From: Mucilaginibacter segetis
Lineage (GTDB): Bacteria; Bacteroidota; Bacteroidia; Sphingobacteriales; Sphingobacteriaceae
Assembly (NCBI RefSeq): GCF_016522075.1
Contig: NZ_JAEHFW010000002.1
Span: forward strand, 620,001-684,000
DNA: 64,000 nt
Direction of reading: 5' to 3'
Positions 1-64,000 of the stretch are shown here, piece by piece (position 1 is the first letter of the stretch; every line of letters begins with the position of its first letter). Below the pieces are notes generated by a model. It saw only the letters and a list, made by a program, of their open reading frames with translations, was not told the DNA's origin and searched no databases. A program made the position numbers and the translations under genes.

Positions 1-138
1 ATTCATTAAACGGGATATAAGCGTTTCTTCTTGTCCTTCGGTATAATTTAATTGTTCGTCAGTAAGGTGGTTGTATTTTCGTTGAACCTTAATTTTTATG
101 CGTTCCCAATCTTTATTACTGATAGTGATCTCTGCCAT
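1..138 (-). CDS. CsbD-like general stress protein, 3' end cut by window
   Basis: The first 138 bases read on the minus strand give 46 codons from an ATG at 138 with no stop, so the gene runs off the window. The peptide opens MAEITISNKDWERIKIKVQR and continues with an LTDEQLNYTEGQEE segment. This fits the short CsbD family, which has a Trp followed by a basic helix, then 'LTddDL.y.eG'. The family consists of small stress-induced proteins of unknown biochemical role, usually about 60-70 residues, so roughly 20 residues are missing here. A Bacteroidota -7 box (TATTTTTG, minus strand, 158-165) lies 19 bases before the ATG. Family assignment is from motif memory only. Confidence 0.7.
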   Translation of the reverse strand, partial: MAEITISNKDWERIKIKVQRKYNHLTDEQLNYTEGQEETLISRLMN

Positions 139-314
139 GGAAATAAAATTATTTTAGCAAAAATATAAAAATACAACGTTGCTTCGTTTAAAATGCGGCT
201 AATTATTAAACTTTTACCTTTAAGCCCAATCTATTGATACTTTAAATCCAACTAATTTAAATAGAATGGGTTTATATTAAATTACATATGTTTATTTATC
301 TAAAAACTATAACT

Positions 315-896
315 ATGAAAAAGTACATTTTAGGGTTTGCAGTTATTATACTTACAACCGTTAGTGCTCATGCACAATTCTCTTTAGGGGCTAAAGCAGG
401 CGTTAATTTTTCTAAGATCAACACAGATAATTTAGATGAGTCAATAATAGCAGGATATCAGGCTGGTTTATTTGCTCGTGTAGGAAAAAGTCTTTTTATA
501 CAGCCAGAACTTTACTTAAGCAGTACGGGGGGTAAATTTGATTCTAATGACAACGGAACCGCATATAACGGTAAGGTTAGGTTTACTAACTTAAATGTTC
601 CGTTATTAATTGGTAAATATTTTGGAGGTCAAAATTTAAATATACACATCATGGCCGGGCCGGTTTATACCTATGTATTAGATAAGAACGCCAGCTTTTC
701 GGATAATTTCAATCAGGCATATCACGATTTTGGAGATTATAACAACAGCACTTTGGGATTTCAGGCAGGAGCAGGACTTGATCTTGGCCATATCACAGCT
801 GATTTGCGTTATGAAGGCGGGCTGACAAAAATAAATGACAATTACGGACAGCGTCAGAATATTTGGTCGCTTAGCGTTGGCTTTAAGTTCTTTTAA
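315..896 (+). CDS. outer-membrane beta-barrel protein (porin-like, PorT/OMP_b-brl_2 type)
   Basis: A 193-residue protein with a signal peptide (MKKYILGFAVIILTTVSAHA, cleavage before QFSLG). Alternating polar/hydrophobic strands follow, such as FSLGAKAGVNFSK and LGFQAGAGLDLG, and it ends in an aromatic residue (SVGFKFF) as outer-membrane barrels do. It resembles the small 8-stranded barrels common in Bacteroidota. An in-frame ATG exists at 288, but ATG 315 puts the Lys-Lys signal sequence at the N-terminus and is preferred. Function is unknown; no partner gene is adjacent and the neighbouring thr operon is convergent. The 176 bases before it hold no clear TAnnTTTG promoter. Confidence 0.75.
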   Translation: MKKYILGFAVIILTTVSAHAQFSLGAKAGVNFSKINTDNLDESIIAGYQAGLFARVGKSLFIQPELYLSSTGGKFDSNDNGTAYNGKVRFTNLNVPLLIGKYFGGQNLNIHIMAGPVYTYVLDKNASFSDNFNQAYHDFGDYNNSTLGFQAGAGLDLGHITADLRYEGGLTKINDNYGQRQNIWSLSVGFKFF

Positions 897-933
897 GAGA
901 TAAATTCAGTAAGCTTTGGATTAAGAGAGGATC

Positions 934-1539
934 TCAAATTAAATTTTTAGATTTTAGATCCTCTTTTAACTGTTCTGGCGAAGTGAAATGCACACAAGTT
1001 ATACCTAAGTTTTCTGCCGCTAAAATGTTGCGGTAATTATCGTCGATAAATAATGCCTCTGCAGGATTAACATTGTATCTGTTTAATAAGATATTATAAA
1101 ATTGAGGCGAAGGTTTGCGCATTTTTTCAGTGCCTGAAACTACTATACCGTCAAACCAACTCAAAAAATCAAATTTGGCAATAGCCTTAGGAAAGGTTTC
1201 TGCCGACCAATTAGTGAGTGCATATATTTTATATCTGCCACTTTCCTTTAGTTCTTTAAAAATTTCAACGGTTCCATAAAAGGCTTCGCCAAGCATCTCA
1301 TCCCAGCGATCATAAAACGCACGTATGTTTTTTTCGTGTTCCGGATGTTCTTTAATTAAAGCTGCTGTACCTTCAGCTAAACTACGTCCGGCATCCTGCT
1401 CTTCATTCCAATCAGATGTGGTTATGTTTTTAAGGAAATCAAGCATTTCCTGTTCATCGTCAAAAATTGTTCGGTACATATAATGGGGGTTCCAGTCAAT
1501 CAGCACCGCACCCAAGTCAAAAATAATTGTATTGATCAC
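934..1539 (-). CDS. HAD-superfamily hydrolase (YihX-like, HAD-IA)
   Basis: A 201-residue haloacid dehalogenase-like phosphatase. Motif I is IIFDLGAVLID, the DLG(N/A/G)V variant in which the usual second Asp is replaced, as in YihX. Motif II is ALTNWS, motif III is the Lys of RKPSPQFY and motif IV is FIDDNYRN. An alpha-helical cap lies between motifs I and II. The substrate cannot be read from sequence; YihX relatives act on sugar phosphates. The ATG overlaps the stop of the upstream lipoprotein gene by four bases (ATGA), so it is the translationally coupled last gene of the threonine operon. Whether it has a role in that pathway is unknown. Confidence 0.85.
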   Translation of the reverse strand: MINTIIFDLGAVLIDWNPHYMYRTIFDDEQEMLDFLKNITTSDWNEEQDAGRSLAEGTAALIKEHPEHEKNIRAFYDRWDEMLGEAFYGTVEIFKELKESGRYKIYALTNWSAETFPKAIAKFDFLSWFDGIVVSGTEKMRKPSPQFYNILLNRYNVNPAEALFIDDNYRNILAAENLGITCVHFTSPEQLKEDLKSKNLI

Positions 1540-1919
1540 TTCTTTTTAATCTTCTTTTCGTGTTTAAACTCATATACCTTAACTCCGGTTACCACCGAAT
1601 CTTTGTTAAGATAAAAAATCAGGCTTTTAAAATATAAGGTGTCAGCCAAATCCATCTTGCGGGTTATCTCATAAGAAAAACTTCTGTCAGTGTGGCTATT
1701 TCGTTGAGGGTAATCTAATAAGTTTATTACCTGCTTATAACTCATCCCCTTTAATTTATGATTTTGTAAAAGGTCCTCAACCATTGTATAGCGTTTTGGC
1801 CAGCTTATTCCATCACCGTCGTTCCAACCTTCAGTAGTGAACTTCTCCTGGTTACGGCACCCTGATATTGCCAACAACAAAAAAAATGGGAATACATAAT
1901 TTATGAGGGACTTTTTCAT
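1536..1919 (-). CDS. small lipoprotein, possibly SmpA/BamE-like
   Basis: 127 residues with a lipoprotein signal: a hydrophobic stretch ending LLLAISGC, lipidated Cys at residue 21. The mature part has a 'GMSYKQVINLLDYPQ' segment, which resembles the 'G.s..eV..llG.P' helix of SmpA/OmlA/BamE-fold lipoproteins, then a strand-rich portion and a Lys-rich tail. The fold match is weak and the function unknown. It starts one base after the thrC stop and overlaps the HAD gene by four bases, so it is part of the thr transcript. Nothing in the sequence links it to threonine synthesis. Confidence 0.65.
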   Translation of the reverse strand: MKKSLINYVFPFFLLLAISGCRNQEKFTTEGWNDGDGISWPKRYTMVEDLLQNHKLKGMSYKQVINLLDYPQRNSHTDRSFSYEITRKMDLADTLYFKSLIFYLNKDSVVTGVKVYEFKHEKKIKKK

Positions 1920-1920
1920 G

Positions 1921-3231
1921 TTAATTATTTTCTAGCAAGTATTTCTTAAATCCGGCAAAGTCTACGTCCAAACTTACGGCTTTACTTTCTTTTTCTGATA
2001 AAGCTTTTACATGTTCGGGAATTACGATCTTATCGGCGATATTCTTGTTGAAAACTTCAGGGAATTTGCACGGATGTGCCGTAGATAAGAAAACTCCGGC
2101 TACATTGTCGCTATTTCGCTCATGTTTCCAATCCCTTAAAGCCCTCCATGCTATTGCTGTATGCGGACAAGCAATATAATTATATTCGGCGTTTATCTCG
2201 TGAATTGCTTTTAGGGTATCCTCATCGGTATAAGCATACCCGGTTATTTGCTTTTTTAATGCATCCGTATCCTTTTTAAACATATCGGCAATTCGAACCC
2301 AATTACTGGGATTACCCACATCCATTGCATTTGATAATGTAGCTACCGAGGATTTAGGCTGATAAACCCCGGTTTTTAAAAACTTCGGGACGGTATCGTT
2401 AACATTCGTAGCTGCTATAAACTGCTCTACCGGCAATCCCATTTTCCAGGCCAATAAACCTGCGCCAATGTTGCCAAAATTACCGCTTGGTACAGCAAAT
2501 ATCACTTTGTTTATGCCCTCTCTGAGGAGTTGGGCATATGCGTTGAAATAATAGAAAGTCTGCGGAATAAGTCGCGCGATATTGATAGAGTTAGCAGATG
2601 TCAGGCGAAGTTCATTATTAAGCTCATCATCAGTGAAGGCTTGTTTTACAAGTGCCTGGCAATCATCAAAAGTGCCGTCAATTTCAAGTGCACGTATATT
2701 TTGGCCGTTTGTGGTTAATTGTAATTCCTGTATATTACTTACTTTTCCCTTGGGATACAAAATTGTAACACGTGTATTTGGCACTCCTAAAAATCCCAAA
2801 GCTACCGCACCACCGGTATCCCCGGATGTTGCTACCAGTACATCCAGTTGCTTTTCGCCCTTGGCTAAAAAATAACTCATTACCCGGCTCATAAACCGGG
2901 CACCAAAATCCTTAAAGGCTAATGATGGGCCATGAAAAAGTTCTAAGACATAGGTACTCTTCTCTAATTCTACCACAGGGGCATAAAAATTTATAGCATC
3001 GTAGATGATCTTTTTCAGATCTTCAGCGGGGATATCGCCTTCAAGTAAACTGGTGGCTATATGAAAGGCTATTTCCGGTAATGTGTACTCGTCCAGATTG
3101 CTTATAAATTTTTCGCCCAGATACGGAATTTCAACGGGCATGTACAGGCCTTTATCTTTAGGCATGCTATTAAAAACCGCCTCTTTAAAACCCACCCGTA
3201 GATTGGTATTATTAGTGCTGTAGAATTTCAT
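1921..3231 (-). CDS. thrC: threonine synthase
   Basis: 436 residues. The enzyme converts O-phospho-L-homoserine and water to L-threonine and phosphate, the last step of the pathway, using pyridoxal phosphate. The cofactor lysine is visible in GPSLAFKDFGARF (about residue 107), and the phosphate-binding region includes VATSGDTGGA and VPSGNFGNIGAG. Full length for the bacterial thrC type that starts 'MKFYST'. It lies 15 bases downstream of thrB, so thrA-thrB-thrC are cotranscribed on the minus strand under the leader-peptide attenuator at 6755-6883. Confidence 0.96.
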   Translation of the reverse strand: MKFYSTNNTNLRVGFKEAVFNSMPKDKGLYMPVEIPYLGEKFISNLDEYTLPEIAFHIATSLLEGDIPAEDLKKIIYDAINFYAPVVELEKSTYVLELFHGPSLAFKDFGARFMSRVMSYFLAKGEKQLDVLVATSGDTGGAVALGFLGVPNTRVTILYPKGKVSNIQELQLTTNGQNIRALEIDGTFDDCQALVKQAFTDDELNNELRLTSANSINIARLIPQTFYYFNAYAQLLREGINKVIFAVPSGNFGNIGAGLLAWKMGLPVEQFIAATNVNDTVPKFLKTGVYQPKSSVATLSNAMDVGNPSNWVRIADMFKKDTDALKKQITGYAYTDEDTLKAIHEINAEYNYIACPHTAIAWRALRDWKHERNSDNVAGVFLSTAHPCKFPEVFNKNIADKIVIPEHVKALSEKESKAVSLDVDFAGFKKYLLENN

Positions 3232-3246
3232 TGGTGATTCTTTATA

Positions 3247-4257
3247 TTAACCTATAACTCTGGGCCCGGCATCGTTAATTGTAGATACATAGGTTTTTGA
3301 GTTAATATTTATATTAGTTAAGTGTTGTTGTAATTTTTGGATTATTAGCGTGGCTGTTTCTTCATCTCTTGTAAAAGCGAATACTGATGGTCCTGAACCT
3401 GATATACCAAAACTAACAGCACCTAACTCCATAGCCATTTCACGCATCGGATAAAAATCAGGTATCAGCATTGAGCGTACCGGCTCCACTAAAACATCCT
3501 GCATGCTACGCCCTATCAGATCAATATCCTGCATAAACAGACCACTTACTAAGCCTGCTATATTTCCCCATTGCGTAACAGCGTCTTTCATTAATATTTT
3601 ATTCCGGATGATCTGCCTGGCTTCGCGGGTAGGTACGTCAACATCCGGAAAGATTATGGCACAATATAATCCGGGCGGATGTGGTAGCCTCACTACATCT
3701 AACGGAGAATAACTCCTTATAAGCACAAAGCCTCCAAATAACGCGGGGGCCACGTTATCCGCATGACCATGCCCGCATGCCATCTCCTCCCCCTTCATGG
3801 CGAAGGGTAATAATTTTGCAGGATCGCTATTATCGTCCATTAAGGTTTTTATAGCGAACAGACCTGCTACAGTGCTTGCCGAACTTGAACCCAGACCGCT
3901 GCCAATGGGCATTTTTTTATGCAGTTCAATATCCAGGCCAATATCGGTACGGTTAATGCTTTGCAAATAATGCTGCACACTAACACTTACGGTATTCTTA
4001 GCAGGGTTAAGAGGTAATCGTCCATCATCCCCTGTAATTTTACTAATAGTAATGCCCGGTTTATTAGTAATGCGCATAATAACCTCGTCTCCCGGTTCGT
4101 TTACCGCGAAACCAAGTACATCAAAACCACAAACCACATTGGCAACCGTAGCCGGTGCAAAAACAGCTATACTGTCAGCAACCTTAACATTGCCAGAATT
4201 GGTAATGCCTTTTTCCTCCTTAAGCGGAGGCTTAAATTCTTGTATATTATTTTCCAT
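3247..4257 (-). CDS. thrB: homoserine kinase
   Basis: 336 residues, GHMP-kinase family; phosphorylates homoserine at the expense of ATP. The GHMP glycine-rich loop is PIGSGLGSSSAS (residues 117-128), and a late motif SFGISGSGPSVFAF is typical of the C-terminal GHMP domain. The first ~25 residues precede the usual VFAPATVANVVCGFD start region and form a charged extension. The start used is the ATG at 4257; shorter starts are not obvious. It sits 32 bases after the thrA stop and 15 bases before thrC, consistent with one transcript. Confidence 0.95.
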   Translation of the reverse strand: MENNIQEFKPPLKEEKGITNSGNVKVADSIAVFAPATVANVVCGFDVLGFAVNEPGDEVIMRITNKPGITISKITGDDGRLPLNPAKNTVSVSVQHYLQSINRTDIGLDIELHKKMPIGSGLGSSSASTVAGLFAIKTLMDDNSDPAKLLPFAMKGEEMACGHGHADNVAPALFGGFVLIRSYSPLDVVRLPHPPGLYCAIIFPDVDVPTREARQIIRNKILMKDAVTQWGNIAGLVSGLFMQDIDLIGRSMQDVLVEPVRSMLIPDFYPMREMAMELGAVSFGISGSGPSVFAFTRDEETATLIIQKLQQHLTNININSKTYVSTINDAGPRVIG

Positions 4258-4289
4258 TGTTAAGCTTTTATAATAATTAGGATGATAAA

Positions 4290-6740
4290 TTAATTGGCAC
4301 CCACGTTTATCAGGTCGGCAAAAACACCCGCCGCAGTTACCTCGGCACCCGCTCCGGGCCCTTTTACCACTAATGGCCGCTCTTTATAACGGTCTGTAGT
4401 AAATGATATAATATTATCGCTGCCTGATAACATATAAAAAGGATGGTTTTCATCAACCATTTGTAACGTTATAGATGCTTTTCCATCTTCCAGCTTACCA
4501 ATGTAGCGTAATACTTTTTTCTCCCTTTCTGCCTTATCTTTCAAATTAGCAAAGTAGGCATCCTCGGCTAACAAGGCAGCATAAAAATCATCAACTGTTT
4601 GCGCAACCAGGCAGGCTTTGGGCAGTATTCTCTCTATTTGCACATCTGTGGCTTCCATTTCATAACCGGCATCCCGGGCCAAAATGAGCATCTTTCGCAT
4701 AAAATCCGTACCACGCAGGTCGTCTCTGGGATCTGGTTCGGTGTAGCCTTTTTCCTGCGCCATTTTTACCACATCATGAAAGTTCACATCCGCTTTGAAA
4801 TGATTAAAGATGAATGAAATAGTGCCTGAGAGTATAGCTTCAATACGCTGTACCCTATCGCCGCTGCTCATTAAATCCTTAAGTGTGCGGATAATAGGTA
4901 AACCTGCTCCTACATTAGTTTCGTAAAAAAAGTCTACCCCATGTTTGCGGGCAGTATCACGGAAGGTTTTATATTGACTGTATGACGCCGAGTTGCCAAT
5001 TTTATTACAGGTAACAACGGATATGTTCGATTTGAAAATGGTTTCGTAAAATTCAATAGGCTTAGGACTGGCGGTATTATCTATAAACACACAGTTAGGT
5101 AAATTCATTTCCTTCATTCTTGAGATAAAGTCTTCCAAATTGGCTGTGGTTACAGATTGCTCTAATTCATCCTTCCAGCTATTTAAAGACAAACCATCAG
5201 CGTTAAAAACCATTTTGCGGGTATTGCTTATACCGGCTATTTTTACCTGTATGCCATTGTTTTCCTGTAAAAAATCGCGGTGCGCATTTAGTTGATCAAA
5301 TAATGTCCGGCCTATATTGCCGGTACCTAAACAAAAGGCATGCAGCGTTTTGGTAAGCTGTACAAAAAAAGCATCGTGTACTGCATTTAAAGCCTTGGCA
5401 AGATCAGCAGAGGAGATAATTACCGATATGTTATATTCAGAGGAGCCCTGGGCAATCGCACGAACATTCACGCCGTTTCGGCCGAGGGCATGAAATAGCT
5501 TGCCCGACATTCCCGGTGTTTGTTTCATGTTTTCGCCCACTATGGCTAATATAGCCTGATCCTGTTCTACTACTAAAGGGTCGAGTTTTTGAGCAAGCAG
5601 TTCCAGCTCAAATTCCTGCTCTATTAATGTTTTTGCATGGTAAACATCTTCGGGCTGTACTGCGAAGGTTATACTGTGTTCAGATGAAGATTGCGTTATC
5701 AATATTATATTGATCTGTTCACGGGCTAGTAATGAAAATAAGCGCCCGCTAAAACCCGATTTGCCAACCATTCCGCTACCCTGGAGGTTTAATATGCTGA
5801 TATTGTTAATAGATGATATACCCTTTATTGGCAGCAGAGATGCTTTGCAATCGTGCCGGATAACGGTTCCCTTAAACTCAGGGTCGAAGGTGTTCTTGAT
5901 GACGATTGGTATTTTTTTCAAAAAAGCGGGAGTCATGGTGGGCGGGTATATCACCTTAGCGCCAAAGTAAGATAACTCCATAGCTTCGGTATAAGTAAGT
6001 TCCTCCAGCGAAAATGCTTTTTTTACCATGCGGGGGTCGGCGGTCATCATGCCATTTACATCAGTCCATATTTGTATTTCCGAGGCATTTAGCGCCGATC
6101 CGAAAATAGCGGCGGTATAATCACTGCCACCCCGTCCAAGTGTAGTGATTTGTTCTGCCTCGTTGGATGCTATAAATCCGGTGATAAATAAAACTTTGTC
6201 GCTGTTCTCTTTATAAAATCCGCGGATAAGTAATTCAGTAAGCTCCATATTTACCCGGGCATGGCCAAATGAGCTATCGGTTTTTATTAATTCAGCCGCA
6301 TCAACAAACAAAGCATTGTCAAAATGCTGAGCCGCTATTTTACTTATCATGAGTGTGGAACATCGCTCGCCGTAGCTCAATATCAGATCGTGTGTTTTTG
6401 GCGTAAGTTCCTTCAAGGTGAGTACACCCTGCAATAGTTCTTCTAACTGATTAAAATGAATTTTTAAACGGGTGTAGGCCGGATTTTGATTTTGAACATG
6501 AAGTAACTTTTTCACCACGTCATAGTGGCGTTTTTCCAGTTCGGCAAGCGTTTGTGTAAAATCATTTCCGGCTGCGGCCTCTTCTGCCATAGATATCAAA
6601 AGGTTGGTTACCCCGCTCATAGCCGACAATACTACAACAGGCAGGCCTGTAGATTTATCATCGTTCTTTAAAATGTTAAGTAAAGTTTGGATACTGTTAA
6701 CAGATCCTACAGAAGTACCGCCGAATTTTAAAACTTTCAT
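4290..6740 (-). CDS. thrA: bifunctional aspartokinase / homoserine dehydrogenase
   Basis: 816 residues. The N-terminal aspartokinase has the KFGGTSVGS loop at residues 4-12 and TLGRGGSDYTAA near 220. A central ACT regulatory region (about 310-450) includes ISILNLQGSGMVG and ILAIVGENM. A C-terminal homoserine dehydrogenase begins at the Rossmann motif GTGNIGRTLFDQL (about 460) and has GAGLPIIRTLKDL and EKGYTEPDPRDDLRGTD. It catalyses the first and third steps from aspartate to threonine, and the ACT domains predict threonine feedback. ATG 6740 gives the canonical MKVLKFGG start. A longer frame from 6788 would translate the leader terminator and is rejected. First structural gene of the thr operon. 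Confidence 0.97.
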   Translation of the reverse strand: MKVLKFGGTSVGSVNSIQTLLNILKNDDKSTGLPVVVLSAMSGVTNLLISMAEEAAAGNDFTQTLAELEKRHYDVVKKLLHVQNQNPAYTRLKIHFNQLEELLQGVLTLKELTPKTHDLILSYGERCSTLMISKIAAQHFDNALFVDAAELIKTDSSFGHARVNMELTELLIRGFYKENSDKVLFITGFIASNEAEQITTLGRGGSDYTAAIFGSALNASEIQIWTDVNGMMTADPRMVKKAFSLEELTYTEAMELSYFGAKVIYPPTMTPAFLKKIPIVIKNTFDPEFKGTVIRHDCKASLLPIKGISSINNISILNLQGSGMVGKSGFSGRLFSLLAREQINIILITQSSSEHSITFAVQPEDVYHAKTLIEQEFELELLAQKLDPLVVEQDQAILAIVGENMKQTPGMSGKLFHALGRNGVNVRAIAQGSSEYNISVIISSADLAKALNAVHDAFFVQLTKTLHAFCLGTGNIGRTLFDQLNAHRDFLQENNGIQVKIAGISNTRKMVFNADGLSLNSWKDELEQSVTTANLEDFISRMKEMNLPNCVFIDNTASPKPIEFYETIFKSNISVVTCNKIGNSASYSQYKTFRDTARKHGVDFFYETNVGAGLPIIRTLKDLMSSGDRVQRIEAILSGTISFIFNHFKADVNFHDVVKMAQEKGYTEPDPRDDLRGTDFMRKMLILARDAGYEMEATDVQIERILPKACLVAQTVDDFYAALLAEDAYFANLKDKAEREKKVLRYIGKLEDGKASITLQMVDENHPFYMLSGSDNIISFTTDRYKERPLVVKGPGAGAEVTAAGVFADLINVGAN

Positions 6741-6754
6741 TTTTGTGATATCAT

Positions 6755-6785
6755 AAAAAAGCCTTCCTCTTTTAGGAGGAAGGCT
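6755..6785 (-). terminator. intrinsic terminator of the thr leader
   Basis: On the minus strand AGCCTTCCTC (6785-6776), a six-base loop CTAAAA and GAGGAAGGCT (6769-6760) form a perfect 10-bp stem, followed at once by six T residues. It lies between the leader peptide and thrA, 14 bases before the thrA ATG. It is a terminator inside the operon leader rather than at a gene end, as expected for attenuation. Confidence 0.92.
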
Positions 6786-6817
6786 CATTTGGTTATTTAT
6801 GTTTTTACACCATACGA

Positions 6818-6883
6818 TTATCTTCCTCCGTGTTTTATCCCGGTGGTAATAATAGTTGTAATGATGATGTTGTTAGTTGTCAT
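6818..6883 (-). CDS. thrL: thr operon leader peptide
   Basis: A 21-codon ORF on the minus strand, too short for usual gene callers. It starts at ATG 6883 and reads MTTNNIIITTIITTG followed by IKHGGR and a TAA at 6820-6818. It holds six Thr and six Ile codons, the same composition logic as the E. coli ThrL leader, and stands directly before thrA. Its final codons form the antiterminator strand. The peptide itself is probably not functional; its translation senses charged tRNA-Thr and tRNA-Ile. A weak upstream promoter (TTTG at 6927-6924, 21 bp, TACTTTAC at 6902-6895) is possible. Confidence 0.9.
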   Translation of the reverse strand: MTTNNIIITTIITTGIKHGGR

Positions 6884-6981
6884 ATATAATGTCTGTAAAG
6901 TAAGTAGAATATTTTTTAATAAACAAACATCATTTGCTATTTATTTTTCAATGGCCGTTAAATTCATAAATTGCAGCACTT

Positions 6982-7899
6982 ATGCAAGGCTTAATTACCA
7001 AATCAACCGGAAGCTGGTACCAGGTTAAAAGCGGCGATCAAACTATTGATTGCCGTATTAAGGGAAAGTTTCGCACCAAGGGGATTACCACCACCAACCC
7101 TCTTGCGGTTGGCGACTTGGTTGATTTTGAAATGGAGCCTGAACAAGACACCGGTGTGGTAACTACGTTGCATCAACGTAAAAATTATATCATACGTAAA
7201 TCCATTAACCTTTCTAAGCAGGCGCAAATTATTGCAGCCAATCTGGATATGGCTTTACTGGTAGTAACTTTGGCTTCTCCCCGCACCTCACTTGGTTTTA
7301 TTGATCGGTTTTTGGTAACTGCTGAAGCATATGATATACCCGCCATAATTGTATTTAATAAGTTGGACCTGTTTAGTGATGAGGGTTTAGAAATATTGGC
7401 TGATTGTAGGGCGATTTATGAGGATATAGGTTATTCTTGTTACGAGGTGTCTGCACTTGAGGGTACCCATATTGAAAGTTTACAAGAGACATTAAAGGAT
7501 AAAGTAACTTTATTTTCAGGGCATTCAGGTGTGGGTAAATCGAGCCTTATTAATCGTCTGCTTCCCGACCTGGATCTGCGTACACATATGGTTTCGGAAT
7601 GGAGCGACAAGGGCATGCACACCACCACTTTTGCCGAAATGTTTGATCTGCCGCAAGGCGGACGGATTATTGATACCCCAGGTATCAGGGAACTGGGAGT
7701 AATAGATATAGAAAAACAGGAACTGAGCCACTTTTTTCCGGAAATGCGTGAGCTGATGAACCAATGTCGCTTTAATAACTGTCGCCATATTAATGAGCCA
7801 GGCTGCGCTGTTTTAGCCGCTGTAGAAGAGGGTGATATTGCTATTTCACGATATGACAGTTACTTGAGTATTTATAATGGTAATGACACAAGGGCTTAG
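6982..7899 (+). CDS. rsgA: ribosome small-subunit biogenesis GTPase RsgA
   Basis: 305 residues, a circularly permuted GTPase that helps late 30S maturation. An N-terminal OB-fold (about 1-70) precedes the GTPase domain with FNKLDL (G4), then the P-loop GHSGVGKSSL and DTPGIREL (G3); this G4-G1-G3 order is the family hallmark. The C-terminal zinc site is C262, C267, H269 and C275 in QCRFNNCRHINEPGC. The length is normal. It is divergent from the thr leader, with about 98 bases between the two starts, and heads a plus-strand run with dtd and a MazG-like gene. Confidence 0.95.
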   Translation: MQGLITKSTGSWYQVKSGDQTIDCRIKGKFRTKGITTTNPLAVGDLVDFEMEPEQDTGVVTTLHQRKNYIIRKSINLSKQAQIIAANLDMALLVVTLASPRTSLGFIDRFLVTAEAYDIPAIIVFNKLDLFSDEGLEILADCRAIYEDIGYSCYEVSALEGTHIESLQETLKDKVTLFSGHSGVGKSSLINRLLPDLDLRTHMVSEWSDKGMHTTTFAEMFDLPQGGRIIDTPGIRELGVIDIEKQELSHFFPEMRELMNQCRFNNCRHINEPGCAVLAAVEEGDIAISRYDSYLSIYNGNDTRA

Positions 7900-7941
7900 A
7901 GGTGGGATTGGGAAAGAATACACAAGATAAAAGAATAAATA

Positions 7942-8400
7942 ATGCGTGCGGTATTACAAAGAGTTTCTGAAGCATCTTGTACGGTAGACGGTAAAATTAC
8001 CGGAGAAATAGGTGTTGGATTTTTGGTGTTATTGGGAATAGAAGATGCCGACACGGAAGAGGATATACAATGGCTGGCGCAAAAAATTGCAGGCATGCGT
8101 GTATTTGGAGACGAAAATGGTTTAATGAATAAATCTCTTGCGGATGTTAGTGGAAATATATTGTTGGTATCCCAATTTACCTTATTTGCGCAAACCAAAA
8201 AAGGTAACAGACCTTCGTTTATTAAAGCAGCCAAACCTGATAAGGCTATACCGCTTTATGAGAAAATGATAACCGCATTACAAGAGCTTGCCGGCAAAAT
8301 AATTGCTACCGGCGTTTTTGGCGCTGATATGAAAATAAGTCTGGTAAACGATGGCCCGGTAACTATAGTGATGGACACTAAAGATAAAGATAACCACTGA
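7942..8400 (+). CDS. dtd: D-aminoacyl-tRNA deacylase
   Basis: 152 residues. It hydrolyses D-aminoacyl-tRNAs, a translation proofreading role. The two family signatures are present: LLVSQFTLFA (SQFTL) and a late VNDGPVTIVMD, corresponding to the NGPVT-type motif that forms the chiral-selective pocket. Start MRAVLQRV is canonical. It lies 42 bases after rsgA and its stop is one base before the next ATG, so it is probably cotranscribed with the MazG-like gene. Confidence 0.95.
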   Translation: MRAVLQRVSEASCTVDGKITGEIGVGFLVLLGIEDADTEEDIQWLAQKIAGMRVFGDENGLMNKSLADVSGNILLVSQFTLFAQTKKGNRPSFIKAAKPDKAIPLYEKMITALQELAGKIIATGVFGADMKISLVNDGPVTIVMDTKDKDNH

Positions 8401-8401
8401 T

Positions 8402-8728
8402 ATGGAACTTAAGGATGCCCAGCAACTGGTAGATGAATGGATAAAAACAACAGGCATACGTTATTTTAACGAACTCACCAATACCGCTATCCTGATGGAA
8501 GAAGTTGGCGAAGTGGCACGTATTATGGCAAGGGAGTACGGCGAACAGTCTTATAAAAAATCAGATACTGAAGTTGATCTTGCTGATGAAATGGCCGACG
8601 TGCTTTTTGTATTGATCTGTCTGGCTAACCAAACCGGGATAGATCTCAGCGAGGCACTACTGAAAAATTTGCAAAAAAAGAGTATTCGTGATGCCGACAG
8701 ACACAAAAATAATGAAAAGTTAAAATGA
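8402..8728 (+). CDS. MazG-like nucleotide pyrophosphohydrolase
   Basis: 108 residues, all-alpha NTP pyrophosphatase fold. The metal-binding pattern is visible as MEEVGEVARIM (ExxE-like) followed by DLADEMADVLFVL (ExxD). It is a short single-domain MazG/MazG-like protein of the type that hydrolyses non-canonical or damaged nucleoside triphosphates to the monophosphate and pyrophosphate; the substrate cannot be told from sequence. Start ATG is one base after the dtd stop. Its 3' end faces the ComB-like gene with a single base between stops and no visible terminator. Confidence 0.85.
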   Translation: MELKDAQQLVDEWIKTTGIRYFNELTNTAILMEEVGEVARIMAREYGEQSYKKSDTEVDLADEMADVLFVLICLANQTGIDLSEALLKNLQKKSIRDADRHKNNEKLK

Positions 8729-8729
8729 G

Positions 8730-9446
8730 TTAAACCAACTTTACTAGTTTTTCGCCATCCAGAATCGGAATAGCGGTTGTCAGGTCAATCTGCAAACAAA
8801 ATTCAATATCTTTTTCGATCCCTAATTTTTTCAAACGTTCACTGTGCGATGTTTTTTTAAGATAGTCCACTATATCTTGTTTGCCTATTTGGTATAAGTC
8901 ATTAGCAGCAATGGCCGGGTCATCTAATACGTAATCTCTACTTTTTATCTGCTCAATTACAGCGCCTGCATATAAGGTGTCTTCCAGGTTGAAATTGTTT
9001 TTCCAACCGGCGCAAACCAGCAAAATACTATCCGGTTGTTTTTTAAGCCAGCTGCATAACGAAGTAATATTTAAGAATGAGCCGATAACTACTTTTTTTG
9101 CCTTTCGGGATAAGTGCAACGCGTTTGTACCATTAGTAGTGGTAAGCACAACAGTTTTACCGAAAACTTTTTCTTTAGTGTAAGAGAAAGGCGAATTACC
9201 AAAATCGAAACCTGAAACGACTTCGCCGTTACGTTCGGCAGCCAGCAAATATTCTTTACCCTTTTCACGATAAGCGGAACATTCTTGAATTTCAGCCACC
9301 GGGATAATAGCCTCGGCACCATTACCGATGCCATAAGTAATAGATGAGGTAGCTCTAAAAATATCTATAACCACCACTATATAATCTTCTATATTATATA
9401 ATGGTATTAATGCCGGGCTAAGGCAAACGTTTAAAAGCTTGATCAT
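8730..9446 (-). CDS. 2-phosphosulfolactate phosphatase family protein (ComB-like)
   Basis: 238 residues from ATG 9446 (MIKLLNVCLSPAL). An in-frame ATG 9467 would add seven residues and start two bases after the gcvT stop. Family motifs are VVVIDIFRATSSI, AERNGEVVSGFDFGNSP and TTTNGTNAL, the Mg-dependent ComB fold. In methanogens ComB dephosphorylates 2-phosphosulfolactate in coenzyme M synthesis. Bacteroidota do not make coenzyme M, so the true substrate here is probably different or relates to sulfolactate metabolism. It is the distal gene after gcvT on the minus strand. Confidence 0.85.
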   Translation of the reverse strand: MIKLLNVCLSPALIPLYNIEDYIVVVIDIFRATSSITYGIGNGAEAIIPVAEIQECSAYREKGKEYLLAAERNGEVVSGFDFGNSPFSYTKEKVFGKTVVLTTTNGTNALHLSRKAKKVVIGSFLNITSLCSWLKKQPDSILLVCAGWKNNFNLEDTLYAGAVIEQIKSRDYVLDDPAIAANDLYQIGKQDIVDYLKKTSHSERLKKLGIEKDIEFCLQIDLTTAIPILDGEKLVKLV

Positions 9447-9469
9447 TAGGGTTGTGAAAACATTCAAGA

Positions 9470-10549
9470 TTATTTATAGAACGGGGGTTTAACAACCTTT
9501 GCTTTTACTTTATTGTCCCGTATACTGATGTAAATCTCGCTACCTTCTTTAGCAAATTCATTTTTAACATATCCCATCCCAATTGCTTTTTGTAAAGACG
9601 GAGATTGAGTGCCCGATGTAACACGCCCAATGTCGTTACCATTACCATCAACAATTTTATAATCATGACGAGGTATACCGCGATCTATCATTTCAAAGCC
9701 TACTAATTTTTGCTGTACACCAAGTTGTTTTTGTTGTTGCAGAGCGTTGGAATTTGTAAATTCCTTATTAAATTTAGTAACCCAGCCTAATCCGGCCTCT
9801 AAAGGAGAGGTGGTGTCATCAATGTCGTTTCCATAAAGGCAAAAGCCCATTTCTAACCGTAATGTATCGCGAGCGCCGAGTCCGATAGGCTTTATGCCAA
9901 AGGGCTCACCTGCTTTAAATATCTCATTCCATATATGTTCAGCATGGCTGTTATCAAAATAAATTTCGAAACCTCCAGCACCGGTATAACCAGTTGCGGA
10001 TATTAATACGTTTTCTACACCGGCAAATGTTCCCTTTTTAAAAGTGTAATATTCCATAGATGCCAAATCTATATCAGTAAGAGATTGTAAAGCATCTGCT
10101 GCCATAGGCCCTTGTATAGCTAACAGTGAAGTGCGGTCTGATATATTTTTCATATCAACCCCATTGGTGTTATATTTACTTATCCATTCCCAGTCCTTTT
10201 CAATGTTAGAGGCGTTTACTACCAGCATATATGTTTTTTCATCCAGCCGATAAATAAGTAAATCGTCAACAATACCACCTGTTTCGTTAGGAAGGCAGGA
10301 GTATTGAACTTTACCATCATATAGTTTGGCAGCATCGTTACTACTTACTTTTTGTATAAGCGCTAATGCATTTTCACCTTTCAAAATAAATTCTCCCATA
10401 TGGCTAACATCAAAAACGCCTACGTTTTTACGTACGGTTTCATGTTCAGCATTTATTCCGGAGTATTGTACAGGCATATTATACCCAGCAAAGGGTACCA
10501 TTTTAGCGCCAATTTTAGCATGTAAGTGGCTTAGTGCGGTATCTTTCAT
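9470..10549 (-). CDS. gcvT: glycine cleavage system T protein (aminomethyltransferase)
   Basis: 359 residues. It transfers the methylene group from aminomethyl-lipoyl H protein to tetrahydrofolate and releases ammonia. The start [20 protein letters not shown] and the segment [11 protein letters not shown] are characteristic, as are [15 protein letters not shown] and [20 protein letters not shown] in the folate-binding domain. Length matches the family. gcvH and gcvP are not in the window. A promoter box TATTTTTG (minus strand, 10576-10569) lies 19 bases before the ATG; I see no glycine riboswitch in the 43-base gap upstream. Confidence 0.96.
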
Positions 10550-10568
10550 CTTTATTTATGATCTCGCG

Positions 10569-10576
10569 CAAAAATA
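10569..10576 (-). promoter_or_regulatory. -7 promoter box for gcvT
   Basis: TATTTTTG on the minus strand matches the Bacteroidota TAnnTTTG element and lies 19 bases before the gcvT ATG. No good TTG partner is seen at the expected distance, so it may be a weak promoter adding to readthrough from the glycosyltransferase gene. Confidence 0.5.
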
Positions 10577-10592
10577 GCTTTATTATAACGTA

Positions 10593-11789
10593 TTATATAA
10601 CTGATTGATAAAATTCAGCAAGGGCAAAAGTAACCTTATTAATATCGTGGTGCTCGTTTACAAGAGTTCGGGCATTAATGCCAATTTGACGGCAGAGATT
10701 TTCATTTACTATACATCTTCTTATTGCCCGGTAAAACTCGTCAGTGTTATTTGCAATAATTATATCGGTGCCGTTGGTATAATTAATTCCTTCGGCGCCT
10801 AATGATGTTGAAATAATGCATTTTTGCATGGCCATACCTTCAATGATTTTTACCCGCATACCACCGCTGGATAGTAAAGGAACAATCATTATTGATTTGC
10901 TATTCATAAATTCCAGGGCATCATCTACCTCTCCCTGAATAAATACTTTTCCTAATACATAATAGTCATCAAATTCTTCGGGGATATTGTTACCGGCCAC
11001 GTAAAATTTGACTTTCAGATCTCCGTCAGTAAGGTCTTTGTGAAAATTCTCTATAAACCATTCAATCCCTTCGCGGTTAGGCAGCCAGTCAAGCGAACCT
11101 AAAAAGAACAAGCTGGGGTGCTCCGTTTTACTGTAATCAGGTTGATACTTAGTTAAATCAACACCTATTGGAAAAATCCTTACAGGTATTTTTGTGCCAT
11201 GCTGCAATATAAAATCCCTATCCTGAATAGTGAATACTACTATGGCATCAAATTGATTTAGTAATTCCAATTCATAGTTCTTTATACGTCGTGCGATCAA
11301 ATTCAGGTACCACTTTTTAAAAGGATCATTCTTTTGTTGTGCCAGTTTGTGCCATACCTGGTGTTCAATATTATGAGCACGATAAATGAGTTTTGCTGTA
11401 GTGTTTTTACGAATAGTAGACAGATAGGGGGCTACAAATAAACCTTCCAGCTGTATAATGTCATATTTATTTTGCTGAAGGTTGCTAATGAGTAATTTTT
11501 CGAACCCGGAGTTATAATATTTATCAATATTATACGGATTTTTAGTAAAAAGATTATTAAAAGCCTCTGTTAATGATATACGGGTGTCTATCCCGTATTC
11601 CGTATAATTTATTTTGTTTAGCAGCCCATCCTTTTCTGATGGTTTGCCGCTATGTTTTTTTTCATTTAATGACATTAACGAAACCTCGTGACCTAAATTT
11701 ATTAGCCCCGTTATGGTGTTACCTACAACAATAGGATAACCCCCATTTTGTGGAAATGGTACACGATGTGTTAAAATTAATATCCTCAA
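10593..11789 (-). CDS. family 4-type glycosyltransferase
   Basis: 398 residues, GT-B fold. The N-terminal Rossmann domain begins MRILILTHRVPFPQNGGYP; the second domain holds LFFLGSLDWLPNREGIEWF and the donor-binding segment SSGGMRVKIIEGMAMQKCIIST, a pattern common to Bacteroidota glycosyltransferases that follow 'sugar transferase' clusters. Donor and acceptor are unknown and no polysaccharide cluster surrounds it. It has its own good promoter at 11809-11840 and is followed 43 bases later by gcvT. Confidence 0.88.
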   Translation of the reverse strand: MRILILTHRVPFPQNGGYPIVVGNTITGLINLGHEVSLMSLNEKKHSGKPSEKDGLLNKINYTEYGIDTRISLTEAFNNLFTKNPYNIDKYYNSGFEKLLISNLQQNKYDIIQLEGLFVAPYLSTIRKNTTAKLIYRAHNIEHQVWHKLAQQKNDPFKKWYLNLIARRIKNYELELLNQFDAIVVFTIQDRDFILQHGTKIPVRIFPIGVDLTKYQPDYSKTEHPSLFFLGSLDWLPNREGIEWFIENFHKDLTDGDLKVKFYVAGNNIPEEFDDYYVLGKVFIQGEVDDALEFMNSKSIMIVPLLSSGGMRVKIIEGMAMQKCIISTSLGAEGINYTNGTDIIIANNTDEFYRAIRRCIVNENLCRQIGINARTLVNEHHDINKVTFALAEFYQSVI

Positions 11790-11808
11790 TTGGTTATACT
11801 TGGTGGTT

Positions 11809-11840
11809 CAAAAATACCAAACCCAAAACGCTTTATCAAA
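11809..11840 (-). promoter_or_regulatory. promoter of the glycosyltransferase gene
   Basis: On the minus strand TTTG (11840-11837), a 20-bp spacer and TATTTTTG (11816-11809) match the Bacteroidota -33/-7 consensus. The predicted start of transcription falls a few bases before the ATG at 11789. It lies between rnhB and the glycosyltransferase gene and would separate their expression. Confidence 0.7.
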
Positions 11841-11848
11841 AAGCAACG

Positions 11849-12445
11849 TTAAAAAATGCTTAACTGCGGATCGGTAACTCTGAACGTGCGTCTGTGATAT
11901 GGAGTATAACCCATTTCTAATACGGTTTTGCGATGACTTATAGTGGGATAACCCTTATTGCTATGCCAGTTATATTCCGGATGCTCTATAGCTATTTGCT
12001 TCATATAATCATCCCTGTAGGTTTTGGCTAATATAGATGCAGCTGCTATACTAAAATATTTACCATCGCCTTCAATTATGCATTGATGTGGAATATCTAA
12101 ATACCTGTTAAACCGGTTGCCATCAATTATTAAAAACTGAGGGCTAAGGTGAAGTTTAGCAATAGCCCGGTGCATAGCTAAAAAAGACGCATTAAGAATA
12201 TTTATTTCATCAATCTCTAAATTATCTACCGAAGCAACAGCATAGGCAAGCGCTCTTTCTTCTATCTCCGTTCTCAAGGCATATCTGACATCTTCAGATA
12301 ACTGTTTAGAATCATTTAGTAATTGATGATCAAAATCATCAGGTAATATTACCGCAGCAGCAAATACTGGTCCAGCCAAACATCCCCGTCCCGCCTCATC
12401 ACATCCCGCTTCAATATATTCGTGCTGATACCTCGCTAATAACAT
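11849..12445 (-). CDS. rnhB: ribonuclease HII
   Basis: 198 residues from ATG 12445. It cleaves the RNA strand of RNA-DNA hybrids and removes misincorporated ribonucleotides. The catalytic Asp-Glu pair is in [20 protein letters not shown] (D16, E17); further family motifs are [10 protein letters not shown] and FLIIDGNRF, and the DEDD-type set continues in the C-terminal half. A longer frame from 12610 would add 55 unlikely hydrophobic residues overlapping the divergent gene's 5' end and is rejected. A variant -7 box (CATATTTG) occurs shortly upstream. Confidence 0.95.
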
Positions 12446-12560
12446 TTTTAAAATTGGATGTTGCAAATATGGTGAAATAGGATAAGCTAATAAATACTTG
12501 TTGAAAAAACAAACAATATGGTGGTTGAAACTAACCGCGTTGACTGCTGTTATAATTAGT

Positions 12561-13034
12561 ATGAGAAAATTGCAAATCGTAATTTTTATCCTTTGTATAA
12601 TTCCAACCATTACTTGTATGGCTCAAAAAAGTACGCCGCTTCCACATGGGATGGTGTTTGGGTTAAAGCCTGAAAATGTTGGGCCAGTTGAATCCTACAA
12701 AATAGAGGAATTTATGGGAAAGAAAACAAGGGTCACAACTGCCATAGAGGGAAAGATATTACGGGTTACCAAATCAAAGGGCGGGTGGTTTGAAATGGAA
12801 GCCGGAAAGGAAAAAATTATAGATGCACACTTTAAAGATTATAGTATTACCCTGCCCAAAGACATTGAAGGCAGAACAGTGATAATTGAGGGCGTTGCTG
12901 AAAGAAAATTTCTTGCAGATGATAGACAGCACTTTGCCGGAGACACAGTAACAGGCAAAAAAGCACATAATACAAACCCTAACCCTAAGCAACGGATTAG
13001 TTTTGAAGTAAGGGGATTAATGGTTGATATTTAA
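12561..13034 (+). CDS. DUF4920 domain secreted protein
   Basis: 157 residues from ATG 12561, chosen because it yields a clean signal peptide ([19 protein letters not shown], cleavage near AQ). The mature part has the OB-like layout of DUF4920: an '[18 protein letters not shown]' strand pair with the conserved Gly-Gly-Trp turn, then [26 protein letters not shown]. In many relatives the turn region carries cysteines; here it does not. Function is unknown; a periplasmic location is expected. The gene is divergent from rnhB with 115 bases between starts. Confidence 0.75.
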
Positions 13035-13047
13035 TGTCTTTTTTTTA

Positions 13048-13740
13048 TTAAAACAGTGTAGATTGCTTTTCTATTCTGGATGTGTTTAATTCAAGATCTT
13101 TAACAAATAACTGTTTTATTTTTTGAGATACCTCGTTTTTGTTGATGGTTGATGCATCGCGGCGGCACTTAAGATAATGTTCTCTTGAAATTTTTTCCGC
13201 CAGATCGCCGATTGTTTTCACACTCATTTCCTTGCCGAAGCGTCCGGCTAACCTAAGCCCGACTATTCCAATCAATAGGCCAGAGAGTCCTATTGATAAA
13301 TTATAAAAAAGCGTTATTATACTTCCTATAATCACTAAAACAAATAGGGTAACAACCCATTGTTTAGGTTTTAGTAAATTAAGTTGAAATCCCATTTCTT
13401 CTTCAATCCCTGAAATAGCTTCAATGCGGCTATCGCGGGGAAATAATTCTGAAAGACGGGTTTGCGGTTTTATCCGCTCTTTATCAAACCCAGTAGATTC
13501 CGTAATAGCATGCCGTAATTTATAAAACGCTTGTTGGGTAGTACAGCTGTCGGTATTGGTTTTCTTAACTTTATCAATAACCACATCACAGAGCTTCCCA
13601 AAAGTTTTTACCTCTTTTAAGGAGGTGTCTTCTAAATTAATATTAAACGATTGCTCTATTTTTATTAAAACTTCACCTATATCTTCAGGGTCTACATGAT
13701 CAAGATCAATAGACCGCTTATTATCAGAATTAACTTTCAA
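13048..13740 (-). CDS. membrane protein with acyl-carrier-like segments, function unknown
   Basis: 230 residues. Residues about 15-60 (VDPEDIGEVLIKIEQSFNI, then VKTFGKLCDVVIDKV) read like an acyl carrier protein helical bundle but lack the Asp-Ser-Leu phosphopantetheine site. A TTQQAFYKLRHAI segment and a second, more degenerate ACP-like stretch follow (IKPQTRLSELFPRDSR). Then come two hydrophobic segments (about 130-165) and a cytoplasmic-looking tail containing another SVKTIGDLAEKI motif. It resembles other Bacteroidota hypothetical proteins of this layout. A structural rather than carrier role is likely because the modifiable Ser is absent. Single gene, isolated from carB by a strong stem-loop. 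Confidence 0.6.
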   Translation of the reverse strand: MKVNSDNKRSIDLDHVDPEDIGEVLIKIEQSFNINLEDTSLKEVKTFGKLCDVVIDKVKKTNTDSCTTQQAFYKLRHAITESTGFDKERIKPQTRLSELFPRDSRIEAISGIEEEMGFQLNLLKPKQWVVTLFVLVIIGSIITLFYNLSIGLSGLLIGIVGLRLAGRFGKEMSVKTIGDLAEKISREHYLKCRRDASTINKNEVSQKIKQLFVKDLELNTSRIEKQSTLF

Positions 13741-13765
13741 TACAATATAATTTAATTAAACAATT

Positions 13766-13798
13766 GTTGACGGACGTAATTTTTTTACGTCCGTCAAC
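13766..13798 (-). terminator. strong stem-loop after carB
   Basis: GTTGACGGACGTAA and its exact inverted copy TTACGTCCGTCAAC form a 14-bp stem with a 5-base loop, 36 bases past the carB stop. There is no clean T-run on the minus strand (it continues AATTGTTTAATT), so it may stop transcription weakly or stabilise the carB 3' end. It separates carB from the next minus-strand gene. Confidence 0.65.
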
Positions 13799-13834
13799 TT
13801 CTTTAACAAATTCGATCGCACTTGCGTATCAAAT

Positions 13835-16651
13835 TTATTTACTCAAATACATTGATTTTTCTTTATACAGATGCCTGAAATAGGGATCCTCCAGATTCGG
13901 GATAAACCTGATGGCCTCGCCGGTTGACTTCATTTCAGGGCCGAGTTCTTTATTTACTTCCGGAAATTTATCGAATGAAAATACCGGTTCTTTTATAGCA
14001 TATCCTTTTAGCTTACGCTCAATTTTAAAATCTTTTAATTTATTTGCTTCAAGCATTATTTTAGCAGCGATATTTATATAAGGAACATCGTATGCCTTTG
14101 CTATAAATGGCACCGTCCGTGACGCCCTTGGGTTTGCTTCTATTACATACACTTTGTCATTTTTTATGGCAAACTGAATGTTCAATAATCCCCTGACATT
14201 TAATGCCCCGGCAATTTTTGCAGTGTATAACTCCATTTGCTCTATAACGGTATCTGAAAGATCAAAAGGTGGCAATACTGCAAAAGAATCTCCTGAGTGT
14301 ATACCGGCAGGTTCTATATGTTCCATCATGCCTATAACGTGCACATCATCGCCATCGCTTATGGAATCCGACTCAGCTTCCGCCGCGCGATCCAGGAAGT
14401 GGTCGATCAGGACACGATTGCCCGGCAAATTTTTAAGCAGATTAACAACTGCTTTTTCAAGGTCTTCATCATTGATAACAATGCTCATCCCCTGTCCGCC
14501 CAGTACATAGCTTGGCCTTACCAATACAGGATATCCTACTTCGTGTGCAACCTCCAATGCTTCTTCGGCACTTTCGGCTACCCCATATTTAGGATATGGT
14601 ATATCCAGATCTTTCAGCAGATCAGAGAAACGACCCCGGTCTTCCGCAATATCCATATTGTCAAAAGAGGTGCCAATTATCTTTACACCGTGTTCATGCA
14701 GTTTCTCAGCCATTTTCAGAGCTGTCTGGCCACCCAACTGAACAATTACTCCATAAGGTTTCTCCAGATCAATTATCTCACGCACATGCTCCCAAAATAC
14801 GGGTTCAAAATACAGCTTGTCTGCCATATTAAAATCAGTAGACACCGTTTCAGGGTTACAGTTGATCATTATAGCTTCAAAGCCGCTTTCTTTTGCTGCA
14901 AGCAAACCGTGCACGCAACTATAGTCAAATTCTATACCCTGCCCTATACGGTTAGGACCCGAACCCAATACAATTACCTTCTTTTTATCAGATACTATCG
15001 ATTCGTTCTCTCCTTCGTATGTGGAATAATAATATGGTGTTTGCGCGGCGAATTCTGCAGCACAGGTATCAACCATTTTATAAACACGGTTTATACCCAA
15101 ACTTTTTCTTCGCTTATAAACATCATCCTCTGTTACATTGCCTAAAATATAAGCTATCTGTGTGTCAGAGAAACCTTTTTGTTTCAGGGTGTAAAAAAAG
15201 TCTTCAGGAATATTGTTTAAAGAATACCGGCGCAACTCCGTTTCCATATTAACCACTTCCTGTATCTGGTTTAAAAACCAGCGGTCAATTTTGGTTACTT
15301 TTCTTACCGATTCAATGGGTACACCTAAACTTAAAGCATCGTAAATATGGAAAAGCCTATCCCAGCTTGGGTGTTCAAGGCTGTGCATTATTTCATCGAG
15401 ATTGCGGCTTTGGCGGCCATCAGCACCTAAGCCTGCACGGCCGATCTCTAAACTTTGGCAAGCTTTCTGTAAAGCTTCTATAAAGCTGCGGCCTATGCCC
15501 ATCACCTCGCCTACTGATTTCATTTGCAAGCCAAGCTCTTTATTTGCGCCTTTAAACTTATCAAAGTTCCAACGAGGTATCTTTACAATCACATAATCAA
15601 GTGTAGGCTCAAAGTAAGCCGAGGTAGTTTTAGTGATCTGATTTTCTATCTCATCAAGGTTATACCCTATAGCCAGCTTGGCTGCTATTTTAGCAATAGG
15701 ATAACCGGTTGCTTTAGACGCTAAGGCAGATGAACGTGAAACACGAGGATTGATCTCGATAGCGATAATAGATTCGTCAGCGGGGTTAACAGAAAACTGA
15801 ACGTTACAACCACCAGCGAAATTTCCAATAGCGCGCATCATTTTAATAGCCTGATTACGCATTTCCTGATAGCACCTGTCGCTAAGGGTCATGGTCGGGG
15901 CAACTGTTATTGAATCGCCGGTGTGGATGCCCATCGGGTCAAAATTTTCAATTGAGCAAATAATGATCACATTATCGCGATTGTCGCGTAAAAGCTCTAA
16001 TTCGAATTCTTTCCACCCTAATACTGCTTGTTCTACTAAAACCTCGTGTGTAGGTGAGGATTGTAAGCCACGGCTAAGAGCAGCATCAAAATCCTCTTTT
16101 TTATGTACAAACCCACCGCCGTATCCTCCCAGCGTATAACTTGGGCGTATTACTAAAGGAAAACCAATTTCCTGAGCGGCTTCTTTACCTTCTAAAAACG
16201 AGTTGGCTATTTTGGACTTGGCCACTCCTATACCTATATCAACCATAAGTTGGCGGAAAGCCTCACGATTTTCGGTTTTCTCAATGGCGGCTACATCAAC
16301 ACCAACAACCATCACGTTGTGTTTTTCCCAAATGCCGCGTTCTTCTGCCTCTTTACATAGGTTTAGGGCAGTTTGGCCTCCCATGGTAGGGAGTACAGCG
16401 TCAATTTTTTGCTCTTGCAGTATTTGTTCAATACTTTCACAGGTGAGCGGCAACAAATAAATATTATCAGCGATAACTTTATCCGTCATGATGGTTGCCG
16501 GATTACTGTTAATAATAGATACCGAGATACCTTCTTCTTTTAAAGAAAGGGCTGCCTGTGAACCGGCATAATCGAATTCACACGCCTGGCCAATAATAAT
16601 AGGACCGGAACCAATAATAAGTACGGATTTAATAGAAGTATTTTTGGGCAT
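13835..16651 (-). CDS. carB: carbamoyl-phosphate synthase large subunit, short form
   Basis: 938 residues. It makes carbamoyl phosphate from bicarbonate, ammonia (from the small subunit's glutaminase) and two ATP, for pyrimidines and arginine. Both ATP-grasp halves are present: the first opens VLIIGSGPIIIGQACEFDYA, the second VIVLGSGPNRIGQGIEFDYS near residue 555. Paired RPSYTLGGYGGG and RPSYVLGGQGMSI loops are seen. The protein ends shortly after the ELGPEMKSTGEAIRF segment, where E. coli CarB (about 1073 residues) continues into a ~130-residue MGS-like allosteric domain. The stop is clean, so the short form looks genuine. carA is not in the window. Confidence 0.95.
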   Translation of the reverse strand: MPKNTSIKSVLIIGSGPIIIGQACEFDYAGSQAALSLKEEGISVSIINSNPATIMTDKVIADNIYLLPLTCESIEQILQEQKIDAVLPTMGGQTALNLCKEAEERGIWEKHNVMVVGVDVAAIEKTENREAFRQLMVDIGIGVAKSKIANSFLEGKEAAQEIGFPLVIRPSYTLGGYGGGFVHKKEDFDAALSRGLQSSPTHEVLVEQAVLGWKEFELELLRDNRDNVIIICSIENFDPMGIHTGDSITVAPTMTLSDRCYQEMRNQAIKMMRAIGNFAGGCNVQFSVNPADESIIAIEINPRVSRSSALASKATGYPIAKIAAKLAIGYNLDEIENQITKTTSAYFEPTLDYVIVKIPRWNFDKFKGANKELGLQMKSVGEVMGIGRSFIEALQKACQSLEIGRAGLGADGRQSRNLDEIMHSLEHPSWDRLFHIYDALSLGVPIESVRKVTKIDRWFLNQIQEVVNMETELRRYSLNNIPEDFFYTLKQKGFSDTQIAYILGNVTEDDVYKRRKSLGINRVYKMVDTCAAEFAAQTPYYYSTYEGENESIVSDKKKVIVLGSGPNRIGQGIEFDYSCVHGLLAAKESGFEAIMINCNPETVSTDFNMADKLYFEPVFWEHVREIIDLEKPYGVIVQLGGQTALKMAEKLHEHGVKIIGTSFDNMDIAEDRGRFSDLLKDLDIPYPKYGVAESAEEALEVAHEVGYPVLVRPSYVLGGQGMSIVINDEDLEKAVVNLLKNLPGNRVLIDHFLDRAAEAESDSISDGDDVHVIGMMEHIEPAGIHSGDSFAVLPPFDLSDTVIEQMELYTAKIAGALNVRGLLNIQFAIKNDKVYVIEANPRASRTVPFIAKAYDVPYINIAAKIMLEANKLKDFKIERKLKGYAIKEPVFSFDKFPEVNKELGPEMKSTGEAIRFIPNLEDPYFRHLYKEKSMYLSK

Positions 16652-16728
16652 AGGGCTTTTTTTTATTCAAAAGTTCTAAGTTCAGAAATCAAGCTGTCGA
16701 TCAAGACGATAACACATTTTTTCCTATG

Positions 16729-16772
16729 CGCTGAAAGCGAAATCCCGACTTCAGCGTCGGGGTGCAAAGATA
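16729..16772 (-). promoter_or_regulatory. carB promoter box and alternative leader hairpins
   Basis: A -7 box TATCTTTG (minus, 16772-16765) would start the carB transcript near 16758. The RNA would open directly with a hairpin, CCCGAC-GCTGAA-GTCGGG (16761-16744). Its loop CGCTGAA (16756-16750) is complementary to TTCAGCG (16735-16729), which itself can form a small CGCT-AGCG hairpin. These are mutually exclusive pairings at the extreme 5' end of an otherwise plain 110-base leader. No terminator lies before the ATG. Regulation by pyrimidines is conceivable but not shown. Confidence 0.5.
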
Positions 16773-16946
16773 CGGATTGTTAAAACATTTTACAGGTTTT
16801 TTTGGAATTTAACTTAAAATTGTTATATTATAATATAGGTTTTCGCGATTTGTATGCGTGATTATTATTTTAATTTATTTTTTCCATCAAACTAAATTTA
16901 TCGCTAAATTGTACCAACCAATGTATATTCCTTAATAAATAAAGCC

Positions 16947-17471
16947 ATGAGAAAATTATTTTACGTTTTTATTATTCTGATTTTTTCTGCTTGCGGTACA
17001 GTTCAGTCCATCATAAAATCAAGCTTCCCTTATACTGCTACACTTACCATCCCTGCTTCAGCAGAGCCTGGTAAAATGCTTACGGCAATAAGTACAGGCA
17101 ATAGTTTCGATCAGAATTTTACCAAGGATGGAAACAATAGTAGTCGTATAAGCGAAGTACATATAGTTTCAGCCAAGATGCAATCAACGCTTCCGGCAGA
17201 TTTTAATATCGGTAATCTGTCATCAGCTAAAATATACATGGCGAAAGAAAATGGCGAAGGCGAAGTGCTAGTGGCTTCGCGAACAGATATTGGCCCTAAT
17301 TCTGGTAATAGTATTGTTTTAGATATAGATAACACACATTTTTTAGACGAGCTCGTGCGCGAACCCAGTGTCCGCATTAGAATGGTATATCAGCTCAGAA
17401 ATAAAATAAATGCTGATGCAAGTTTAAGAGTGGCTTTAAGTATAACAGCCAATCCATCGCCCAGGAATTAG
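16947..17471 (+). CDS. hypothetical lipoprotein
   Basis: 174 residues with a lipoprotein signal (MRKLFYVFIILIFSAC, lipidated Cys16). The rest is rich in Ser, Thr and Ile with alternating strands, including ATLTIPASAEPG and GNSIVLDIDNTHFLDEL, suggesting a beta-sandwich. I recognise no family. The 295-base gap between it and divergent carB holds the carB leader and promoter near 16729-16772; the remainder is A+T-rich with no further feature seen. It is convergent with the PafA-type phosphatase gene, 37 bases away. Confidence 0.65.
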   Translation: MRKLFYVFIILIFSACGTVQSIIKSSFPYTATLTIPASAEPGKMLTAISTGNSFDQNFTKDGNNSSRISEVHIVSAKMQSTLPADFNIGNLSSAKIYMAKENGEGEVLVASRTDIGPNSGNSIVLDIDNTHFLDELVREPSVRIRMVYQLRNKINADASLRVALSITANPSPRN

Positions 17472-17508
17472 CGTACCAGCACAGCATTTACTTTAATTTA
17501 CGATAGCG

Positions 17509-19173
17509 CTATTTCAGCACCTCGCTTATTGGCACACCAATACACCCGTTAGGTTCCTGTATGTGTAATAAAGCTGCAACCGTTGCAGCAATATCCGTCA
17601 TGTGGGTTTGCCGGGTAAGGCGCCCATGTTTTATGCCCCAACCCATAAACACCAAAGGGATATGCGTGTCATAAGGATTCCAGGTGCCATGAGTCGTGCC
17701 GGTGTTTCCGCCCGAAAAATAAGCCGGCTTTAATATGACTTGTATAACGCCACTGTGATCTATGTTGTAGCCATTGATGATCTTTTCCTTTAATTGTGCA
17801 GGAATACTGGCGTTTTGTGTTTGCTGCATATCAATGGCATAAGCAACCTCAGGTAACTGTTGTAAATATTGAATGCAGTCGCTCTTTATCGCATCCTCGT
17901 TCAATTGATTCTTTTTAATCATTACATTATTCAGGTTTACCTGATAGTTATCCATTCCAATAACCAAATTCTTTACCTTGTACTTTTCTTCCAGTATCTT
18001 ATTCATCTCCTGCCTCGCTTTTCCGCTGATCCATACACCTGCCGGAATGTTATGATCCATCAAAAAAGTGGGGTTATGTGCAGCACCATGATCAGCAGTT
18101 AAAAAAACCGAATAATTACCTTTGCCAACTGTTGCATCTAAATAATTAAAAAATGAAGCCAGGTCACGGTCAAGTCTTAAATAGGTATCTTCAATCTCAA
18201 CAGAGTTTGGCCCGAATTGGTGCCCAACATAATCTGTTGAGGAAAGACTTACAGCTAAAAAGTCGGTAACTACATTTTTTCCCAAATTCTCACCGGAAAT
18301 TGCTGCCTTGGCCAGATCAAGAGTTAATGAATTACCATAAGGAGTTGAGCGTATCATACCCAAATTTCCGTTGTAAAGCTTAGAGGTAAGCACAGGCATG
18401 GTTGGTGCATCAGCGCCACGAAACTTGCCTTCATATTTAGGACTATTATCCGGAGCGCTTTGAACATAGGTGTTGATCGGGTAAAGAGTATTCCAATCCT
18501 GCTTCAAATATTTTTCAGGATTTTTTTGTGCATTGAATGATTTTAACCACTGTGGAAGATCGCTCATATAATAACTGCTTGTTATCCAGTTACCGCTTGC
18601 ATCGTCAAACCAATAAGCCGCGTTTGCAGCATGACCAGCAGGCAAAATTCCGCCCCGGTCCTTTAATGCAATGCCTATCACCTTTGACCTGAAATTGGTT
18701 GCCAAACGCAATTCATCTGTAACGGTACTTACCAGCAGGTTACGTGGTGACATAAGGCCAGCTTTGGAATTACTACCTACCGGCGTTACTGTTGAATCGT
18801 CAGTACAATACATTGATTTACCAGTAGCCTGTATAATAAAATCGTTGCCAGCTATACCATGTATAGCTGGAACGGAACCGGTATAAATACAGGTATGACC
18901 TGCCGCGGTAACTGTGGGTATATAATCGATTTCTGTATTATCACAAGTGTAACCATCATTCAGGAGTCTTTTAAAGCCACCTGACTGATAGCGGTCATAA
19001 TATCGGTACAAATAATCCCAGCGCATTTGATCAACCACAAGGCCAACCATTAATTTAGGGCGGGCTAATGTGGTGTTTTGCTCATTGGCCTTAATAACCT
19101 TTTTGTGGGTTTGAGCCGTTGCATTAAAAATGATAAATAACGATGCGAATAAAAAAATGTACCTGATCTTCAT
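17509..19173 (-). CDS. pafA: secreted alkaline phosphatase, PafA-type
   Basis: 554 residues from ATG 19173, with a signal peptide (MKIRYIFLFASLFIIFNATA). It belongs to the alkaline-phosphatase / nucleotide-pyrophosphatase superfamily: LMVGLVVDQMRWDYLYRY carries the first metal Asp, the nucleophile is the Thr of PTVTAAGHT, and FLTADHGAAHNP supplies Asp-His metal ligands. PafA enzymes are periplasmic phosphomonoesterases of Bacteroidota with broad substrates. The gene is 80 bases downstream of the TPP-riboswitch-controlled TonB receptor on the same strand, suggesting a role in removing phosphate from imported thiamine phosphates; that role is inference. An ATG-type start at 19203 lacks a good signal peptide. 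Confidence 0.9.
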   Translation of the reverse strand: MKIRYIFLFASLFIIFNATAQTHKKVIKANEQNTTLARPKLMVGLVVDQMRWDYLYRYYDRYQSGGFKRLLNDGYTCDNTEIDYIPTVTAAGHTCIYTGSVPAIHGIAGNDFIIQATGKSMYCTDDSTVTPVGSNSKAGLMSPRNLLVSTVTDELRLATNFRSKVIGIALKDRGGILPAGHAANAAYWFDDASGNWITSSYYMSDLPQWLKSFNAQKNPEKYLKQDWNTLYPINTYVQSAPDNSPKYEGKFRGADAPTMPVLTSKLYNGNLGMIRSTPYGNSLTLDLAKAAISGENLGKNVVTDFLAVSLSSTDYVGHQFGPNSVEIEDTYLRLDRDLASFFNYLDATVGKGNYSVFLTADHGAAHNPTFLMDHNIPAGVWISGKARQEMNKILEEKYKVKNLVIGMDNYQVNLNNVMIKKNQLNEDAIKSDCIQYLQQLPEVAYAIDMQQTQNASIPAQLKEKIINGYNIDHSGVIQVILKPAYFSGGNTGTTHGTWNPYDTHIPLVFMGWGIKHGRLTRQTHMTDIAATVAALLHIQEPNGCIGVPISEVLK

Positions 19174-19196
19174 TGTATTGTTGAGATATGTTAAAT

Positions 19197-19244
19197 AACG
19201 CAAATATCAACAATGGTATTAATTTTCAATGTGATATTTGCGTT
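19197..19244 (-). repeat. 13-bp inverted repeat between TonB receptor and pafA
   Basis: AACGCAAATATCA (19197-19209) and TGATATTTGCGTT (19232-19244) are exact inverted copies around a 22-base loop. No T-run follows on either strand. On the minus strand the downstream arm contains GATATTTG, 18 bp after a TTG, so a pafA promoter may lie here. It could instead be an RNA-processing or partial termination hairpin that sets pafA output relative to the receptor. Confidence 0.6.
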
Positions 19245-19253
19245 ACTTAAATG

Positions 19254-21734
19254 TTAAAAACTTAACGTCACTGAAGCAAGAAAGTTGCGGGTAGCCTGCG
19301 GAAAGTAATAATTATAGTTTACTACCTGACCTCCTTCTATGTCCGGATAGCTCGCGCCATTGGCTTCATACTCTTGGCTGAAGATGTTGTTTATCAATAA
19401 GCCCAGGCCAATTTTTTTTATTCCTTTAATGCTAAAGTCATACCTCATACGAATATTATTTACAAAGTATGCGTCTAACTGCCTGTTTACTATGAAAGAA
19501 CTATTTCCAACTACCGGATATTCTGTAGGATTGGTGTTTGATGTATTATCCAGATATTGTTTTCCTACGTATTTACTAATAAAAGCAATTTCTCCTCCCT
19601 TTATTGGCGAATAGCTTACAGTGCTGGATGCAATGAATGATGGCGAATAGGCGATATTGGTTTTATCAAAGTCCTGTTCAACTACACTGTTGTCATCATA
19701 ATTTATTAAAAACTGACGATAGTTTTTAATTTTATTGGTGCTGAGTGTAGCATTAGCAGCCCACAATAAAGACCGACTTATTTTTAATGCTCCGTCAAAC
19801 TCAATTCCTGCCCGGTAACTGTCTTTTACATTCTGCCGAATTTGTGATCCTACATCATTTAATTGCCCTGTTAATATTAACTGGTTTTTATATAACATAT
19901 AAAACAAGTTAATACCTCCTCTAAAAACAGATCCGCTTGTACGGTATCCGGCTTCAAAATCTTTAAGATTTTCGGCTTTTGGTCTGCTTTGCGGGGTTGA
20001 GTTGGTATAATCATCGCGGTTGGGTTCATGATTACCTACTGCAAATGATGCATAAATGTTGTTTCGCTCATTAAGCTCATAAGTGATTCCTACTTTAGGG
20101 TTAAAAAAGTTTAATGAGGAGTTTTGTTGAACATTATTCAAATTGCGGTCGTACCCGAGAAAGGAGTAATAAACATGGCGGTACTGCATATCTGCATATA
20201 CTAATACATTATCTGACCGGTATTCGCCGCGAACAAAGGTGTTAAAATCATTCTTTTTGGCATCATCGCGATAATATTCATAGTTAGGGCCAATTCCAGC
20301 ACTTTCTTTAGTGTAAATAATATTACCAAAATGCGCCCCCTTATATTCGTTATAGGCACCTCCTAGGGTGAAATTAAGAGTTTTGTCAGGTGTGTATTTT
20401 AACGCGTAGGTGATGCCGTAAAAATCATTATCCAGCCAACGTCTACGAGCAAGATCGGTATTAGTAATTGCAGTGCCCCCTATAACAACTGGGGTTAAAC
20501 CATAATCTTCCACATCGGCATCGGCTTTAAACTCTTCATAATACCCTTTACCTTTAGTGTAATGTAAAGCTCCACTGAAAGCCAGCTTATCAGAAAGTTT
20601 TTGATCGTACAATAACTGGTAATGGCTTTGCAGATAATCGTCCACCTGGTCCGGGTAATAACTGCCATCCGGCAATATGCCCAATTCATTATAACGACGA
20701 TGGTTGGGAATACTTTTATCGCTGATAATATAATCAGGTATACCATTCCATGCTTGATAAGTGCGTTCGTATCCTGAAAAGATGTTTGCCCTTAAGGTGC
20801 TGTTTTTGCCATAGTAAGCACCGCTTACAAAGAAGGATTTCAGGTGTGAAGATGCACGGTCAATATACCCGTCTGATCGTATGCGCGACAAACGGCCATC
20901 AATACTAAAATGATCACCCAATAATCCTGTACCCAGATTTATGGTGTTTTTAACTGTTCCGTAAGAACCGGCTGAATTACTGATATCCGCATAAGCCGTA
21001 TCGCGGCGAGTAGTTGTTTGTATATTAATACTTCCGCCAAAAGCACCGGCCCCATTGGTTGATGTTCCAACGCCGCGCTGTACTTGTATGTTGTTAATTG
21101 TGGATGCAATATCAGGTAGATCGACAAAGTAAGAACCCTGGCTCTCAGAATCATTATAGGGTATGCCATTAATAGTTACATTAACCCTGGTTGCATCACT
21201 GCCGCGAATACGGATACCTGTATAGCCTATTCCTGTTCCCCCGTCGGAACTAACAACTACTGATGGTGTTTGATCTAAAAGATAAGGCAGGTCTTGTCCG
21301 AAATTATTTTTCTCCAGATCCTTTTTACTCAAATTTGTATATGCTGTAGGCGAGTTTTTGCTTGCCCTCGTTGCATTTACCGAGACTTCTTCGGTGGTAA
21401 ACGTGGCAGCTTGTAACAAAAAATTAACGGTTTTGTCATTTCGGATTGTAACCGTTTTAGTAATCGTACTATAGCCAACGTAGCTTGCTTTTAAAACATA
21501 AGTTTCGGGTTGTAAACCTTTTAATTGATAAATGCCATCTGAATTTGTAATTGCGCTTAATGAACTGCCTGTAAGGCTTATTGTAGCGCCGGGCAAACCA
21601 TCGCCCGCTTGATTAGTGACTTTTCCGCTGATGGAAAACTGTGCCGATGCCAAAACAGGCAATAGCAGGGCGAAGAGCGCCGCAAATAAATTTTTCAAAA
21701 TTTTAATAATAAAATAGTTAAACCATCTGCCCAT
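19254..21734 (-). CDS. TonB-dependent receptor under TPP riboswitch control
   Basis: About 826 residues. An N-terminal signal peptide ends ALLLPVLASAQ, followed by a carboxypeptidase-regulatory-like beta-sandwich (FSISGKVTNQAGDGLPGA, about 35-115). Next is the plug (GIRIRGSDATRVNVTINGIP, VQRGVGTSTNGAGAFGG) and a 22-strand barrel ending in a terminal Phe (LASVTLSF). It imports a ligand across the outer membrane using TonB energy. The start is uncertain: ATG 21734 is used; TTG 21698 gives the neatest signal peptide (MKNLFAALFALLLPVLASA); GTG 21755 lies in the riboswitch 3' hairpin. The TPP riboswitch makes thiamine or its phosphates the likely ligand. Confidence 0.9.
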   Translation of the reverse strand: MGRWFNYFIIKILKNLFAALFALLLPVLASAQFSISGKVTNQAGDGLPGATISLTGSSLSAITNSDGIYQLKGLQPETYVLKASYVGYSTITKTVTIRNDKTVNFLLQAATFTTEEVSVNATRASKNSPTAYTNLSKKDLEKNNFGQDLPYLLDQTPSVVVSSDGGTGIGYTGIRIRGSDATRVNVTINGIPYNDSESQGSYFVDLPDIASTINNIQVQRGVGTSTNGAGAFGGSINIQTTTRRDTAYADISNSAGSYGTVKNTINLGTGLLGDHFSIDGRLSRIRSDGYIDRASSHLKSFFVSGAYYGKNSTLRANIFSGYERTYQAWNGIPDYIISDKSIPNHRRYNELGILPDGSYYPDQVDDYLQSHYQLLYDQKLSDKLAFSGALHYTKGKGYYEEFKADADVEDYGLTPVVIGGTAITNTDLARRRWLDNDFYGITYALKYTPDKTLNFTLGGAYNEYKGAHFGNIIYTKESAGIGPNYEYYRDDAKKNDFNTFVRGEYRSDNVLVYADMQYRHVYYSFLGYDRNLNNVQQNSSLNFFNPKVGITYELNERNNIYASFAVGNHEPNRDDYTNSTPQSRPKAENLKDFEAGYRTSGSVFRGGINLFYMLYKNQLILTGQLNDVGSQIRQNVKDSYRAGIEFDGALKISRSLLWAANATLSTNKIKNYRQFLINYDDNSVVEQDFDKTNIAYSPSFIASSTVSYSPIKGGEIAFISKYVGKQYLDNTSNTNPTEYPVVGNSSFIVNRQLDAYFVNNIRMRYDFSIKGIKKIGLGLLINNIFSQEYEANGASYPDIEGGQVVNYNYYFPQATRNFLASVTLSF

Positions 21735-21760
21735 CAGGGTTAATGTGCAGTACACTTAAC

Positions 21761-21950
21761 TTGTTACCTCTCCCTACGCCGGCATTACCCGGATCAGGTG
21801 CATGTTGGTTAGTGGTTGGTTAACGGTGAAATAAATTTTTTTTAATCACCTTTCATAACTCACTATTCGCAACAATGGGTTTGATCTCAGCCCGTCTTTC
21901 AGTTTGGTAAACAATCTGCAGTTTGTTTATAACCAAAGCAAGGCACCCCT
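21761..21950 (-). ncRNA. TPP riboswitch (THI element)
   Basis: Read on the minus strand, conserved blocks occur in order: AGGGGTGCC (21950-21942), CGGGCTGAGATCAAACCC (21894-21877), then CACCTGATCCGGGTAATGCC and GGCGTAGGGA (ending at about 21771). These are the diagnostic pyrimidine- and pyrophosphate-sensor sequences of the thi-box. Two arms are enlarged: a hairpin TTTGGT/ACCAAA with AAACAA/TTGTTT (21937-21903) is inserted before CTGAGA, and the arm between CTGAGA and CCTGATCC is about 85 bases. The element ends just upstream of the TonB receptor start, with a GTTAAGTG/CACATTAAC hairpin and no T-run, so control of translation start is more likely than termination. Confidence 0.95.
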
Positions 21951-21964
21951 TGAGAATTATACAG

Positions 21965-21972
21965 CAAAGATA
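21965..21972 (-). promoter_or_regulatory. -7 promoter box for the TPP riboswitch transcript
   Basis: TATCTTTG on the minus strand (21972-21965) matches TAnnTTTG and stands about 15 bases before the first riboswitch block, so the transcript would begin at the base of the riboswitch P1 stem. No clear TTG partner is seen at the usual distance. Confidence 0.65.
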
Positions 21973-22106
21973 GAATTTGATTCGGGATTATAAAACCACT
22001 GAAAACATCAATAGTGCTTTTGGCAGCGTAATAAGCTTATTGTTCAAATATATTAGGTACAAAACATCTTTGAATTTTAAACCTTTCGGCTTTTCACTCA
22101 AAAACG

Positions 22107-22114
22107 TACTTTTG
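22107..22114 (+). promoter_or_regulatory. -7 promoter box for aspS
   Basis: TACTTTTG matches TAnnTTTG, 21 bases before the aspS ATG. It places the start of transcription near 22121 and rules out the long upstream frame. The 380-base gap from the TonB receptor start to aspS therefore holds the TPP riboswitch, two divergent promoters and about 130 bases with no recognised feature. Confidence 0.6.
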
Positions 22115-22135
22115 CAAGATTTACAAAAAGGAATT

Positions 22136-23890
22136 ATGCTTAGAACACATACTTGCGGCGAATTAACGATCAATAACTTAGGCGAAACCATAACACTTTG
22201 CGGGTGGGTGCAAAAATCCCGCGACTTGGGTGGTACTACATTTATTGATGTTCGTGACCGTTACGGGCTTACTCAATTGGTTTTAAATACCGAAACTAAT
22301 GCTGATTTGCGAGAAGCAGGACGGCAACTCGGGCGCGAGTTTGTTATTAAAGTAACAGGAAAGGTGTTGGAGCGATCAAATAAAAACCTAAAAATTCCTA
22401 CCGGCGAAATAGAGATAGCAGTTATCGAACTGGAAGTTTTAAATGCCGCTAAAATACCCCCTTTTTTAATTGAAGATGAAACAGATGGCGGCGAAGAGTT
22501 AAGAGCCAAATACCGTTACCTGGATCTGCGCCGTAACCCGATTCGTAATAATCTGGTGCTACGCCATAAAATGGCCCAGGAAATAAGGAAGTATTTAGAC
22601 AGGCTGGATTTTATTGAGGTGGAAACTCCTGTGCTTATTAAATCAACGCCGGAGGGCGCCCGAGATTTTGTGGTGCCAAGTAGAATGAATCCAGGGGAGT
22701 TTTATGCTTTACCGCAATCGCCCCAAACATTTAAGCAATTATTAATGGTAAGCGGATTTGACCGTTATTTCCAGATCGTAAAATGTTTCAGGGATGAGGA
22801 TCTTCGCGCCGACCGTCAGCCGGAGTTTACACAAATAGATTGCGAAATGGCTTTCATTACGCAAGAGGATATTTTGAACATTTTTGAAGGCATGACCCGC
22901 CATTTATTCAGTACAGTAAAAGGTATTGAATTAAGCGAATTTCCAAGGATGAAATATGCCGATGCCATGCGTCTTTATGGATCTGACAAACCCGATACTC
23001 GTTTTGAGATGAAGTTTGTTGAATTAAATGATGTTGTTAAAGGTAAAGGCTTTAGCATTTTTGATAATGCAGAGTTAATAATTGGTATAAACGCTAAGGG
23101 AACAGCTTCTTATACCCGTAAGCAAATAGATGAATTAACGGAATGGTTAAAGCGCCCGCAGATTGGTGCTACAGGGCTAATTTATTGCCGTTATAATACT
23201 GACGGTAATTTAAAATCGTCTGTTGATAAATTTTATAACGAGGATGAACTCACCAACTGGGCTGCTGCCTTTGAGGCAGAGCCGGGCGACCTTATGCTAA
23301 TATTAGCAGGAGAAACGGACAAGGTGCGTAAACAAATGAATGAGTTGCGGCTGGAGATGGGTACACGTTTAGGTTTACGGGATAAAAATAATTTCTCTCC
23401 GCTTTGGGTATTAGACTTCCCGTTGTTGGAGTGGGACGAAGAAACAACCCGTTACCATGCAATGCACCATCCCTTCACTTCACCTAAGCCAGAAGATATC
23501 CCCTTGTTGGATACTGATCCGGGCAATGTACGGGCAAATGCTTATGATTTGGTAATAAATGGTACCGAAATAGGCGGAGGGTCTATTCGTATTCACGATC
23601 GTGCCTTGCAATCGCTGATGTTTAAACACCTGGGCTTTTCGCAGGAAGAGGCACAAAAGCAATTTGGCTTTTTAATGGACGCCTTCGAATATGGTGCCCC
23701 CCCGCATGGCGGTATAGCCTTTGGCTTTGATAGGTTATGTTCAATTTTTGCCGGGCTCGATTCCATCCGTGATGTTATCGCCTTCCCGAAAAATAATTCA
23801 GGTCGGGATGTGATGATCGATTCGCCTTCAGCCATCGCAGAGGCCCAAATGAACGAACTAAAAATTAAAACCACTGTATCAGTATCCTGA
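22136..23890 (+). CDS. aspS: aspartyl-tRNA synthetase
   Basis: 584 residues from ATG 22136 ([16 protein letters not shown]). Class II synthetase: an N-terminal OB anticodon domain (about 1-110), class II motif 2 [18 protein letters not shown], the bacterial GAD insertion (about 300-400), and motif 3 [12 protein letters not shown] near the C-terminus. It charges tRNA-Asp; AspRS types without GatCAB dependence cannot be told apart here. The frame is open upstream to 21977, but that region contains the promoter box at 22107-22114, so the 53 extra residues are not real. Confidence 0.97.
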
Positions 23891-23910
23891 TATAATCCGT
23901 TACTACTTAC

Positions 23911-24375
23911 ATGAAAAAATACATAATATTATTAACTATAGCGATTGTTGGTCTTGCATCCTGCAAAAAGGAAAAAACTGTAAGCGCTTCAGAACAAGCT
24001 GTAATTGACGATACTGCTATACAAACATATTTGGCAGCCAATCCAGACATTGATGCCACTAAAGATGCAAGTGGCTTATACTATCAGGTCATTACAGAAG
24101 GCAGCGGAGCAAATCCAACGGTTTCCAGTACAGTTACTGTAAACTATACCGGAAAGGTTTTGAATGGTAATGTTTTTGCAGAACCGTCTAACCTAACCAG
24201 TCCATTATCAGGATTAATAAAAGGCTGGCAAATAGGCATACCTCATATAAAAACAGGCGGCCGAATATTACTGATAGTTCCTTCAGGTTTGGCCTATGGC
24301 GCAACTTCTCCTGGTGCCGCAATACCGGCGAACGCTGTTTTAGTATTCACTATAGATCTGTTATCTTTTAATTAA
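23911..24375 (+). CDS. FKBP-type peptidyl-prolyl isomerase lipoprotein
   Basis: 154 residues. A lipoprotein signal ends IAIVGLASC (lipidated Cys18) and a Lys-rich linker follows. The FKBP domain starts at VITEGSGANPTVSSTVTVNYTGK and includes LIKGWQIGIPHIKTGGRILLIVPSGLAYG and IPANAVLVFTIDLLSF. The family catalyses cis-trans isomerisation of prolyl bonds. The pattern 'vtVhYtG...G....fds' is slightly altered (VFAEPSN), so substrate preference may differ. An outer-membrane or periplasmic chaperone role is expected. It lies 20 bases after aspS and may be read through from it. Confidence 0.9.
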   Translation: MKKYIILLTIAIVGLASCKKEKTVSASEQAVIDDTAIQTYLAANPDIDATKDASGLYYQVITEGSGANPTVSSTVTVNYTGKVLNGNVFAEPSNLTSPLSGLIKGWQIGIPHIKTGGRILLIVPSGLAYGATSPGAAIPANAVLVFTIDLLSFN

Positions 24376-24444
24376 AGAATACCTTATTTATATTTTATAA
24401 ATAATATTGCAGAAAGCATTATCTTACTGTTCAAAAAATCAGTA

Positions 24445-25749
24445 ATGAAAAAGCTTTCTGTTTTTATTTTATGCCTGTGTTCGTTATCCACTTTAGGGCA
24501 AAACACTGACCTGAAAAAATTAGTAAGTGATAAAGCAGATGCTTTAGAAAAACAAGTTATTATATGGCGACGAGATTTTCACGAACACCCTGAGTTAGGA
24601 AATCATGAATTCAGAACGGCAGGTATTATTGCAAAGTATTTGCAATCCTTAGGGATAGAAGCACATACCGGCATTGCCACTACCGGCGTGGTTGGTATTT
24701 TGAGAGGCAACAAACCAGGGCCGGTTGTGGCCTTACGTGCAGATATGGATGGTTTGCCAGTAGTTGAACGTACCAATGTGCCGTTTGCTTCTAAAGTACG
24801 AACAACCTATAATAATCAGGATGTAGGAGTGATGCATGCTTGCAGACATGATTCGCATATGGCCATACTAATGGGCGTTGCCGAAATACTTTCATCTATG
24901 AAGAATGAGTTGCATGGTACGGTGAAGTTTATTTTCCAGCCTGCTGAGGAGGGTGTAGAACCAGGAGAAAAGGGTGGTGCCGAAGAAATGGTTAAAGAGG
25001 GTGTTATGGAAAATCCTAAGGTCGACGTGATATTCGGCTTACATATAAACTCTCAAACAGAAGTGGGTAAGATTACTTACCGCCCCGGCGGCACTATGGC
25101 AGCAGTAAATGATATGCAAATTATTGTAAAAGGACGATCAGCGCATGGGGCCTATCCCTGGTCAAGTGTTGATCCTATTGTGGTTTCCGCCCATATCATT
25201 AATAACCTGCAAACTATTGTTAGCAGAAACGTTAATGTTACAGAAAACCCGGCGGTAGTTACCATAGGTTCTATAAACGGGGGTAATCGTTCAAATATCA
25301 TTCCGGAGTCGGTGGAAATGCTGGGCACTTTAAGGGCGCTTTCAACAAGCGATGAAAAATTATTAATAGAAAAGGTGAAATTGATAGCCACAAAAACAGC
25401 AGAAGCCCAGGGAGCAACAGCCGAAGTAACTATACCTTACAGTAATCATTACCCCGTTACCTATAACGATCCGACCCTCACTGCCAAAATGCTACCCACT
25501 TTACAGGCAACTGCAGGTGCTGAAAACGTTGTATTACGCCCGCCGGTAACAGGCGCAGAAGATTTCAGTTTTTACCAGCAGAAAGTGCCTGGTATATTTT
25601 TCTTTTTAGGTGGAATGCCTAAAGGTGGCAATGCGTTTGCGGCCCCATCTCATCATACGCCTGATTTTTATATTGATGAAAGTGGGTTTACACTTGGCGT
25701 AAAAGCTTTATGTAATTTAACATTGGATTATATGGCTAATCCCAATTAA
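24445..25749 (+). CDS. M20 family metallopeptidase / amidohydrolase (M20D), secreted
   Basis: 434 residues with a signal peptide (MKKLSVFILCLCSLSTLGQ). M20D features: RRDFHEHPELGNHEF, RADMDGLPV (metal Asp), MHACRHDSHMAILMG, EEGVEPGEKGG, FGLHINSQTEVG and a C-terminal GAEDFSFYQQKVPG. Relatives hydrolyse N-acyl amino acids, hippurate or aminoacyl amides. The usual MHACGHDGHxA is MHACRHDSHMA here, keeping the metal-binding His and Asp but replacing both Gly. The protein is exported, so it probably acts on peptides or conjugated amino acids in the periplasm. An A+T-rich hairpin (24384-24404) separates it from the FKBP gene. Confidence 0.9.
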   Translation: MKKLSVFILCLCSLSTLGQNTDLKKLVSDKADALEKQVIIWRRDFHEHPELGNHEFRTAGIIAKYLQSLGIEAHTGIATTGVVGILRGNKPGPVVALRADMDGLPVVERTNVPFASKVRTTYNNQDVGVMHACRHDSHMAILMGVAEILSSMKNELHGTVKFIFQPAEEGVEPGEKGGAEEMVKEGVMENPKVDVIFGLHINSQTEVGKITYRPGGTMAAVNDMQIIVKGRSAHGAYPWSSVDPIVVSAHIINNLQTIVSRNVNVTENPAVVTIGSINGGNRSNIIPESVEMLGTLRALSTSDEKLLIEKVKLIATKTAEAQGATAEVTIPYSNHYPVTYNDPTLTAKMLPTLQATAGAENVVLRPPVTGAEDFSFYQQKVPGIFFFLGGMPKGGNAFAAPSHHTPDFYIDESGFTLGVKALCNLTLDYMANPN

Positions 25750-25773
25750 AAATCACGTAATAGATTTAACTAA

Positions 25774-26086
25774 ATGTCGAACCTGCTTTTCATTTGTAGC
25801 AAAATCAATGGCGCGATTCTACTGCTGAACTTTTGTTTAAAAATCATCCTGAACATTCGGCCCGATCAGCGGGGACAAGCTCAAAGGCGCGGGTCCGAAT
25901 CGGTCAAAAACTAATATATTGGGCCGATGAAGTTTTTGTAATGGAGTATAATACCGTGAGCTAATTAAGCGGGATTTCAATACCTTGCAAAAACCATTGA
26001 TAGTTTTGGATATTGAAGATAATTACCAATTTAACGATCCTGAATTAATTGAAATATCAAAGAATTGCTTGCAAGCGTATTTGTAA
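25774..26086 (+). pseudogene. low-molecular-weight tyrosine-phosphatase-like gene, two frameshifts
   Basis: No single frame is open, but joining three frames gives a recognisable ~105-residue protein: MSNLLFICSK, then NQWRDSTAELLFKNHPEHSA and on through WADEVFVMEYN, then RELIKRDFNTLQKPLIVLDI to a TAA at 26084. It matches a short family of Bacteroidota phosphatases with the P-loop C-x5-R-D/S. The breaks are a missing A in the A-run at 25801-25804 and a missing base at about 25950 (TATAATACCGT). Intact catalytic residues suggest recent decay, or assembly errors. The 420-base gap between the M20 gene and tex is otherwise plain. Confidence 0.8.
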
Positions 26087-26169
26087 CAGAAAACCGGGTT
26101 TCAAATATGTCGTTTTGATATTTGCCCAAAGAGTACCAATTTCGCAGTCCGAATTCTGGTATAATAAAT

Positions 26170-28416
26170 ATGATCAATAATAGCAAAAAGATAGCGGCCG
26201 AACTTTCTGTAGCCGAAAAGCAAGTTAATGCAACCATCATTCTTTTAGATGAGGGAGCCACTGTTCCCTTTATTTCAAGGTATCGTAAGGAACTGACCGG
26301 AAGTCTCGATGAAGTACAGGTGGCGGTGATCCGTGACCGTGTACAACAACTCCGTGATCTGGATAAGCGTAGGGAAGCTATTCTGAAATCACTTACGGAT
26401 ATGTCTAAGCTTACCTCATTGTTGGAGCAGCAAATAAATGCTGCCGAAACAATGGTACAGCTCGAGGATATTTATTTGCCTTACCGGCCAAAACGGAAGA
26501 CACGAGCAACTACGGCCCGTGAAAAAGGCTTACAACCATTAGCCGACCTGTTGATGGAACAGAAAAATACAGACCCGGAAAAAGAAGCCTCGAATTATAT
26601 AGATGAGGAAAAGGGAATAGCCAATGCCAATGAAGCACTTGCAGGTGCAAGAGATATTATTGCTGAATATATTAGTGAGCAGGCAGATACCCGCGCTAAA
26701 ATGCGCGATTTATTTACCGAAAAAGGAACTTTTCAATCAAAGGTTGCTGATGGGAAAGAACAGGAGGGCATAAAATATAAAGATTATTTCGATTGGTCAG
26801 AACCTGTAAAATCGGCACCGTCGCACCGTGTGTTGGCCATGCGCCGTGGTGAAAAAGAAGAGATTTTGTGGCTGGATATTAAACCTGCTGAGGAAGAAGC
26901 CATAGCCCTGCTGGAACGCGAATTTATTAAAGCCCGTAACGCTGCTGCTGAACAAGTTGCTTTGGCTATTACAGATGGTTACAAAAGGTTGCTCAAGCCA
27001 TCTATGGAAACGGAAGTAAGGCTGCTTACAAAAAAACGCGCTGACGAAGAGGCTATACGAGTATTTGCAGAGAATGCCCGCCAGCTATTATTGGGGGCTC
27101 CGCTTGGTCAAAAAAGAATGATGGCCATTGATCCCGGTTTTCGTACAGGTTGCAAATTGGTTTGCCTGGATCAACAAGGCAAACTATTAGAAAACACAAC
27201 CATATATCCCCATACTGGTGCAGGTCATGAAAAAGAGGCTGAGAAAGCCGTGCGTCACCTTTTTGAAAAATATAACGTCGAAGCCATTGCTATTGGTAAT
27301 GGTACCGCAGGACGTGAGACGGAGCTATTTGTTCGTAACCTTAATTTGCCGGGTGTTATTATTGTAATGGTGAATGAAAGCGGCGCATCTGTCTATTCTG
27401 CTTCAGAAGCCGCACGTGAAGAATTTCCTGATAAGGATATTACCGTTCGTGGTGCGGTATCCATCGGCAGACGTTTAATGGATCCGCTGGCAGAATTGGT
27501 TAAAGTTGACCCTAAATCTATCGGTGTAGGTCAATATCAGCACGATGTGGATCAAAATAAATTACAAGCCTCGTTAGATGACACGGTTATAAGCTGTGTA
27601 AATGCCGTTGGTGTGGAACTGAATACTGCGTCAAAGCAAATTTTGGCATATGTATCTGGTTTGGGGCCACAACTTGCACAAAACATTGTAGAATATCGTA
27701 ATCAGCATGGTGCATTTAAACGGCGGGATCAACTAAAAAAAGTAGCCAGGTTAGGCGATAAGGCTTTTGAACAGGCTGCAGGATTTTTGCGTATTCATAA
27801 TGCTGATAATCCGTTAGACAGTAGTGCTGTCCATCCGGAACGGTATAATCTGGTTGAGCAAATAGCCAAAGATATGAACTGTAAAGTACGGGACCTGATG
27901 AACGACCAGCATCTGCGAAAATCTATCCCTTTACAAAAATATATATCCGATGCGGTGGGGCTCCCAACCCTTAATGATATTATAACTGAACTGGCTAAGC
28001 CTGGCCGCGACCCGCGTGAACAATTCGAAGCATTTAGTTTTACCGAGGGCGTTAATGCTATAAGTGATCTGAAGATAGGCATGAAACTGCCGGGTATTAT
28101 AACTAATATCACCAATTTTGGTGCGTTTGTCGACATAGGTGTTCATCAGGATGGCTTGGTGCACTTAAGCCAGATAACCAACCGATTTATAAAAGATCCC
28201 AATGAGGTACTTAAGGTGCACCAAAAGGTTGAGGTTACGGTAACGGATGTAGATGTAAATCGCAAACGCATCTCACTTTCCATGAAAGAAAACGAGAAAA
28301 AGCAAGCAGAAACGCGCCCGCAAAAGAAGGCATTTTTACCAAAAACAAGCGCTAAAGCCCAACCCGAAACCGACATGCAAAACAAATTGGCTGCATTAAA
28401 AAATAAATTTAAATAA
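26170..28416 (+). CDS. tex: Tex family transcription/RNA-binding accessory protein
   Basis: 748 residues from ATG 26170. The Tex layout is clear: N-terminal Tex helical region (EGATVPFISRYRKELTGSLD), YqgF/RNase H-like domain (MMAIDPGFRTGCKLVCLD, about 320-440), helix-hairpin-helix repeats (SKQILAYVSGLGPQLAQNIV) and a C-terminal S1 RNA-binding domain (IITNITNFGAFVDIGVHQDG), then a basic tail. It binds nucleic acid and supports transcription; the exact role is unsettled. A longer frame from 26122 uses a TTG start beside a GATATTTG promoter-like box and is not preferred. Confidence 0.95.
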   Translation: MINNSKKIAAELSVAEKQVNATIILLDEGATVPFISRYRKELTGSLDEVQVAVIRDRVQQLRDLDKRREAILKSLTDMSKLTSLLEQQINAAETMVQLEDIYLPYRPKRKTRATTAREKGLQPLADLLMEQKNTDPEKEASNYIDEEKGIANANEALAGARDIIAEYISEQADTRAKMRDLFTEKGTFQSKVADGKEQEGIKYKDYFDWSEPVKSAPSHRVLAMRRGEKEEILWLDIKPAEEEAIALLEREFIKARNAAAEQVALAITDGYKRLLKPSMETEVRLLTKKRADEEAIRVFAENARQLLLGAPLGQKRMMAIDPGFRTGCKLVCLDQQGKLLENTTIYPHTGAGHEKEAEKAVRHLFEKYNVEAIAIGNGTAGRETELFVRNLNLPGVIIVMVNESGASVYSASEAAREEFPDKDITVRGAVSIGRRLMDPLAELVKVDPKSIGVGQYQHDVDQNKLQASLDDTVISCVNAVGVELNTASKQILAYVSGLGPQLAQNIVEYRNQHGAFKRRDQLKKVARLGDKAFEQAAGFLRIHNADNPLDSSAVHPERYNLVEQIAKDMNCKVRDLMNDQHLRKSIPLQKYISDAVGLPTLNDIITELAKPGRDPREQFEAFSFTEGVNAISDLKIGMKLPGIITNITNFGAFVDIGVHQDGLVHLSQITNRFIKDPNEVLKVHQKVEVTVTDVDVNRKRISLSMKENEKKQAETRPQKKAFLPKTSAKAQPETDMQNKLAALKNKFK

Positions 28417-28509
28417 GTGTTTGTTTTTAGCTGCTGCTGCACAATTACTTGCATAGTTGAGTGGAGATTATATATCTATAAGGAAAATGAATATTTGGAT
28501 TTGTTGATA

Positions 28510-28524
28510 ATAGATTTTATCTAT
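28510..28524 (+). promoter_or_regulatory. OxyR-type binding site upstream of ahpC
   Basis: ATAGATTTTATCTAT is a perfect palindrome that fits the OxyR half-operator ATAG-n-t-nnn-a-n-CTAT at every defined base. It ends 19 bases before the -33 box of the ahpC promoter, where an activator would bind. A second ATAG at 28539-28542 is near, but 14 bases from the first site's CTAT instead of 7. OxyR itself is not in the window. Confidence 0.6.
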
Positions 28525-28543
28525 AAAGCATAAATAATATAGA

Positions 28544-28574
28544 TTGAAGGGGATTGAAATTTATCATATCTTTG
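28544..28574 (+). promoter_or_regulatory. promoter of ahpC
   Basis: TTG (28544-28546), a 20-bp spacer and TATCTTTG (28567-28574) match the Bacteroidota -33/-7 consensus. The ahpC ATG is 25 bases further on. It sits next to the OxyR-type palindrome, so the gene is probably peroxide-inducible. The other ~125 bases between tex and this site show nothing else. Confidence 0.75.
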
Positions 28575-28599
28575 CAGATATAATAATAAAACATCAATT

Positions 28600-29145
28600 A
28601 TGTTAACAATAGGACAACAATTCCCGAAATTTTCTAAAATAGCAGTAACAAGCCTTGAAAAAGGAAAAGAGTTTGAAACCATCACTTCAGACTTTTTGGT
28701 AAACGATGATAACGTTTGGACAGTAATGTTTTGGTGGCCAAAGGATTTCACTTTTGTTTGCCCGACGGAGATAGCTGAGTTTAATAAAAACTATGGTGAA
28801 TTCCGCGATCGAGAAACTCGTTTAATAGGCGCATCAACCGATTCGGAATTTGTACACGCAGCATGGAGAAAACATCACGATGATCTGCGCGATCTTAAAT
28901 TCCCGATGTTGGCTGACACTTCAAAATCATTAGCCGAAGAGTTAGGTATTTTAGAACCGAATGAAAAAATCGCTTACCGTGCTACTTTCATAATTGATCC
29001 TACAGGTATTATCCGTTGGGTATCTGTAAATGATTTAAATGTAGGACGTAACGTAAAAGAAGTTTTGCGTGTACTTGATGGATTACAAACTGACGAACTT
29101 TGCCCTTGTAACTGGGAAAAAGGTCAGGAAACATTAACTGTTTAA
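28600..29145 (+). CDS. ahpC: peroxiredoxin, AhpC type
   Basis: 181 residues, thioredoxin fold. The peroxidatic Cys is in FTFVCPTEIAEF and the resolving Cys in DELCPCNWEKG near the C-terminus, the AhpC/Prx1 2-Cys pattern. The substrate is hydrogen peroxide or organic hydroperoxide, reduced to water or alcohol. No AhpF is beside it; instead an AhpD-like gene follows after a terminator, a plausible reductant partner, as in systems where AhpD recycles AhpC. Some relatives in this group use thioredoxin reductase, so the partner is not proven. Confidence 0.93.
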   Translation: MLTIGQQFPKFSKIAVTSLEKGKEFETITSDFLVNDDNVWTVMFWWPKDFTFVCPTEIAEFNKNYGEFRDRETRLIGASTDSEFVHAAWRKHHDDLRDLKFPMLADTSKSLAEELGILEPNEKIAYRATFIIDPTGIIRWVSVNDLNVGRNVKEVLRVLDGLQTDELCPCNWEKGQETLTV

Positions 29146-29157
29146 TTTAATATTGAT

Positions 29158-29197
29158 AAAAGTCCTCTGTACTATTAGGTGCAGAGGACTTTTTTTT
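29158..29197 (+). terminator. terminator after ahpC
   Basis: AGTCCTCTG (29161-29169) pairs with CAGAGGACT (29182-29190) around a 12-base loop and is followed by eight T residues ending at 29197. It would end most ahpC transcripts before the AhpD-like gene, which begins 14 bases later, so the second gene probably depends on readthrough. Confidence 0.85.
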
Positions 29198-29210
29198 ACA
29201 TCAAAATCTT

Positions 29211-29795
29211 ATGAACGAAAGTACCGAAATAATACAAGAGCTTCTGCAAGGCATTAATTTAGATGCGGGATATAGAACAGCCAGTCTTTCCCTTTTGGAA
29301 AAAGGTGAATCCCGTTACCTCCGTGATTTTAAACTTAACCTTACCAGCACGTTAACATCAGCACATTTAGATAATAAGGAATGTGCGCTGATTGGTTTAA
29401 GTATTGCCATCAATAATAATAACCTGCCGCTTACTAATTTTTACACCAAATATGCCGAAGAACAGGGAGCTAGCCCTGCGGAAATAGGTGAAGTCGCCGG
29501 TTGTGCTTCCTTATTGGCATCAAACAATGTGTTTTACCGTTTCAGGCATTTTACACAAAAAGAAAAGTATAGTCAAATTCCTGCACGCATCAGGATGCAA
29601 TTAATGATGAAACCCGTTACGGGTAAGGAATTTTTTGAATTGATGAGTTTGGCAGTATCTGCTGTTAACGGTTGTGAAATGTGTGTTAATGCACACGAAG
29701 ACTCATTGATGAAACTAGGAACAACTGAAGAGAGAATATTTGATGCAGTTAGGATTGCCTCTTTAGTGACGGCCACAGGGAAAATAATTTTTTAA
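29211..29795 (+). CDS. AhpD-like alkylhydroperoxidase / carboxymuconolactone decarboxylase family
   Basis: 194 residues, all-alpha. The redox site CEMCVNAHE (CxxC with a following His) sits at about residues 158-166, and the general base region EIGEVAGCASLLAS lies before it. AhpD passes electrons to AhpC or reduces peroxide itself. The length is about right for two AhpD half-repeats. The neighbouring ahpC and the intervening terminator suggest the two are coexpressed at different levels. The 219 bases after it hold a shared terminator (29981-30010) and no gene. Confidence 0.85.
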   Translation: MNESTEIIQELLQGINLDAGYRTASLSLLEKGESRYLRDFKLNLTSTLTSAHLDNKECALIGLSIAINNNNLPLTNFYTKYAEEQGASPAEIGEVAGCASLLASNNVFYRFRHFTQKEKYSQIPARIRMQLMMKPVTGKEFFELMSLAVSAVNGCEMCVNAHEDSLMKLGTTEERIFDAVRIASLVTATGKIIF

Positions 29796-29980
29796 AATAT
29801 TAGCAGTTGATATCTGTGATTGCTTTATGAAATTTAAATGAAATTAAATTTGGCTTTCTAAAATTAAAACCGCTAATTTTATAACTTAAGATTTTACACC
29901 CCCTGTTTCCATAATATTTACCAACTAAACGACTTGTGCAGCAGCGGGAAAAATAAATTTAATTGTTGATTTTTTGGAGA

Positions 29981-30010
29981 AGCCGTTCTGTTTGATAACA
30001 GAACGGCTTT
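29981..30010. terminator. bidirectional terminator between AhpD-like gene and emrB
   Basis: AAGCCGTTCTGTT (29981-29993) and AACAGAACGGCTT (29998-30010) form a perfect 13-bp stem with loop TGAT. T-rich flanks occur on both sides, so it can end the plus-strand AhpD-like transcript and the minus-strand efflux operon. Confidence 0.85.
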
Positions 30011-30014
30011 TTTG

Positions 30015-31559
30015 TTAATGGGAATCTGTTTGTACTTTCATGTTTCTGCGGAACGGTTGCAAGTATAATAACGGGATAGAAAATAGCATTACCAAACCAG
30101 ATACCCAATATGCGTCATCATAAGTTAATAATAGCGTTTGTTTAAGAACAGTACCTTCAATAGCCATATATGCCATATGTGTTGCATCAAGTAACGAATT
30201 ACCTTTTGCCATAAAATTATGAACATATTGATCAAATCTCTGTGTAAATGCCGTGTTATACGGATTGATATTTGTAAGCAAATTACTTCGGTGAAACCCT
30301 TGTCTGACATGAATTATGGTGGTTAGCGCTGCAATGCCAAATGAACCACCTAACTGCCTCATCATGTTGTTTAAACCGGAACCTTGACCTATTTCAGGAC
30401 CAGTAAGGTCGGCCATTGCCAATGTGGTTAATGGCACAAACAATAATGCCATACCTACACCCCGTATTACCAGTGGCCAAAAGAAATCATTTATACCTGT
30501 TGATAGCGTCGATTTGCTAAGCATGTGGGTAAACACATAAAATAAGAACATTCCTACTGTTGCCATAAACTGTGCAGGTATGCCTTTATTTAGCATTTTA
30601 CCAATAAAAGGCATCATTATTATGGTACATAGTCCGCCTGGGAACAGAATTTCACCTGTTTGTTGCGGAGAAAAACCAAGCAGATTCTGGCAAAATATGG
30701 GAAATACAAAAACTGAGCCGTATAAGCCAAATCCTAATATGAACGAAGTAAACATACCCACTGTAAAACTTCGGTGCCGCATAATATTAAAATTCACTAT
30801 CGGATGATCAGTACTTAACTCTCTCCAAATAAACAGTATGGTTCCAAGGATTGCGGTAATTGTTAATACTAAAATATAGCTTTTTGCAAACCAATCTTCC
30901 GACTCTCCTTTCTCTAAAATAGTTTGTAAACTACCCACAGCAACGGCTAATAAGGCAATACCCCACCAGTCAATAGGTTTTTTTTCATCCTTAGGCGTTT
31001 CCCGTACAAAAGTTATAGTACAAAATGCGGCAAGCGCGCCTACGGGTATATTTACATAAAATATCCATCTCCAGGCAAGGTGGTCAGTAATATAACCTCC
31101 TATCGTTGGGCCAACCGTTGGTCCTACAACGGCGCCCAAACCAAAGAGTGCTGTTGCAGTACCTATTTGTTCGCGGGGCCATGTCTCTAATAAAATAGCC
31201 TGGGCGGTGGATATTAAGCCGCCGCCGGCAAGCCCTTGTATTATACGAAACGCGATCAGTTCATTTAAACTGGTAGCATTACCGCATAAAAAAGAAGCAA
31301 TAGTAAATACAACAATAGATGTCAGAAAATAATTCTTACGACCAAAGCGCCCGCCCAGCCATCCCGACATGGGTAAAATAATAACATTTGCAACAGCGTA
31401 CCCTGTAACTACCCACGCAATATCTTCAAGTGTAGCACCAAGGTTACCCTGTATATCTGGCAGGGATACGTTTACTATTGTGGTATCAATAAGTTCCAGT
31501 AAGGAAGCTACAATAACAGTAATAGTAATTATCCATTTCTTAAAACCGGTCTCAGCCAT
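30015..31559 (-). CDS. emrB: DHA2 family multidrug efflux MFS transporter (EmrB-like)
   Basis: 514 residues, about 14 hydrophobic segments, inner membrane. Family motifs: LIDTTIVNVSLPDIQGNLGA (the TM1 'D.tivnvALP.i' motif), GWLGGRFGRKNYFL between TM2 and TM3, and a GAVVGPTVGPTIGGY motif C, the antiporter signature. Proton-coupled export of hydrophobic drugs is expected. It is the last gene of a tetR-tolC-emrA-emrB operon and begins 5 bases after the emrA stop. The actual substrates are unknown. Confidence 0.93.
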   Translation of the reverse strand: MAETGFKKWIITITVIVASLLELIDTTIVNVSLPDIQGNLGATLEDIAWVVTGYAVANVIILPMSGWLGGRFGRKNYFLTSIVVFTIASFLCGNATSLNELIAFRIIQGLAGGGLISTAQAILLETWPREQIGTATALFGLGAVVGPTVGPTIGGYITDHLAWRWIFYVNIPVGALAAFCTITFVRETPKDEKKPIDWWGIALLAVAVGSLQTILEKGESEDWFAKSYILVLTITAILGTILFIWRELSTDHPIVNFNIMRHRSFTVGMFTSFILGFGLYGSVFVFPIFCQNLLGFSPQQTGEILFPGGLCTIIMMPFIGKMLNKGIPAQFMATVGMFLFYVFTHMLSKSTLSTGINDFFWPLVIRGVGMALLFVPLTTLAMADLTGPEIGQGSGLNNMMRQLGGSFGIAALTTIIHVRQGFHRSNLLTNINPYNTAFTQRFDQYVHNFMAKGNSLLDATHMAYMAIEGTVLKQTLLLTYDDAYWVSGLVMLFSIPLLYLQPFRRNMKVQTDSH

Positions 31560-31564
31560 GTTTT

Positions 31565-32617
31565 TTAGTCTTTAATTAATACAGAAACGTTTACGCTCAT
31601 TCCCGGGCGTAGTTTAGCTAATTGTTCTTTGGTTCCATTTAATTTGATTTTCACAGGAACCCTTTGCACAACTTTTACGAAGTTGCCTGTGGCATTATCC
31701 GGAGGTAATAATGAGAATTTCGCACCAGTAGCAGGTGAAAAATTATACACGGTACCCTTTATGTCCATATCAGGATAGGCATCTACCTCAACATTTACTT
31801 TTTGCCCATTTCTGATGTCGTTTAATTGCGTTTCTTTAAAGTTGGCGGTTATGTAAATGCTGTTATCATTCACTATAGAAAACAACGTTTGCCCTGCTTG
31901 TACCAATTGTCCTACCTGTACGTTCTTTTTAGCAGCCAGGCCGCTCGCCGGTGCTTTAATATTAGTATAGGATAATTGAAGTTTTGCAAAATCAACGTCT
32001 GCTTGCTTTGCATTAACACCTTTGTTAGTAACTTTCAATTGATTACGTGTGGTGCCAACTTGTTCTACGGCAGCTTTATATTGATCTTGGGCTGCTTTAT
32101 AATTTGCCTGAGCTACCGTTAAATCGGCTTTAGCCTGGTCAAATTGCTGACGTGTTACTGATCCGTCTTTAACCAGATTGGCGTAACGGTCGTAATCTTT
32201 CTGTACTTTATCTAAACGCGCCTTAGCAGAAGTTACTTCAGCTTTAGCACTTGCAGAATTAGCGGTTGTGGCATATATCTGTGATTGGCCTACGTTAACT
32301 CCTGCGCTTGCACCGGCTTGGGCTGCTTCAGCTTGTTCGAGTTTAACTTTATAATCTCTATCGTCAATTTTCACTAAAACATCGCCTTTATTTACATGGG
32401 TGTTTTCTTCAAATAAGATAGAATCAACGTAGCCTCCAACTCTTGTTACTACGGGGCTTATGTCTCCATCTATCTGCGCATCATCTGTATCTACGTGGTT
32501 ACTGTAGTATATATATTCTTTTACACCAAAAATAGCTCCTACTATAAGTATGATCCCCAATACTATCGGGAGAACTTTATTTGGTTTTTTTTTGGTTTCT
32601 GTTGCCTGTGTTGCCAT
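31565..32617 (-). CDS. emrA: HlyD family periplasmic adaptor (EmrA-like)
   Basis: 350 residues. A single N-terminal membrane helix (VLPIVLGIILIVGAIFGVK) is followed by the lipoyl half-motifs DTDDAQIDGDISPVVTRVGGYV and NTHVNKGDVLVKIDDRDY, a long alpha-helical hairpin of Ala/Gln-rich heptads, then IKAPASGLAAKKNVQVGQLV and a beta-barrel. It links the inner-membrane EmrB pump to the TolC-like outer-membrane channel. Gene order and short spacing (17 bases after tolC) support a tripartite pump. Confidence 0.93.
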   Translation of the reverse strand: MATQATETKKKPNKVLPIVLGIILIVGAIFGVKEYIYYSNHVDTDDAQIDGDISPVVTRVGGYVDSILFEENTHVNKGDVLVKIDDRDYKVKLEQAEAAQAGASAGVNVGQSQIYATTANSASAKAEVTSAKARLDKVQKDYDRYANLVKDGSVTRQQFDQAKADLTVAQANYKAAQDQYKAAVEQVGTTRNQLKVTNKGVNAKQADVDFAKLQLSYTNIKAPASGLAAKKNVQVGQLVQAGQTLFSIVNDNSIYITANFKETQLNDIRNGQKVNVEVDAYPDMDIKGTVYNFSPATGAKFSLLPPDNATGNFVKVVQRVPVKIKLNGTKEQLAKLRPGMSVNVSVLIKD

Positions 32618-32634
32618 TGTTTTTATGTGTTGTA

Positions 32635-34002
32635 TTATTTGTTAAGAGTTCCGGTTGATTTTAATAAAGTATAGTAAGCAAGCCCTGCGTCGGCTTTAGC
32701 CAGTTCAAGATTTATTTGGGCCTGATAAAGCAATGTTTGCGCGTCTGCCCGATCTGTTGCTGATGATATATTGCTTTGATATTTTGATTCCAATATTCTG
32801 TTATTTTCCTGTGCCTGGTTGATAGAAGTTTGCAGTAAGTTGATCTTATCCAGTGCTAAACGATAATTCTGATAGCTTTGATTTACTTCATTTTTAACAT
32901 TATCTGTTGTAATACCTTTATTTATTATCACCTGTTCGCGTTCAATATTGGCTTCCGCTACTTTATTTTTATTGGTCCATAAACTGCCGAAATTCCACGA
33001 TAAAGTTAAACCCACCGATATAGGTGTTATATAATGTCCGTTACGTGGAAGGGGATTTGCAGAAGCATCTACATAATAAGCGCTACCTGATGCAGCTAAT
33101 GTTGGGATTGTATTAGCTTTTATATTGCTAATGTTATTTTCGGCCACTTTTGTGCGTAAATCCAACTGTTTTAATTCAGGTCGGTTAACCATTGCCGAAT
33201 CCATATAAACAGATAATGGTTCTGCTGTTCTTTCCGCCTCTTTAATCTCTCCTATATTTAGCTGGGTGCCTTCAGGTAAACCCAGTAAAATATCCATATT
33301 ATAATTAATTATGCGGCGGTTATTTTCAAGGTCGATGCCATTGAGCTGGATGTTTGAACGCTGTAATTGAAAGCGTAAAACATCATTCTTGGTTACCAAA
33401 CCCTGATCAAAAAAACGTTGCGATTGTTTAATTTGTTGATCAATAGTAGCAAGGTTTTGATCTACAACTTTTTTGCTTTGCAAAACCTTATACAGGTTGT
33501 AATAAGCATTAATTATATCATAAGTGATCTGGTCTTTATCGTTTTCTGAATCAAGCCGGGCTACTTGAGTTAATAGTTCCGTAGATTCACGGGCGTACTT
33601 TAATTTATTACCTGCAAAAATAACCTGGCTTATTGATACGGTACCTAAATATGCATCGGCGCTTTTCGGTAAATTAAAGCTCTCATCCGGGCCTAAACTC
33701 AGGTGGTTAGCAGGTATTTGTGCACGATTATAACCATAACTTGCCTTTCCAGATGGCAGTGCGCTATCTTTAGCCTGGTTATATTGGGATATAGCCTGAT
33801 CAACTTTTGCCTGTGAAAGTTTTAAAACTTTGCTGTTTTGCAGTCCAAGCGTAATAGCTTCATCAAGCGTGATGGTTTTTTCCTGCGCAGTAGCGGGATT
33901 TGTGAATAGCATTACCAGTATCAATATGGCAATACTACCCATTGCTTTAGCGGTGTTTTTTAATAGATAGGGTTTCAAGGGAGTATATTTATTTGTTGTC
34001 AT
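32635..34002 (-). CDS. tolC: TolC family outer-membrane efflux protein
   Basis: 455 residues with a signal peptide (AIL..LVMLFTNPATAQ). Two OEP repeats: helical stretches such as TLDEAITLGLQNSKVLKLSQA and a matching second half with ANIEREQVIINKGITTDNVK. The protein forms the outer-membrane channel and periplasmic tunnel of a tripartite exporter. It lies 2 bases from the tetR stop and 17 bases before emrA. Its extended hydrophilic N-terminus (MTTNKYTPLKPYLLKN) precedes the signal core; a later start is possible. Confidence 0.9.
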   Translation of the reverse strand: MTTNKYTPLKPYLLKNTAKAMGSIAILILVMLFTNPATAQEKTITLDEAITLGLQNSKVLKLSQAKVDQAISQYNQAKDSALPSGKASYGYNRAQIPANHLSLGPDESFNLPKSADAYLGTVSISQVIFAGNKLKYARESTELLTQVARLDSENDKDQITYDIINAYYNLYKVLQSKKVVDQNLATIDQQIKQSQRFFDQGLVTKNDVLRFQLQRSNIQLNGIDLENNRRIINYNMDILLGLPEGTQLNIGEIKEAERTAEPLSVYMDSAMVNRPELKQLDLRTKVAENNISNIKANTIPTLAASGSAYYVDASANPLPRNGHYITPISVGLTLSWNFGSLWTNKNKVAEANIEREQVIINKGITTDNVKNEVNQSYQNYRLALDKINLLQTSINQAQENNRILESKYQSNISSATDRADAQTLLYQAQINLELAKADAGLAYYTLLKSTGTLNK

Positions 34003-34004
34003 TT

Positions 34005-34634
34005 TTAATTAACTAAGTAAGCTTTAAGAAGTCCTTTCATATAGGCTTTTAACCTTGGTTTAAGCAACTCTTCCTGTGCTGTCATGTCCTGAACATCATA
34101 TCCCAGCAACAATGATGCAATGTGCGGCGTATTTACTACATAGTTTTTTGTACCAAACACCGTTGCTACTATCATATCAATATCGCAGGTATTATTAAAT
34201 TCACCATTTTTAATACCACCGGTCAAAATGTTTCTGAATACAATTACATTTTGCATGATGATATTGGTTATTTTATCAGTTAATTCTGTTTTTTTAGTTT
34301 TTGATATTTCCCGGTGCAGCATTACATGAAAACAGTTGTTATTAACAACTTTGTCTACATAGCTATCTAAGTATTTTTCCAATTTACCCCAGGAACTGGA
34401 TTCTTCATCATTGCCAATACCTAATAGTATTTTTTGGAACGAGGCAATTCGTCGTTCAAAAATGGCAAGAAACAACCCTTCTTTCGATCCGAAGTAATAA
34501 TTTAACATAGCCATATTAACTCCGGCTTCACCAGAGATAAGACGAGTGGATGCACCATCAAAGCCTTTTTCGGCAAATACTTTTTCAGCTACATCCAGGA
34601 TATGATCCTTTTTATCAATTTTCTCTTTTTCCAT
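34005..34634 (-). CDS. TetR family transcriptional repressor of the efflux operon
   Basis: 209 residues. The N-terminal helix-turn-helix reads ILDVAEKVFAEKGFDGAST and GVNMAMLNYYFGSKEGLFLA, the TetR signature; the rest is a ligand-binding helical domain of unknown specificity. It is the first gene of the operon and its promoter lies inside a perfect palindrome (34656-34681), so autoregulation, with release by the pump's substrate, is expected. The same promoter would drive tolC, emrA and emrB. Confidence 0.9.
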   Translation of the reverse strand: MEKEKIDKKDHILDVAEKVFAEKGFDGASTRLISGEAGVNMAMLNYYFGSKEGLFLAIFERRIASFQKILLGIGNDEESSSWGKLEKYLDSYVDKVVNNNCFHVMLHREISKTKKTELTDKITNIIMQNVIVFRNILTGGIKNGEFNNTCDIDMIVATVFGTKNYVVNTPHIASLLLGYDVQDMTAQEELLKPRLKAYMKGLLKAYLVN

Positions 34635-34653
34635 TTTATTTTTTGTCGCGCCG

Positions 34654-34681
34654 CAAAACTAATCAATCGTTTGATTAGTTT
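34654..34681 (-). promoter_or_regulatory. TetR-type operator overlapping the efflux operon promoter
   Basis: AAACTAATCAA (34656-34666), spacer TCGT and TTGATTAGTTT (34671-34681) form a perfect 11-bp inverted repeat. On the minus strand the -7 box TAGTTTTG (34661-34654) overlaps its downstream arm, so binding would block RNA polymerase. It begins 22 bases before the tetR ATG. The remaining ~115 bases to the divergent PIG-L promoter show nothing else. Confidence 0.82.
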
Positions 34682-34799
34682 AAAATGTTTTTTGTTATTT
34701 ATTGCATTTAATTGACATGTGTCGTTTATCATAACTTTTAAAGATAACCCTGAGTAAAAATTTACTTACGAAAGATATAAATGTGCTTGTAAGGGTCTG

Positions 34800-34827
34800 T
34801 TGCAGAATAACTTTTACAATATATTTG
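34800..34827 (+). promoter_or_regulatory. promoter of the PIG-L gene, leaderless candidate
   Basis: TTG (34800-34802), a 17-bp spacer and TATATTTG (34820-34827) match the consensus. Only four bases separate the -7 box from the ATG at 34832. Transcription in this group usually begins about 5-7 bases after the box, so the mRNA probably starts at or next to the first codon. Confidence 0.65.
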
Positions 34828-34831
34828 CCCT

Positions 34832-37300
34832 ATGAAGCGTAGATTGCCAATAAGCCTGATCTTATTTTTTATTTTTAAGACTGTTTTTTCTCAAACAGCA
34901 CCGTCGGCGGACATCGCCACTATTAAACAAAATTTAAAGAAAATGAACGTATTGGGGAGTGTGCTTTATATAGCAGCGCATCCTGATGATGAGAATACAC
35001 GGCTACTGGCGTATCTGGCTCAGGAAAAACATTATCGGACAGGATATTTGTCCCTGACGCGGGGCGACGGCGGTCAAAATCTGATAGGTACCGAGCAAAG
35101 TGAACTATTGGGTTTGATACGTACACAAGAGTTACTGGCCGCACGCCGTACTGATGGCGCGGAGCAATTTTTTACAAGAGCTAACGATTTTGGCTTCTCA
35201 AAAGGGCCTGATGAAACCTTAAAGATTTGGGACAAAGACAAAGTGTTAGGTGACATGGTTTGGGTGATCCGTAAATTCAGGCCGGATGTGATGATATGTC
35301 GTTTCCCAACAACAGGCGAAGGGGGACATGGCCACCATACTTCATCGGCAATATTGGCACAGGAAGCATTTTCAGCCGCCGCCGATCCAAAACGTTATCC
35401 TGAGCAATTAAAATATGTGCAGACATGGCAGGCAAAGCGCCTTCTTTGGAATACTTTTAGTTTTGGCCGGATTAATACAACATCCCCCGATCAGTTCAAA
35501 ATTAATGTAGGAGGATATAATCCTATTTTAGGAAAAAGCTATGGTGAAATAGCTGCGGATAGCCGAAGCAATCATAAAACACAGGGTTTTGGTTCCGCTA
35601 AACAACGTGGAGATGCTTTTGAATATTTTAAAACTATCTTAGGGGACGCCCCCAAAATAGATTTGATGGATGGGGTTAAAACCACCTGGGATCGTGTGAA
35701 AGGCGGGGATGAAATAGCCGCACAGCTAAAAATAATTACAAATAATTTTGATGATGATGCTCCGGAAAATTCTGTTAAGCCTTTGATTACCCTGCTTGGC
35801 AATATTGAAAAAATACCTGACACTTATTGGAGAGAACAAAAATCTATAGCAGTAAAAGAGCTGATTGCCGCCTGCTCTGGTTTATGGTTTGAGGCATACA
35901 CGGCTGAACCGGCATACGCTGTTGGTGACAGTGCCGATGTACAACTACAAATAATAAATAGAAGTAGTGTAAACGCTGCTATTAAAAGTATTAGCTCAAG
36001 TGCGGATAAAAGGTTTAAAACATTAAACGAAGATCTGCCAAACAACCAATTAAAAACGGTTAACTTTAAAATAAAGACGGAAAAAATATCGCAACCTTAT
36101 TGGCTGGAATCACCGCATGGTATTGGCAGTTACACTATAAATGATGATATGAAGGTGGGTAATCCGGAGAATCCGGATGCCTTATCCGTTTTGTTTGAAT
36201 TCGTAGTGGATGGTAAGGTAATTAACATCAGCCGTAAATTAGTGTATAAATATGTAGATCCGGCGCGTGGGGAAATTTATCAACCTTTAGAAATAACCCC
36301 ACCCGTAACTGCAAATATTGCGGATAAAGTTTATATTTTTAATAGTACACAGCCGCAAAACATAAAAGTAAAATTAAGGAGCTTTACTGATGCCGCCGGC
36401 GATATAAGTATCAAGCCGCTTAATGGATGGAAAATAACACCTGAAAAAATAAACTTTACAGGAAAGAAAAAGGGTGATGAATGGACCGTGAACTTTACTG
36501 TTGAACCAACCAACAGTAAATCCAATACAAGCGTTTTTGAAGTGGTAACTAAAGCTAACGGGCAATCATTTTCTAAGGGAATACAACATATTAATTATGA
36601 GCATATACCCAATATCACACTATTCCCACCTGCCCAGGCAAAACTGGTTAATATTGATTTGAAGATAGCCGGTAAAAAGATTGGATATATACAGGGCGCT
36701 GGTGATTTGATCCCCGAAGCCTTAAAACAAGTTGGTTATGACGTACATGATTTAACCGAAAATGAAATACTTAATTCCGATCTTTCAGAGTATGATGCCA
36801 TTGTTACCGGTGTGCGGGCTTATAATGTAAATGAACGATTGGTTTATGAACAACCCAAATTATTACAATATGTTAAAAACGGCGGTAACCTGGTTATTCA
36901 ATATAATAAAAACACCGACCTGGTTACTAATAATATCGGACCCTATCCGTTAAGAGTAGTAAACGAACGCGTAACTGATGAAAATGCGGAGGTAACCATT
37001 TTGGACAAGCAAAATCCAATATTTAATTATCCAAACCATATTTCTCAGGACGATTTTAAGGGATGGATACAAGAACGCAGTATTTACATGCCGCAAACAA
37101 CAGATCCGCATTATCTGTTATTATTGCAAATGAATGATGCTGGTCAGACACCCCAAAAAGGTTCTTTAATAATTAGCCATTATGGAACAGGGCGGTATAT
37201 TTATACCTCATTGGTGTTTTTCAGGGAACTCCCTGAAGGTGTACCGGGAGTCTATCGTTTATTCATTAATTTACTTAGTAAACCTAAAAATAGTAATTGA
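34832..37300 (+). CDS. secreted PIG-L family deacetylase with C-terminal GATase-like domain
   Basis: 822 residues with a signal peptide (LILFFIFKTVFSQ). The PIG-L/LmbE zinc motif AAHPDDE is at about residues 49-55, with GDGGQN and a downstream HGHHTSS metal His cluster. PIG-L enzymes remove N-acetyl from sugars or glycolipids. After about residue 300 comes a beta-sandwich linker region, and from ~610 a class I glutamine-amidotransferase-like fold (KIGYIQGAGDLIPEALKQVGY, VTGVRAYNVNERL) without a visible catalytic Cys. Such large secreted forms are common in Bacteroidota and probably act on polysaccharide or glycoconjugate. Exact substrate is unknown. Confidence 0.85.
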   Translation: MKRRLPISLILFFIFKTVFSQTAPSADIATIKQNLKKMNVLGSVLYIAAHPDDENTRLLAYLAQEKHYRTGYLSLTRGDGGQNLIGTEQSELLGLIRTQELLAARRTDGAEQFFTRANDFGFSKGPDETLKIWDKDKVLGDMVWVIRKFRPDVMICRFPTTGEGGHGHHTSSAILAQEAFSAAADPKRYPEQLKYVQTWQAKRLLWNTFSFGRINTTSPDQFKINVGGYNPILGKSYGEIAADSRSNHKTQGFGSAKQRGDAFEYFKTILGDAPKIDLMDGVKTTWDRVKGGDEIAAQLKIITNNFDDDAPENSVKPLITLLGNIEKIPDTYWREQKSIAVKELIAACSGLWFEAYTAEPAYAVGDSADVQLQIINRSSVNAAIKSISSSADKRFKTLNEDLPNNQLKTVNFKIKTEKISQPYWLESPHGIGSYTINDDMKVGNPENPDALSVLFEFVVDGKVINISRKLVYKYVDPARGEIYQPLEITPPVTANIADKVYIFNSTQPQNIKVKLRSFTDAAGDISIKPLNGWKITPEKINFTGKKKGDEWTVNFTVEPTNSKSNTSVFEVVTKANGQSFSKGIQHINYEHIPNITLFPPAQAKLVNIDLKIAGKKIGYIQGAGDLIPEALKQVGYDVHDLTENEILNSDLSEYDAIVTGVRAYNVNERLVYEQPKLLQYVKNGGNLVIQYNKNTDLVTNNIGPYPLRVVNERVTDENAEVTILDKQNPIFNYPNHISQDDFKGWIQERSIYMPQTTDPHYLLLLQMNDAGQTPQKGSLIISHYGTGRYIYTSLVFFRELPEGVPGVYRLFINLLSKPKNSN

Positions 37301-37356
37301 ATTAGGCATCAACGATTTAAACGTTTAAATTTGTATCATTATTAAATAAGAATAGC

Positions 37357-37548
37357 ATGTCAAATCATCACGAAGAAGAAAAAAGTTACGATTACATATA
37401 CTACCTGGTAGCGCTTGTTTGCGGTTTATTTACAGGCGGTATAGTTGATAAAGGATTTATATGGATACCGGTAGGTGGCGTTCTGGGATTATTAACCGCA
37501 GCATTTTTCCTTAATGTATTAGTGAAGGGGCGTGGCGAAAAGGCCTGA
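37357..37548 (+). CDS. small two-helix membrane protein
   Basis: 63 residues. A charged N-terminus (MSNHHEEEKSYDY) precedes two hydrophobic segments (IYYLVALVCGLFTGGIV and IPVGGVLGLLTAAFFLNVL) and a basic tail (KGRGEKA), suggesting a hairpin in the inner membrane. I do not recognise the family. It follows the PIG-L gene by 56 bases and precedes the SSS symporter, and might be cotranscribed with the PIG-L gene. Confidence 0.6.
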   Translation: MSNHHEEEKSYDYIYYLVALVCGLFTGGIVDKGFIWIPVGGVLGLLTAAFFLNVLVKGRGEKA

Positions 37549-37579
37549 AAGCGGTCTGCCCCCATTTATTCATAGCTGG

Positions 37580-37620
37580 AACCAGTTTTACGGCATTGTT
37601 GTCGTGTGGCTGGTTTTTTT
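37580..37620 (+). terminator. nested terminator-like hairpin
   Basis: AACCAG (37580-37585) pairs with CTGGTT (37610-37615), with an inner helix ACGGCA/TGTCGT (one G-U pair) and a T-run of seven after it. It lies between the small membrane protein and the symporter, so the two are probably separate transcripts. Confidence 0.5.
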
Positions 37621-37656
37621 AATTTTTATATTTTGGCTCATTACAAATTATTTTGA

Positions 37657-39357
37657 ATGAGTTTGACCGATTGGATAGTTTTAGGCTGCACCTTGTTTGC
37701 AATTGTAGCCTATGGCGTTTGGAAAAGCGGCAGCAACAAAAATATAGGTCAATATTTGGGCAATCGTTCCTTACCCTGGTATCATGTCGGGCTTTCGGTT
37801 ATGGCTACTCAAGCCAGTGCTATCACATTTCTTTCCGCACCGGGACAAGCCTATAGCGATGGAATGCGTTTTGTTCAGTTTTATTTTGGTCTTCCTCTGG
37901 CCATGATCGTATTATGCGTAACCTTTGTTCCTATATTTCATAGGTTAAAGGTATATACAGCATACGAATTTTTGGAGAAGCGGTTTGACCTGAAGACCCG
38001 TGCACTAACCTCATTTTTGTTTTTGACACAGCGTGGTCTTTCAACAGGTATAACCATATATGCACCGTCCATTATTTTATCGGGTATATTACATATCAAT
38101 ACTACCTATACCACCCTTTTTATAGGTGGCTTAGTGTTGTTTTATACCGTTTATGGAGGAAGCAAAGCAGTATCCTACACGCAATTGTTGCAAATGAGCA
38201 TAATTTTCACCGGAATGTTTTTGGCTGCAGTTTTTATAGTGATATTATTACCCGACAATATCGGTTTTGTTAAAGCCATAAAACTGGCCGGAAATATGGG
38301 TAAAATGAATGTTATTGATTGGAAATTTGATCCGGACAACCGTTATACAATATGGAGCGGAATTATTGGTGGGTTCTTTTTACAACTATCATACTTTGGT
38401 ACCGATCAAAGTCAGGTAGGAAGATATTTGACAGGTAGTTCTATAGGACAAAGCAGGTTGGGACTTATTATGAACGGTTTGGTGAAAATACCTATGCAAT
38501 TTTCCATATTGTTAATAGGGATTTTGGTATTTAGCTTTTATCAATTTAATCGCCCTCCAATATTTTTTAATAATTACGAGGTTGATCAAGTGAAGCAAAG
38601 CTCCTATGCAGACCAGTATAATGCTTTGGAAAAGCAATACGTTAAAGCATTTGATCAAAAAAGGAACAAAGCCAATGATTTGCTGGAGGCTATTGACGGG
38701 AATGATAAAAGGATTATCGCAGAAACCCGTAATGAACTTGAAGTTGCTAACAAACAAGCAGGTAAAATAAGAAATCAGGCTATTGCTGTTATTAAAAGAA
38801 ATAATCAGGATGCCAATACCGACGATACCAATTACGTATTCCTCACCTTTGTGACCCACTATTTACCCCGGGGATTAATAGGGTTGTTAATCGCGATCAT
38901 TTTCTTAGCATCCATGGGCTCAACATCAAGCGCTTTAAATTCATTAGCGTCAACCAGTGTGGTTGATATTTATAAACGTATAATTAACCCCAACGCTACT
39001 GATAAAAACTATGTATTGGCGACACGGCTTGCAACGGTTATATGGGGAGTTGTTTGTATAGGAATGGCCTTATATGCAAGTAAAATAGGTAACCTGCTGG
39101 AGGAGGTTAACAAATGGGGGTCTTATATATATGGCACTATATTGGGCGTTTTTATAGTTGCTTTTTATGTAAAGAAAATAAAGGGGACACCGGTTTTTTT
39201 AGCCGCGATAATTACAGAAGTATTAATATGTGTTTTAGGGTATTTGGAAGTTGTTGCCTACTTGTGGTTAAACGCAATTGGCTGTATAGCAGTAATAGTT
39301 ATTTCGGCCGTAATAAATAAATTCTATAAGCCACATAATTATCAGCTAGCAAAATAA
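37657..39357 (+). CDS. sodium:solute symporter (SSS family)
   Basis: 566 residues with about 13 hydrophobic segments, inner membrane. Family features: SLPWYHVGLSVMATQASAITF and RLKVYTAYEFLEKRFD near TM3, then the 'GSTSSALNSLASTSVVDIY' block in TM8. A hydrophilic loop of about 100 residues (roughly 300-395) rich in Lys and Gln is inserted mid-protein, as in the Bacteroidota SSS group related to sialic-acid and sugar carriers. The substrate is not predictable here. Its stop overlaps a bidirectional terminator. Confidence 0.9.
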   Translation: MSLTDWIVLGCTLFAIVAYGVWKSGSNKNIGQYLGNRSLPWYHVGLSVMATQASAITFLSAPGQAYSDGMRFVQFYFGLPLAMIVLCVTFVPIFHRLKVYTAYEFLEKRFDLKTRALTSFLFLTQRGLSTGITIYAPSIILSGILHINTTYTTLFIGGLVLFYTVYGGSKAVSYTQLLQMSIIFTGMFLAAVFIVILLPDNIGFVKAIKLAGNMGKMNVIDWKFDPDNRYTIWSGIIGGFFLQLSYFGTDQSQVGRYLTGSSIGQSRLGLIMNGLVKIPMQFSILLIGILVFSFYQFNRPPIFFNNYEVDQVKQSSYADQYNALEKQYVKAFDQKRNKANDLLEAIDGNDKRIIAETRNELEVANKQAGKIRNQAIAVIKRNNQDANTDDTNYVFLTFVTHYLPRGLIGLLIAIIFLASMGSTSSALNSLASTSVVDIYKRIINPNATDKNYVLATRLATVIWGVVCIGMALYASKIGNLLEEVNKWGSYIYGTILGVFIVAFYVKKIKGTPVFLAAIITEVLICVLGYLEVVAYLWLNAIGCIAVIVISAVINKFYKPHNYQLAK

Positions 39358-39387
39358 AAGAGCGACCCCATTAAGGATCGCTCTTTT
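39356..39387. terminator. bidirectional terminator between symporter and DUF2911 genes
   Basis: AAAAGAGCGA (39356-39365) and TCGCTCTTTT (39378-39387) form a 10-bp stem around a 12-base loop, with A-rich and T-rich flanks. It overlaps the symporter stop codon and serves both convergent genes. Confidence 0.85.
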
Positions 39388-39406
39388 ATTTTGGGGCCCG
39401 TAAAAG

Positions 39407-40258
39407 TTATTTGTTTTTTGCCTGTTCAATAACTGCGTTATTTAAACGAGCATATTCATCATCATTACTGGCGTTAGCAAGGCGTACACCTTCTTGTGCG
39501 GTTGCTATAGCTGCACTTTTATTACCCATTTTCAACTGAATACGTGCTTTCCATAATTTAAACCAGGGAGCCTTGGGTTCTTCTTTTTCTGCTTCTAATG
39601 CCCATTTCATAGCCTTGTTTAGGTCCTTATCGTTTTCGTAATAATATTGTATAGCATTGAAATAGGGTTTATTAACGCCTTCCATTAACTTATCAATGTT
39701 TTCGGTTATTAAGGCATCGTCATCGGTTTTTAAATTGATCTTAACCGCCGTATGATCCCACACCATGTAAAGATCGTTTGATTTGGTAGTAGCATTGGCA
39801 AACTGCATGGTAAAGGTTTCCCTTTTTTCATTTACTTTAATGGTCTTTACTTTAAAGCGAACCAGATCATCTGCTTGCTTATAACTGTAAGCACCCCATT
39901 GTTTGGCTGTTTTATTTAATATAATAGTCCATTCATCAGGTTCCGGAATGGTAAAAAGAGAGTAAGTACCTGCCGGAACATTATGACCTTCAATAATTAC
40001 ATTCTCTGTAAATGTGATAATAGTTGCCGCATTGGCACCTGTGCGCCAAACTTCACCAAATGGATTTATACCACCGAATATTTTACGGTCTTTTACATTC
40101 GGCCGTGAATATGTTATGGTGATTTTCCCTAATCCAAAATCTTGTATTATGGTTTGGGTTGAACTGGCCTCGGGTATACGTGGTTCGTCCTGTGCGTAAG
40201 TGATAAAGGTAAAACAAGTAAATAAGAATGTAAACAGGTATAAAAGATGTTTCTTCAT
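39407..40258 (-). CDS. DUF2911 family secreted protein
   Basis: 283 residues with a signal peptide ending CFTFITYAQ. The DUF2911 core is at about residues 35-180: ITYSRPNVKDRKIFGG, FGEVWRTGANAATIITFTENV, PAGTYSLFTIPEPDEW and QWGAYSYKQADDLVRFKVK. The C-terminal third is helical, with repeats resembling TPR units (AMKWALEAEKEEPKAPWFKLWKA). The domain function is unknown; export to the periplasm is expected. No operon partner is visible. Confidence 0.88.
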   Translation of the reverse strand: MKKHLLYLFTFLFTCFTFITYAQDEPRIPEASSTQTIIQDFGLGKITITYSRPNVKDRKIFGGINPFGEVWRTGANAATIITFTENVIIEGHNVPAGTYSLFTIPEPDEWTIILNKTAKQWGAYSYKQADDLVRFKVKTIKVNEKRETFTMQFANATTKSNDLYMVWDHTAVKINLKTDDDALITENIDKLMEGVNKPYFNAIQYYYENDKDLNKAMKWALEAEKEEPKAPWFKLWKARIQLKMGNKSAAIATAQEGVRLANASNDDEYARLNNAVIEQAKNK

Positions 40259-40337
40259 GACATGTAATTTACTCTAATATAATAATTGTAAAATGAATTT
40301 AAAGTGAAAGCGAGTAAAGGCGTTATTTCATCAGCAT

Positions 40338-40371
40338 AAAAAGGTCCGGTTCTTGCGCACCGGACCTTTTT
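40338..40371 (-). terminator. terminator after the M16 peptidase gene
   Basis: AAAAAGGTCCGGT (40338-40350) and ACCGGACCTTTTT (40359-40371) pair over 13 bases around an 8-base loop. On the minus strand it follows the M16 stop by 12 bases and ends in T residues. The remaining intergenic space to the DUF2911 gene contains nothing else recognised. Confidence 0.88.
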
Positions 40372-40383
40372 GCTATAGAAAAT

Positions 40384-43245
40384 TTACTTTTTTTCAGGCA
40401 TTAATATCAATTTAATAAGATTGCTGCCATTTAAATATTTACTGGCCGTCTCTTTGGTACTTTGAACTGTTATTTGATCAAGGTTCTTAACATGGCTTAA
40501 TATCTCGTCCTGATTTTCGCCATTTTGAGAGGTCGCGCCTAAATATCCTGCCCAAAAAACATTTTCTTTTAATTGCACCTGTGTTGAACGGGCTTCTTCA
40601 GCTATAAATTTTTGGATGTCGGCAGGCTCCGCACCATTTAACTTTAATTTATTTATCTCATCCATCGTTGCGGCAATCAGCTTATCAACATTCTCTGCTG
40701 CACAGGTAAAGTATATAGTGATGCTATATCTTGCTGAAGGATTTTTTACATAGCTTGCTCTTACCCCTGGCGAATAAACACCACTTTCCTGTTCGCGGAG
40801 GCGTTCAGTAAGCTTAATATTTAATACTTCCTCTAAGGCATCCATCTGTATATTATTAGCTTCGTTATATTGGTAATTCCCGCTAAAAACCAACTGAACG
40901 GTACTTTTATCATCAATGCCTTTATATACAGTTTTTGTTAACTGACCTGCAGGCGGGTGTATATCTAAATCTTTAAAGGTTTCATTACGGTGTGTTGATG
41001 GTAAACCGCCTAAATATGCTTCCAAAACAGGTTTTATAAGTTCAGGGTCAAAGTTACCTACAATGGTAAAAGTAAAACCGCTTGCATCAGCAAATCGTGC
41101 CTTAAAAAAATCAAAGGCTTTATCTAAACTGGCTGCCTCTAAGCGGTCCTCAGTAGTTACCATGGCCCTGAAATTATTGTTGCTTAAGGTTGCAGCTATC
41201 GTATCCTGGAATACGCTTCCGGGGTTTACTCCGCGTGTTGCCAATATTGATTTAGTTTGGTTTATAGAACCCTTCCAAATATCGGCGTCTTTACGCGGAT
41301 CAGTAAAATATAGATAAATAAGCTGCATGGCAGTTATTAAATCGCGGGGAGTAGTGTTTGCGGATATACCCTGTGTAATTTCACTGATATAAGGTGAAAC
41401 CCTCACATTCTTATCACTTAACATTTTATCCAACTGGCCTTGGTTGAAATCGGCAATACCACTACTGCTTATTATAGAAGAAGCCAAATTAGCTGAGGTA
41501 AAATCGGCATCGCTTGCAAGTGATGTGCCTCCAAAGCTATAACCGTTGATTAAAATCTGATCGTTTTTAAAATCAGTGGGTTTTAATATAACTTTTACAC
41601 CGTTACCCAATGTAAGTGTAGTTGTCCCAATTGCTTCGTCTTTAGTTTCACTAACAATTTTTGATCCCGCAGGAACTTTATCCATTAATGGTCTTGAAGT
41701 TACGTTATCTACATATGCAGTAACATTTGCACCTGCAGTATTCACCCAGCTTAATAATGTCTTCTCATCCGGCAACTTATCCTTTTCCTTGTCAGGAGCT
41801 TCAACAATAATTACACGGTTTTGGTCGCTTATGAATCTGGCCGCCATAGCATTCATCTCATCAACTGTTATTTTGTTGATATTGCTTGCATAAAAAGTGT
41901 ATTCATAACTAATCCCGGGGATTGCCTCTCCTGTTAAAAAGTTTTGTTGGTACTCCCTTACATAGTTGGCCGAATTTGTTTTGTTACGTTCGTTATACAT
42001 GTTTTGCACCTGTAACAAGGCAGCCTGTTTTGCGCGCTCGAGCTCAGTTAAGGTGAAGCCGAATTTACGGGCTTGTTCTGTAGCCGCTACTATTGTTTTT
42101 AATGCCTTCTCTAATTCACCGGGCTTTGCCACAACTACCGAAGAAAACGCATCCTGTTTGCCAAGTAATGATGCGTAATTGGCCCTTCCATATAAAAAAG
42201 GAGGTTCGGGTTTGCGTTGTAGCTCATTTAAGCGTTCATTTAGCATGTAATTAAAAAGATTAATACGGATACTTTCCATATAATCAGTAGCTGTTCTTAC
42301 AACCTTTTGCGGGTGTTTTACTATTATTTGAGCAAGTGTATAGGGAAATTCCGCGTCAGTTGCAAACTTCACTACAGTACCCGGGGTTGGTGGAACAGTA
42401 TATTCGGTTCGGGGCTTCTCAGGCGACGGGTTTTTTAATACCGAGAAGTTATCCTTTATCAACTGCTCTACTTCTTTCACATTGAAATCACCTACAGCAA
42501 TAACAGCTTGCAGATCCGGGCGATACCAATCGTGATAAAAACTTTTGATAGTGGCGGCGTCAAATGTTTTAAGAATATCTTCTTTACCGATAGGTAAGCG
42601 TGAGGCATATCTCGAATTATTTAAGATTACCGGCAGGGTTTGCATACTTAATCTTTCCTGAGCATTTTTCCCTCTGAGACGTTCCTCTTCCAAAACAACG
42701 CCACGTTCCTTATCTATTTCTGTTGGATCAAAGGTTAGGTAACCCGCCCAATTAGCCAAAATATTAAATCCATTTTTAAATACCGCTGCGCTATCGGTTG
42801 GTACCGGCAGTTGGTATACTGTTTCATCAAAAGAAGTGTAGGCATTAAGATCTGCCCCGAATTTTACCCCGGATTTTTGGAGAAAATTTACCAGTTCATT
42901 TTTAGGATAATCACGTGTGCCATTAAACGCCATGTGTTCGGTAAAGTGTGCAAGCCCTTGTTGTGCATCGGTTTCTAATATAGATCCCGCTTTATTCACC
43001 AGATAAAGCTCGGCGCGATTCTTTGGCTGCTCATTATGCCTGATATAGTAAGTTAAGCCATTAGGTAATTTACCTATTACTACATCCGGATCAAGCGGAA
43101 GTATATCTCCTTTGATCTGCGCGACAGCGGAGACCGGTTTTTGTTTTGGCGAAGGGGTTGGCTTTTTTTTTACCTGTGCAAATGCACCGCTCGCTGCAAT
43201 AATAAAGGCTAATGCCGTTACAGAAAATTTTCTGTTGATTGTCAT
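40384..43245 (-). CDS. M16 family zinc metallopeptidase (insulinase-like), secreted
   Basis: 953 residues with a signal peptide (FIIAASGAFAQ) and a Pro/Lys-rich linker. The inverted zinc motif HFTEHMAFNGT (HxxEH) is at about 102-106, with a distal Glu about 75 residues later in the GVVLEEERLRGK region. The second half is an inactive M16 copy containing FTFTIVGNFDPELIKPVLEAY. Such enzymes degrade peptides in the periplasm. The two-domain layout and length are typical of Bacteroidota PqqL/pitrilysin-like proteins. It is monocistronic, followed by a strong terminator. Confidence 0.93.
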   Translation of the reverse strand: MTINRKFSVTALAFIIAASGAFAQVKKKPTPSPKQKPVSAVAQIKGDILPLDPDVVIGKLPNGLTYYIRHNEQPKNRAELYLVNKAGSILETDAQQGLAHFTEHMAFNGTRDYPKNELVNFLQKSGVKFGADLNAYTSFDETVYQLPVPTDSAAVFKNGFNILANWAGYLTFDPTEIDKERGVVLEEERLRGKNAQERLSMQTLPVILNNSRYASRLPIGKEDILKTFDAATIKSFYHDWYRPDLQAVIAVGDFNVKEVEQLIKDNFSVLKNPSPEKPRTEYTVPPTPGTVVKFATDAEFPYTLAQIIVKHPQKVVRTATDYMESIRINLFNYMLNERLNELQRKPEPPFLYGRANYASLLGKQDAFSSVVVAKPGELEKALKTIVAATEQARKFGFTLTELERAKQAALLQVQNMYNERNKTNSANYVREYQQNFLTGEAIPGISYEYTFYASNINKITVDEMNAMAARFISDQNRVIIVEAPDKEKDKLPDEKTLLSWVNTAGANVTAYVDNVTSRPLMDKVPAGSKIVSETKDEAIGTTTLTLGNGVKVILKPTDFKNDQILINGYSFGGTSLASDADFTSANLASSIISSSGIADFNQGQLDKMLSDKNVRVSPYISEITQGISANTTPRDLITAMQLIYLYFTDPRKDADIWKGSINQTKSILATRGVNPGSVFQDTIAATLSNNNFRAMVTTEDRLEAASLDKAFDFFKARFADASGFTFTIVGNFDPELIKPVLEAYLGGLPSTHRNETFKDLDIHPPAGQLTKTVYKGIDDKSTVQLVFSGNYQYNEANNIQMDALEEVLNIKLTERLREQESGVYSPGVRASYVKNPSARYSITIYFTCAAENVDKLIAATMDEINKLKLNGAEPADIQKFIAEEARSTQVQLKENVFWAGYLGATSQNGENQDEILSHVKNLDQITVQSTKETASKYLNGSNLIKLILMPEKK

Positions 43246-43307
43246 AAATTAAAAAGGGTTAATTCACAAAGTAGTGAAAACGAAATATATAGTTTTAAAT
43301 TGTGTTG

Positions 43308-43766
43308 TTATTCTTTAAAAGCAGCCTGTAGCATTGCCTGTAATTCAGCCTGATGGCTTTGAACGGCTTGCTGGCCAAGCAAAGCGCTCTTTTGAAATAA
43401 TATTGCTTGCTTTGAGTTAAGTTTTCTACCTAAGGGTGTATTGTAAAATGCGGTAAGGTCTTTAAGCTCCTTTTCAGTAAACTCTTGGGCATACAAGCTG
43501 GCCAGTTGATCTTTCAAAATATCCCAACTAATGTATTTGTTCATAAACTTATTCATCACATCAATAAAAACAGGCTTTTTATCATCAGGAAGTTTTGAAC
43601 TGGCTTGATCTACAAGGGTGGATATGTTAGTTTTAAAAAGGGTATCCGCTCCAGATGATTTTAACATATCCTCCGCTGCTTTTAAATGAGCAGGAGTAAT
43701 ATTGACGGTTTGTGCTTTAATTGCAGTGGAAAATAGCAGTAATGCTATAATGATTTTAAATCTCAT
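43308..43766 (-). CDS. DUF2059 family secreted protein
   Basis: 152 residues with a signal peptide (FKIIIALLLFSTAIKAQ). The DUF2059 helical core contains the family segment LASLYAQEFTEKELKDLTAFYNTPLGRKL, with its 'FTe.El..l..Fy.sp.G' pattern. The function is unknown. Its ATG is 3 bases after the stop of the upstream acetyltransferase-like gene, so the two are translated from one message; their relation is unclear. Confidence 0.88.
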   Translation of the reverse strand: MRFKIIIALLLFSTAIKAQTVNITPAHLKAAEDMLKSSGADTLFKTNISTLVDQASSKLPDDKKPVFIDVMNKFMNKYISWDILKDQLASLYAQEFTEKELKDLTAFYNTPLGRKLNSKQAILFQKSALLGQQAVQSHQAELQAMLQAAFKE

Positions 43767-43769
43767 GTC

Positions 43770-44876
43770 CTAAATTTTTATAAATATCTTCCGAAGATAC
43801 AATACCCGCATTACCAGCCATAATATTAATACAATAAAAATTGCTCCGGCGAGCGATGCGTTTATTGGTGAAAAGAACGGGACAAACAAAGTTTGATAAA
43901 TAGATTTGCCACCAAAAGTTATTAAATTTAAGTAGTGCGGAATAAAGCCCGATAGAACATAGGCTGTAATGGCATTAACACCAAAAACTACAAAAGGATA
44001 GGTAAAGCGCTTATGGCCTTGTACATCTATTAACCAAAAACATAATGCTAAACCCACAGTTGCCAGACCACCGGCATATAATACAAATGAGCTTGTCCAT
44101 AGTGCTTTATTAATAGGAAAAAACAAATCCCAAAATAAGCCTAATATTGTGGCCAATACCCCATAAGTAAACATCCAGCTTACTTTAACACTATTCTCTT
44201 TGTCTTTCCTTTTCAGCCAGGTACCTACACGTATACCAAAAAGCCCGGTTCCAATTGCAGGGATAGTTCCTAATAAACTTTCCGGATCCCATGTGCGCGA
44301 CGATTGCCATAAATGGTCCGGCGTTAATATCAAGCGGTCGAGCCAGGCTCCCATATTGGTTTCGGGGTTAAGGTTGGCATAACCAACTCCCGGAACCGGA
44401 ACAAAGTTCATGAGTATATAATAACCAATAAGCACACCGGCAAATATCCAGTCGCGTGTTTTTTGCGACGTTTTCAAGTATAGTATGGTACAGATAAAAT
44501 AAACTAAAGCTATACGGGGAAGCACTCCGGGTAACCGCAGATGGCCTAAATTAAAATCCCATCGTAATATAATTTGAGTTAACCAGGTAATACCTATCAA
44601 AATAAGCGTCCTGCGTAAAGCAGTAAGTATGATTTTAGACTGACTAGCCCCGGCTGCTTTTTTACTTTCCATGGCATATACAATGGATACACCTACCATA
44701 AACAGGAAGAACGGGAATATCAGGTCGGTAGGTGTGCAACCGTTCCATTCTGAATGTTCAAGTGGGGTATAAATATGTCCCCAGTCACCTGGATCATTTA
44801 CCAATATCATGGCGGCAATGGTAATTCCGCGGAATACATCCAGAGAAAGAAGGCGGGCAGATTTAGTTGAATTCAT
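43770..44876 (-). CDS. HGSNAT-like transmembrane acyltransferase (DUF5009/DUF1624 type)
   Basis: 368 residues with about 10 hydrophobic segments. The start RLLSLDVFRGITIAAMILVN with the following NDPGDWGHIYTPLEHSEWNGCTPTDLIFPFFLFMVG is the hallmark of the heparan-alpha-glucosaminide N-acetyltransferase catalytic family. Members move acetyl from cytoplasmic acetyl-CoA to an amino sugar across the membrane. The gene is 24 bases downstream of the nagB fusion gene and followed by DUF2059, placing it in an amino-sugar neighbourhood. Confidence 0.87.
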   Translation of the reverse strand: MNSTKSARLLSLDVFRGITIAAMILVNDPGDWGHIYTPLEHSEWNGCTPTDLIFPFFLFMVGVSIVYAMESKKAAGASQSKIILTALRRTLILIGITWLTQIILRWDFNLGHLRLPGVLPRIALVYFICTILYLKTSQKTRDWIFAGVLIGYYILMNFVPVPGVGYANLNPETNMGAWLDRLILTPDHLWQSSRTWDPESLLGTIPAIGTGLFGIRVGTWLKRKDKENSVKVSWMFTYGVLATILGLFWDLFFPINKALWTSSFVLYAGGLATVGLALCFWLIDVQGHKRFTYPFVVFGVNAITAYVLSGFIPHYLNLITFGGKSIYQTLFVPFFSPINASLAGAIFIVLILWLVMRVLYLRKIFIKI

Positions 44877-44900
44877 TATATAAGATTATTTAACCACCCA

Positions 44901-46820
44901 TTAAAACCTATATCTTACAAAAGCCTCCATGGCAGCATATTCGGCCATACCAAGTTTATCATAATTCAGTGCAGTTTCGCGGTTACGATCCTCGGCCCGG
45001 ACCCAGAACTCCCGTTCATCATCACCGGGGAACACCGGGCGATCCTTTTGAGACTGATGCTTAAAGATAGCGTTGCGCTTGCGCAACACCTCAGCCGGAG
45101 AAAGCGGCACGGCCATCTCGATCTCATGAGTAGCAAACTCATGCCATGCCCCGCGGTAAAGCCACAGCCAGCAATCCTTCACCCAGTCCTCGGATTCCTT
45201 CAGGCGGTTCAGCGCCGCCAGGATAATGTTAAAACACACCAGGTGCGTCCCGTTCGGATCCGCGAAATCACCCGCGGCAAACACCTGATGAGGCCTCACC
45301 CTCTGCAGCAGCTCCATGGTGATGGCAATATCCTCCTCGCCCACCGTATTTTTTTTAGTTTTTCCCGTTTCATAAAAAGGCAAAGCCTGGAAATGAATAT
45401 TGCTGTCCGGTACCCCCGCATAGCGGGCACCCGCAATAGCCTCCGTCTTACGGATAAAACCCTTCACATCCCTGATCTCGCGGGTATCGATCTGGTTAGG
45501 CAGCTTCGCCTCAATAAAAGTACGCATGTCCTCATAGATCCCCCTCAGCCTAGCCGTATCCTCCCCCACGCTTTCCTTAAAGTCAATAGCGAACTCCACA
45601 TAACGTAATACATCATCATCCCATACAGCCGTGTTCCCCGAGGTCTGATAAGCCACATGCACTTCATGTCCCTGATCAACCAGGCGGATAAACGTACCCC
45701 CCATAGAGATCACATCATCATCCGGATGCGGAGAGAAGACGATAGACCGCTTGCGTGCCGGTTCGGCCCTTTCCGGACGCTGACTGTCATCGGCCCCCGG
45801 CTTACCCCCCGGCCAGCCCGTAATGGTATGCTGCACCTGGTTAAAGATATCGATATTGATCTGGTAGACCGGGCCCTTCTCCACGGCCAGCTGGGCCATG
45901 CCATGACTGTTGTAATCCTCCTCGGTCAGCTTCAGGATAGGCTTGCCCACCGTACACGAAAGCCAGATCACCGCTTTTTTAATTAACATATTATCCCACA
46001 CACAATCCTTCACCAGCCATGGAGTATCAAAACGCGTCAGCTCAGAAGCCGCCCCCTCATCCAGCACAAACTCCACATGATCCGAAAGCTGCAGGTAAGT
46101 AGCCGGCACCTCCCCGGAGAGTTCCCCTTCCACCGCCTTGCGGATGATCGGCGCCTTTTTACGGCTCCAGGCCATCAGGATGATCTCGCGGGCCTTAAAG
46201 ATGGTACCGATACCCATGGTGATAGCCTTGACCGGCACATTCTGCTTACCGCCGAAATCGCGGGAAGCATCCCTGCGGGTCAGGTCATCCAGGGTCACCA
46301 GCCGGGTACCCGAGTTAGGAGCCGAGCCCGGTTCATTGAACCCGATGTGCCCGGTACGTCCTATCCCCAGGAGCTGCAGGTCCAGCCCGCCCAGCTCCTC
46401 GATCTGTTTTTCATAAGCCAGGCAAAAGGGAGCCACGGCATCCGGAGCAAGGGTACCGTCAGGGATATGGATGTTAGCCCTGCTGATATCAATATGCGCA
46501 AACAGATGCTCATTCATGAAAGTAACATAGCTTTGAGCCGCTTCCGGCAGCATGGGATAATATTCATCCAGGTTAAAGGTGATCACATTAGCAAAGGACA
46601 GACCTTCCTCCCGGTGCAGGCGTACCAGTTCGGCATAAACCTGAATGGGGGTAACCCCGGTAGCCAGTCCTAAAACAGCAGGCTTACCCAAAGCCTGTTT
46701 CTCCCTGATCAGCTTTGCTATCCTTGCAGCCACGGCCAGCGAGGCGCTGCGCTGATCGGGATACACCGTTACCGGCAGCTTCTCATATCTTGTCGATTCC
46801 AGTAAGTTTAATCTCGCCAT
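44901..46820 (-). CDS. nagB: glucosamine-6-phosphate deaminase fused to a PIG-L domain
   Basis: 639 residues. The N-terminal NagB domain (about 1-280) has GLATGVTPIQVYAEL, FNLDEYYPM (catalytic Asp) and LLGIGRTGHIGFNEPGS (catalytic His). It converts glucosamine-6-phosphate to fructose-6-phosphate and ammonia. After a Pro/Gly linker a PIG-L/LmbE domain starts at IVFSPHPDDDVISMGGTF. Fusions of this kind are known in Bacteroidota; the PIG-L half may deacetylate an amino sugar. The gene is clearly richer in G+C than neighbours: 33 of 60 bases at 45181-45240 and 40 of 60 at 45781-45840, against 25 of 60 at 43801-43860. Confidence 0.94.
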   Translation of the reverse strand: MARLNLLESTRYEKLPVTVYPDQRSASLAVAARIAKLIREKQALGKPAVLGLATGVTPIQVYAELVRLHREEGLSFANVITFNLDEYYPMLPEAAQSYVTFMNEHLFAHIDISRANIHIPDGTLAPDAVAPFCLAYEKQIEELGGLDLQLLGIGRTGHIGFNEPGSAPNSGTRLVTLDDLTRRDASRDFGGKQNVPVKAITMGIGTIFKAREIILMAWSRKKAPIIRKAVEGELSGEVPATYLQLSDHVEFVLDEGAASELTRFDTPWLVKDCVWDNMLIKKAVIWLSCTVGKPILKLTEEDYNSHGMAQLAVEKGPVYQINIDIFNQVQHTITGWPGGKPGADDSQRPERAEPARKRSIVFSPHPDDDVISMGGTFIRLVDQGHEVHVAYQTSGNTAVWDDDVLRYVEFAIDFKESVGEDTARLRGIYEDMRTFIEAKLPNQIDTREIRDVKGFIRKTEAIAGARYAGVPDSNIHFQALPFYETGKTKKNTVGEEDIAITMELLQRVRPHQVFAAGDFADPNGTHLVCFNIILAALNRLKESEDWVKDCWLWLYRGAWHEFATHEIEMAVPLSPAEVLRKRNAIFKHQSQKDRPVFPGDDEREFWVRAEDRNRETALNYDKLGMAEYAAMEAFVRYRF

Positions 46821-46867
46821 AGCATGTTAATGTGTTGTAGGTTTTTGGAATATCTATTGGTTAGAAA

Positions 46868-46913
46868 CAAATATATCAGATATTTATATACAGGGCATTT
46901 TAATTTAAATTTG
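46868..46913. promoter_or_regulatory. divergent -7 promoter boxes, nagB and anmK
   Basis: TATATTTG on the minus strand (46875-46868) faces nagB, and TAAATTTG on the plus strand (46906-46913) faces anmK. They are 30 bases apart, so the two amino-sugar genes share one control region. No clear -33 partners are seen; the interval between them (ATCAGATATTTATATACAGG) might hold a common regulator site, but no palindrome is obvious. Confidence 0.6.
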
Positions 46914-46945
46914 CCCGGCCCTCTATAAACAGGTAAATTACACAC

Positions 46946-48139
46946 ATGGCTCAACTAAACCAAAATTTACAAAAACTATTTGCGATTGCCCAAAAGCCGG
47001 AGAAGATGGGGATTGGTTTAATGTCGGGAACGTCGTTGGATGGCTTAGATATCGCTTTATGTAGTTTTAGTGGAAGCGGAACCGAAACGAAAGTCGAGCT
47101 AAAGCAGTTCATAACTATCCCTTATACTAATACTTTTAAGAAAGAAGTGCAATCGGTGTTTGCGAAAAAACAGGTGGACCTGGGAAAACTATGTTTGCTG
47201 AATGCTTATATCGGCACTTTTTATGGTGAATTAGTATTGCAGGCTTTATCAAAATGGCAGGTATATGCCGCGAATATTGATTTTATAGCGAGTCATGGTC
47301 AAACAATTTATCATGCGCCCAAGCATTCGCATCAATTGGCACAGTACGGAAATGCTACACTGCAAATTGGTGATGGAGATCATATAGCAATAAAAACGGG
47401 TATACTTACCATAAGCGACTTTAGGCAAAAGCACGTTGCCGCCGGAGGCGAAGGCGCTCCTTTAGCGTTATATGGGGATGTATTATTAGGAAGCAAAGCT
47501 GGGGAAAATCGTATTTTATTGAATATAGGCGGAATTGCAAACCTCACTTATTTACCTGCAGATTGGAATACCAACTCAATAATATCTACAGATGTTGGCC
47601 CCGGAAACACTTTAATTGATGCAGCCTGCAGGCAATATTTTAATAAACCTTATGATAAAGACGCTAAGATCGCTTATTCAGGCGTGGTAAATGAGGGATT
47701 AATGGACGCCCTTTTGCATCATCCTTTTTTTAATGAGAATTTACCAAAAACAACCGGTCCGGAGCTTTTTAATCTGACGTTTGTTGGTGATGCTCAGCAA
47801 GCATCGCGCACATTAAATATTAATAAAGCTGATTTGATAGCCACGCTAAGTGCATTTACTGTGAAGGCTATAGCCCGTTTTGTCAGTATTAACTTTAACG
47901 TATCTGGTTTAAGAATTTTTGTAAGCGGCGGCGGCGCGCATAATCCTTTTGTGATGGAGCAGCTGGCCTTACAGTTACCCACGGCGGCAGTTTCAGATAC
48001 GTATAAACTGGGAATAGATCCGGATGCAAAAGAAGCAATGCTCTTTGCCCTTTTGGGTAACGAGGCTCTTTGTGGCGAGCCTATGGCTATTGGGAACAAT
48101 CCAGCTGTTTTAATGGGTAAGTTCAGCTTTCCGCTATAA
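46946..48139 (+). CDS. anmK: anhydro-N-acetylmuramic acid kinase
   Basis: 397 residues. It phosphorylates 1,6-anhydro-MurNAc and opens the ring to give MurNAc-6-phosphate in peptidoglycan recycling. Motifs: MGIGLMSGTSLDGLDIALC, DFIASHGQTIYHAP, KHVAAGGEGAPLALY and LLNIGGIANLTYLP, plus TDVGPGNTLIDAA in the sugar-binding domain. It is divergent from nagB, which fits a cell-wall amino-sugar role; MurQ-type genes are not in the window. The first ~20 residues precede the usual start region as a short extension. Confidence 0.95.
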   Translation: MAQLNQNLQKLFAIAQKPEKMGIGLMSGTSLDGLDIALCSFSGSGTETKVELKQFITIPYTNTFKKEVQSVFAKKQVDLGKLCLLNAYIGTFYGELVLQALSKWQVYAANIDFIASHGQTIYHAPKHSHQLAQYGNATLQIGDGDHIAIKTGILTISDFRQKHVAAGGEGAPLALYGDVLLGSKAGENRILLNIGGIANLTYLPADWNTNSIISTDVGPGNTLIDAACRQYFNKPYDKDAKIAYSGVVNEGLMDALLHHPFFNENLPKTTGPELFNLTFVGDAQQASRTLNINKADLIATLSAFTVKAIARFVSINFNVSGLRIFVSGGGAHNPFVMEQLALQLPTAAVSDTYKLGIDPDAKEAMLFALLGNEALCGEPMAIGNNPAVLMGKFSFPL

Positions 48140-48176
48140 TATTTTTGTTTGTATATTCGAACCAAATTTCCATAAC

Positions 48177-48623
48177 ATGAACGCATATAGTTTTTTTTTA
48201 TATTTTCATTCAGGCTTCAGATATATTGTATTGATCCTGGTATTGCTCGCAATATTCCAATCATTCGCTGGCTGGTTAAGCAAAAAACAATATACAAACG
48301 GTAACAGAAAAATTAATCTGTTTGCCATGATATCGGCTCATACCCAACTTTTATTAGGTATAATATTATACTTTTTAAGCCCGTTTGTGCAATTCACCAG
48401 CACTACTATGAAACAAACTGACACAAGATACTGGACAGTTGAGCATGCCGCCATGATGATATTTGCCATTATACTTATTACAGTTGGGCATAGCCGGTCA
48501 AAAAAAATAATTTTACCTGAGGGTAAACACCGTGCAATCGCCATATTTTACTCACTGGCCTTATTAGTAATTGTTTTGGCTATAGTTCAAAGTCAACGAC
48601 CATTCTTTGGGGTTAGCCATTAA
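48177..48623 (+). CDS. four-helix membrane protein, function unknown
   Basis: 148 residues with four hydrophobic segments. Conserved-looking His residues stand at helix ends (LYFHSGFRYIVLILVLLAI, SAHTQLLLGIILYF, EHAAMMIFAIILITVGHSRS, HRAIAIFYSLALLVI), a pattern like small heme-binding or b-type cytochrome-like membrane proteins. I cannot assign a function. A TATTTTTG box (48140-48147) overlapping the anmK stop could be its promoter. It precedes the trp promoter. Confidence 0.65.
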   Translation: MNAYSFFLYFHSGFRYIVLILVLLAIFQSFAGWLSKKQYTNGNRKINLFAMISAHTQLLLGIILYFLSPFVQFTSTTMKQTDTRYWTVEHAAMMIFAIILITVGHSRSKKIILPEGKHRAIAIFYSLALLVIVLAIVQSQRPFFGVSH

Positions 48624-48638
48624 AAACTTCATAAAAAA

Positions 48639-48668
48639 TTTGTCAATTCAAATTTCTTTATATTTTTG
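48639..48668 (+). promoter_or_regulatory. trp operon promoter
   Basis: TTTG (48639-48642), an 18-bp spacer and TATTTTTG (48661-48668) match the Bacteroidota -33/-7 consensus. The predicted transcription start at about 48674-48676 falls 3-5 bases before the leader peptide ATG, so the leader ORF would have almost no 5' untranslated region. Confidence 0.78.
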
Positions 48669-48678
48669 CTCAAATATC

Positions 48679-48738
48679 ATGATCAAAAACAACCATAACA
48701 CCAATTGGTGGCACCAAATAATTTTGGTAGCCGGATAG
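48679..48738 (+). CDS. trpL: trp operon leader peptide
   Basis: A 19-codon ORF reading MIKNNHNTNWWHQIILVAG with a TAG at 48736-48738. The tandem Trp codons at residues 10-11 (48706-48711) are the hallmark of trp leader peptides. It lies immediately after a good promoter and before a terminator and trpE. The second Trp codon overlaps the 5' strand of the leader hairpin. The peptide is expected to sense charged tRNA-Trp through ribosome pausing. Confidence 0.93.
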   Translation: MIKNNHNTNWWHQIILVAG

Positions 48739-48812
48739 TTTTTGATATGTATACTAATCAAATGTAAACCTATATTTGAAACCCGGCGAACGCTCAATTC
48801 GCCGGGTTTTTT
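48706..48812 (+). promoter_or_regulatory. tryptophan operon attenuator (alternative hairpins)
   Basis: Hairpin 1:2 is GGCACCAAA (48710-48718) with TTTGGT-A-GCC (48723-48732), loop TAAT, bulged A. The next bases give GCCGG (48730-48734), which pairs with CCGGC (48783-48787) of the terminator 5' arm; GTTT (48738-48741) and AAAC (48779-48782) extend it. Hairpin 3:4 is the terminator. A ribosome stalled on the Trp codons covers strand 1, frees strand 2 and disarms the terminator. One that reaches the stop codon lets the terminator form. The pairing is visible; the mechanism follows the standard model. Confidence 0.9.
48781..48812 (+). terminator. intrinsic terminator of the trp leader
   Basis: ACCCGGCGAA (48781-48790) and TTCGCCGGGT (48798-48807) form a perfect 10-bp stem with a seven-base loop, then six T residues to 48812. 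It lies 25 bases before the trpE ATG. Confidence 0.93.
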
Positions 48813-48836
48813 GTTTTAACACTCCTGATATAAAAA

Positions 48837-50246
48837 ATGAAGAAATATAAAATTATAACTACACATAAAAAGCTGCTTGCCGATACTACAACACCGGTGA
48901 GTATTTACCTTCGCCTGCGCGATGTTTTTCCGAATTCATTACTGCTGGAAAGTTCAGACTACCATAGCAGGGAAAATAGTATGAGTTATGTTTGCTGTGC
49001 TCCTTTTAGCGGTATTATATTAAATGACGATCGGTTAGTAAAAAAATTACCGGATGGTACCGAAGACGTAAGCGAACCGGGAACCTTTGAACTCACCGAA
49101 GAGCTAAACAAGTTTTTAGATTTTTTTGAGGCTGATGATACGGCATCAAAGATCATATCAAATGGCCTGTTCGGTTATTTTACACATGAAGCAGTTGAAC
49201 ATTTTGAAACCATCAGACTAAAGAATAATATAGATAATCTCAGAAAAATACCCGTAATGCAATATCATATCTACAGCTATATTATAGCAATAGATCATTT
49301 TAAAAATGAGTTGCATCTGTTTCATAACCAAGTTGAAGGCGTACACCAAACCAATGGTTTGGAGAAAATGGAATACCTGATCAAAAACAAAAATTTTCCG
49401 GAGTATAGTTTTCAAAGTAACGATGAAGAACAGTCCAATTTAACCAACGAGGAATTTATCGCCATAGTTGAAAAGATGAAGCAGCACATTTTTCGTGGTG
49501 ATGTTTTCCAGATAGTTCCGTCAAGAGCCTTTTCGCGTCAATTTTTAGGAGATGAATTTAATGTTTATCGTGCTTTACGTTCCATCAATCCATCTCCCTA
49601 TTTGTTTTATTTCGATTACGGAGATTTCAGGATATTCGGTTCTTCGCCTGAGGCTCAGATCACTATAAAAAACAATGTGGCCAGTATATTTCCCATTGCG
49701 GGTACATTTAAAAGGAGTGGCGACGATGAAAAGGATGCCGAGATTGCACGCAACCTCGAAAATGATCCAAAGGAATCGGCAGAGCATGTTATGCTGGTTG
49801 ATTTAGCACGAAACGATTTAAGCAGGCATTGTGAGCAGGTGGAAGTTAAAGCCTTTAAAGAGGTGCAGTATTACTCCCATCTCATTCACCTGGTATCGCA
49901 TGTGAGTGGCAAATTGCGCCCCGGGGTTTCTTCATTTAAAATAGTAGCGGATACATACCCGGCAGGAACACTTAGTGGTGCCCCCAAATACCGTGCAATG
50001 GAAATAATAGATGAGAATGAAAAAAGCAAACGTAGCTTTTATAGCGGAGCTATTGGTTATTTAGGTTTTAACGGAGATTTTAACCACGCTATTATGATAC
50101 GGTCCTTTCTGAGTAAAAATAATACCCTCCATTATCAGGCAGGAGCGGGCATAGTTTCTGGCTCAGTTGCGGAAAACGAGCTAAAGGAGGTAGATAATAA
50201 AATAGCCGCATTGAGAAACGCCATTGATTTGGCCGAATCACTTTAA
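48837..50246 (+). CDS. trpE: anthranilate synthase component I
   Basis: 469 residues, chorismate-binding family. It converts chorismate and ammonia (from TrpG) to anthranilate and pyruvate. The Trp feedback pocket is LLESSDYHSRENSMSYV near residues 34-50 (the LLES motif). Catalytic-domain segments include GDVFQIVPSRAFSRQF, RNDLSRHCEQVEVKAF and FKIVADTYPAGTLSGAPKYRA with the catalytic TYPAGTLSGAPK. The start at 48837 directly follows the attenuator. Trp therefore controls both transcription and enzyme activity. Confidence 0.96.
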   Translation: MKKYKIITTHKKLLADTTTPVSIYLRLRDVFPNSLLLESSDYHSRENSMSYVCCAPFSGIILNDDRLVKKLPDGTEDVSEPGTFELTEELNKFLDFFEADDTASKIISNGLFGYFTHEAVEHFETIRLKNNIDNLRKIPVMQYHIYSYIIAIDHFKNELHLFHNQVEGVHQTNGLEKMEYLIKNKNFPEYSFQSNDEEQSNLTNEEFIAIVEKMKQHIFRGDVFQIVPSRAFSRQFLGDEFNVYRALRSINPSPYLFYFDYGDFRIFGSSPEAQITIKNNVASIFPIAGTFKRSGDDEKDAEIARNLENDPKESAEHVMLVDLARNDLSRHCEQVEVKAFKEVQYYSHLIHLVSHVSGKLRPGVSSFKIVADTYPAGTLSGAPKYRAMEIIDENEKSKRSFYSGAIGYLGFNGDFNHAIMIRSFLSKNNTLHYQAGAGIVSGSVAENELKEVDNKIAALRNAIDLAESL

Positions 50247-50284
50247 CATATATAAAACTCCCTGATAAATTGGGGATACATACA

Positions 50285-50857
50285 ATGAATAACAAAATAT
50301 TAATAATAGATAATTACGATTCGTTCACCTATAATCTGGTGCATTTGGTTAATGAGATTGGTCTGGAATGTGAAGTTTGGCGCAACGATCGTTTTAACAT
50401 TGATGATGTGTGTGCGTTTCAGCATATCATATTATCGCCCGGCCCGGGAATACCATCGGAAGCTGGCTTGCTGCTTAATGTGATTGAAAAATACGCGCCA
50501 ACAAAAAGTATTTTTGGCGTATGCCTTGGCCAGCAGGCTATTGCCGAGGTATTTGGTGGTAAGCTGTATAATTTAAGTCAGCCGATGCATGGTATTGCCA
50601 CACCAATAAAAGTTACAGATGGTAACGAAAGATTATTTAAAGGACTACCCAATAATTTTAAGGTAGGTCGTTATCACTCCTGGGTAGTTGAGAAAAATTT
50701 GCCTGAAGAGCTTACCGTTACCGCAATTGATGAGGCTGATAATTCTGTTATGGCATTAAGCCATACGCGATATAATGTACGAGGTGTACAATTTCACCCG
50801 GAATCGGTGTTGACGGAGTATGGAAAAGAAATGATGCAAAACTGGTTAAGTGAATAA
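50285..50857 (+). CDS. trpG: anthranilate synthase component II (glutamine amidotransferase)
   Basis: 190 residues from ATG 50285; an upstream TTG frame adds only five residues. Class I amidotransferase: the start ILIIDNYDSFTYNLVH, the nucleophile Cys in IFGVCLGQQAIAEVFGG (about residue 80), and the His-Glu pair in VRGVQFHPESVL. It supplies ammonia to TrpE. It is a TrpG/PabA-type, so it might also serve 4-amino-4-deoxychorismate synthesis, but its place in the trp operon favours anthranilate. It is 38 bases after trpE and 32 before trpC; trpD does not intervene. Confidence 0.95.
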   Translation: MNNKILIIDNYDSFTYNLVHLVNEIGLECEVWRNDRFNIDDVCAFQHIILSPGPGIPSEAGLLLNVIEKYAPTKSIFGVCLGQQAIAEVFGGKLYNLSQPMHGIATPIKVTDGNERLFKGLPNNFKVGRYHSWVVEKNLPEELTVTAIDEADNSVMALSHTRYNVRGVQFHPESVLTEYGKEMMQNWLSE

Positions 50858-50889
50858 AGCTAAATCCGATTATTAAGTAGAATTGATAA

Positions 50890-51678
50890 ATGAATATACT
50901 GGATAAAATTGTCGCTCATAAAAGAAAGGAAGTAGAGCAGGATAAAAGGGAAAGATCTGTTGCCGAATTGGAGAGATCGGATTTTTTTCAAAGGCAAACC
51001 CATTCTTTCAGAGAGTTTTTGCTTGCGCCTGACCGAACAGGTATCATAGCTGAATTTAAACGACGATCACCCTCAAAGGGAATTATAAACGACGCAGTAT
51101 TGGTTAAAAACGTTACTAAAGCCTACGCCGAAGCAGGAGCATCAGCTTTGTCTGTTTTAACTGATAGTAATTTCTTCATGGGTGATAGAGGGGATTTGTT
51201 AGAAGCTCGCGGGGCGAATGATATCCCTGTATTACGTAAGGATTTCATGATAGATGAGTATCAGATAATAGAAGCAAAATCGCTGGGAGCAGATATTGTT
51301 TTATTGATTGCTGCTATACTTAGTCCGACAGAGATAAAAAAAATGGCAGCATTAGCCAAGGCGCTGGGTTTAAATGTATTACTGGAAGTGCACAACCTGG
51401 AAGAACTAAAACGAAGTTTAGATGTTAATTTAGATGCTATTGGCGTTAACAACAGGAACCTGAATGATTTTACGGTATCAGTAGAAACGTCCTATCAATT
51501 AGGAGAATATATTCCTCCGGAATTTCTAAAAATATCAGAAAGCGCGATAAGTAATACAGACACGATTAAACAATTAAAAAAAGCAGGGTTCAACGGTTTT
51601 TTAATAGGTGAAAACTTTATGAAGCAACCGGAGCCCGGCCAGGCAATGAAAGATTTTGTAAAAAAGCTAAATGCCTAA
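50890..51678 (+). CDS. trpC: indole-3-glycerol-phosphate synthase
   Basis: 262 residues, TIM barrel. It closes 1-(2-carboxyphenylamino)-1-deoxyribulose-5-phosphate to indole-3-glycerol phosphate with loss of CO2. Motifs: MNILDKIVAHKRKEVEQ at the start, IIAEFKRRSPSKGII (catalytic Lys and Lys-Gly loop), LRKDFMIDEYQI, LLEVHNLEEL and NNRNLNDF, with a C-terminal ESAISNTDTIKQLK. It is the single-domain form without TrpF. It ends the visible trp operon and hflX follows with its own promoter. trpD, trpF, trpB and trpA are absent from the window. Confidence 0.96.
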   Translation: MNILDKIVAHKRKEVEQDKRERSVAELERSDFFQRQTHSFREFLLAPDRTGIIAEFKRRSPSKGIINDAVLVKNVTKAYAEAGASALSVLTDSNFFMGDRGDLLEARGANDIPVLRKDFMIDEYQIIEAKSLGADIVLLIAAILSPTEIKKMAALAKALGLNVLLEVHNLEELKRSLDVNLDAIGVNNRNLNDFTVSVETSYQLGEYIPPEFLKISESAISNTDTIKQLKKAGFNGFLIGENFMKQPEPGQAMKDFVKKLNA

Positions 51679-51715
51679 CCATAAATATAAAAAGACAACA
51701 GCAACGCAAGTTTTG

Positions 51716-51723
51716 TAACTTTG
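51716..51723 (+). promoter_or_regulatory. -7 promoter box for hflX
   Basis: TAACTTTG matches TAnnTTTG, 21 bases before the hflX ATG 51745. A TTG-start frame from 51721 would begin inside this box and is therefore rejected. No good -33 partner is seen. Confidence 0.6.
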
Positions 51724-51744
51724 CATTACTGCGAATTAACATCT

Positions 51745-52929
51745 ATGAAACAAAAATTTTATGATACTGCTGTGAAGCAGGAAAAAGTTGTGCTGGTTGG
51801 AGTGATCACTCCAAATGAAACAGAAGCACAAGAAAAAGAATATTTAGAAGAGCTTGAATTTTTGGTAGCTACTGCCGGCGGCAATACTGTGCAGAGCTTT
51901 ACCCAAAAGCTACAGCGCCCGGAGCGAGCCACATTTGTAGGAACAGGGAAGCTGGAAGAGATCAGAGAATATGTTACAGCCGAAGAAATAGATATAGTAG
52001 TGTTTGATGATGAGTTGTCGCCATCGCAATTACGTAATATTGAACGTGAGTTACAGGTTAAGATATTGGACCGAAGTAACCTTATCCTGGACATTTTTGC
52101 GGGCAGGGCGCAAACCGCCCAAGCTAAAACACAAGTAGAGCTGGCGCAATTACAGTACCTTTTGCCACGACTTACCCGTTTATGGACTCACTTAGAGCGG
52201 CAAAAGGGAGGTATTGGCATGCGTGGGCCAGGTGAATCGCAGATTGAGACTGACAGGCGATTGATCCTGAATAAGATATCGCTCTTAAAAGAACGCTTGA
52301 AACTTATTGACCGGCAAAATGAAACCCAGCGAAAAAACAGACAACAACTTATACGTGTGGCACTGGTAGGTTATACCAACGTAGGCAAATCTACCATCAT
52401 GAATATGTTGTCAAAATCGGATGTATTTGCTGAGAATAAACTATTTGCAACACTTGATACTACGGTGCGTAAAGTAGTAATTGAGAATGTACCTTTCCTG
52501 TTGTCAGATACGGTTGGGTTTATACGAAAACTCCCTCACCATTTGGTAGAATGTTTTAAATCTACATTAGATGAAGTACGGGAGGCCGATATACTTATTC
52601 ACGTTGTGGATATATCAAATCCGACATTTGAGGATCAGATACGGACGGTTAATGAAACCTTAAAAGAACTTGGCGCAATAGATAAAAAGATCATTACTGT
52701 ATTTAATAAAATAGATGCGTTTAATCCCGACGATCATAATATTGATGTAAAAGAGGAACCTTTAAGAATGAATGATTTTAAACATAGCTGGATGGCAAAG
52801 AACAATAGCCCCGCTATATTTATTTCAGCTACTGAAAAAGAGAATATAGAGGAATTTCGAACAATGTTATATGAGTATGTAAAGGCTATTCATACAGAGA
52901 GATATCCATACGATAACTTATTATATTAG
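51745..52929 (+). CDS. hflX: ribosome-associated GTPase HflX
   Basis: 394 residues from ATG 51745. The HflX N-terminal domain (about 1-180, with FVGTGKLEEIREYV and LTRLWTHLERQKGGIGMRGPG, the conserved GMRGPGE motif) is followed by the GTPase: VALVGYTNVGKSTIMNML (P-loop), LSDTVGFIRKLPHHLV (G3) and TVFNKID (G4). HflX binds and splits stalled ribosomes and 50S particles under stress. It is separated from trpC by 66 bases carrying its promoter and is convergent with pepT. Confidence 0.96.
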   Translation: MKQKFYDTAVKQEKVVLVGVITPNETEAQEKEYLEELEFLVATAGGNTVQSFTQKLQRPERATFVGTGKLEEIREYVTAEEIDIVVFDDELSPSQLRNIERELQVKILDRSNLILDIFAGRAQTAQAKTQVELAQLQYLLPRLTRLWTHLERQKGGIGMRGPGESQIETDRRLILNKISLLKERLKLIDRQNETQRKNRQQLIRVALVGYTNVGKSTIMNMLSKSDVFAENKLFATLDTTVRKVVIENVPFLLSDTVGFIRKLPHHLVECFKSTLDEVREADILIHVVDISNPTFEDQIRTVNETLKELGAIDKKIITVFNKIDAFNPDDHNIDVKEEPLRMNDFKHSWMAKNNSPAIFISATEKENIEEFRTMLYEYVKAIHTERYPYDNLLY

Positions 52930-52938
52930 TATAAAAAT

Positions 52939-52987
52939 TTGTGAACAAAGGCTGGGTATAACCGATGGCCTTTTTCACAAGTTTTTT
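52939..52987. terminator. terminator between hflX and pepT
   Basis: TTGTGAACAAAGGC (52939-52952) pairs with GCCTTTTTCACAA (52968-52980) with one unpaired C, around a 15-base loop, and is followed by a run of six T residues to 52987. It ends hflX transcripts; the A-rich 5' flank may let it act on pepT from the other side. Confidence 0.65.
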
Positions 52988-52989
52988 AT

Positions 52990-54243
52990 TTATGCGTTTT
53001 CTTCCCATATCATACTTAAATGAAGTATGGTTTCAACAGCCTTTTGCATGTCCTGAACGGACACCCATTCCTGTTTTCCGTGAAAGGCATGTTCCCCTGC
53101 AAAAATATTAGGAGTTGGCAGGCCCATAAATGATAAACGGGACCCATCGGTACCTCCGCGAATACTACAAAGCTTGGCCTCCATGCCTGTACGGTGTATA
53201 GCTTCCAAGCCGTAATCAACTATTTGGGGGTGTTGAGCCAAAACACTTTTCATGTTGCGGTACTGTGGTTGTATGTCAAGTGAAAAGGTAGAATCCGGAT
53301 ATTCTTTTAATATTTCCTTCGCGATCTTATCAATAACGGCCGCATGGCTTTTTAGTACATCATCTTCAAAATCCCGGATAATAAAATCGACGGTCGCTTT
53401 TTCCACATGTCCTTCCATATTTACCGGATGGATAAAACCCTGCATTCCGGACGTGCCCTCCGGTGAAAGTTCAAGAGGCAATGCGGCTATTATTTGTCCG
53501 GCAATTTTTATAGCACTTTGCATTTTTCCTTTCGCAAAGCCCGGATGAGCACTAATGCCATTTATAGTGAGCCTGGCTCCGTCGGCAGAAAAAGTTTCAT
53601 TTTCCATATTACCCGCACTTTCGCCATCAATAGTATAACAGGCAAAAGCAGCTATTTTATTAATGTCAACTTTATCAACCCCGCGACCAATCTCCTCATC
53701 AGGAGTAAACAATATTTTAATAGTCCCATGTTTTATTTCCGGGTGCTTCATTAAATGGTGGCAGGCATCCATTATTTCCGCTAAACCTGCCTTATTATCA
53801 GCGCCTAAAAGTGTAGTACCTGATGCAGTAATCACATCATTAATTATTTGATTTTTAAGATCCGGATGATCTTTCATTCTTAAAACCTGAGTGGTATCAT
53901 CAGGTAGTACAATATCTTCACCGGTATAATTTTTATGTATAATCGGCTTTACGCTTTCTCCGCTGCAATCCGGTGAAGTGTCCATGTGTGAGCAGAAGCA
54001 GATCACAGGTACATTTTCCTTTTTGGAATTTCCCGCAATAGTAGCATATACATATCCGAAATCATCCAAATGAGCATCTTCAATACCCATTTCCAGCAGC
54101 TCCGCAACAAGTAACCTGCCTAAGTTTTTTTGCTTTTCAGTAGATGGGCAAGTGTGCGAAGACGGATCGGACTGCGTATCAATAGTCACATATCGTAGAA
54201 ATCTTTCTGTTACGGTAAAACTTAAAATCGACTTAAAATCCAT
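52990..54243 (-). CDS. pepT: peptidase T (tripeptide aminopeptidase)
   Basis: 417 residues, M20B dizinc peptidase that releases the N-terminal residue of tripeptides. Metal ligands: His and Asp in ICFCSHMDTSPD, Asp in LLGADNKAGLAEIM, Glu-Glu in FTPDEEIGRGVD, Asp in ACYTIDGESAGN and His in IFAGEHAFHGKQEW. The full N-terminal region TERFLRYVTIDTQSDPSS is present. Cytoplasmic, no signal peptide. It is monocistronic. The ATG at 54243 is 84 bases from the divergent barrel-protein gene. Confidence 0.95.
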   Translation of the reverse strand: MDFKSILSFTVTERFLRYVTIDTQSDPSSHTCPSTEKQKNLGRLLVAELLEMGIEDAHLDDFGYVYATIAGNSKKENVPVICFCSHMDTSPDCSGESVKPIIHKNYTGEDIVLPDDTTQVLRMKDHPDLKNQIINDVITASGTTLLGADNKAGLAEIMDACHHLMKHPEIKHGTIKILFTPDEEIGRGVDKVDINKIAAFACYTIDGESAGNMENETFSADGARLTINGISAHPGFAKGKMQSAIKIAGQIIAALPLELSPEGTSGMQGFIHPVNMEGHVEKATVDFIIRDFEDDVLKSHAAVIDKIAKEILKEYPDSTFSLDIQPQYRNMKSVLAQHPQIVDYGLEAIHRTGMEAKLCSIRGGTDGSRLSFMGLPTPNIFAGEHAFHGKQEWVSVQDMQKAVETILHLSMIWEENA

Positions 54244-54327
54244 ATAAAACCTATATTAGTAAAATTATTATAACAAGCCTTTAAAAGGGTAGAAAAGCAA
54301 AAATTGTAAAAATTCATAACATAAATT

Positions 54328-55047
54328 ATGTTGAAAAAGTACATTTTAATTATAGTAATATTAATTACTACTTATAAGGTAGAAGCGCAAGGCTATAATT
54401 TCAACGATTTTGGTATAGGTGTTGAGGCAAGTAGGGTAAAATCATTTGCGGACCTAAAAAACGCATATGAGAACAATGCTTACAGCGTTAGTTTAATATT
54501 TAACTATAGCCCGTATGTGCCTGTTGCACTTGAATTTCAATCCGGAAAACTTACAGGCGGGGGTAATACAATAGAAGAGGATGCCGCAACACGCAGGTAT
54601 TCAAATAAATATAAAGCAGCCATTTTACACTTTGATATACAATTAGGAGAACTTATGGATTACTCAGGCGGGGGAATTGCAAATATATTCAAGCATTTTT
54701 ATTTTGGAAGTGGTATTGGGGGTATCTATAACAATGTTGATGCAAACCGTGTAAGTATGCTTGACCCGAATTATAAATTTCCGGGTGATGATAAGAGTGT
54801 TAATTTAATGATACCATTTCGTGTAGGATATGAAATTAAGATATATGATTATAACGATTTCCCAAGATTTGGTATTGACATTGGATACCGGCATAACATA
54901 ACTTTCGGCGAAGGATTAGATGGTTATACTGATCCATCTTCTAAATTTAAAAATAATGCTCCTGATCAATACCGTCAAATAAGCATAGGGTTAAAATACA
55001 ATTTTGGAACAGAATCATCATATTATAAATCTATAAGATCTTTTTAA
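54328..55047 (+). CDS. outer-membrane beta-barrel protein, function unknown
   Basis: 239 residues with a signal peptide (ILIIVILITTYKVEAQ) and about ten amphipathic strands such as FGIGVEASRV, SVSLIFNYSPYVPVALEF, IFKHFYFGSGIGGIYNN and FPRFGIDIGYRHNITFGEG, ending ISIGLKYNFG plus a short tail. It resembles small porin-like barrels. The C-terminal tail (TESSYYKSIRSF) ends in Phe. No family is recognised. The stop is two bases before the next gene, so cotranscription with the MmcQ-like gene is likely. Confidence 0.65.
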   Translation: MLKKYILIIVILITTYKVEAQGYNFNDFGIGVEASRVKSFADLKNAYENNAYSVSLIFNYSPYVPVALEFQSGKLTGGGNTIEEDAATRRYSNKYKAAILHFDIQLGELMDYSGGGIANIFKHFYFGSGIGGIYNNVDANRVSMLDPNYKFPGDDKSVNLMIPFRVGYEIKIYDYNDFPRFGIDIGYRHNITFGEGLDGYTDPSSKFKNNAPDQYRQISIGLKYNFGTESSYYKSIRSF

Positions 55048-55048
55048 A

Positions 55049-55405
55049 TTGAATATTGAAGAATTACGTGAATATTGCCTGACCAAACCTGCAGTTACCG
55101 AAGATTTCCCTTTTGGCGAAGACACATTGGTTTTTAAAGTCAAGGGTAAAATGTTTTTGCTCGCGGGATTAGAGGATGGCCAACACTTTAATGCGAAGTG
55201 CGATCCGGAAGTTGCGGTAGAGCTAAGAGAAAGATATGCTGAAATAAAACCCGGATATCATATGAATAAAGCACATTGGAATACAGTTTTTATGGCCGGT
55301 ACCTTAACGCGTAAACAACTTTGCGGAATGATAGATGATTCTTACACACTCGTATTTAAAAGTTTGCCTAAAAAAATACAGGCAGAAGTAACAGGATCAA
55401 AATAA
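55049..55405 (+). CDS. MmcQ/YjbR family DNA-binding-like protein
   Basis: 118 residues. The double-wing fold pattern is VTEDFPFGEDTLVFKVKGKMFLL, then VELRERYAEIKPGYHMNKAHWNTVFM with the conserved 'pgyHmnk.hWn' segment typical of MmcQ/YjbR. The start is TTG at 55049, because the next in-frame ATG would remove a third of the conserved domain. Members are small proteins with a CyaY-like fold and unknown role. It is separated from the M14 peptidase gene by the box at 55430-55437. Confidence 0.87.
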   Translation: MNIEELREYCLTKPAVTEDFPFGEDTLVFKVKGKMFLLAGLEDGQHFNAKCDPEVAVELRERYAEIKPGYHMNKAHWNTVFMAGTLTRKQLCGMIDDSYTLVFKSLPKKIQAEVTGSK

Positions 55406-55429
55406 TTACCAGTTAATACTCGTCACTTC

Positions 55430-55437
55430 TATATTTG
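55430..55437 (+). promoter_or_regulatory. -7 promoter box for the M14 peptidase gene
   Basis: TATATTTG matches TAnnTTTG with 12 bases to the ATG at 55450, predicting a very short leader. It overlaps an in-frame TTG at 55435, which rules that TTG out as start codon. Confidence 0.6.
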
Positions 55438-55449
55438 TCTTTGAATTTT

Positions 55450-57192
55450 ATGAAAAAGTGCCTCACTCTCCTTTTATTAGCCTGTTTTTTTTTAAAGGCA
55501 AGTGCACAATTAACACCGTTTGAATTAAGCAAGGATAAAAATTATACAGCTTCCTATGCCGAAGTGATTGCTTATTACCAAAACCTGGCTAAAAATTACC
55601 CGCAAATGCGGTTGATAAATTACGGCACTACAGATATAGGCAAGCCCTTAACATTGGTGGTGCTATCCCGAGATAAGGTTTTTGATCCGGCGCTGATAAA
55701 AAAGCAAGACAAAAGAGTGCTGCTGATAAATAATGGCATACATCCTGGTGAGCCTGAAGGAATAGATGCAAGTATGATGTTGGTGCGCGATATGCTCAAA
55801 AAAAATGAGTTACCTAAAAATGTGGTGCTTTGTTTTATAGCGCTGTATAATATAGATGGAAGTTTAAATCGCGGAGTGTCTCGCGCTAATCAGAACGGGC
55901 CGAGGGCATATGGTTTCAGAGGCAACTATCGCAATCTTGACCTTAACCGTGATTTCATTAAATCCGACAGCAAGAATGCTTTAGCCTTTGCACAAATAAT
56001 GAATACCTGGCAGCCCGAAGTGATGCTGGACAATCATACCAGCGATGGTGCCGATTATCAATATGTAATGACGTTGATAGAAACTCAAAAAGACAAGCAA
56101 AATCCATTACTCGCCGAATACACAACCACCACACTCACCCCAGACCTTTACACCGGAATGAAAAAGGATGGATTTGAAATGATACCTTATGGTGCCGGAG
56201 AAAGTGGGCTGCCGGATTCAGGAATTGTAAGTTTTATGGAACCCCCCCGCTACTCGACCGGATATGCCGCCCAGCATAATATTATCAGTTATATGACGGA
56301 GACACATATGCTGAAGCCATTTGATAAAAGAGTGCATGCCACCTATGATTTCATGCAAAACCTGATAAGTATTTGTGAACGCGACGCCCAAATATTAGGT
56401 TGCTTAAAAAAGCAGGTTGATAAAGAGGTTAGCCAGCAAAAAACCTTTGATTTGGGTTGGAAGTTAAACCGGAACAAGGTTGATACTATCACCTTTAAAG
56501 GATATGCCGCTGAATATAAGCCAAGCGATGTGAGTGGGTTAAAAAGATTGTATTACGATAGGAATAAACCTTATACAAAAACAGTTAAATTTTACAATAC
56601 ATATAGTGCAACTGCATCAGTTGATAAACCCGTAGCGTATATAATACCACAAGCCTGGCATAAGGTTATCGAACTTTTCGAGTTAAATAAAGTGATTATG
56701 CACAGGTTAGCTCATGATACCACCCTTGATATTCAAATGTATTACATCGGCGACTATAGCACACTTTCAAAACCATTTGAAGGGCATTATGTGCATAGCA
56801 ATGTACAGATAAGCCCGATTGATCAAAATGTTAAATTTTATGAAGGAGATTATGTAGTGTACGTTGATCAACCGATTAACCGTTATATAGTGGAAACTTT
56901 AGAACCGCAAGGTGTTGACTCTTTTTTTGCCTGGAACTTTTTTGATTCGGTATTGGGACAAAAGGAATATTTTTCGAACTATGTTTTTGAAGATGTTGCA
57001 GCTAAGTTGCTCAAAACAGATCCGGAGCTAAAAAAGAAGTTGGACGATGAAAGAGCGAAAAATCCGCAATTGGCAAAAAGCGCTAATGCCCAGCTAAATT
57101 TTATTTATAAAAATTCGCCATATTTTGAAAAAACCTATCTGCGTTATCCTGTAGGCAGATTACTTACCAATACTAAACTCGACCTGAATTGA
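55450..57192 (+). CDS. M14 family metallopeptidase (carboxypeptidase-like), secreted
   Basis: 580 residues with a signal peptide (MKKCLTLLLLACFFLKASA). M14 zinc ligands: His and Glu in NNGIHPGEPEGIDA (HPGE, HxxE) and the third His in VMLDNHTSDGADYQ; ANQNGPRAYGFRGNYRNLDLNRDF supplies the substrate Arg/Asn region. The remainder, after about residue 300, is a beta-rich C-terminal region of unknown type. It trims peptides or peptidoglycan amides in the periplasm. The stop overlaps the next gene's TTG start (TTGA), suggesting coupling with the rhomboid protease. Confidence 0.9.
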   Translation: MKKCLTLLLLACFFLKASAQLTPFELSKDKNYTASYAEVIAYYQNLAKNYPQMRLINYGTTDIGKPLTLVVLSRDKVFDPALIKKQDKRVLLINNGIHPGEPEGIDASMMLVRDMLKKNELPKNVVLCFIALYNIDGSLNRGVSRANQNGPRAYGFRGNYRNLDLNRDFIKSDSKNALAFAQIMNTWQPEVMLDNHTSDGADYQYVMTLIETQKDKQNPLLAEYTTTTLTPDLYTGMKKDGFEMIPYGAGESGLPDSGIVSFMEPPRYSTGYAAQHNIISYMTETHMLKPFDKRVHATYDFMQNLISICERDAQILGCLKKQVDKEVSQQKTFDLGWKLNRNKVDTITFKGYAAEYKPSDVSGLKRLYYDRNKPYTKTVKFYNTYSATASVDKPVAYIIPQAWHKVIELFELNKVIMHRLAHDTTLDIQMYYIGDYSTLSKPFEGHYVHSNVQISPIDQNVKFYEGDYVVYVDQPINRYIVETLEPQGVDSFFAWNFFDSVLGQKEYFSNYVFEDVAAKLLKTDPELKKKLDDERAKNPQLAKSANAQLNFIYKNSPYFEKTYLRYPVGRLLTNTKLDLN

Positions 57193-57821
57193 TAGAATAT
57201 TTGTTAGTAGCACCTGTAGCTTCCGTAATATTTGTGATAACTGTTATCACAACGCTAATGGCCTTTTACAACGAGGACCTTTACGCCAAATTGATACTTA
57301 ACCCTTATGACGTTTCTCGCGGCAAACGTGTTTATTCGGTGATTACCAGCGGCCTGATTCATAAAGACTGGAATCATTTTTTCTTTAATATGTTGTCCTA
57401 TTACTTCTTTGCATTCCAACTGGAAACAGTGTTAGGGCATTGGCAATTCGCTTTGTTATATATTTTAAGTTTGATACTGAGTGATCTGCCTTCGATACAA
57501 AAGCATAAAGAGGATATTTGGTATAACAGTCTCGGAGCTTCCGGGGCAATAAGCGCGGTGGTATTCAGTGCTATATTATATTTTCCTCTAAGCCAAATGG
57601 GTATTATATTTCTGCCTATACGCATACCGGCATATATCTTCGGTATTTTATATCTGGTGTATTGCAGTTACGCGTCAAAACACGCAAGAGATAACATTAA
57701 CCACGATGCCCACTTGTTTGGTGCGCTTAGTGGCATAATTATCACTATTGCACTTAATCCGCATGTGTTAGGTAATTTTATAGAACAGCTTAGCGGGGCA
57801 ATTCAATCGTTGCTGCATTAA
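57189..57821 (+). CDS. rhomboid family intramembrane serine protease
   Basis: 210 residues, about six membrane helices. The catalytic Ser is in SLGASGAISAVVF (GxSG) and the catalytic His in INHDAHLFGALSG, with the N-terminal HxxxN-type site suggested by HKDWNHFFFNMLSYYF. It cleaves single-pass membrane proteins within the bilayer. The start TTG 57189 overlaps the M14 stop by four bases. The last 32 bases overlap the 3' end of the convergent gene at 57790. Confidence 0.9.
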   Translation: MIEYLLVAPVASVIFVITVITTLMAFYNEDLYAKLILNPYDVSRGKRVYSVITSGLIHKDWNHFFFNMLSYYFFAFQLETVLGHWQFALLYILSLILSDLPSIQKHKEDIWYNSLGASGAISAVVFSAILYFPLSQMGIIFLPIRIPAYIFGILYLVYCSYASKHARDNINHDAHLFGALSGIIITIALNPHVLGNFIEQLSGAIQSLLH

Positions 57822-58779
57822 TAGTGTCTCCTTTGTCGTCAAATAAAAAGCTCATAGGTTTTTCAGGATCTTTTATTATCTCAAATAATGAGAAACCCCA
57901 GTTTTTCCAAAAGCTTTCTAAGACCTGTCCGTAGGTTTTATTTACCCAATTGTCGAACAACGGTTTACTGCTCATGCCACGTAAAGGCATTGATTCTATA
58001 TAAATTTCGTCGGCAACAGGCAATATGTTATATTCAGGTAGTCTGTTAAACAGGTAGTTAGAGTAAAACACCCTGCCTGAAAATTCCTCGAATTGTATAG
58101 GGTGAAGTGTTTCACTTTTTGTTTTTTCAAATATATCACGGTGATACATCTCGTTGGCACCGTTATCTTGCAGGCAAATAACCAACCCAAAATCATTTAT
58201 GCGCAATGCGAAAGTAAGCGTATTGATCTCATCACGATAGCCAAATTCGGTTTTATTATTATCCACTCTAAATAAAAATAAACTAAAGGGTCTGAAATCT
58301 TCAAAAGATATGGGCTTTATGAGGCTTTGCAGCATTAAATGCAAATGACTGAATTTATGGATCAGCGATTGTGAAATGTTAAACTCTTCGCCCTGTGTAT
58401 GTTGCAATTTAATGCCGGATTGCAATTCGTTAAAAAGTATACCATAAAGCAGCTTACCCGCCCATAAAAATATACTCGTTTCATCAAGCGATTTAACCGC
58501 CTCATATCCTGTGTTAAAAGCGTCCGCTATTTTTTTTTCCAACGGCTCCAAATGCACTTCATTTATAACCGCCGAACAGGGTGCTTTTAAATCTTTATAA
58601 GTGGCAATACTTTCATCAAGCAGCTTAAAGGGTTTATCTTCTAACCCATACATGCTCATTAGCCATTGTGGAAAAACCTGTATTTTTTCTTCTTCACTGT
58701 TTAATTGTTCTCCGCTCAAAAAGCATTTACTATTGCTGAAATTAAAGCTGCTGAAAGGGTGATAAATTTGTACCGACAT
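57790..58779 (-). CDS. conserved protein of unknown function
   Basis: 329 residues, no signal peptide or membrane segment. Near the start is YHPFSSFNFSNSKCF, then a long helical region (EPLEKKIADAFNTGYEAVKSLD) and a mixed domain with FGYRDEINTLTFALRINDFG and VICLQDNGANEMYHRD. I think it is a cytoplasmic Bacteroidota-specific protein but do not recognise the family. Its stop lies inside the rhomboid 3' end (32-base overlap). Its ATG at 58779 is 54 bases from the epimerase ATG on the other strand, so the two share a control region. Confidence 0.7.
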   Translation of the reverse strand: MSVQIYHPFSSFNFSNSKCFLSGEQLNSEEEKIQVFPQWLMSMYGLEDKPFKLLDESIATYKDLKAPCSAVINEVHLEPLEKKIADAFNTGYEAVKSLDETSIFLWAGKLLYGILFNELQSGIKLQHTQGEEFNISQSLIHKFSHLHLMLQSLIKPISFEDFRPFSLFLFRVDNNKTEFGYRDEINTLTFALRINDFGLVICLQDNGANEMYHRDIFEKTKSETLHPIQFEEFSGRVFYSNYLFNRLPEYNILPVADEIYIESMPLRGMSSKPLFDNWVNKTYGQVLESFWKNWGFSLFEIIKDPEKPMSFLFDDKGDTINAATIELPR

Positions 58780-58816
58780 GACTGCAAAGATAATCAGGAT
58801 TTTAAATGTAAAGTTT

Positions 58817-58824
58817 TAGCTTTG
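58817..58824 (+). promoter_or_regulatory. -7 promoter box for the dipeptide epimerase, near-leaderless
   Basis: TAGCTTTG matches TAnnTTTG and is followed after nine bases by the ATG at 58834, predicting only two to four transcribed bases before the start codon. A second GATATTTG box follows immediately (58824-58831). Confidence 0.55.
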
Positions 58825-58833
58825 ATATTTGAC

Positions 58834-59844
58834 ATGCAGCTTACTTATCAACACGTCGATCTTCTGTTAAAGCACCCCTTCACCATCGCTAAATTTTCAC
58901 GCACATCAACACCAATTATGCTGGTGAAAATAGCTTATGAGGGGCAAACAGGTTATGGCGAAGCATCAATGGTGCCTTATATGGGAGAAAGCCATAAAAG
59001 TGCCGCGGAGTTTTTAAACAAAATTGATCTTACTCAATTTAGATATCCGTTTGTTTTTGAAAGCATTATTAATTACCTCGATAATATTGCACCCGGTAAC
59101 CCTGCAATAAAGGCCGCGGTTGACATAGCTCTCCACGACCTGGACGGTAAACTGAAACAGCAGCCTTGCTGGAAGTTGTTGGGCAGCGATCCTGCGAAGA
59201 TGCCTGTAACCAGTTTAACCATTGGTATGGATACCCAAGATGTAGTTCTACAAAAAGTAAAGGAAGCCGAGGGTGTAAAAGTTATAAAAGTAAAGCTTGG
59301 CAGGGATACAGATAAAGAATTGATACAAACTATACGATCGGTAACCAATGTGCCTTTATATGTTGATGCAAACCAGGGTTGGACGGATCGTAATAAAAGT
59401 ATGGATATGGTATATTGGTTAAAAGAACAGGGCGTTGTATTAATTGAACAGCCCATGCCTAAAGCCCGTATAGATGATAATGCATGGATAACTGAGCATA
59501 GTCCGGTACCCATCATTGGTGACGAAGCCGTTCAGCGCTTACCCGATGTTTCAAAAGCCCGGGGTGTTTATCATGGCATTAACATAAAGCTGATGAAATC
59601 GGCAGGAATGTACGAGGCCCGTCAAATGATCTTAAAAGCCCGCGAGTTAAATTTAAAAATATTGATAGGCTGCATGAGCGAAACCAGTTGTGCCACCCTG
59701 GCGGCCGCCGCGCTTGCCCCGCAGTGTGACTGGGCCGATCTGGACGGGCCGCTTTTAACCATCAATAATCCTTACAGATCACCATTATTTGAGCAAGGTA
59801 AATGGATATTAAATAACGAACCCGGATTGGGGCTAATTTTATAA
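58834..59844 (+). CDS. dipeptide epimerase (L-Ala-D/L-Glu type, enolase superfamily)
   Basis: 336 residues from ATG 58834; a longer frame from 58705 includes the promoter box and is rejected. Enolase-superfamily MLE subgroup: catalytic Lys in VIKVKLGRD (KxK), metal ligands Asp in YVDANQGW, Glu in LIEQPM and Asp in IIGDEAVQ, and a Lys in GINIKLMKSAG. The 20s loop is near LLKHPFTIAKFSRTST. These enzymes invert Glu in murein-derived L-Ala-D-Glu, or other dipeptides; specificity is set by loops not readable here. It fits the peptidoglycan recycling theme of anmK. Confidence 0.9.
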   Translation: MQLTYQHVDLLLKHPFTIAKFSRTSTPIMLVKIAYEGQTGYGEASMVPYMGESHKSAAEFLNKIDLTQFRYPFVFESIINYLDNIAPGNPAIKAAVDIALHDLDGKLKQQPCWKLLGSDPAKMPVTSLTIGMDTQDVVLQKVKEAEGVKVIKVKLGRDTDKELIQTIRSVTNVPLYVDANQGWTDRNKSMDMVYWLKEQGVVLIEQPMPKARIDDNAWITEHSPVPIIGDEAVQRLPDVSKARGVYHGINIKLMKSAGMYEARQMILKARELNLKILIGCMSETSCATLAAAALAPQCDWADLDGPLLTINNPYRSPLFEQGKWILNNEPGLGLIL

Positions 59845-59956
59845 TGTATTCCTAACATAAGAACAGAAATGAGAGTGAAGATAACAGATAAGTTTTAGTG
59901 AAGATGTATCGGGCGGTTGGTAGGTGGGCTTTGAAAAGATCAATTAGGAATTGAGT

Positions 59957-61060
59957 CTAAATATCAAACAGTTTTAACTGATCCGGTGTTTTGCCCTTCG
60001 GTGCTGTGTTGTTAAAGTTAGATACGGTAACACCTAATAACCTTATTCTGGAGTTTTCAATACCGGTACTTTCTAGAAGCTGTTTAGCGATATTCAAAAT
60101 AAAATCTTTGTTATTGGTGCATTCGGTAAATGAAAGGCTACGCGTTATTTGTTTAAAGTCGCTGTATTTAACTTTCAAAGTCACAGTTCTGCATTTTAGC
60201 TGGTATTTTAATAATCGATCATATACAATTTGAGTTATTTTTTCAAGTGCTGTATGCATCTCTTCAATGGTTGTAAGATCGTAGGCAAAAGTATCCTCTG
60301 CTCCCATTGATTTTGTTTCGCGGTGCGGTTGTACTTCTCTGTTATCAATCCCCCTTACTATTCGGTAATAGAAGTGACCGGCTTTCCCAAAATGAGATAT
60401 CAGTTGTTCTTCTGTAAGTTGTTTTATATCGGCACCGGTAAATAGTCCCATTTTTTTCATTTTACCTGCTGTTACCTTGCCAACACCGTGAAATTTATCA
60501 ACAGGCAATCGCTCAATAAATTTTTCTACAGATGACGGGCCGATGAAGGTAAGCCCGTCAGGCTTTTTAATGTCCGAGGCTATCTTAGCTACAAATTTAT
60601 TGACGGATACGCCTGCAGATGCTGTAAGTTGTAACTCGTCTTTTATAGCTTGTTTTATTTGCTCTGCAATATCAATAGCCGAGCCTATACTTAGTTTGTC
60701 TACAGTAACATCAAGATAGGCCTCATCTAATGATAAAGGTTCAATAATATCTGTGTATCGGCTAAATATCTCGCGTATTTTTTTTGATACCTCCTTATAT
60801 ACCGCAAACCGGGGGCGTACAAAAATAGCATGCGGGCACAACTGCAGAGCTTGCTTTGATGGCATGGCCGATCGTATACCGAACTTTCGGGCCTCATAGC
60901 TTGCAGTAGCAACAACACCCCCACGGCCCTGGGGTAGACCGCCAACAACTAAAGGTTTTTCGCGATACTCAGGATAATCACGCTGTTCTACAGATGCGTA
61001 AAAAGCGTCCATATCGATATGGATTATTTTACGACGGACTGGTGTTTCCTTTTCTTCCAC
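59957..61060 (-). CDS. dinB: DNA polymerase IV
   Basis: 367 residues, Y-family translesion polymerase. Motifs: IHIDMDAFYASVEQRDYP (first metal Asp), VATASYEARKFGIRSAM, PLSLDEAYLDVT (Asp-Glu catalytic pair) and KFVAKIASDIKKPDGL in the palm. The C-terminal little-finger region ends PDQLKLFDI, which carries the QLxLF beta-clamp-binding motif. It allows replication past damage with low fidelity. No LexA site was sought in detail. The 112 bases after it to the epimerase gene contain only an imperfect inverted repeat and no gene. Confidence 0.96.
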   Translation of the reverse strand: MEEKETPVRRKIIHIDMDAFYASVEQRDYPEYREKPLVVGGLPQGRGGVVATASYEARKFGIRSAMPSKQALQLCPHAIFVRPRFAVYKEVSKKIREIFSRYTDIIEPLSLDEAYLDVTVDKLSIGSAIDIAEQIKQAIKDELQLTASAGVSVNKFVAKIASDIKKPDGLTFIGPSSVEKFIERLPVDKFHGVGKVTAGKMKKMGLFTGADIKQLTEEQLISHFGKAGHFYYRIVRGIDNREVQPHRETKSMGAEDTFAYDLTTIEEMHTALEKITQIVYDRLLKYQLKCRTVTLKVKYSDFKQITRSLSFTECTNNKDFILNIAKQLLESTGIENSRIRLLGVTVSNFNNTAPKGKTPDQLKLFDI

Positions 61061-61099
61061 TGGTTTTATGATAACAAATATTAAGCTATTTATTTAAAT

Positions 61100-61107
61100 T
61101 ATCTTTG
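61100..61107 (+). promoter_or_regulatory. -7 promoter box for the gene at 61144
   Basis: TATCTTTG matches TAnnTTTG, 36 bases before the ATG at 61144 and divergent from dinB. A TTG-start frame from 61105 begins inside the box and is rejected. No TPP-riboswitch sequence lies in this gap. Confidence 0.6.
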
Positions 61108-61143
61108 CTTAAAACAAATTCTGTTAACACAATATATAACGAT

Positions 61144-61713
61144 ATGTCATCCCACCACATTGTACGAGAAAAACAAGAACCCGCTTTGCTTATACTTGGG
61201 ATGGATGCCTTTGAAGATGAATTGTTAGGTCAGCTTTTGGAGTGGAGCCCAACAGTAATTACTACATCGCTTACCGCAGAAAAAATTAATGCTTACGGCA
61301 TAAAGATCGATCTATTGATAACCGACACCATGAATGACGATCTGCAATCTGATATCAAACTTATTGAAAGTGGCACAGATACGCCGGTTGAGGCAGCATT
61401 AAAATATTTAGTGGAGACAACCTATCCGGCGGTTAACGTTGTAACTAATGATTTTCAATTAAAAGATTTTCTGCTGTTTGCCGATAAAATAAATCTTGTT
61501 GTTTTTTGTGGCGATAAAAAAATCTATCCCATAAATTCCGGGTTTAGTAAATGGAAGCCCGCGAATGAATTTATAGAATTATTATTCGTTCCGGTGGGTT
61601 TCCAAACAAGTGGATTACGACATGAGAGCGATAATATTTATAGAACAACACACGACGGCTTTTTTACAATTCAGTTTAATCAGCCGGTATTATTTATAGC
61701 GGAATACCTTTAA
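61144..61713 (+). CDS. thiamine pyrophosphokinase-like protein, uncertain
   Basis: 189 residues from ATG 61144 (MSSHHIVREKQEPALLILG). It resembles proteins annotated as thiamine pyrophosphokinase in Sphingobacteriaceae: KIDLLITDTMNDDLQSD, GTDTPVEAALKYLVETTYP and the C-terminal TTHDGFFTIQFNQPVLFIAEY region. However, the standard GDxDS phosphate-binding motif of ThiN is not seen; ITDTMND stands there. A true kinase would use ATP and thiamine to make TPP. I treat kinase activity as doubtful. It is not linked to the riboswitch locus at 21761-21950. Confidence 0.5.
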   Translation: MSSHHIVREKQEPALLILGMDAFEDELLGQLLEWSPTVITTSLTAEKINAYGIKIDLLITDTMNDDLQSDIKLIESGTDTPVEAALKYLVETTYPAVNVVTNDFQLKDFLLFADKINLVVFCGDKKIYPINSGFSKWKPANEFIELLFVPVGFQTSGLRHESDNIYRTTHDGFFTIQFNQPVLFIAEYL

Positions 61714-61854
61714 ATGACCCTTTTATGATAGGTCAACAATCCACGGCTTGCTTTTTGTTAAAAATAATTAAACCCTGATTAAACCGTTTAAAGGTTTATT
61801 AGTCTATATATTATACGCGTTTTTAAAAGGAACGCTTAATTATAATCTATAATC

Positions 61855-62913
61855 ATGAATATCAAATATAAAAACTTATTAAGTGTGGCTTTCAGCGGGT
61901 TATTATGCCTGTTCTTAGCCTCCACGGCCACAGCACAACGTGGCGCTCGCCCTTCAGGTGGCAGATCATCGGGTGGTGGTAGTATTAGCCATTCATCAGG
62001 CGGCGGCGGTAGCTTTAGCAGACCCGCTCGCCCTTCAGGTGGCAGTTTTAACCGGCCATCAAATTCTACATTTAATCGCCCGTCCACGAGCAATAGGGCT
62101 GTTACACCATCACGTACTCCATCTCCAAGTGTAGCAACACGTACACGCCCTAATTCTATATACAATAATAATTCAAGGGGCAGGATAAATAATAGCTCGC
62201 CCAATCGCAGCTATAACAATGATGCTCGTGTGCGCACAAGTTACGGACGAAACGTTTACAGAAACAGTAATGGTCGTATAATAGTTCGTCATAACAACTA
62301 CGGTCGTGGCGTTTATCGCGGAACGTATGGACGTAATTATTACAGGCCTTATTATTTTAATCGCGGTTATTATCATTATCGCGGGTATTATAATTCTTAT
62401 TATTTACCTCGTATAGGTTTTAGTCTTAATGTTTTACCATATGGTTATTATCCATTCTATTACGGGGGATATCCATATTACTATAGTGGAGGACTGTATT
62501 ATCGCTATTATGATAATCAATATACTGTGGTTGAACCACCTATTGGTGCAGAGATAACCTCTTTACCGGATGGTGCGGAACCGATTACTATAAATGGTGA
62601 GCAATATTATGAGTTGAACGGTGTTTACTATCGTCCGTATACTAAAGATGATGGTACCCTTACCTACGAGATAGCAGGTAAAGACGGGGAACTAAATACC
62701 GGTGATGGGTCTGATGATGGTTATTATCAGCCATTTCAGATGGGTGAAATAGTAAAAGATTTGCCTGAAGACAGTCGAAAGATTACAGTAAATGGTGAAA
62801 AACTTTATGTTGCTCCTGATGGCACTTATTTCCAGGAGATTCGAGATGATGATAATAATAAAGTTTACAAAGTGGTAGGCTTATCTACAGATGAAGCATA
62901 CTCCGATAATTAA
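61855..62913 (+). CDS. DUF6515 family secreted protein with low-complexity Arg/Gly/Tyr region
   Basis: 352 residues with a signal peptide (LLCLFLASTATAQ). Residues about 25-110 are Ser/Gly/Arg/Pro-rich; 115-220 are Arg/Asn/Tyr-rich with repeats such as GRNVYRNSNGR, YRGYYNSYYLPR and YGGYPYYYSGG. The C-terminal half has two related beta modules, each with an 'ING/VNGE-y.....Y' core (ITINGEQYYELNGVYYRPY and KITVNGEKLYVAPDGTYF). It matches the DUF6515 layout; no function is known. A surface or periplasmic role is likely. A strong terminator follows. Confidence 0.8.
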   Translation: MNIKYKNLLSVAFSGLLCLFLASTATAQRGARPSGGRSSGGGSISHSSGGGGSFSRPARPSGGSFNRPSNSTFNRPSTSNRAVTPSRTPSPSVATRTRPNSIYNNNSRGRINNSSPNRSYNNDARVRTSYGRNVYRNSNGRIIVRHNNYGRGVYRGTYGRNYYRPYYFNRGYYHYRGYYNSYYLPRIGFSLNVLPYGYYPFYYGGYPYYYSGGLYYRYYDNQYTVVEPPIGAEITSLPDGAEPITINGEQYYELNGVYYRPYTKDDGTLTYEIAGKDGELNTGDGSDDGYYQPFQMGEIVKDLPEDSRKITVNGEKLYVAPDGTYFQEIRDDDNNKVYKVVGLSTDEAYSDN

Positions 62914-62931
62914 TACCATTTAAATCAACAT

Positions 62932-62967
62932 AAAAAAGGTGGATACGTCACGTATCCACCTTTTTTT
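62932..62967 (+). terminator. terminator after the DUF6515 gene
   Basis: GGTGGATACG (62938-62947), loop TCA and CGTATCCACC (62951-62960) form a 10-bp stem flanked by an A-run and by seven T residues. It follows the stop by about 20 bases. The 150 bases after it to the next gene hold no feature seen. Confidence 0.9.
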
Positions 62968-63120
62968 ATTTATAGCTGCCTAAATAGGTAAACATGATAT
63001 TATCGCGGCCGAAGTTACTGCGTATATAAAAAACTATTAAGGCTGGTAAATCTGATATTTAGAAAAACATTTAATAGTGGTTTGTTATTGATTAATAATA
63101 AACATTAATTATTTACTACT

Positions 63121-63465
63121 ATGGAAAATCATGATCACAGCGCATTAATCAATAAGTTGATGGAGTGTGTAGCTGCATGTGAGCATTGTGCTACTGCTTG
63201 TTTACAAGAAGATAATGTAAAAGATATGGCACAATGTGTTAAGCTTGACCGCGACTGTGCCGATGTATGTTCACAAGCGGCCAGGTTATTACAGCGCGAA
63301 TCGGAGATCGCTCATCAGTATTTATTGCTTTGCGAAGAAATATGCCGTATGTGCAGCGAAGAGTGCGGTAAGCATGAACATGATCATTGTAAAAAATGTG
63401 CGGAAGCATGCAACACATGTGCAGAAGCTTGTCATGCCCATCATCAGCCAATTACGCAGGATTAA
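63121..63465 (+). CDS. four-helix-bundle copper-binding protein (Csp-like)
   Basis: 114 residues with 16 Cys in CxxC and CxxxC spacing (MECVAACEHCATAC, RDCADVC, LLCEEICRMCSEEC, HCKKCAEACNTCAEAC) and several His. The pattern matches the cytosolic copper storage (Csp/DUF326) family, in which Cys lining a four-helix bundle bind many Cu(I) ions. No signal peptide, so a cytoplasmic Csp3-like form. Its TAA overlaps the next gene's ATG by one base (TAATG), so the two are translated together. Confidence 0.9.
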   Translation: MENHDHSALINKLMECVAACEHCATACLQEDNVKDMAQCVKLDRDCADVCSQAARLLQRESEIAHQYLLLCEEICRMCSEECGKHEHDHCKKCAEACNTCAEACHAHHQPITQD

Positions 63466-64000
63466 TGAAAGCGCTTATACTGAATTGCACCTTGAAGCCA
63501 TCGCCGGCAGTTTCTAATACAGAAGCTTTAGCAAAAGAAGTTATTGCAGAACTTGAATTGTTAAAAGTTCAAACTACTTTAATACGAGTAGCAGACCATA
63601 ATGTAATAACCGGAATTAAGTCTGACTTGGGCGAAGGTGATGGATGGCCTGCAATATTAAAACAACTTTTAGCCGCTGATATACTTATAATGGCCACTCC
63701 AACCTGGATGGGAACATTATCCAGCATGGCTATGCGTGTTTTAGAAAGAATTAACGGACTTTATACCGCCAAAGACAATAAGGGCCGCCCGGTAACCTAT
63801 AACAAAGTTGCCGGTTTTGTTGTAACAGGAGATGAAGATGGAGCGCGCCATGTAGTTACTGAAATGGCTGCAGCATTAATGGATGTAGGTTTTACCATTG
63901 CTCCGCAATGCTATACATATTGGAATAATGGTCCTGGTCCTGGTAACTCTTATCTTGAATCAAATTATCGTAAAGAGTGGTCTTCTGAAACCGGAAAAGT
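63465..64000 (+). CDS. flavodoxin-like NAD(P)H-dependent FMN reductase, 3' end cut by window
   Basis: At least 178 residues from ATG 63465, running off the window. The start MKALILNCTLKPSPAVSNTE is the flavodoxin-fold P-loop region for the FMN phosphate; LIMATPTWMGTLSSMAMRVL and VAGFVVTGDEDGARHV supply the isoalloxazine-binding loops. Family members reduce quinones, azo dyes or free flavin, or use FMN as electron carrier. Coupling to the copper-binding gene (TAATG) suggests a joint role in metal or redox stress, which is inference. Confidence 0.85.
   Translation, partial: MKALILNCTLKPSPAVSNTEALAKEVIAELELLKVQTTLIRVADHNVITGIKSDLGEGDGWPAILKQLLAADILIMATPTWMGTLSSMAMRVLERINGLYTAKDNKGRPVTYNKVAGFVVTGDEDGARHVVTEMAAALMDVGFTIAPQCYTYWNNGPGPGNSYLESNYRKEWSSETGK

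Follow-up and report, generated by a model that had tools for sequence, protein, structure and literature searches.

The leader and the genes of the trpE locus

We analysed a window of 64,000 nucleotides of the genome of Mucilaginibacter segetis, and all positions given below without a locus name are those of this window. It harbors a trpE-trpG-trpC unit, downstream of which follows hflX, and a short open reading frame (ORF) with two adjacent Trp codons lies directly upstream of trpE. The leader and the genes are arranged as follows:

48679..48738, + strand: leader ORF (trpL) MIKNNHNTNWWHQIILVAG, 19 codons, followed by its stop codon; assigned by sequence, comparison and a chance control
48754..48772, + strand: strongly conserved spacer CUAAUCAAAUGUAAACCUA, from the alignment of 61 leaders
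48837..50246, + strand: trpE, anthranilate synthase component I; under the curated cut-off of the best-matching model, TIGR00564 (1.9e-123)
50285..50857, + strand: trpG; TIGR00566, above cut-off
50890..51678, + strand: trpC; NF001377, above cut-off

The two Trp codons of the leader are codons 10 and 11 (48706-48711), and its stop codon is TAG (48736-48738). The trp genes are split in this organism, as trpD-trpF-trpB are located elsewhere in the same genome (locus L093, 6282-9082), and trpA was not located in it. The best trpE relatives have 83-87% identity and are mostly named Mucilaginibacter. Among the best 80 of them, trpE is followed by trpG-trpC in 76, by trpG only in two and by neither in two, within about 3 kb downstream and less in some loci. 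No match to trpD was found in those 80 stretches.

Conservation of the leader peptide

A leader was defined as an ORF of 8-50 amino acids that starts with ATG, contains Trp-Trp or Trp-Leu-Trp and lies at most 330 nt from trpE. The close set consisted of the best 80 trpE relatives and the window, thus 81 loci from Mucilaginibacter, Pedobacter, neighbours and some MAGs, and since only the best 80 relatives were taken it is biased to close relatives. Both genera belong to the Sphingobacteriaceae, which we take to be their family. The sequence-only reading of this stretch had made its case dependent on a leader that is conserved among relatives, and this is indeed what was found: such an ORF is present in all 81 loci of the close set versus 15 of 1620 dinucleotide shuffles, and the same criterion applied to other 330-nt windows from these loci gave 53 matches in 3136. 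A further set was taken from a draw across the phylum and comprised 44 class relatives, five of the same family and 39 of others, with four weakly matching class genomes excluded. Here, the leader ORF is present in 44/44 versus 11/880 shuffles, and 38 of the 39 class relatives outside the family have three consecutive Trp residues (read by eye).

Several variants were noted in addition. Seven Pedobacter-type leaders before trpE (L072, L075, L076, L078, L080, L148, L149) contain Trp-Leu-Trp and not Trp-Trp, and the terminator also differs in L072, L148 and L149, where it reads GCCCGGCGT...ACGCCGGGC. Pedobacter-type leaders share the part AAACCUAA of the conserved spacer between leader and terminator; no pairing partner for the spacer (48754-48772) was found by eye. 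Outside the class but within the phylum, L197, L198 and L199 have Trp-rich ORFs followed by terminator-like stems 5' of trpE.

Three alternative helices between leader and trpE

The RNA between the second Trp codon and trpE can form three helices, named here 1:2, 2:3 and 3:4:

48710..48732, + strand: hairpin 1:2 (GGC ACCAAA / TTTGGT A GCC); compensatory changes in 61 aligned leaders, fold
48730..48734, + strand: region 2, GCCGG, the putative antiterminator 5' arm, which repeats part of the 3' arm of the terminator
48783..48787, + strand: region 3, CCGGC, the putative 3' arm of the antiterminator, located within the 5' arm of the terminator; pairing tests, model
48780..48808, + strand: predicted intrinsic terminator 3:4 (AACCCGGCGAA / TTCGCCGGGTT) with a T run behind it; fold, compensatory changes

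It had been proposed that hairpin 1:2 begins on the second Trp codon and that GCCGG can pair with CCGGC of the terminator, and both proposals hold: 48710-48712 pair with 48730-48732 and 48713-48718 with 48723-48728, and the partner of region 2 lies at 48783-48787. The terminator with its T run before trpE was likewise found, and its stem, described as 10 bp, has in fact a core of 11 bp (48780-48790 with 48798-48808) and 13 pairs including the outer ones, with an energy of -20.3 kcal/mol (z -5.2).

Covariation in all three helices had been named as a check of the attenuator. In a genus-level alignment of 61 distinct close leaders RNAalifold returned 1:2 and 3:4, and neither 2:3 nor the additional helix 0 that is described below. 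The pairs of 1:2 and 3:4 together have 36 cells that are changed on both sides versus 9.5 +/- 2.1 expected, which was reached in 0/500 shuffles, and slid controls were lower on every measure. As an example, one pair of hairpin 1:2 is A-U in 37 of the 61 leaders, U-A in 18, G-C in one and unpaired in five. The pairing of GCCGG with CCGGC is kept in 98% of the cells among these 61 leaders without variation, and therefore no covariation signal can be obtained there. Farther out it has changed: L063, L064, L066 and L068 have TCGG as region 2 and CCCGACG in the terminator, and L151 has GTCGGG against CCCGAC. No region-2 copy of the terminator longer than 4 nt was found in L069, L071, L073, L074 and L150.

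For helix 2:3 the duplex energy of region 2 with its own terminator was compared to that of species-swapped arms in 5000 permutations, the counts of which are not probabilities, since related sequences share both arms. Permutations as low as the native pairing numbered 0/5000 with 82 representatives of all families and 27/5000 with 33. Within the family of the window there were 0/5000 (45 representatives) and 232/5000 (13), and in the other families 10/5000 (37) and 76/5000 (20). A first test with ten representatives had not been significant (924/5000), whereas the better-sampled tests were. The check therefore succeeded for 1:2 and 3:4, and 2:3 is invariant in the genus and species-matched across families. 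Judged by comparison of these sequences, the three helices are mutually exclusive and conserved, although the simple 2:3 duplex (-11.4 kcal/mol in the window) does not reach -6 kcal/mol in 30 of the 123 leaders compared, many of them Pedobacter-type or from family f4, presumably the Flavobacteriaceae.

A putative second attenuator before trpD and a his leader

The other half of the split pathway is preceded by a putative attenuator as well:

L093 6150-6281: putative second Trp attenuator with the leader MIITNNNWWWLNDIS and its stop codon, containing three consecutive Trp residues, before trpD-trpF-trpB

A -7-like element CATATTTG lies 10 bases 5' of its ATG, and its terminator is GGGTTGCC/GGTAACCC with T6. 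A trpD match was obtained in 96 of 100 genomes, and the best 30 loci of the genus, including that of the own genome, were compared. Leaders with two or three consecutive Trp residues are present within 400 nt of trpD in 28 of these 30; in all 28 the terminator is followed by a run of at least five T, and region 2 (such as GGCAGCC, GGCAACC or GGCAATTCC) is able to pair with GGGTTGCC of the terminator. The two loci in which no leader was detected, L123 and L132, have kept the terminator and the sequence after the leader stop, and their leader may sit beyond the 400-nt cut. A separate observation is that in several members of the genus (L119, L125, L126, L135-L139 and L143-L145) trpD is separated from its attenuator by an insert of C-rich and G-rich sequence, of which GCCCCCCGGCCCCCTGAAGGGGGAG is an example.

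The same genome has a His-rich leader ORF, MKGLTLHHLHLHHHHLVVKR, before hisG with seven His among 20 residues (L195 617-555, minus strand, from about 650616 downwards). Its His codons are followed by a CACCAC/GTGGTG hairpin; no intrinsic terminator was seen by eye after this leader and no Rfam match above cut-off was obtained, and it may act by another mode. No leader was seen by eye before ilvD, a gene named from its translation.

As the his leader lacks a visible intrinsic terminator, other modes of action may exist in this lineage, and the trpE leader might likewise act mainly via translation of trpE or via Rho-dependent termination and not via an intrinsic terminator. We regard this as very improbable for trpE, because 123 of 125 leaders are separated from trpE by a terminator-like stem with a T run when one mismatch is allowed, as are 67 of the 81 loci of the close set by a strict scan, and because the terminator has compensatory changes.

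Promoter and predicted transcription start

The region upstream of the leader contains a match to the promoter described for Flavobacterium johnsoniae:

48639..48642, + strand: -33 promoter element TTTG; sequence
48661..48668, + strand: -7 promoter element TATTTTTG, consensus TAnnTTTG as given in the available part of PMC6847099; sequence
48673..48678, + strand: predicted transcription start at 48673 and 6-nt 5' UTR; from F. johnsoniae promoter spacing

The consensus promoter had been recognized before, just in front of the 19-codon ORF with Trp-Trp, and it can be read as described, with a spacer of 18 nt between TTTG and TATTTTTG and 10 bases between TATTTTTG and the leader ATG. Within the close set of the best 80 trpE relatives and the window, TTTG is found at exactly this spacing in 65 of 81 loci, and TTTG or TTG in 67. 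A strict TAnnTTTG lies 5' of the leader ATG in 80/81, with L052 as the sole exception. In the promoters of F. johnsoniae the G of the -7 box sits at position -5, as far as the accessible text of PMC6847099 goes, and for this reason the start in the window is predicted at 48673 with a 5' UTR of about 6 nt. By the same rule the UTR would have 1-9 nt in 81/81 loci of the close set, and 4 nt in 44 of them. The near-leaderless start that had been claimed thus stands as a prediction from promoter spacing and motif for the whole set, and the claimed distance of only 3-5 bases is replaced by about 6 nt.

A start farther upstream with an ordinary 5' UTR, so that the -7 match is a coincidence, has in its favor that the start in the window is predicted from a motif, and that no -33 box at the 18-nt spacing is present in 14 of the 81 close loci. 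Moreover, a strict -7 box lies at most 45 nt upstream of the leader in 30 of the 39 relatives from other families, and the predicted UTR is 0-6 nt in 14 of these 30 and 12-28 nt in 16. We nevertheless consider such a start improbable, since the G of the -7 box lies 5-13 nt before the leader ATG in all 81 close loci and since the upstream ORF ends only 55 nt before the leader ATG, at 48623.

Very short 5' UTRs appear to be scarce in this phylum, as judged from the portions of the published work that were available: 5' UTRs of less than 10 nt make up 3.7% in Bacteroides thetaiotaomicron, leaderless mRNAs 5.5% in Flavobacterium psychrophilum, and leaders of more than 10 nt 87% of the predicted F. 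johnsoniae transcripts, and Bacteroidota are generally described as lacking Shine-Dalgarno sequences. The near-leaderless layout is not common to all leader peptides of this genome, as the UTR predicted for the his leader is about 26 nt long (counted by hand). A scan for sigma70-type promoters gave no excess over shuffles, which is expected because the promoters of the Bacteroidota differ. Two pattern searches in the own genome were rejected: TTTG-TAnnTTTG-ATG gave 57 matches versus 36 when reversed and is too unspecific for listing other near-leaderless leaders, and TTTG-ATG-TGGTGG gave 131 matches versus 133.

A predicted helix 0 between the leader start and downstream RNA

The fold of the whole leader gives a further helix, here named helix 0, which was absent from the sequence-only account:

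48682..48690, + strand: helix 0 5' arm AUCAAAAAC, leader codons 2-4; fold, co-adaptation tests
48738..48746, + strand: helix 0 3' arm GUUUUUGAU, whose first base is the final one of the leader stop codon; fold, co-adaptation tests

The RNA 48673-48752 has a predicted energy of -22.1 kcal/mol (z -4.0). Helix 0 is compatible with 1:2 and 3:4 and crosses 2:3, so that both cannot form in a simple fold. Its arms are co-adapted: in the 61 leaders the native arms have a mean of -9.50 kcal/mol versus -7.47 kcal/mol for species-swapped arms, and 0/2000 permutations were as low. This holds at identity cut-offs of 85, 80, 75 and 70% (29, 20, 15 and 11 representatives; 0/5000 each). In a different sampling, with all families combined, the counts were 0/5000 for both 82 and 33 representatives, within the family of the window 0/5000 (45) and 19/5000 (13), and in other families 6/5000 (37) and 40/5000 (20). 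Counting in fixed alignment columns gave a less clear result, partly because the arms shift register: the covariation score was reached in 0/500 shuffles and the cells with double change in 2/500, the number of pairs with double change was no better than shuffles (103/500), and paired cells were in slight excess (77.1% versus 75.5%).

Attenuation might be real and helix 0 a by-product of A-rich start codons that meet U-rich sequence downstream, without any regulatory role. The A/U-rich arms would suit this, as would the small excess of paired cells over column shuffles, the negative residuals in no more than 20 of the 33 representatives of all families, and the five of 61 leaders (L020, L038, L045, L053, L058) in which the helix is weaker than -4.5 kcal/mol. 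Yet native arms are better than swapped arms even among the 11 representatives with less than 70% identity, in all 5000 permutations, and base composition alone therefore does not explain helix 0. Furthermore, in some relatives (L012, YVFDQR) the 3' arm is part of the coding sequence, and in others, such as the window, it lies after the leader stop. Altogether a mere by-product appears unlikely to us, though distinctly less so than the two alternatives discussed above, and we proceed with helix 0 as a candidate regulatory element.

Proposed mechanism

We propose that the trpE-trpG-trpC unit is controlled by a ribosome-mediated transcription attenuator, for which the sequence elements, their conservation and the covariation or co-adaptation of the helices argue with a probability of about 0.9. 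The Trp attenuator that had been read from the DNA is thereby supported by the conservation of the leader ORF and the comparison of the helices, and to it are added helix 0, the second attenuator before trpD, and the finding that Bacteroidota have a known element of this kind. What we infer is where transcription starts, that the ribosome stalls, that the unit responds to Trp, and what helix 0 does.

The RNA would begin a few bases upstream of the leader ATG, and loading of a ribosome would follow immediately. If Trp-tRNA is short, the ribosome would stall at Trp codons 10/11 and mask arm 1, so that region 2 (48730-48734) could pair with region 3 (48783-48787), the terminator would come late and trpE would be read. 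If Trp-tRNA is ample, the ribosome would reach the stop codon (48736) and cover region 2, and 3:4 would end transcription. Without a ribosome, or after it has gone, helix 0 and hairpin 1:2 would form together; helix 0 would hide the leader start, and it would favor termination because it crosses 2:3.

A partition-function model with an assumed ribosome footprint of 30 nt, which was masked, and with the RNA out to 48789 is consistent with this scheme. P(2:3) is 1.00 with the ribosome at W10 and 0.99 at W11, and 0 with the ribosome at the stop, where region 2 is masked. With no ribosome P(1:2) is 0.99, P(helix 0) 0.95 and P(2:3) 0. Before region 3 emerges (RNA to 48752) the probability of helix 0 is 0.94 with the ribosome at W11 and 0.17 at W10. 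With the full terminator out every modelled state prefers 3:4, and antitermination must therefore be kinetic. According to the model, the leader would follow the classical logic of attenuation with a start-shielding helix added.

More tentatively, and with somewhat less than even confidence, we suggest that the Sphingobacteriaceae trp attenuator is a timed one-ribosome switch, that both split halves of the trp genes have this layout, and that a similar start-shielding helix is widespread in the trp leaders of the class. With the leader ATG at the tip of the RNA, a ribosome could load directly upon its emergence. Once the transcript is about 74 nt long, helix 0 could close over the start codon, end loading and block the antiterminator, so that transcripts that are uninitiated or have already been read would be committed to termination.

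Attenuation needs early loading of the leader ribosome, in step with the polymerase. A leader start that lies family-wide 1-9 nt from the predicted RNA end suggests that leader translation is separately tuned, since the phylum generally lacks Shine-Dalgarno sequences and has few very short 5' UTRs. Through mutation of the start-shielding helix, self-limiting translation of the leader can be tested clearly, and the layout with two leaders suggests how the split trp pathway stays in step.

Comparison with known leaders

The open-licence literature was searched for a Sphingobacteriaceae trp leader, a near-leaderless leader peptide of Bacteroidota or a second attenuator before trpD, and none was found described there; nor did the search show these features combined, as they are here within one family of Bacteroidota and, for the split pathway, in two copies. 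The logic of 1:2, 2:3 and 3:4 and the tandem Trp codons at positions 10/11 are those of the trp leader of Escherichia coli. An E. coli precedent for a leader start that pairs with downstream RNA was also looked for; the literature search showed none, and no such precedent is drawn upon here. By Rfam models the window remains below the cut-offs of the Trp_leader (RF00513; 17.6 bits, cut-off 41) and of the trpB ncRNA motif (RF04312; weak match at 48680-48818, 25.3 bits, cut-off 59).

A close known relative is the Bacteroid-trp RNA, named 'Bacteroidete tryptophan peptide leader RNA' in Rfam (RF01692). Like the leaders described here it precedes trp genes of Bacteroidota and encodes a Trp-rich leader peptide, in the same position, and its outer stem also encloses the Trp codons. 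In a scan at gathering thresholds of 20 sources, namely 18 trpE loci, L093 and L195, its cut-off was passed by the trpE leaders of nine, all of them from family f4 (nine of ten scanned), and by none of the three scanned sources from the family of the window. The window leader itself gave no match to RF01692 (cut-off 49 bits) at E <= 5, and the trpD leader of the same genome reached 40.6 bits. The nine matches all have three consecutive Trp residues and a predicted UTR of 12-14 nt (seven) or 0-1 nt (two), whereas the window has two Trp residues, a different terminator sequence and a UTR of about 6 nt. Near one f4 trpE locus a Flavo-1 RNA (RF01705, 58.5 bits) was also observed (L166 2921-2993). 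Bacteroid-trp is listed in Table 1 of Weinberg et al. (2010; PMC2864571, available in part), it precedes the trp operon of F. psychrophilum according to the accessible section of PMC6414381, and for the amino-acid operons of this species an excerpt of PMC9723704 considers upstream attenuation by leader peptides likely.

Two systems of other phyla resemble the predicted start of the leader. As described in the available portion of PMC7298713, trpL/trpE(G) of Sinorhizobium meliloti has a leaderless Trp leader peptide, attenuation of trpE and split trp operons. However, its RNA begins at the ATG itself and not, as predicted here, about 6 nt before it, its phylum is unrelated, and trpE(G) is the only one of three trp operons that is attenuated, whereas both split units found here have leaders. 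In ilvBNC of Corynebacterium glutamicum the leader start lies one nt from the RNA start, if the 'start of translation' printed in the part of PMC11857589 at hand is read as that of transcription. The same text describes a hairpin, termed antiantiterminator, by which the leader start is shielded and the terminator allowed to form, which is the role proposed here for helix 0; the differences are the branched-chain amino acids, the other phylum, and the long range of helix 0, inside which hairpin 1:2 lies. Since Bacteroid-trp, S. meliloti and C. glutamicum ilvBNC are known, each ingredient of the proposed attenuator has a precedent, and with RF01692 its kind is already known in Bacteroidota.
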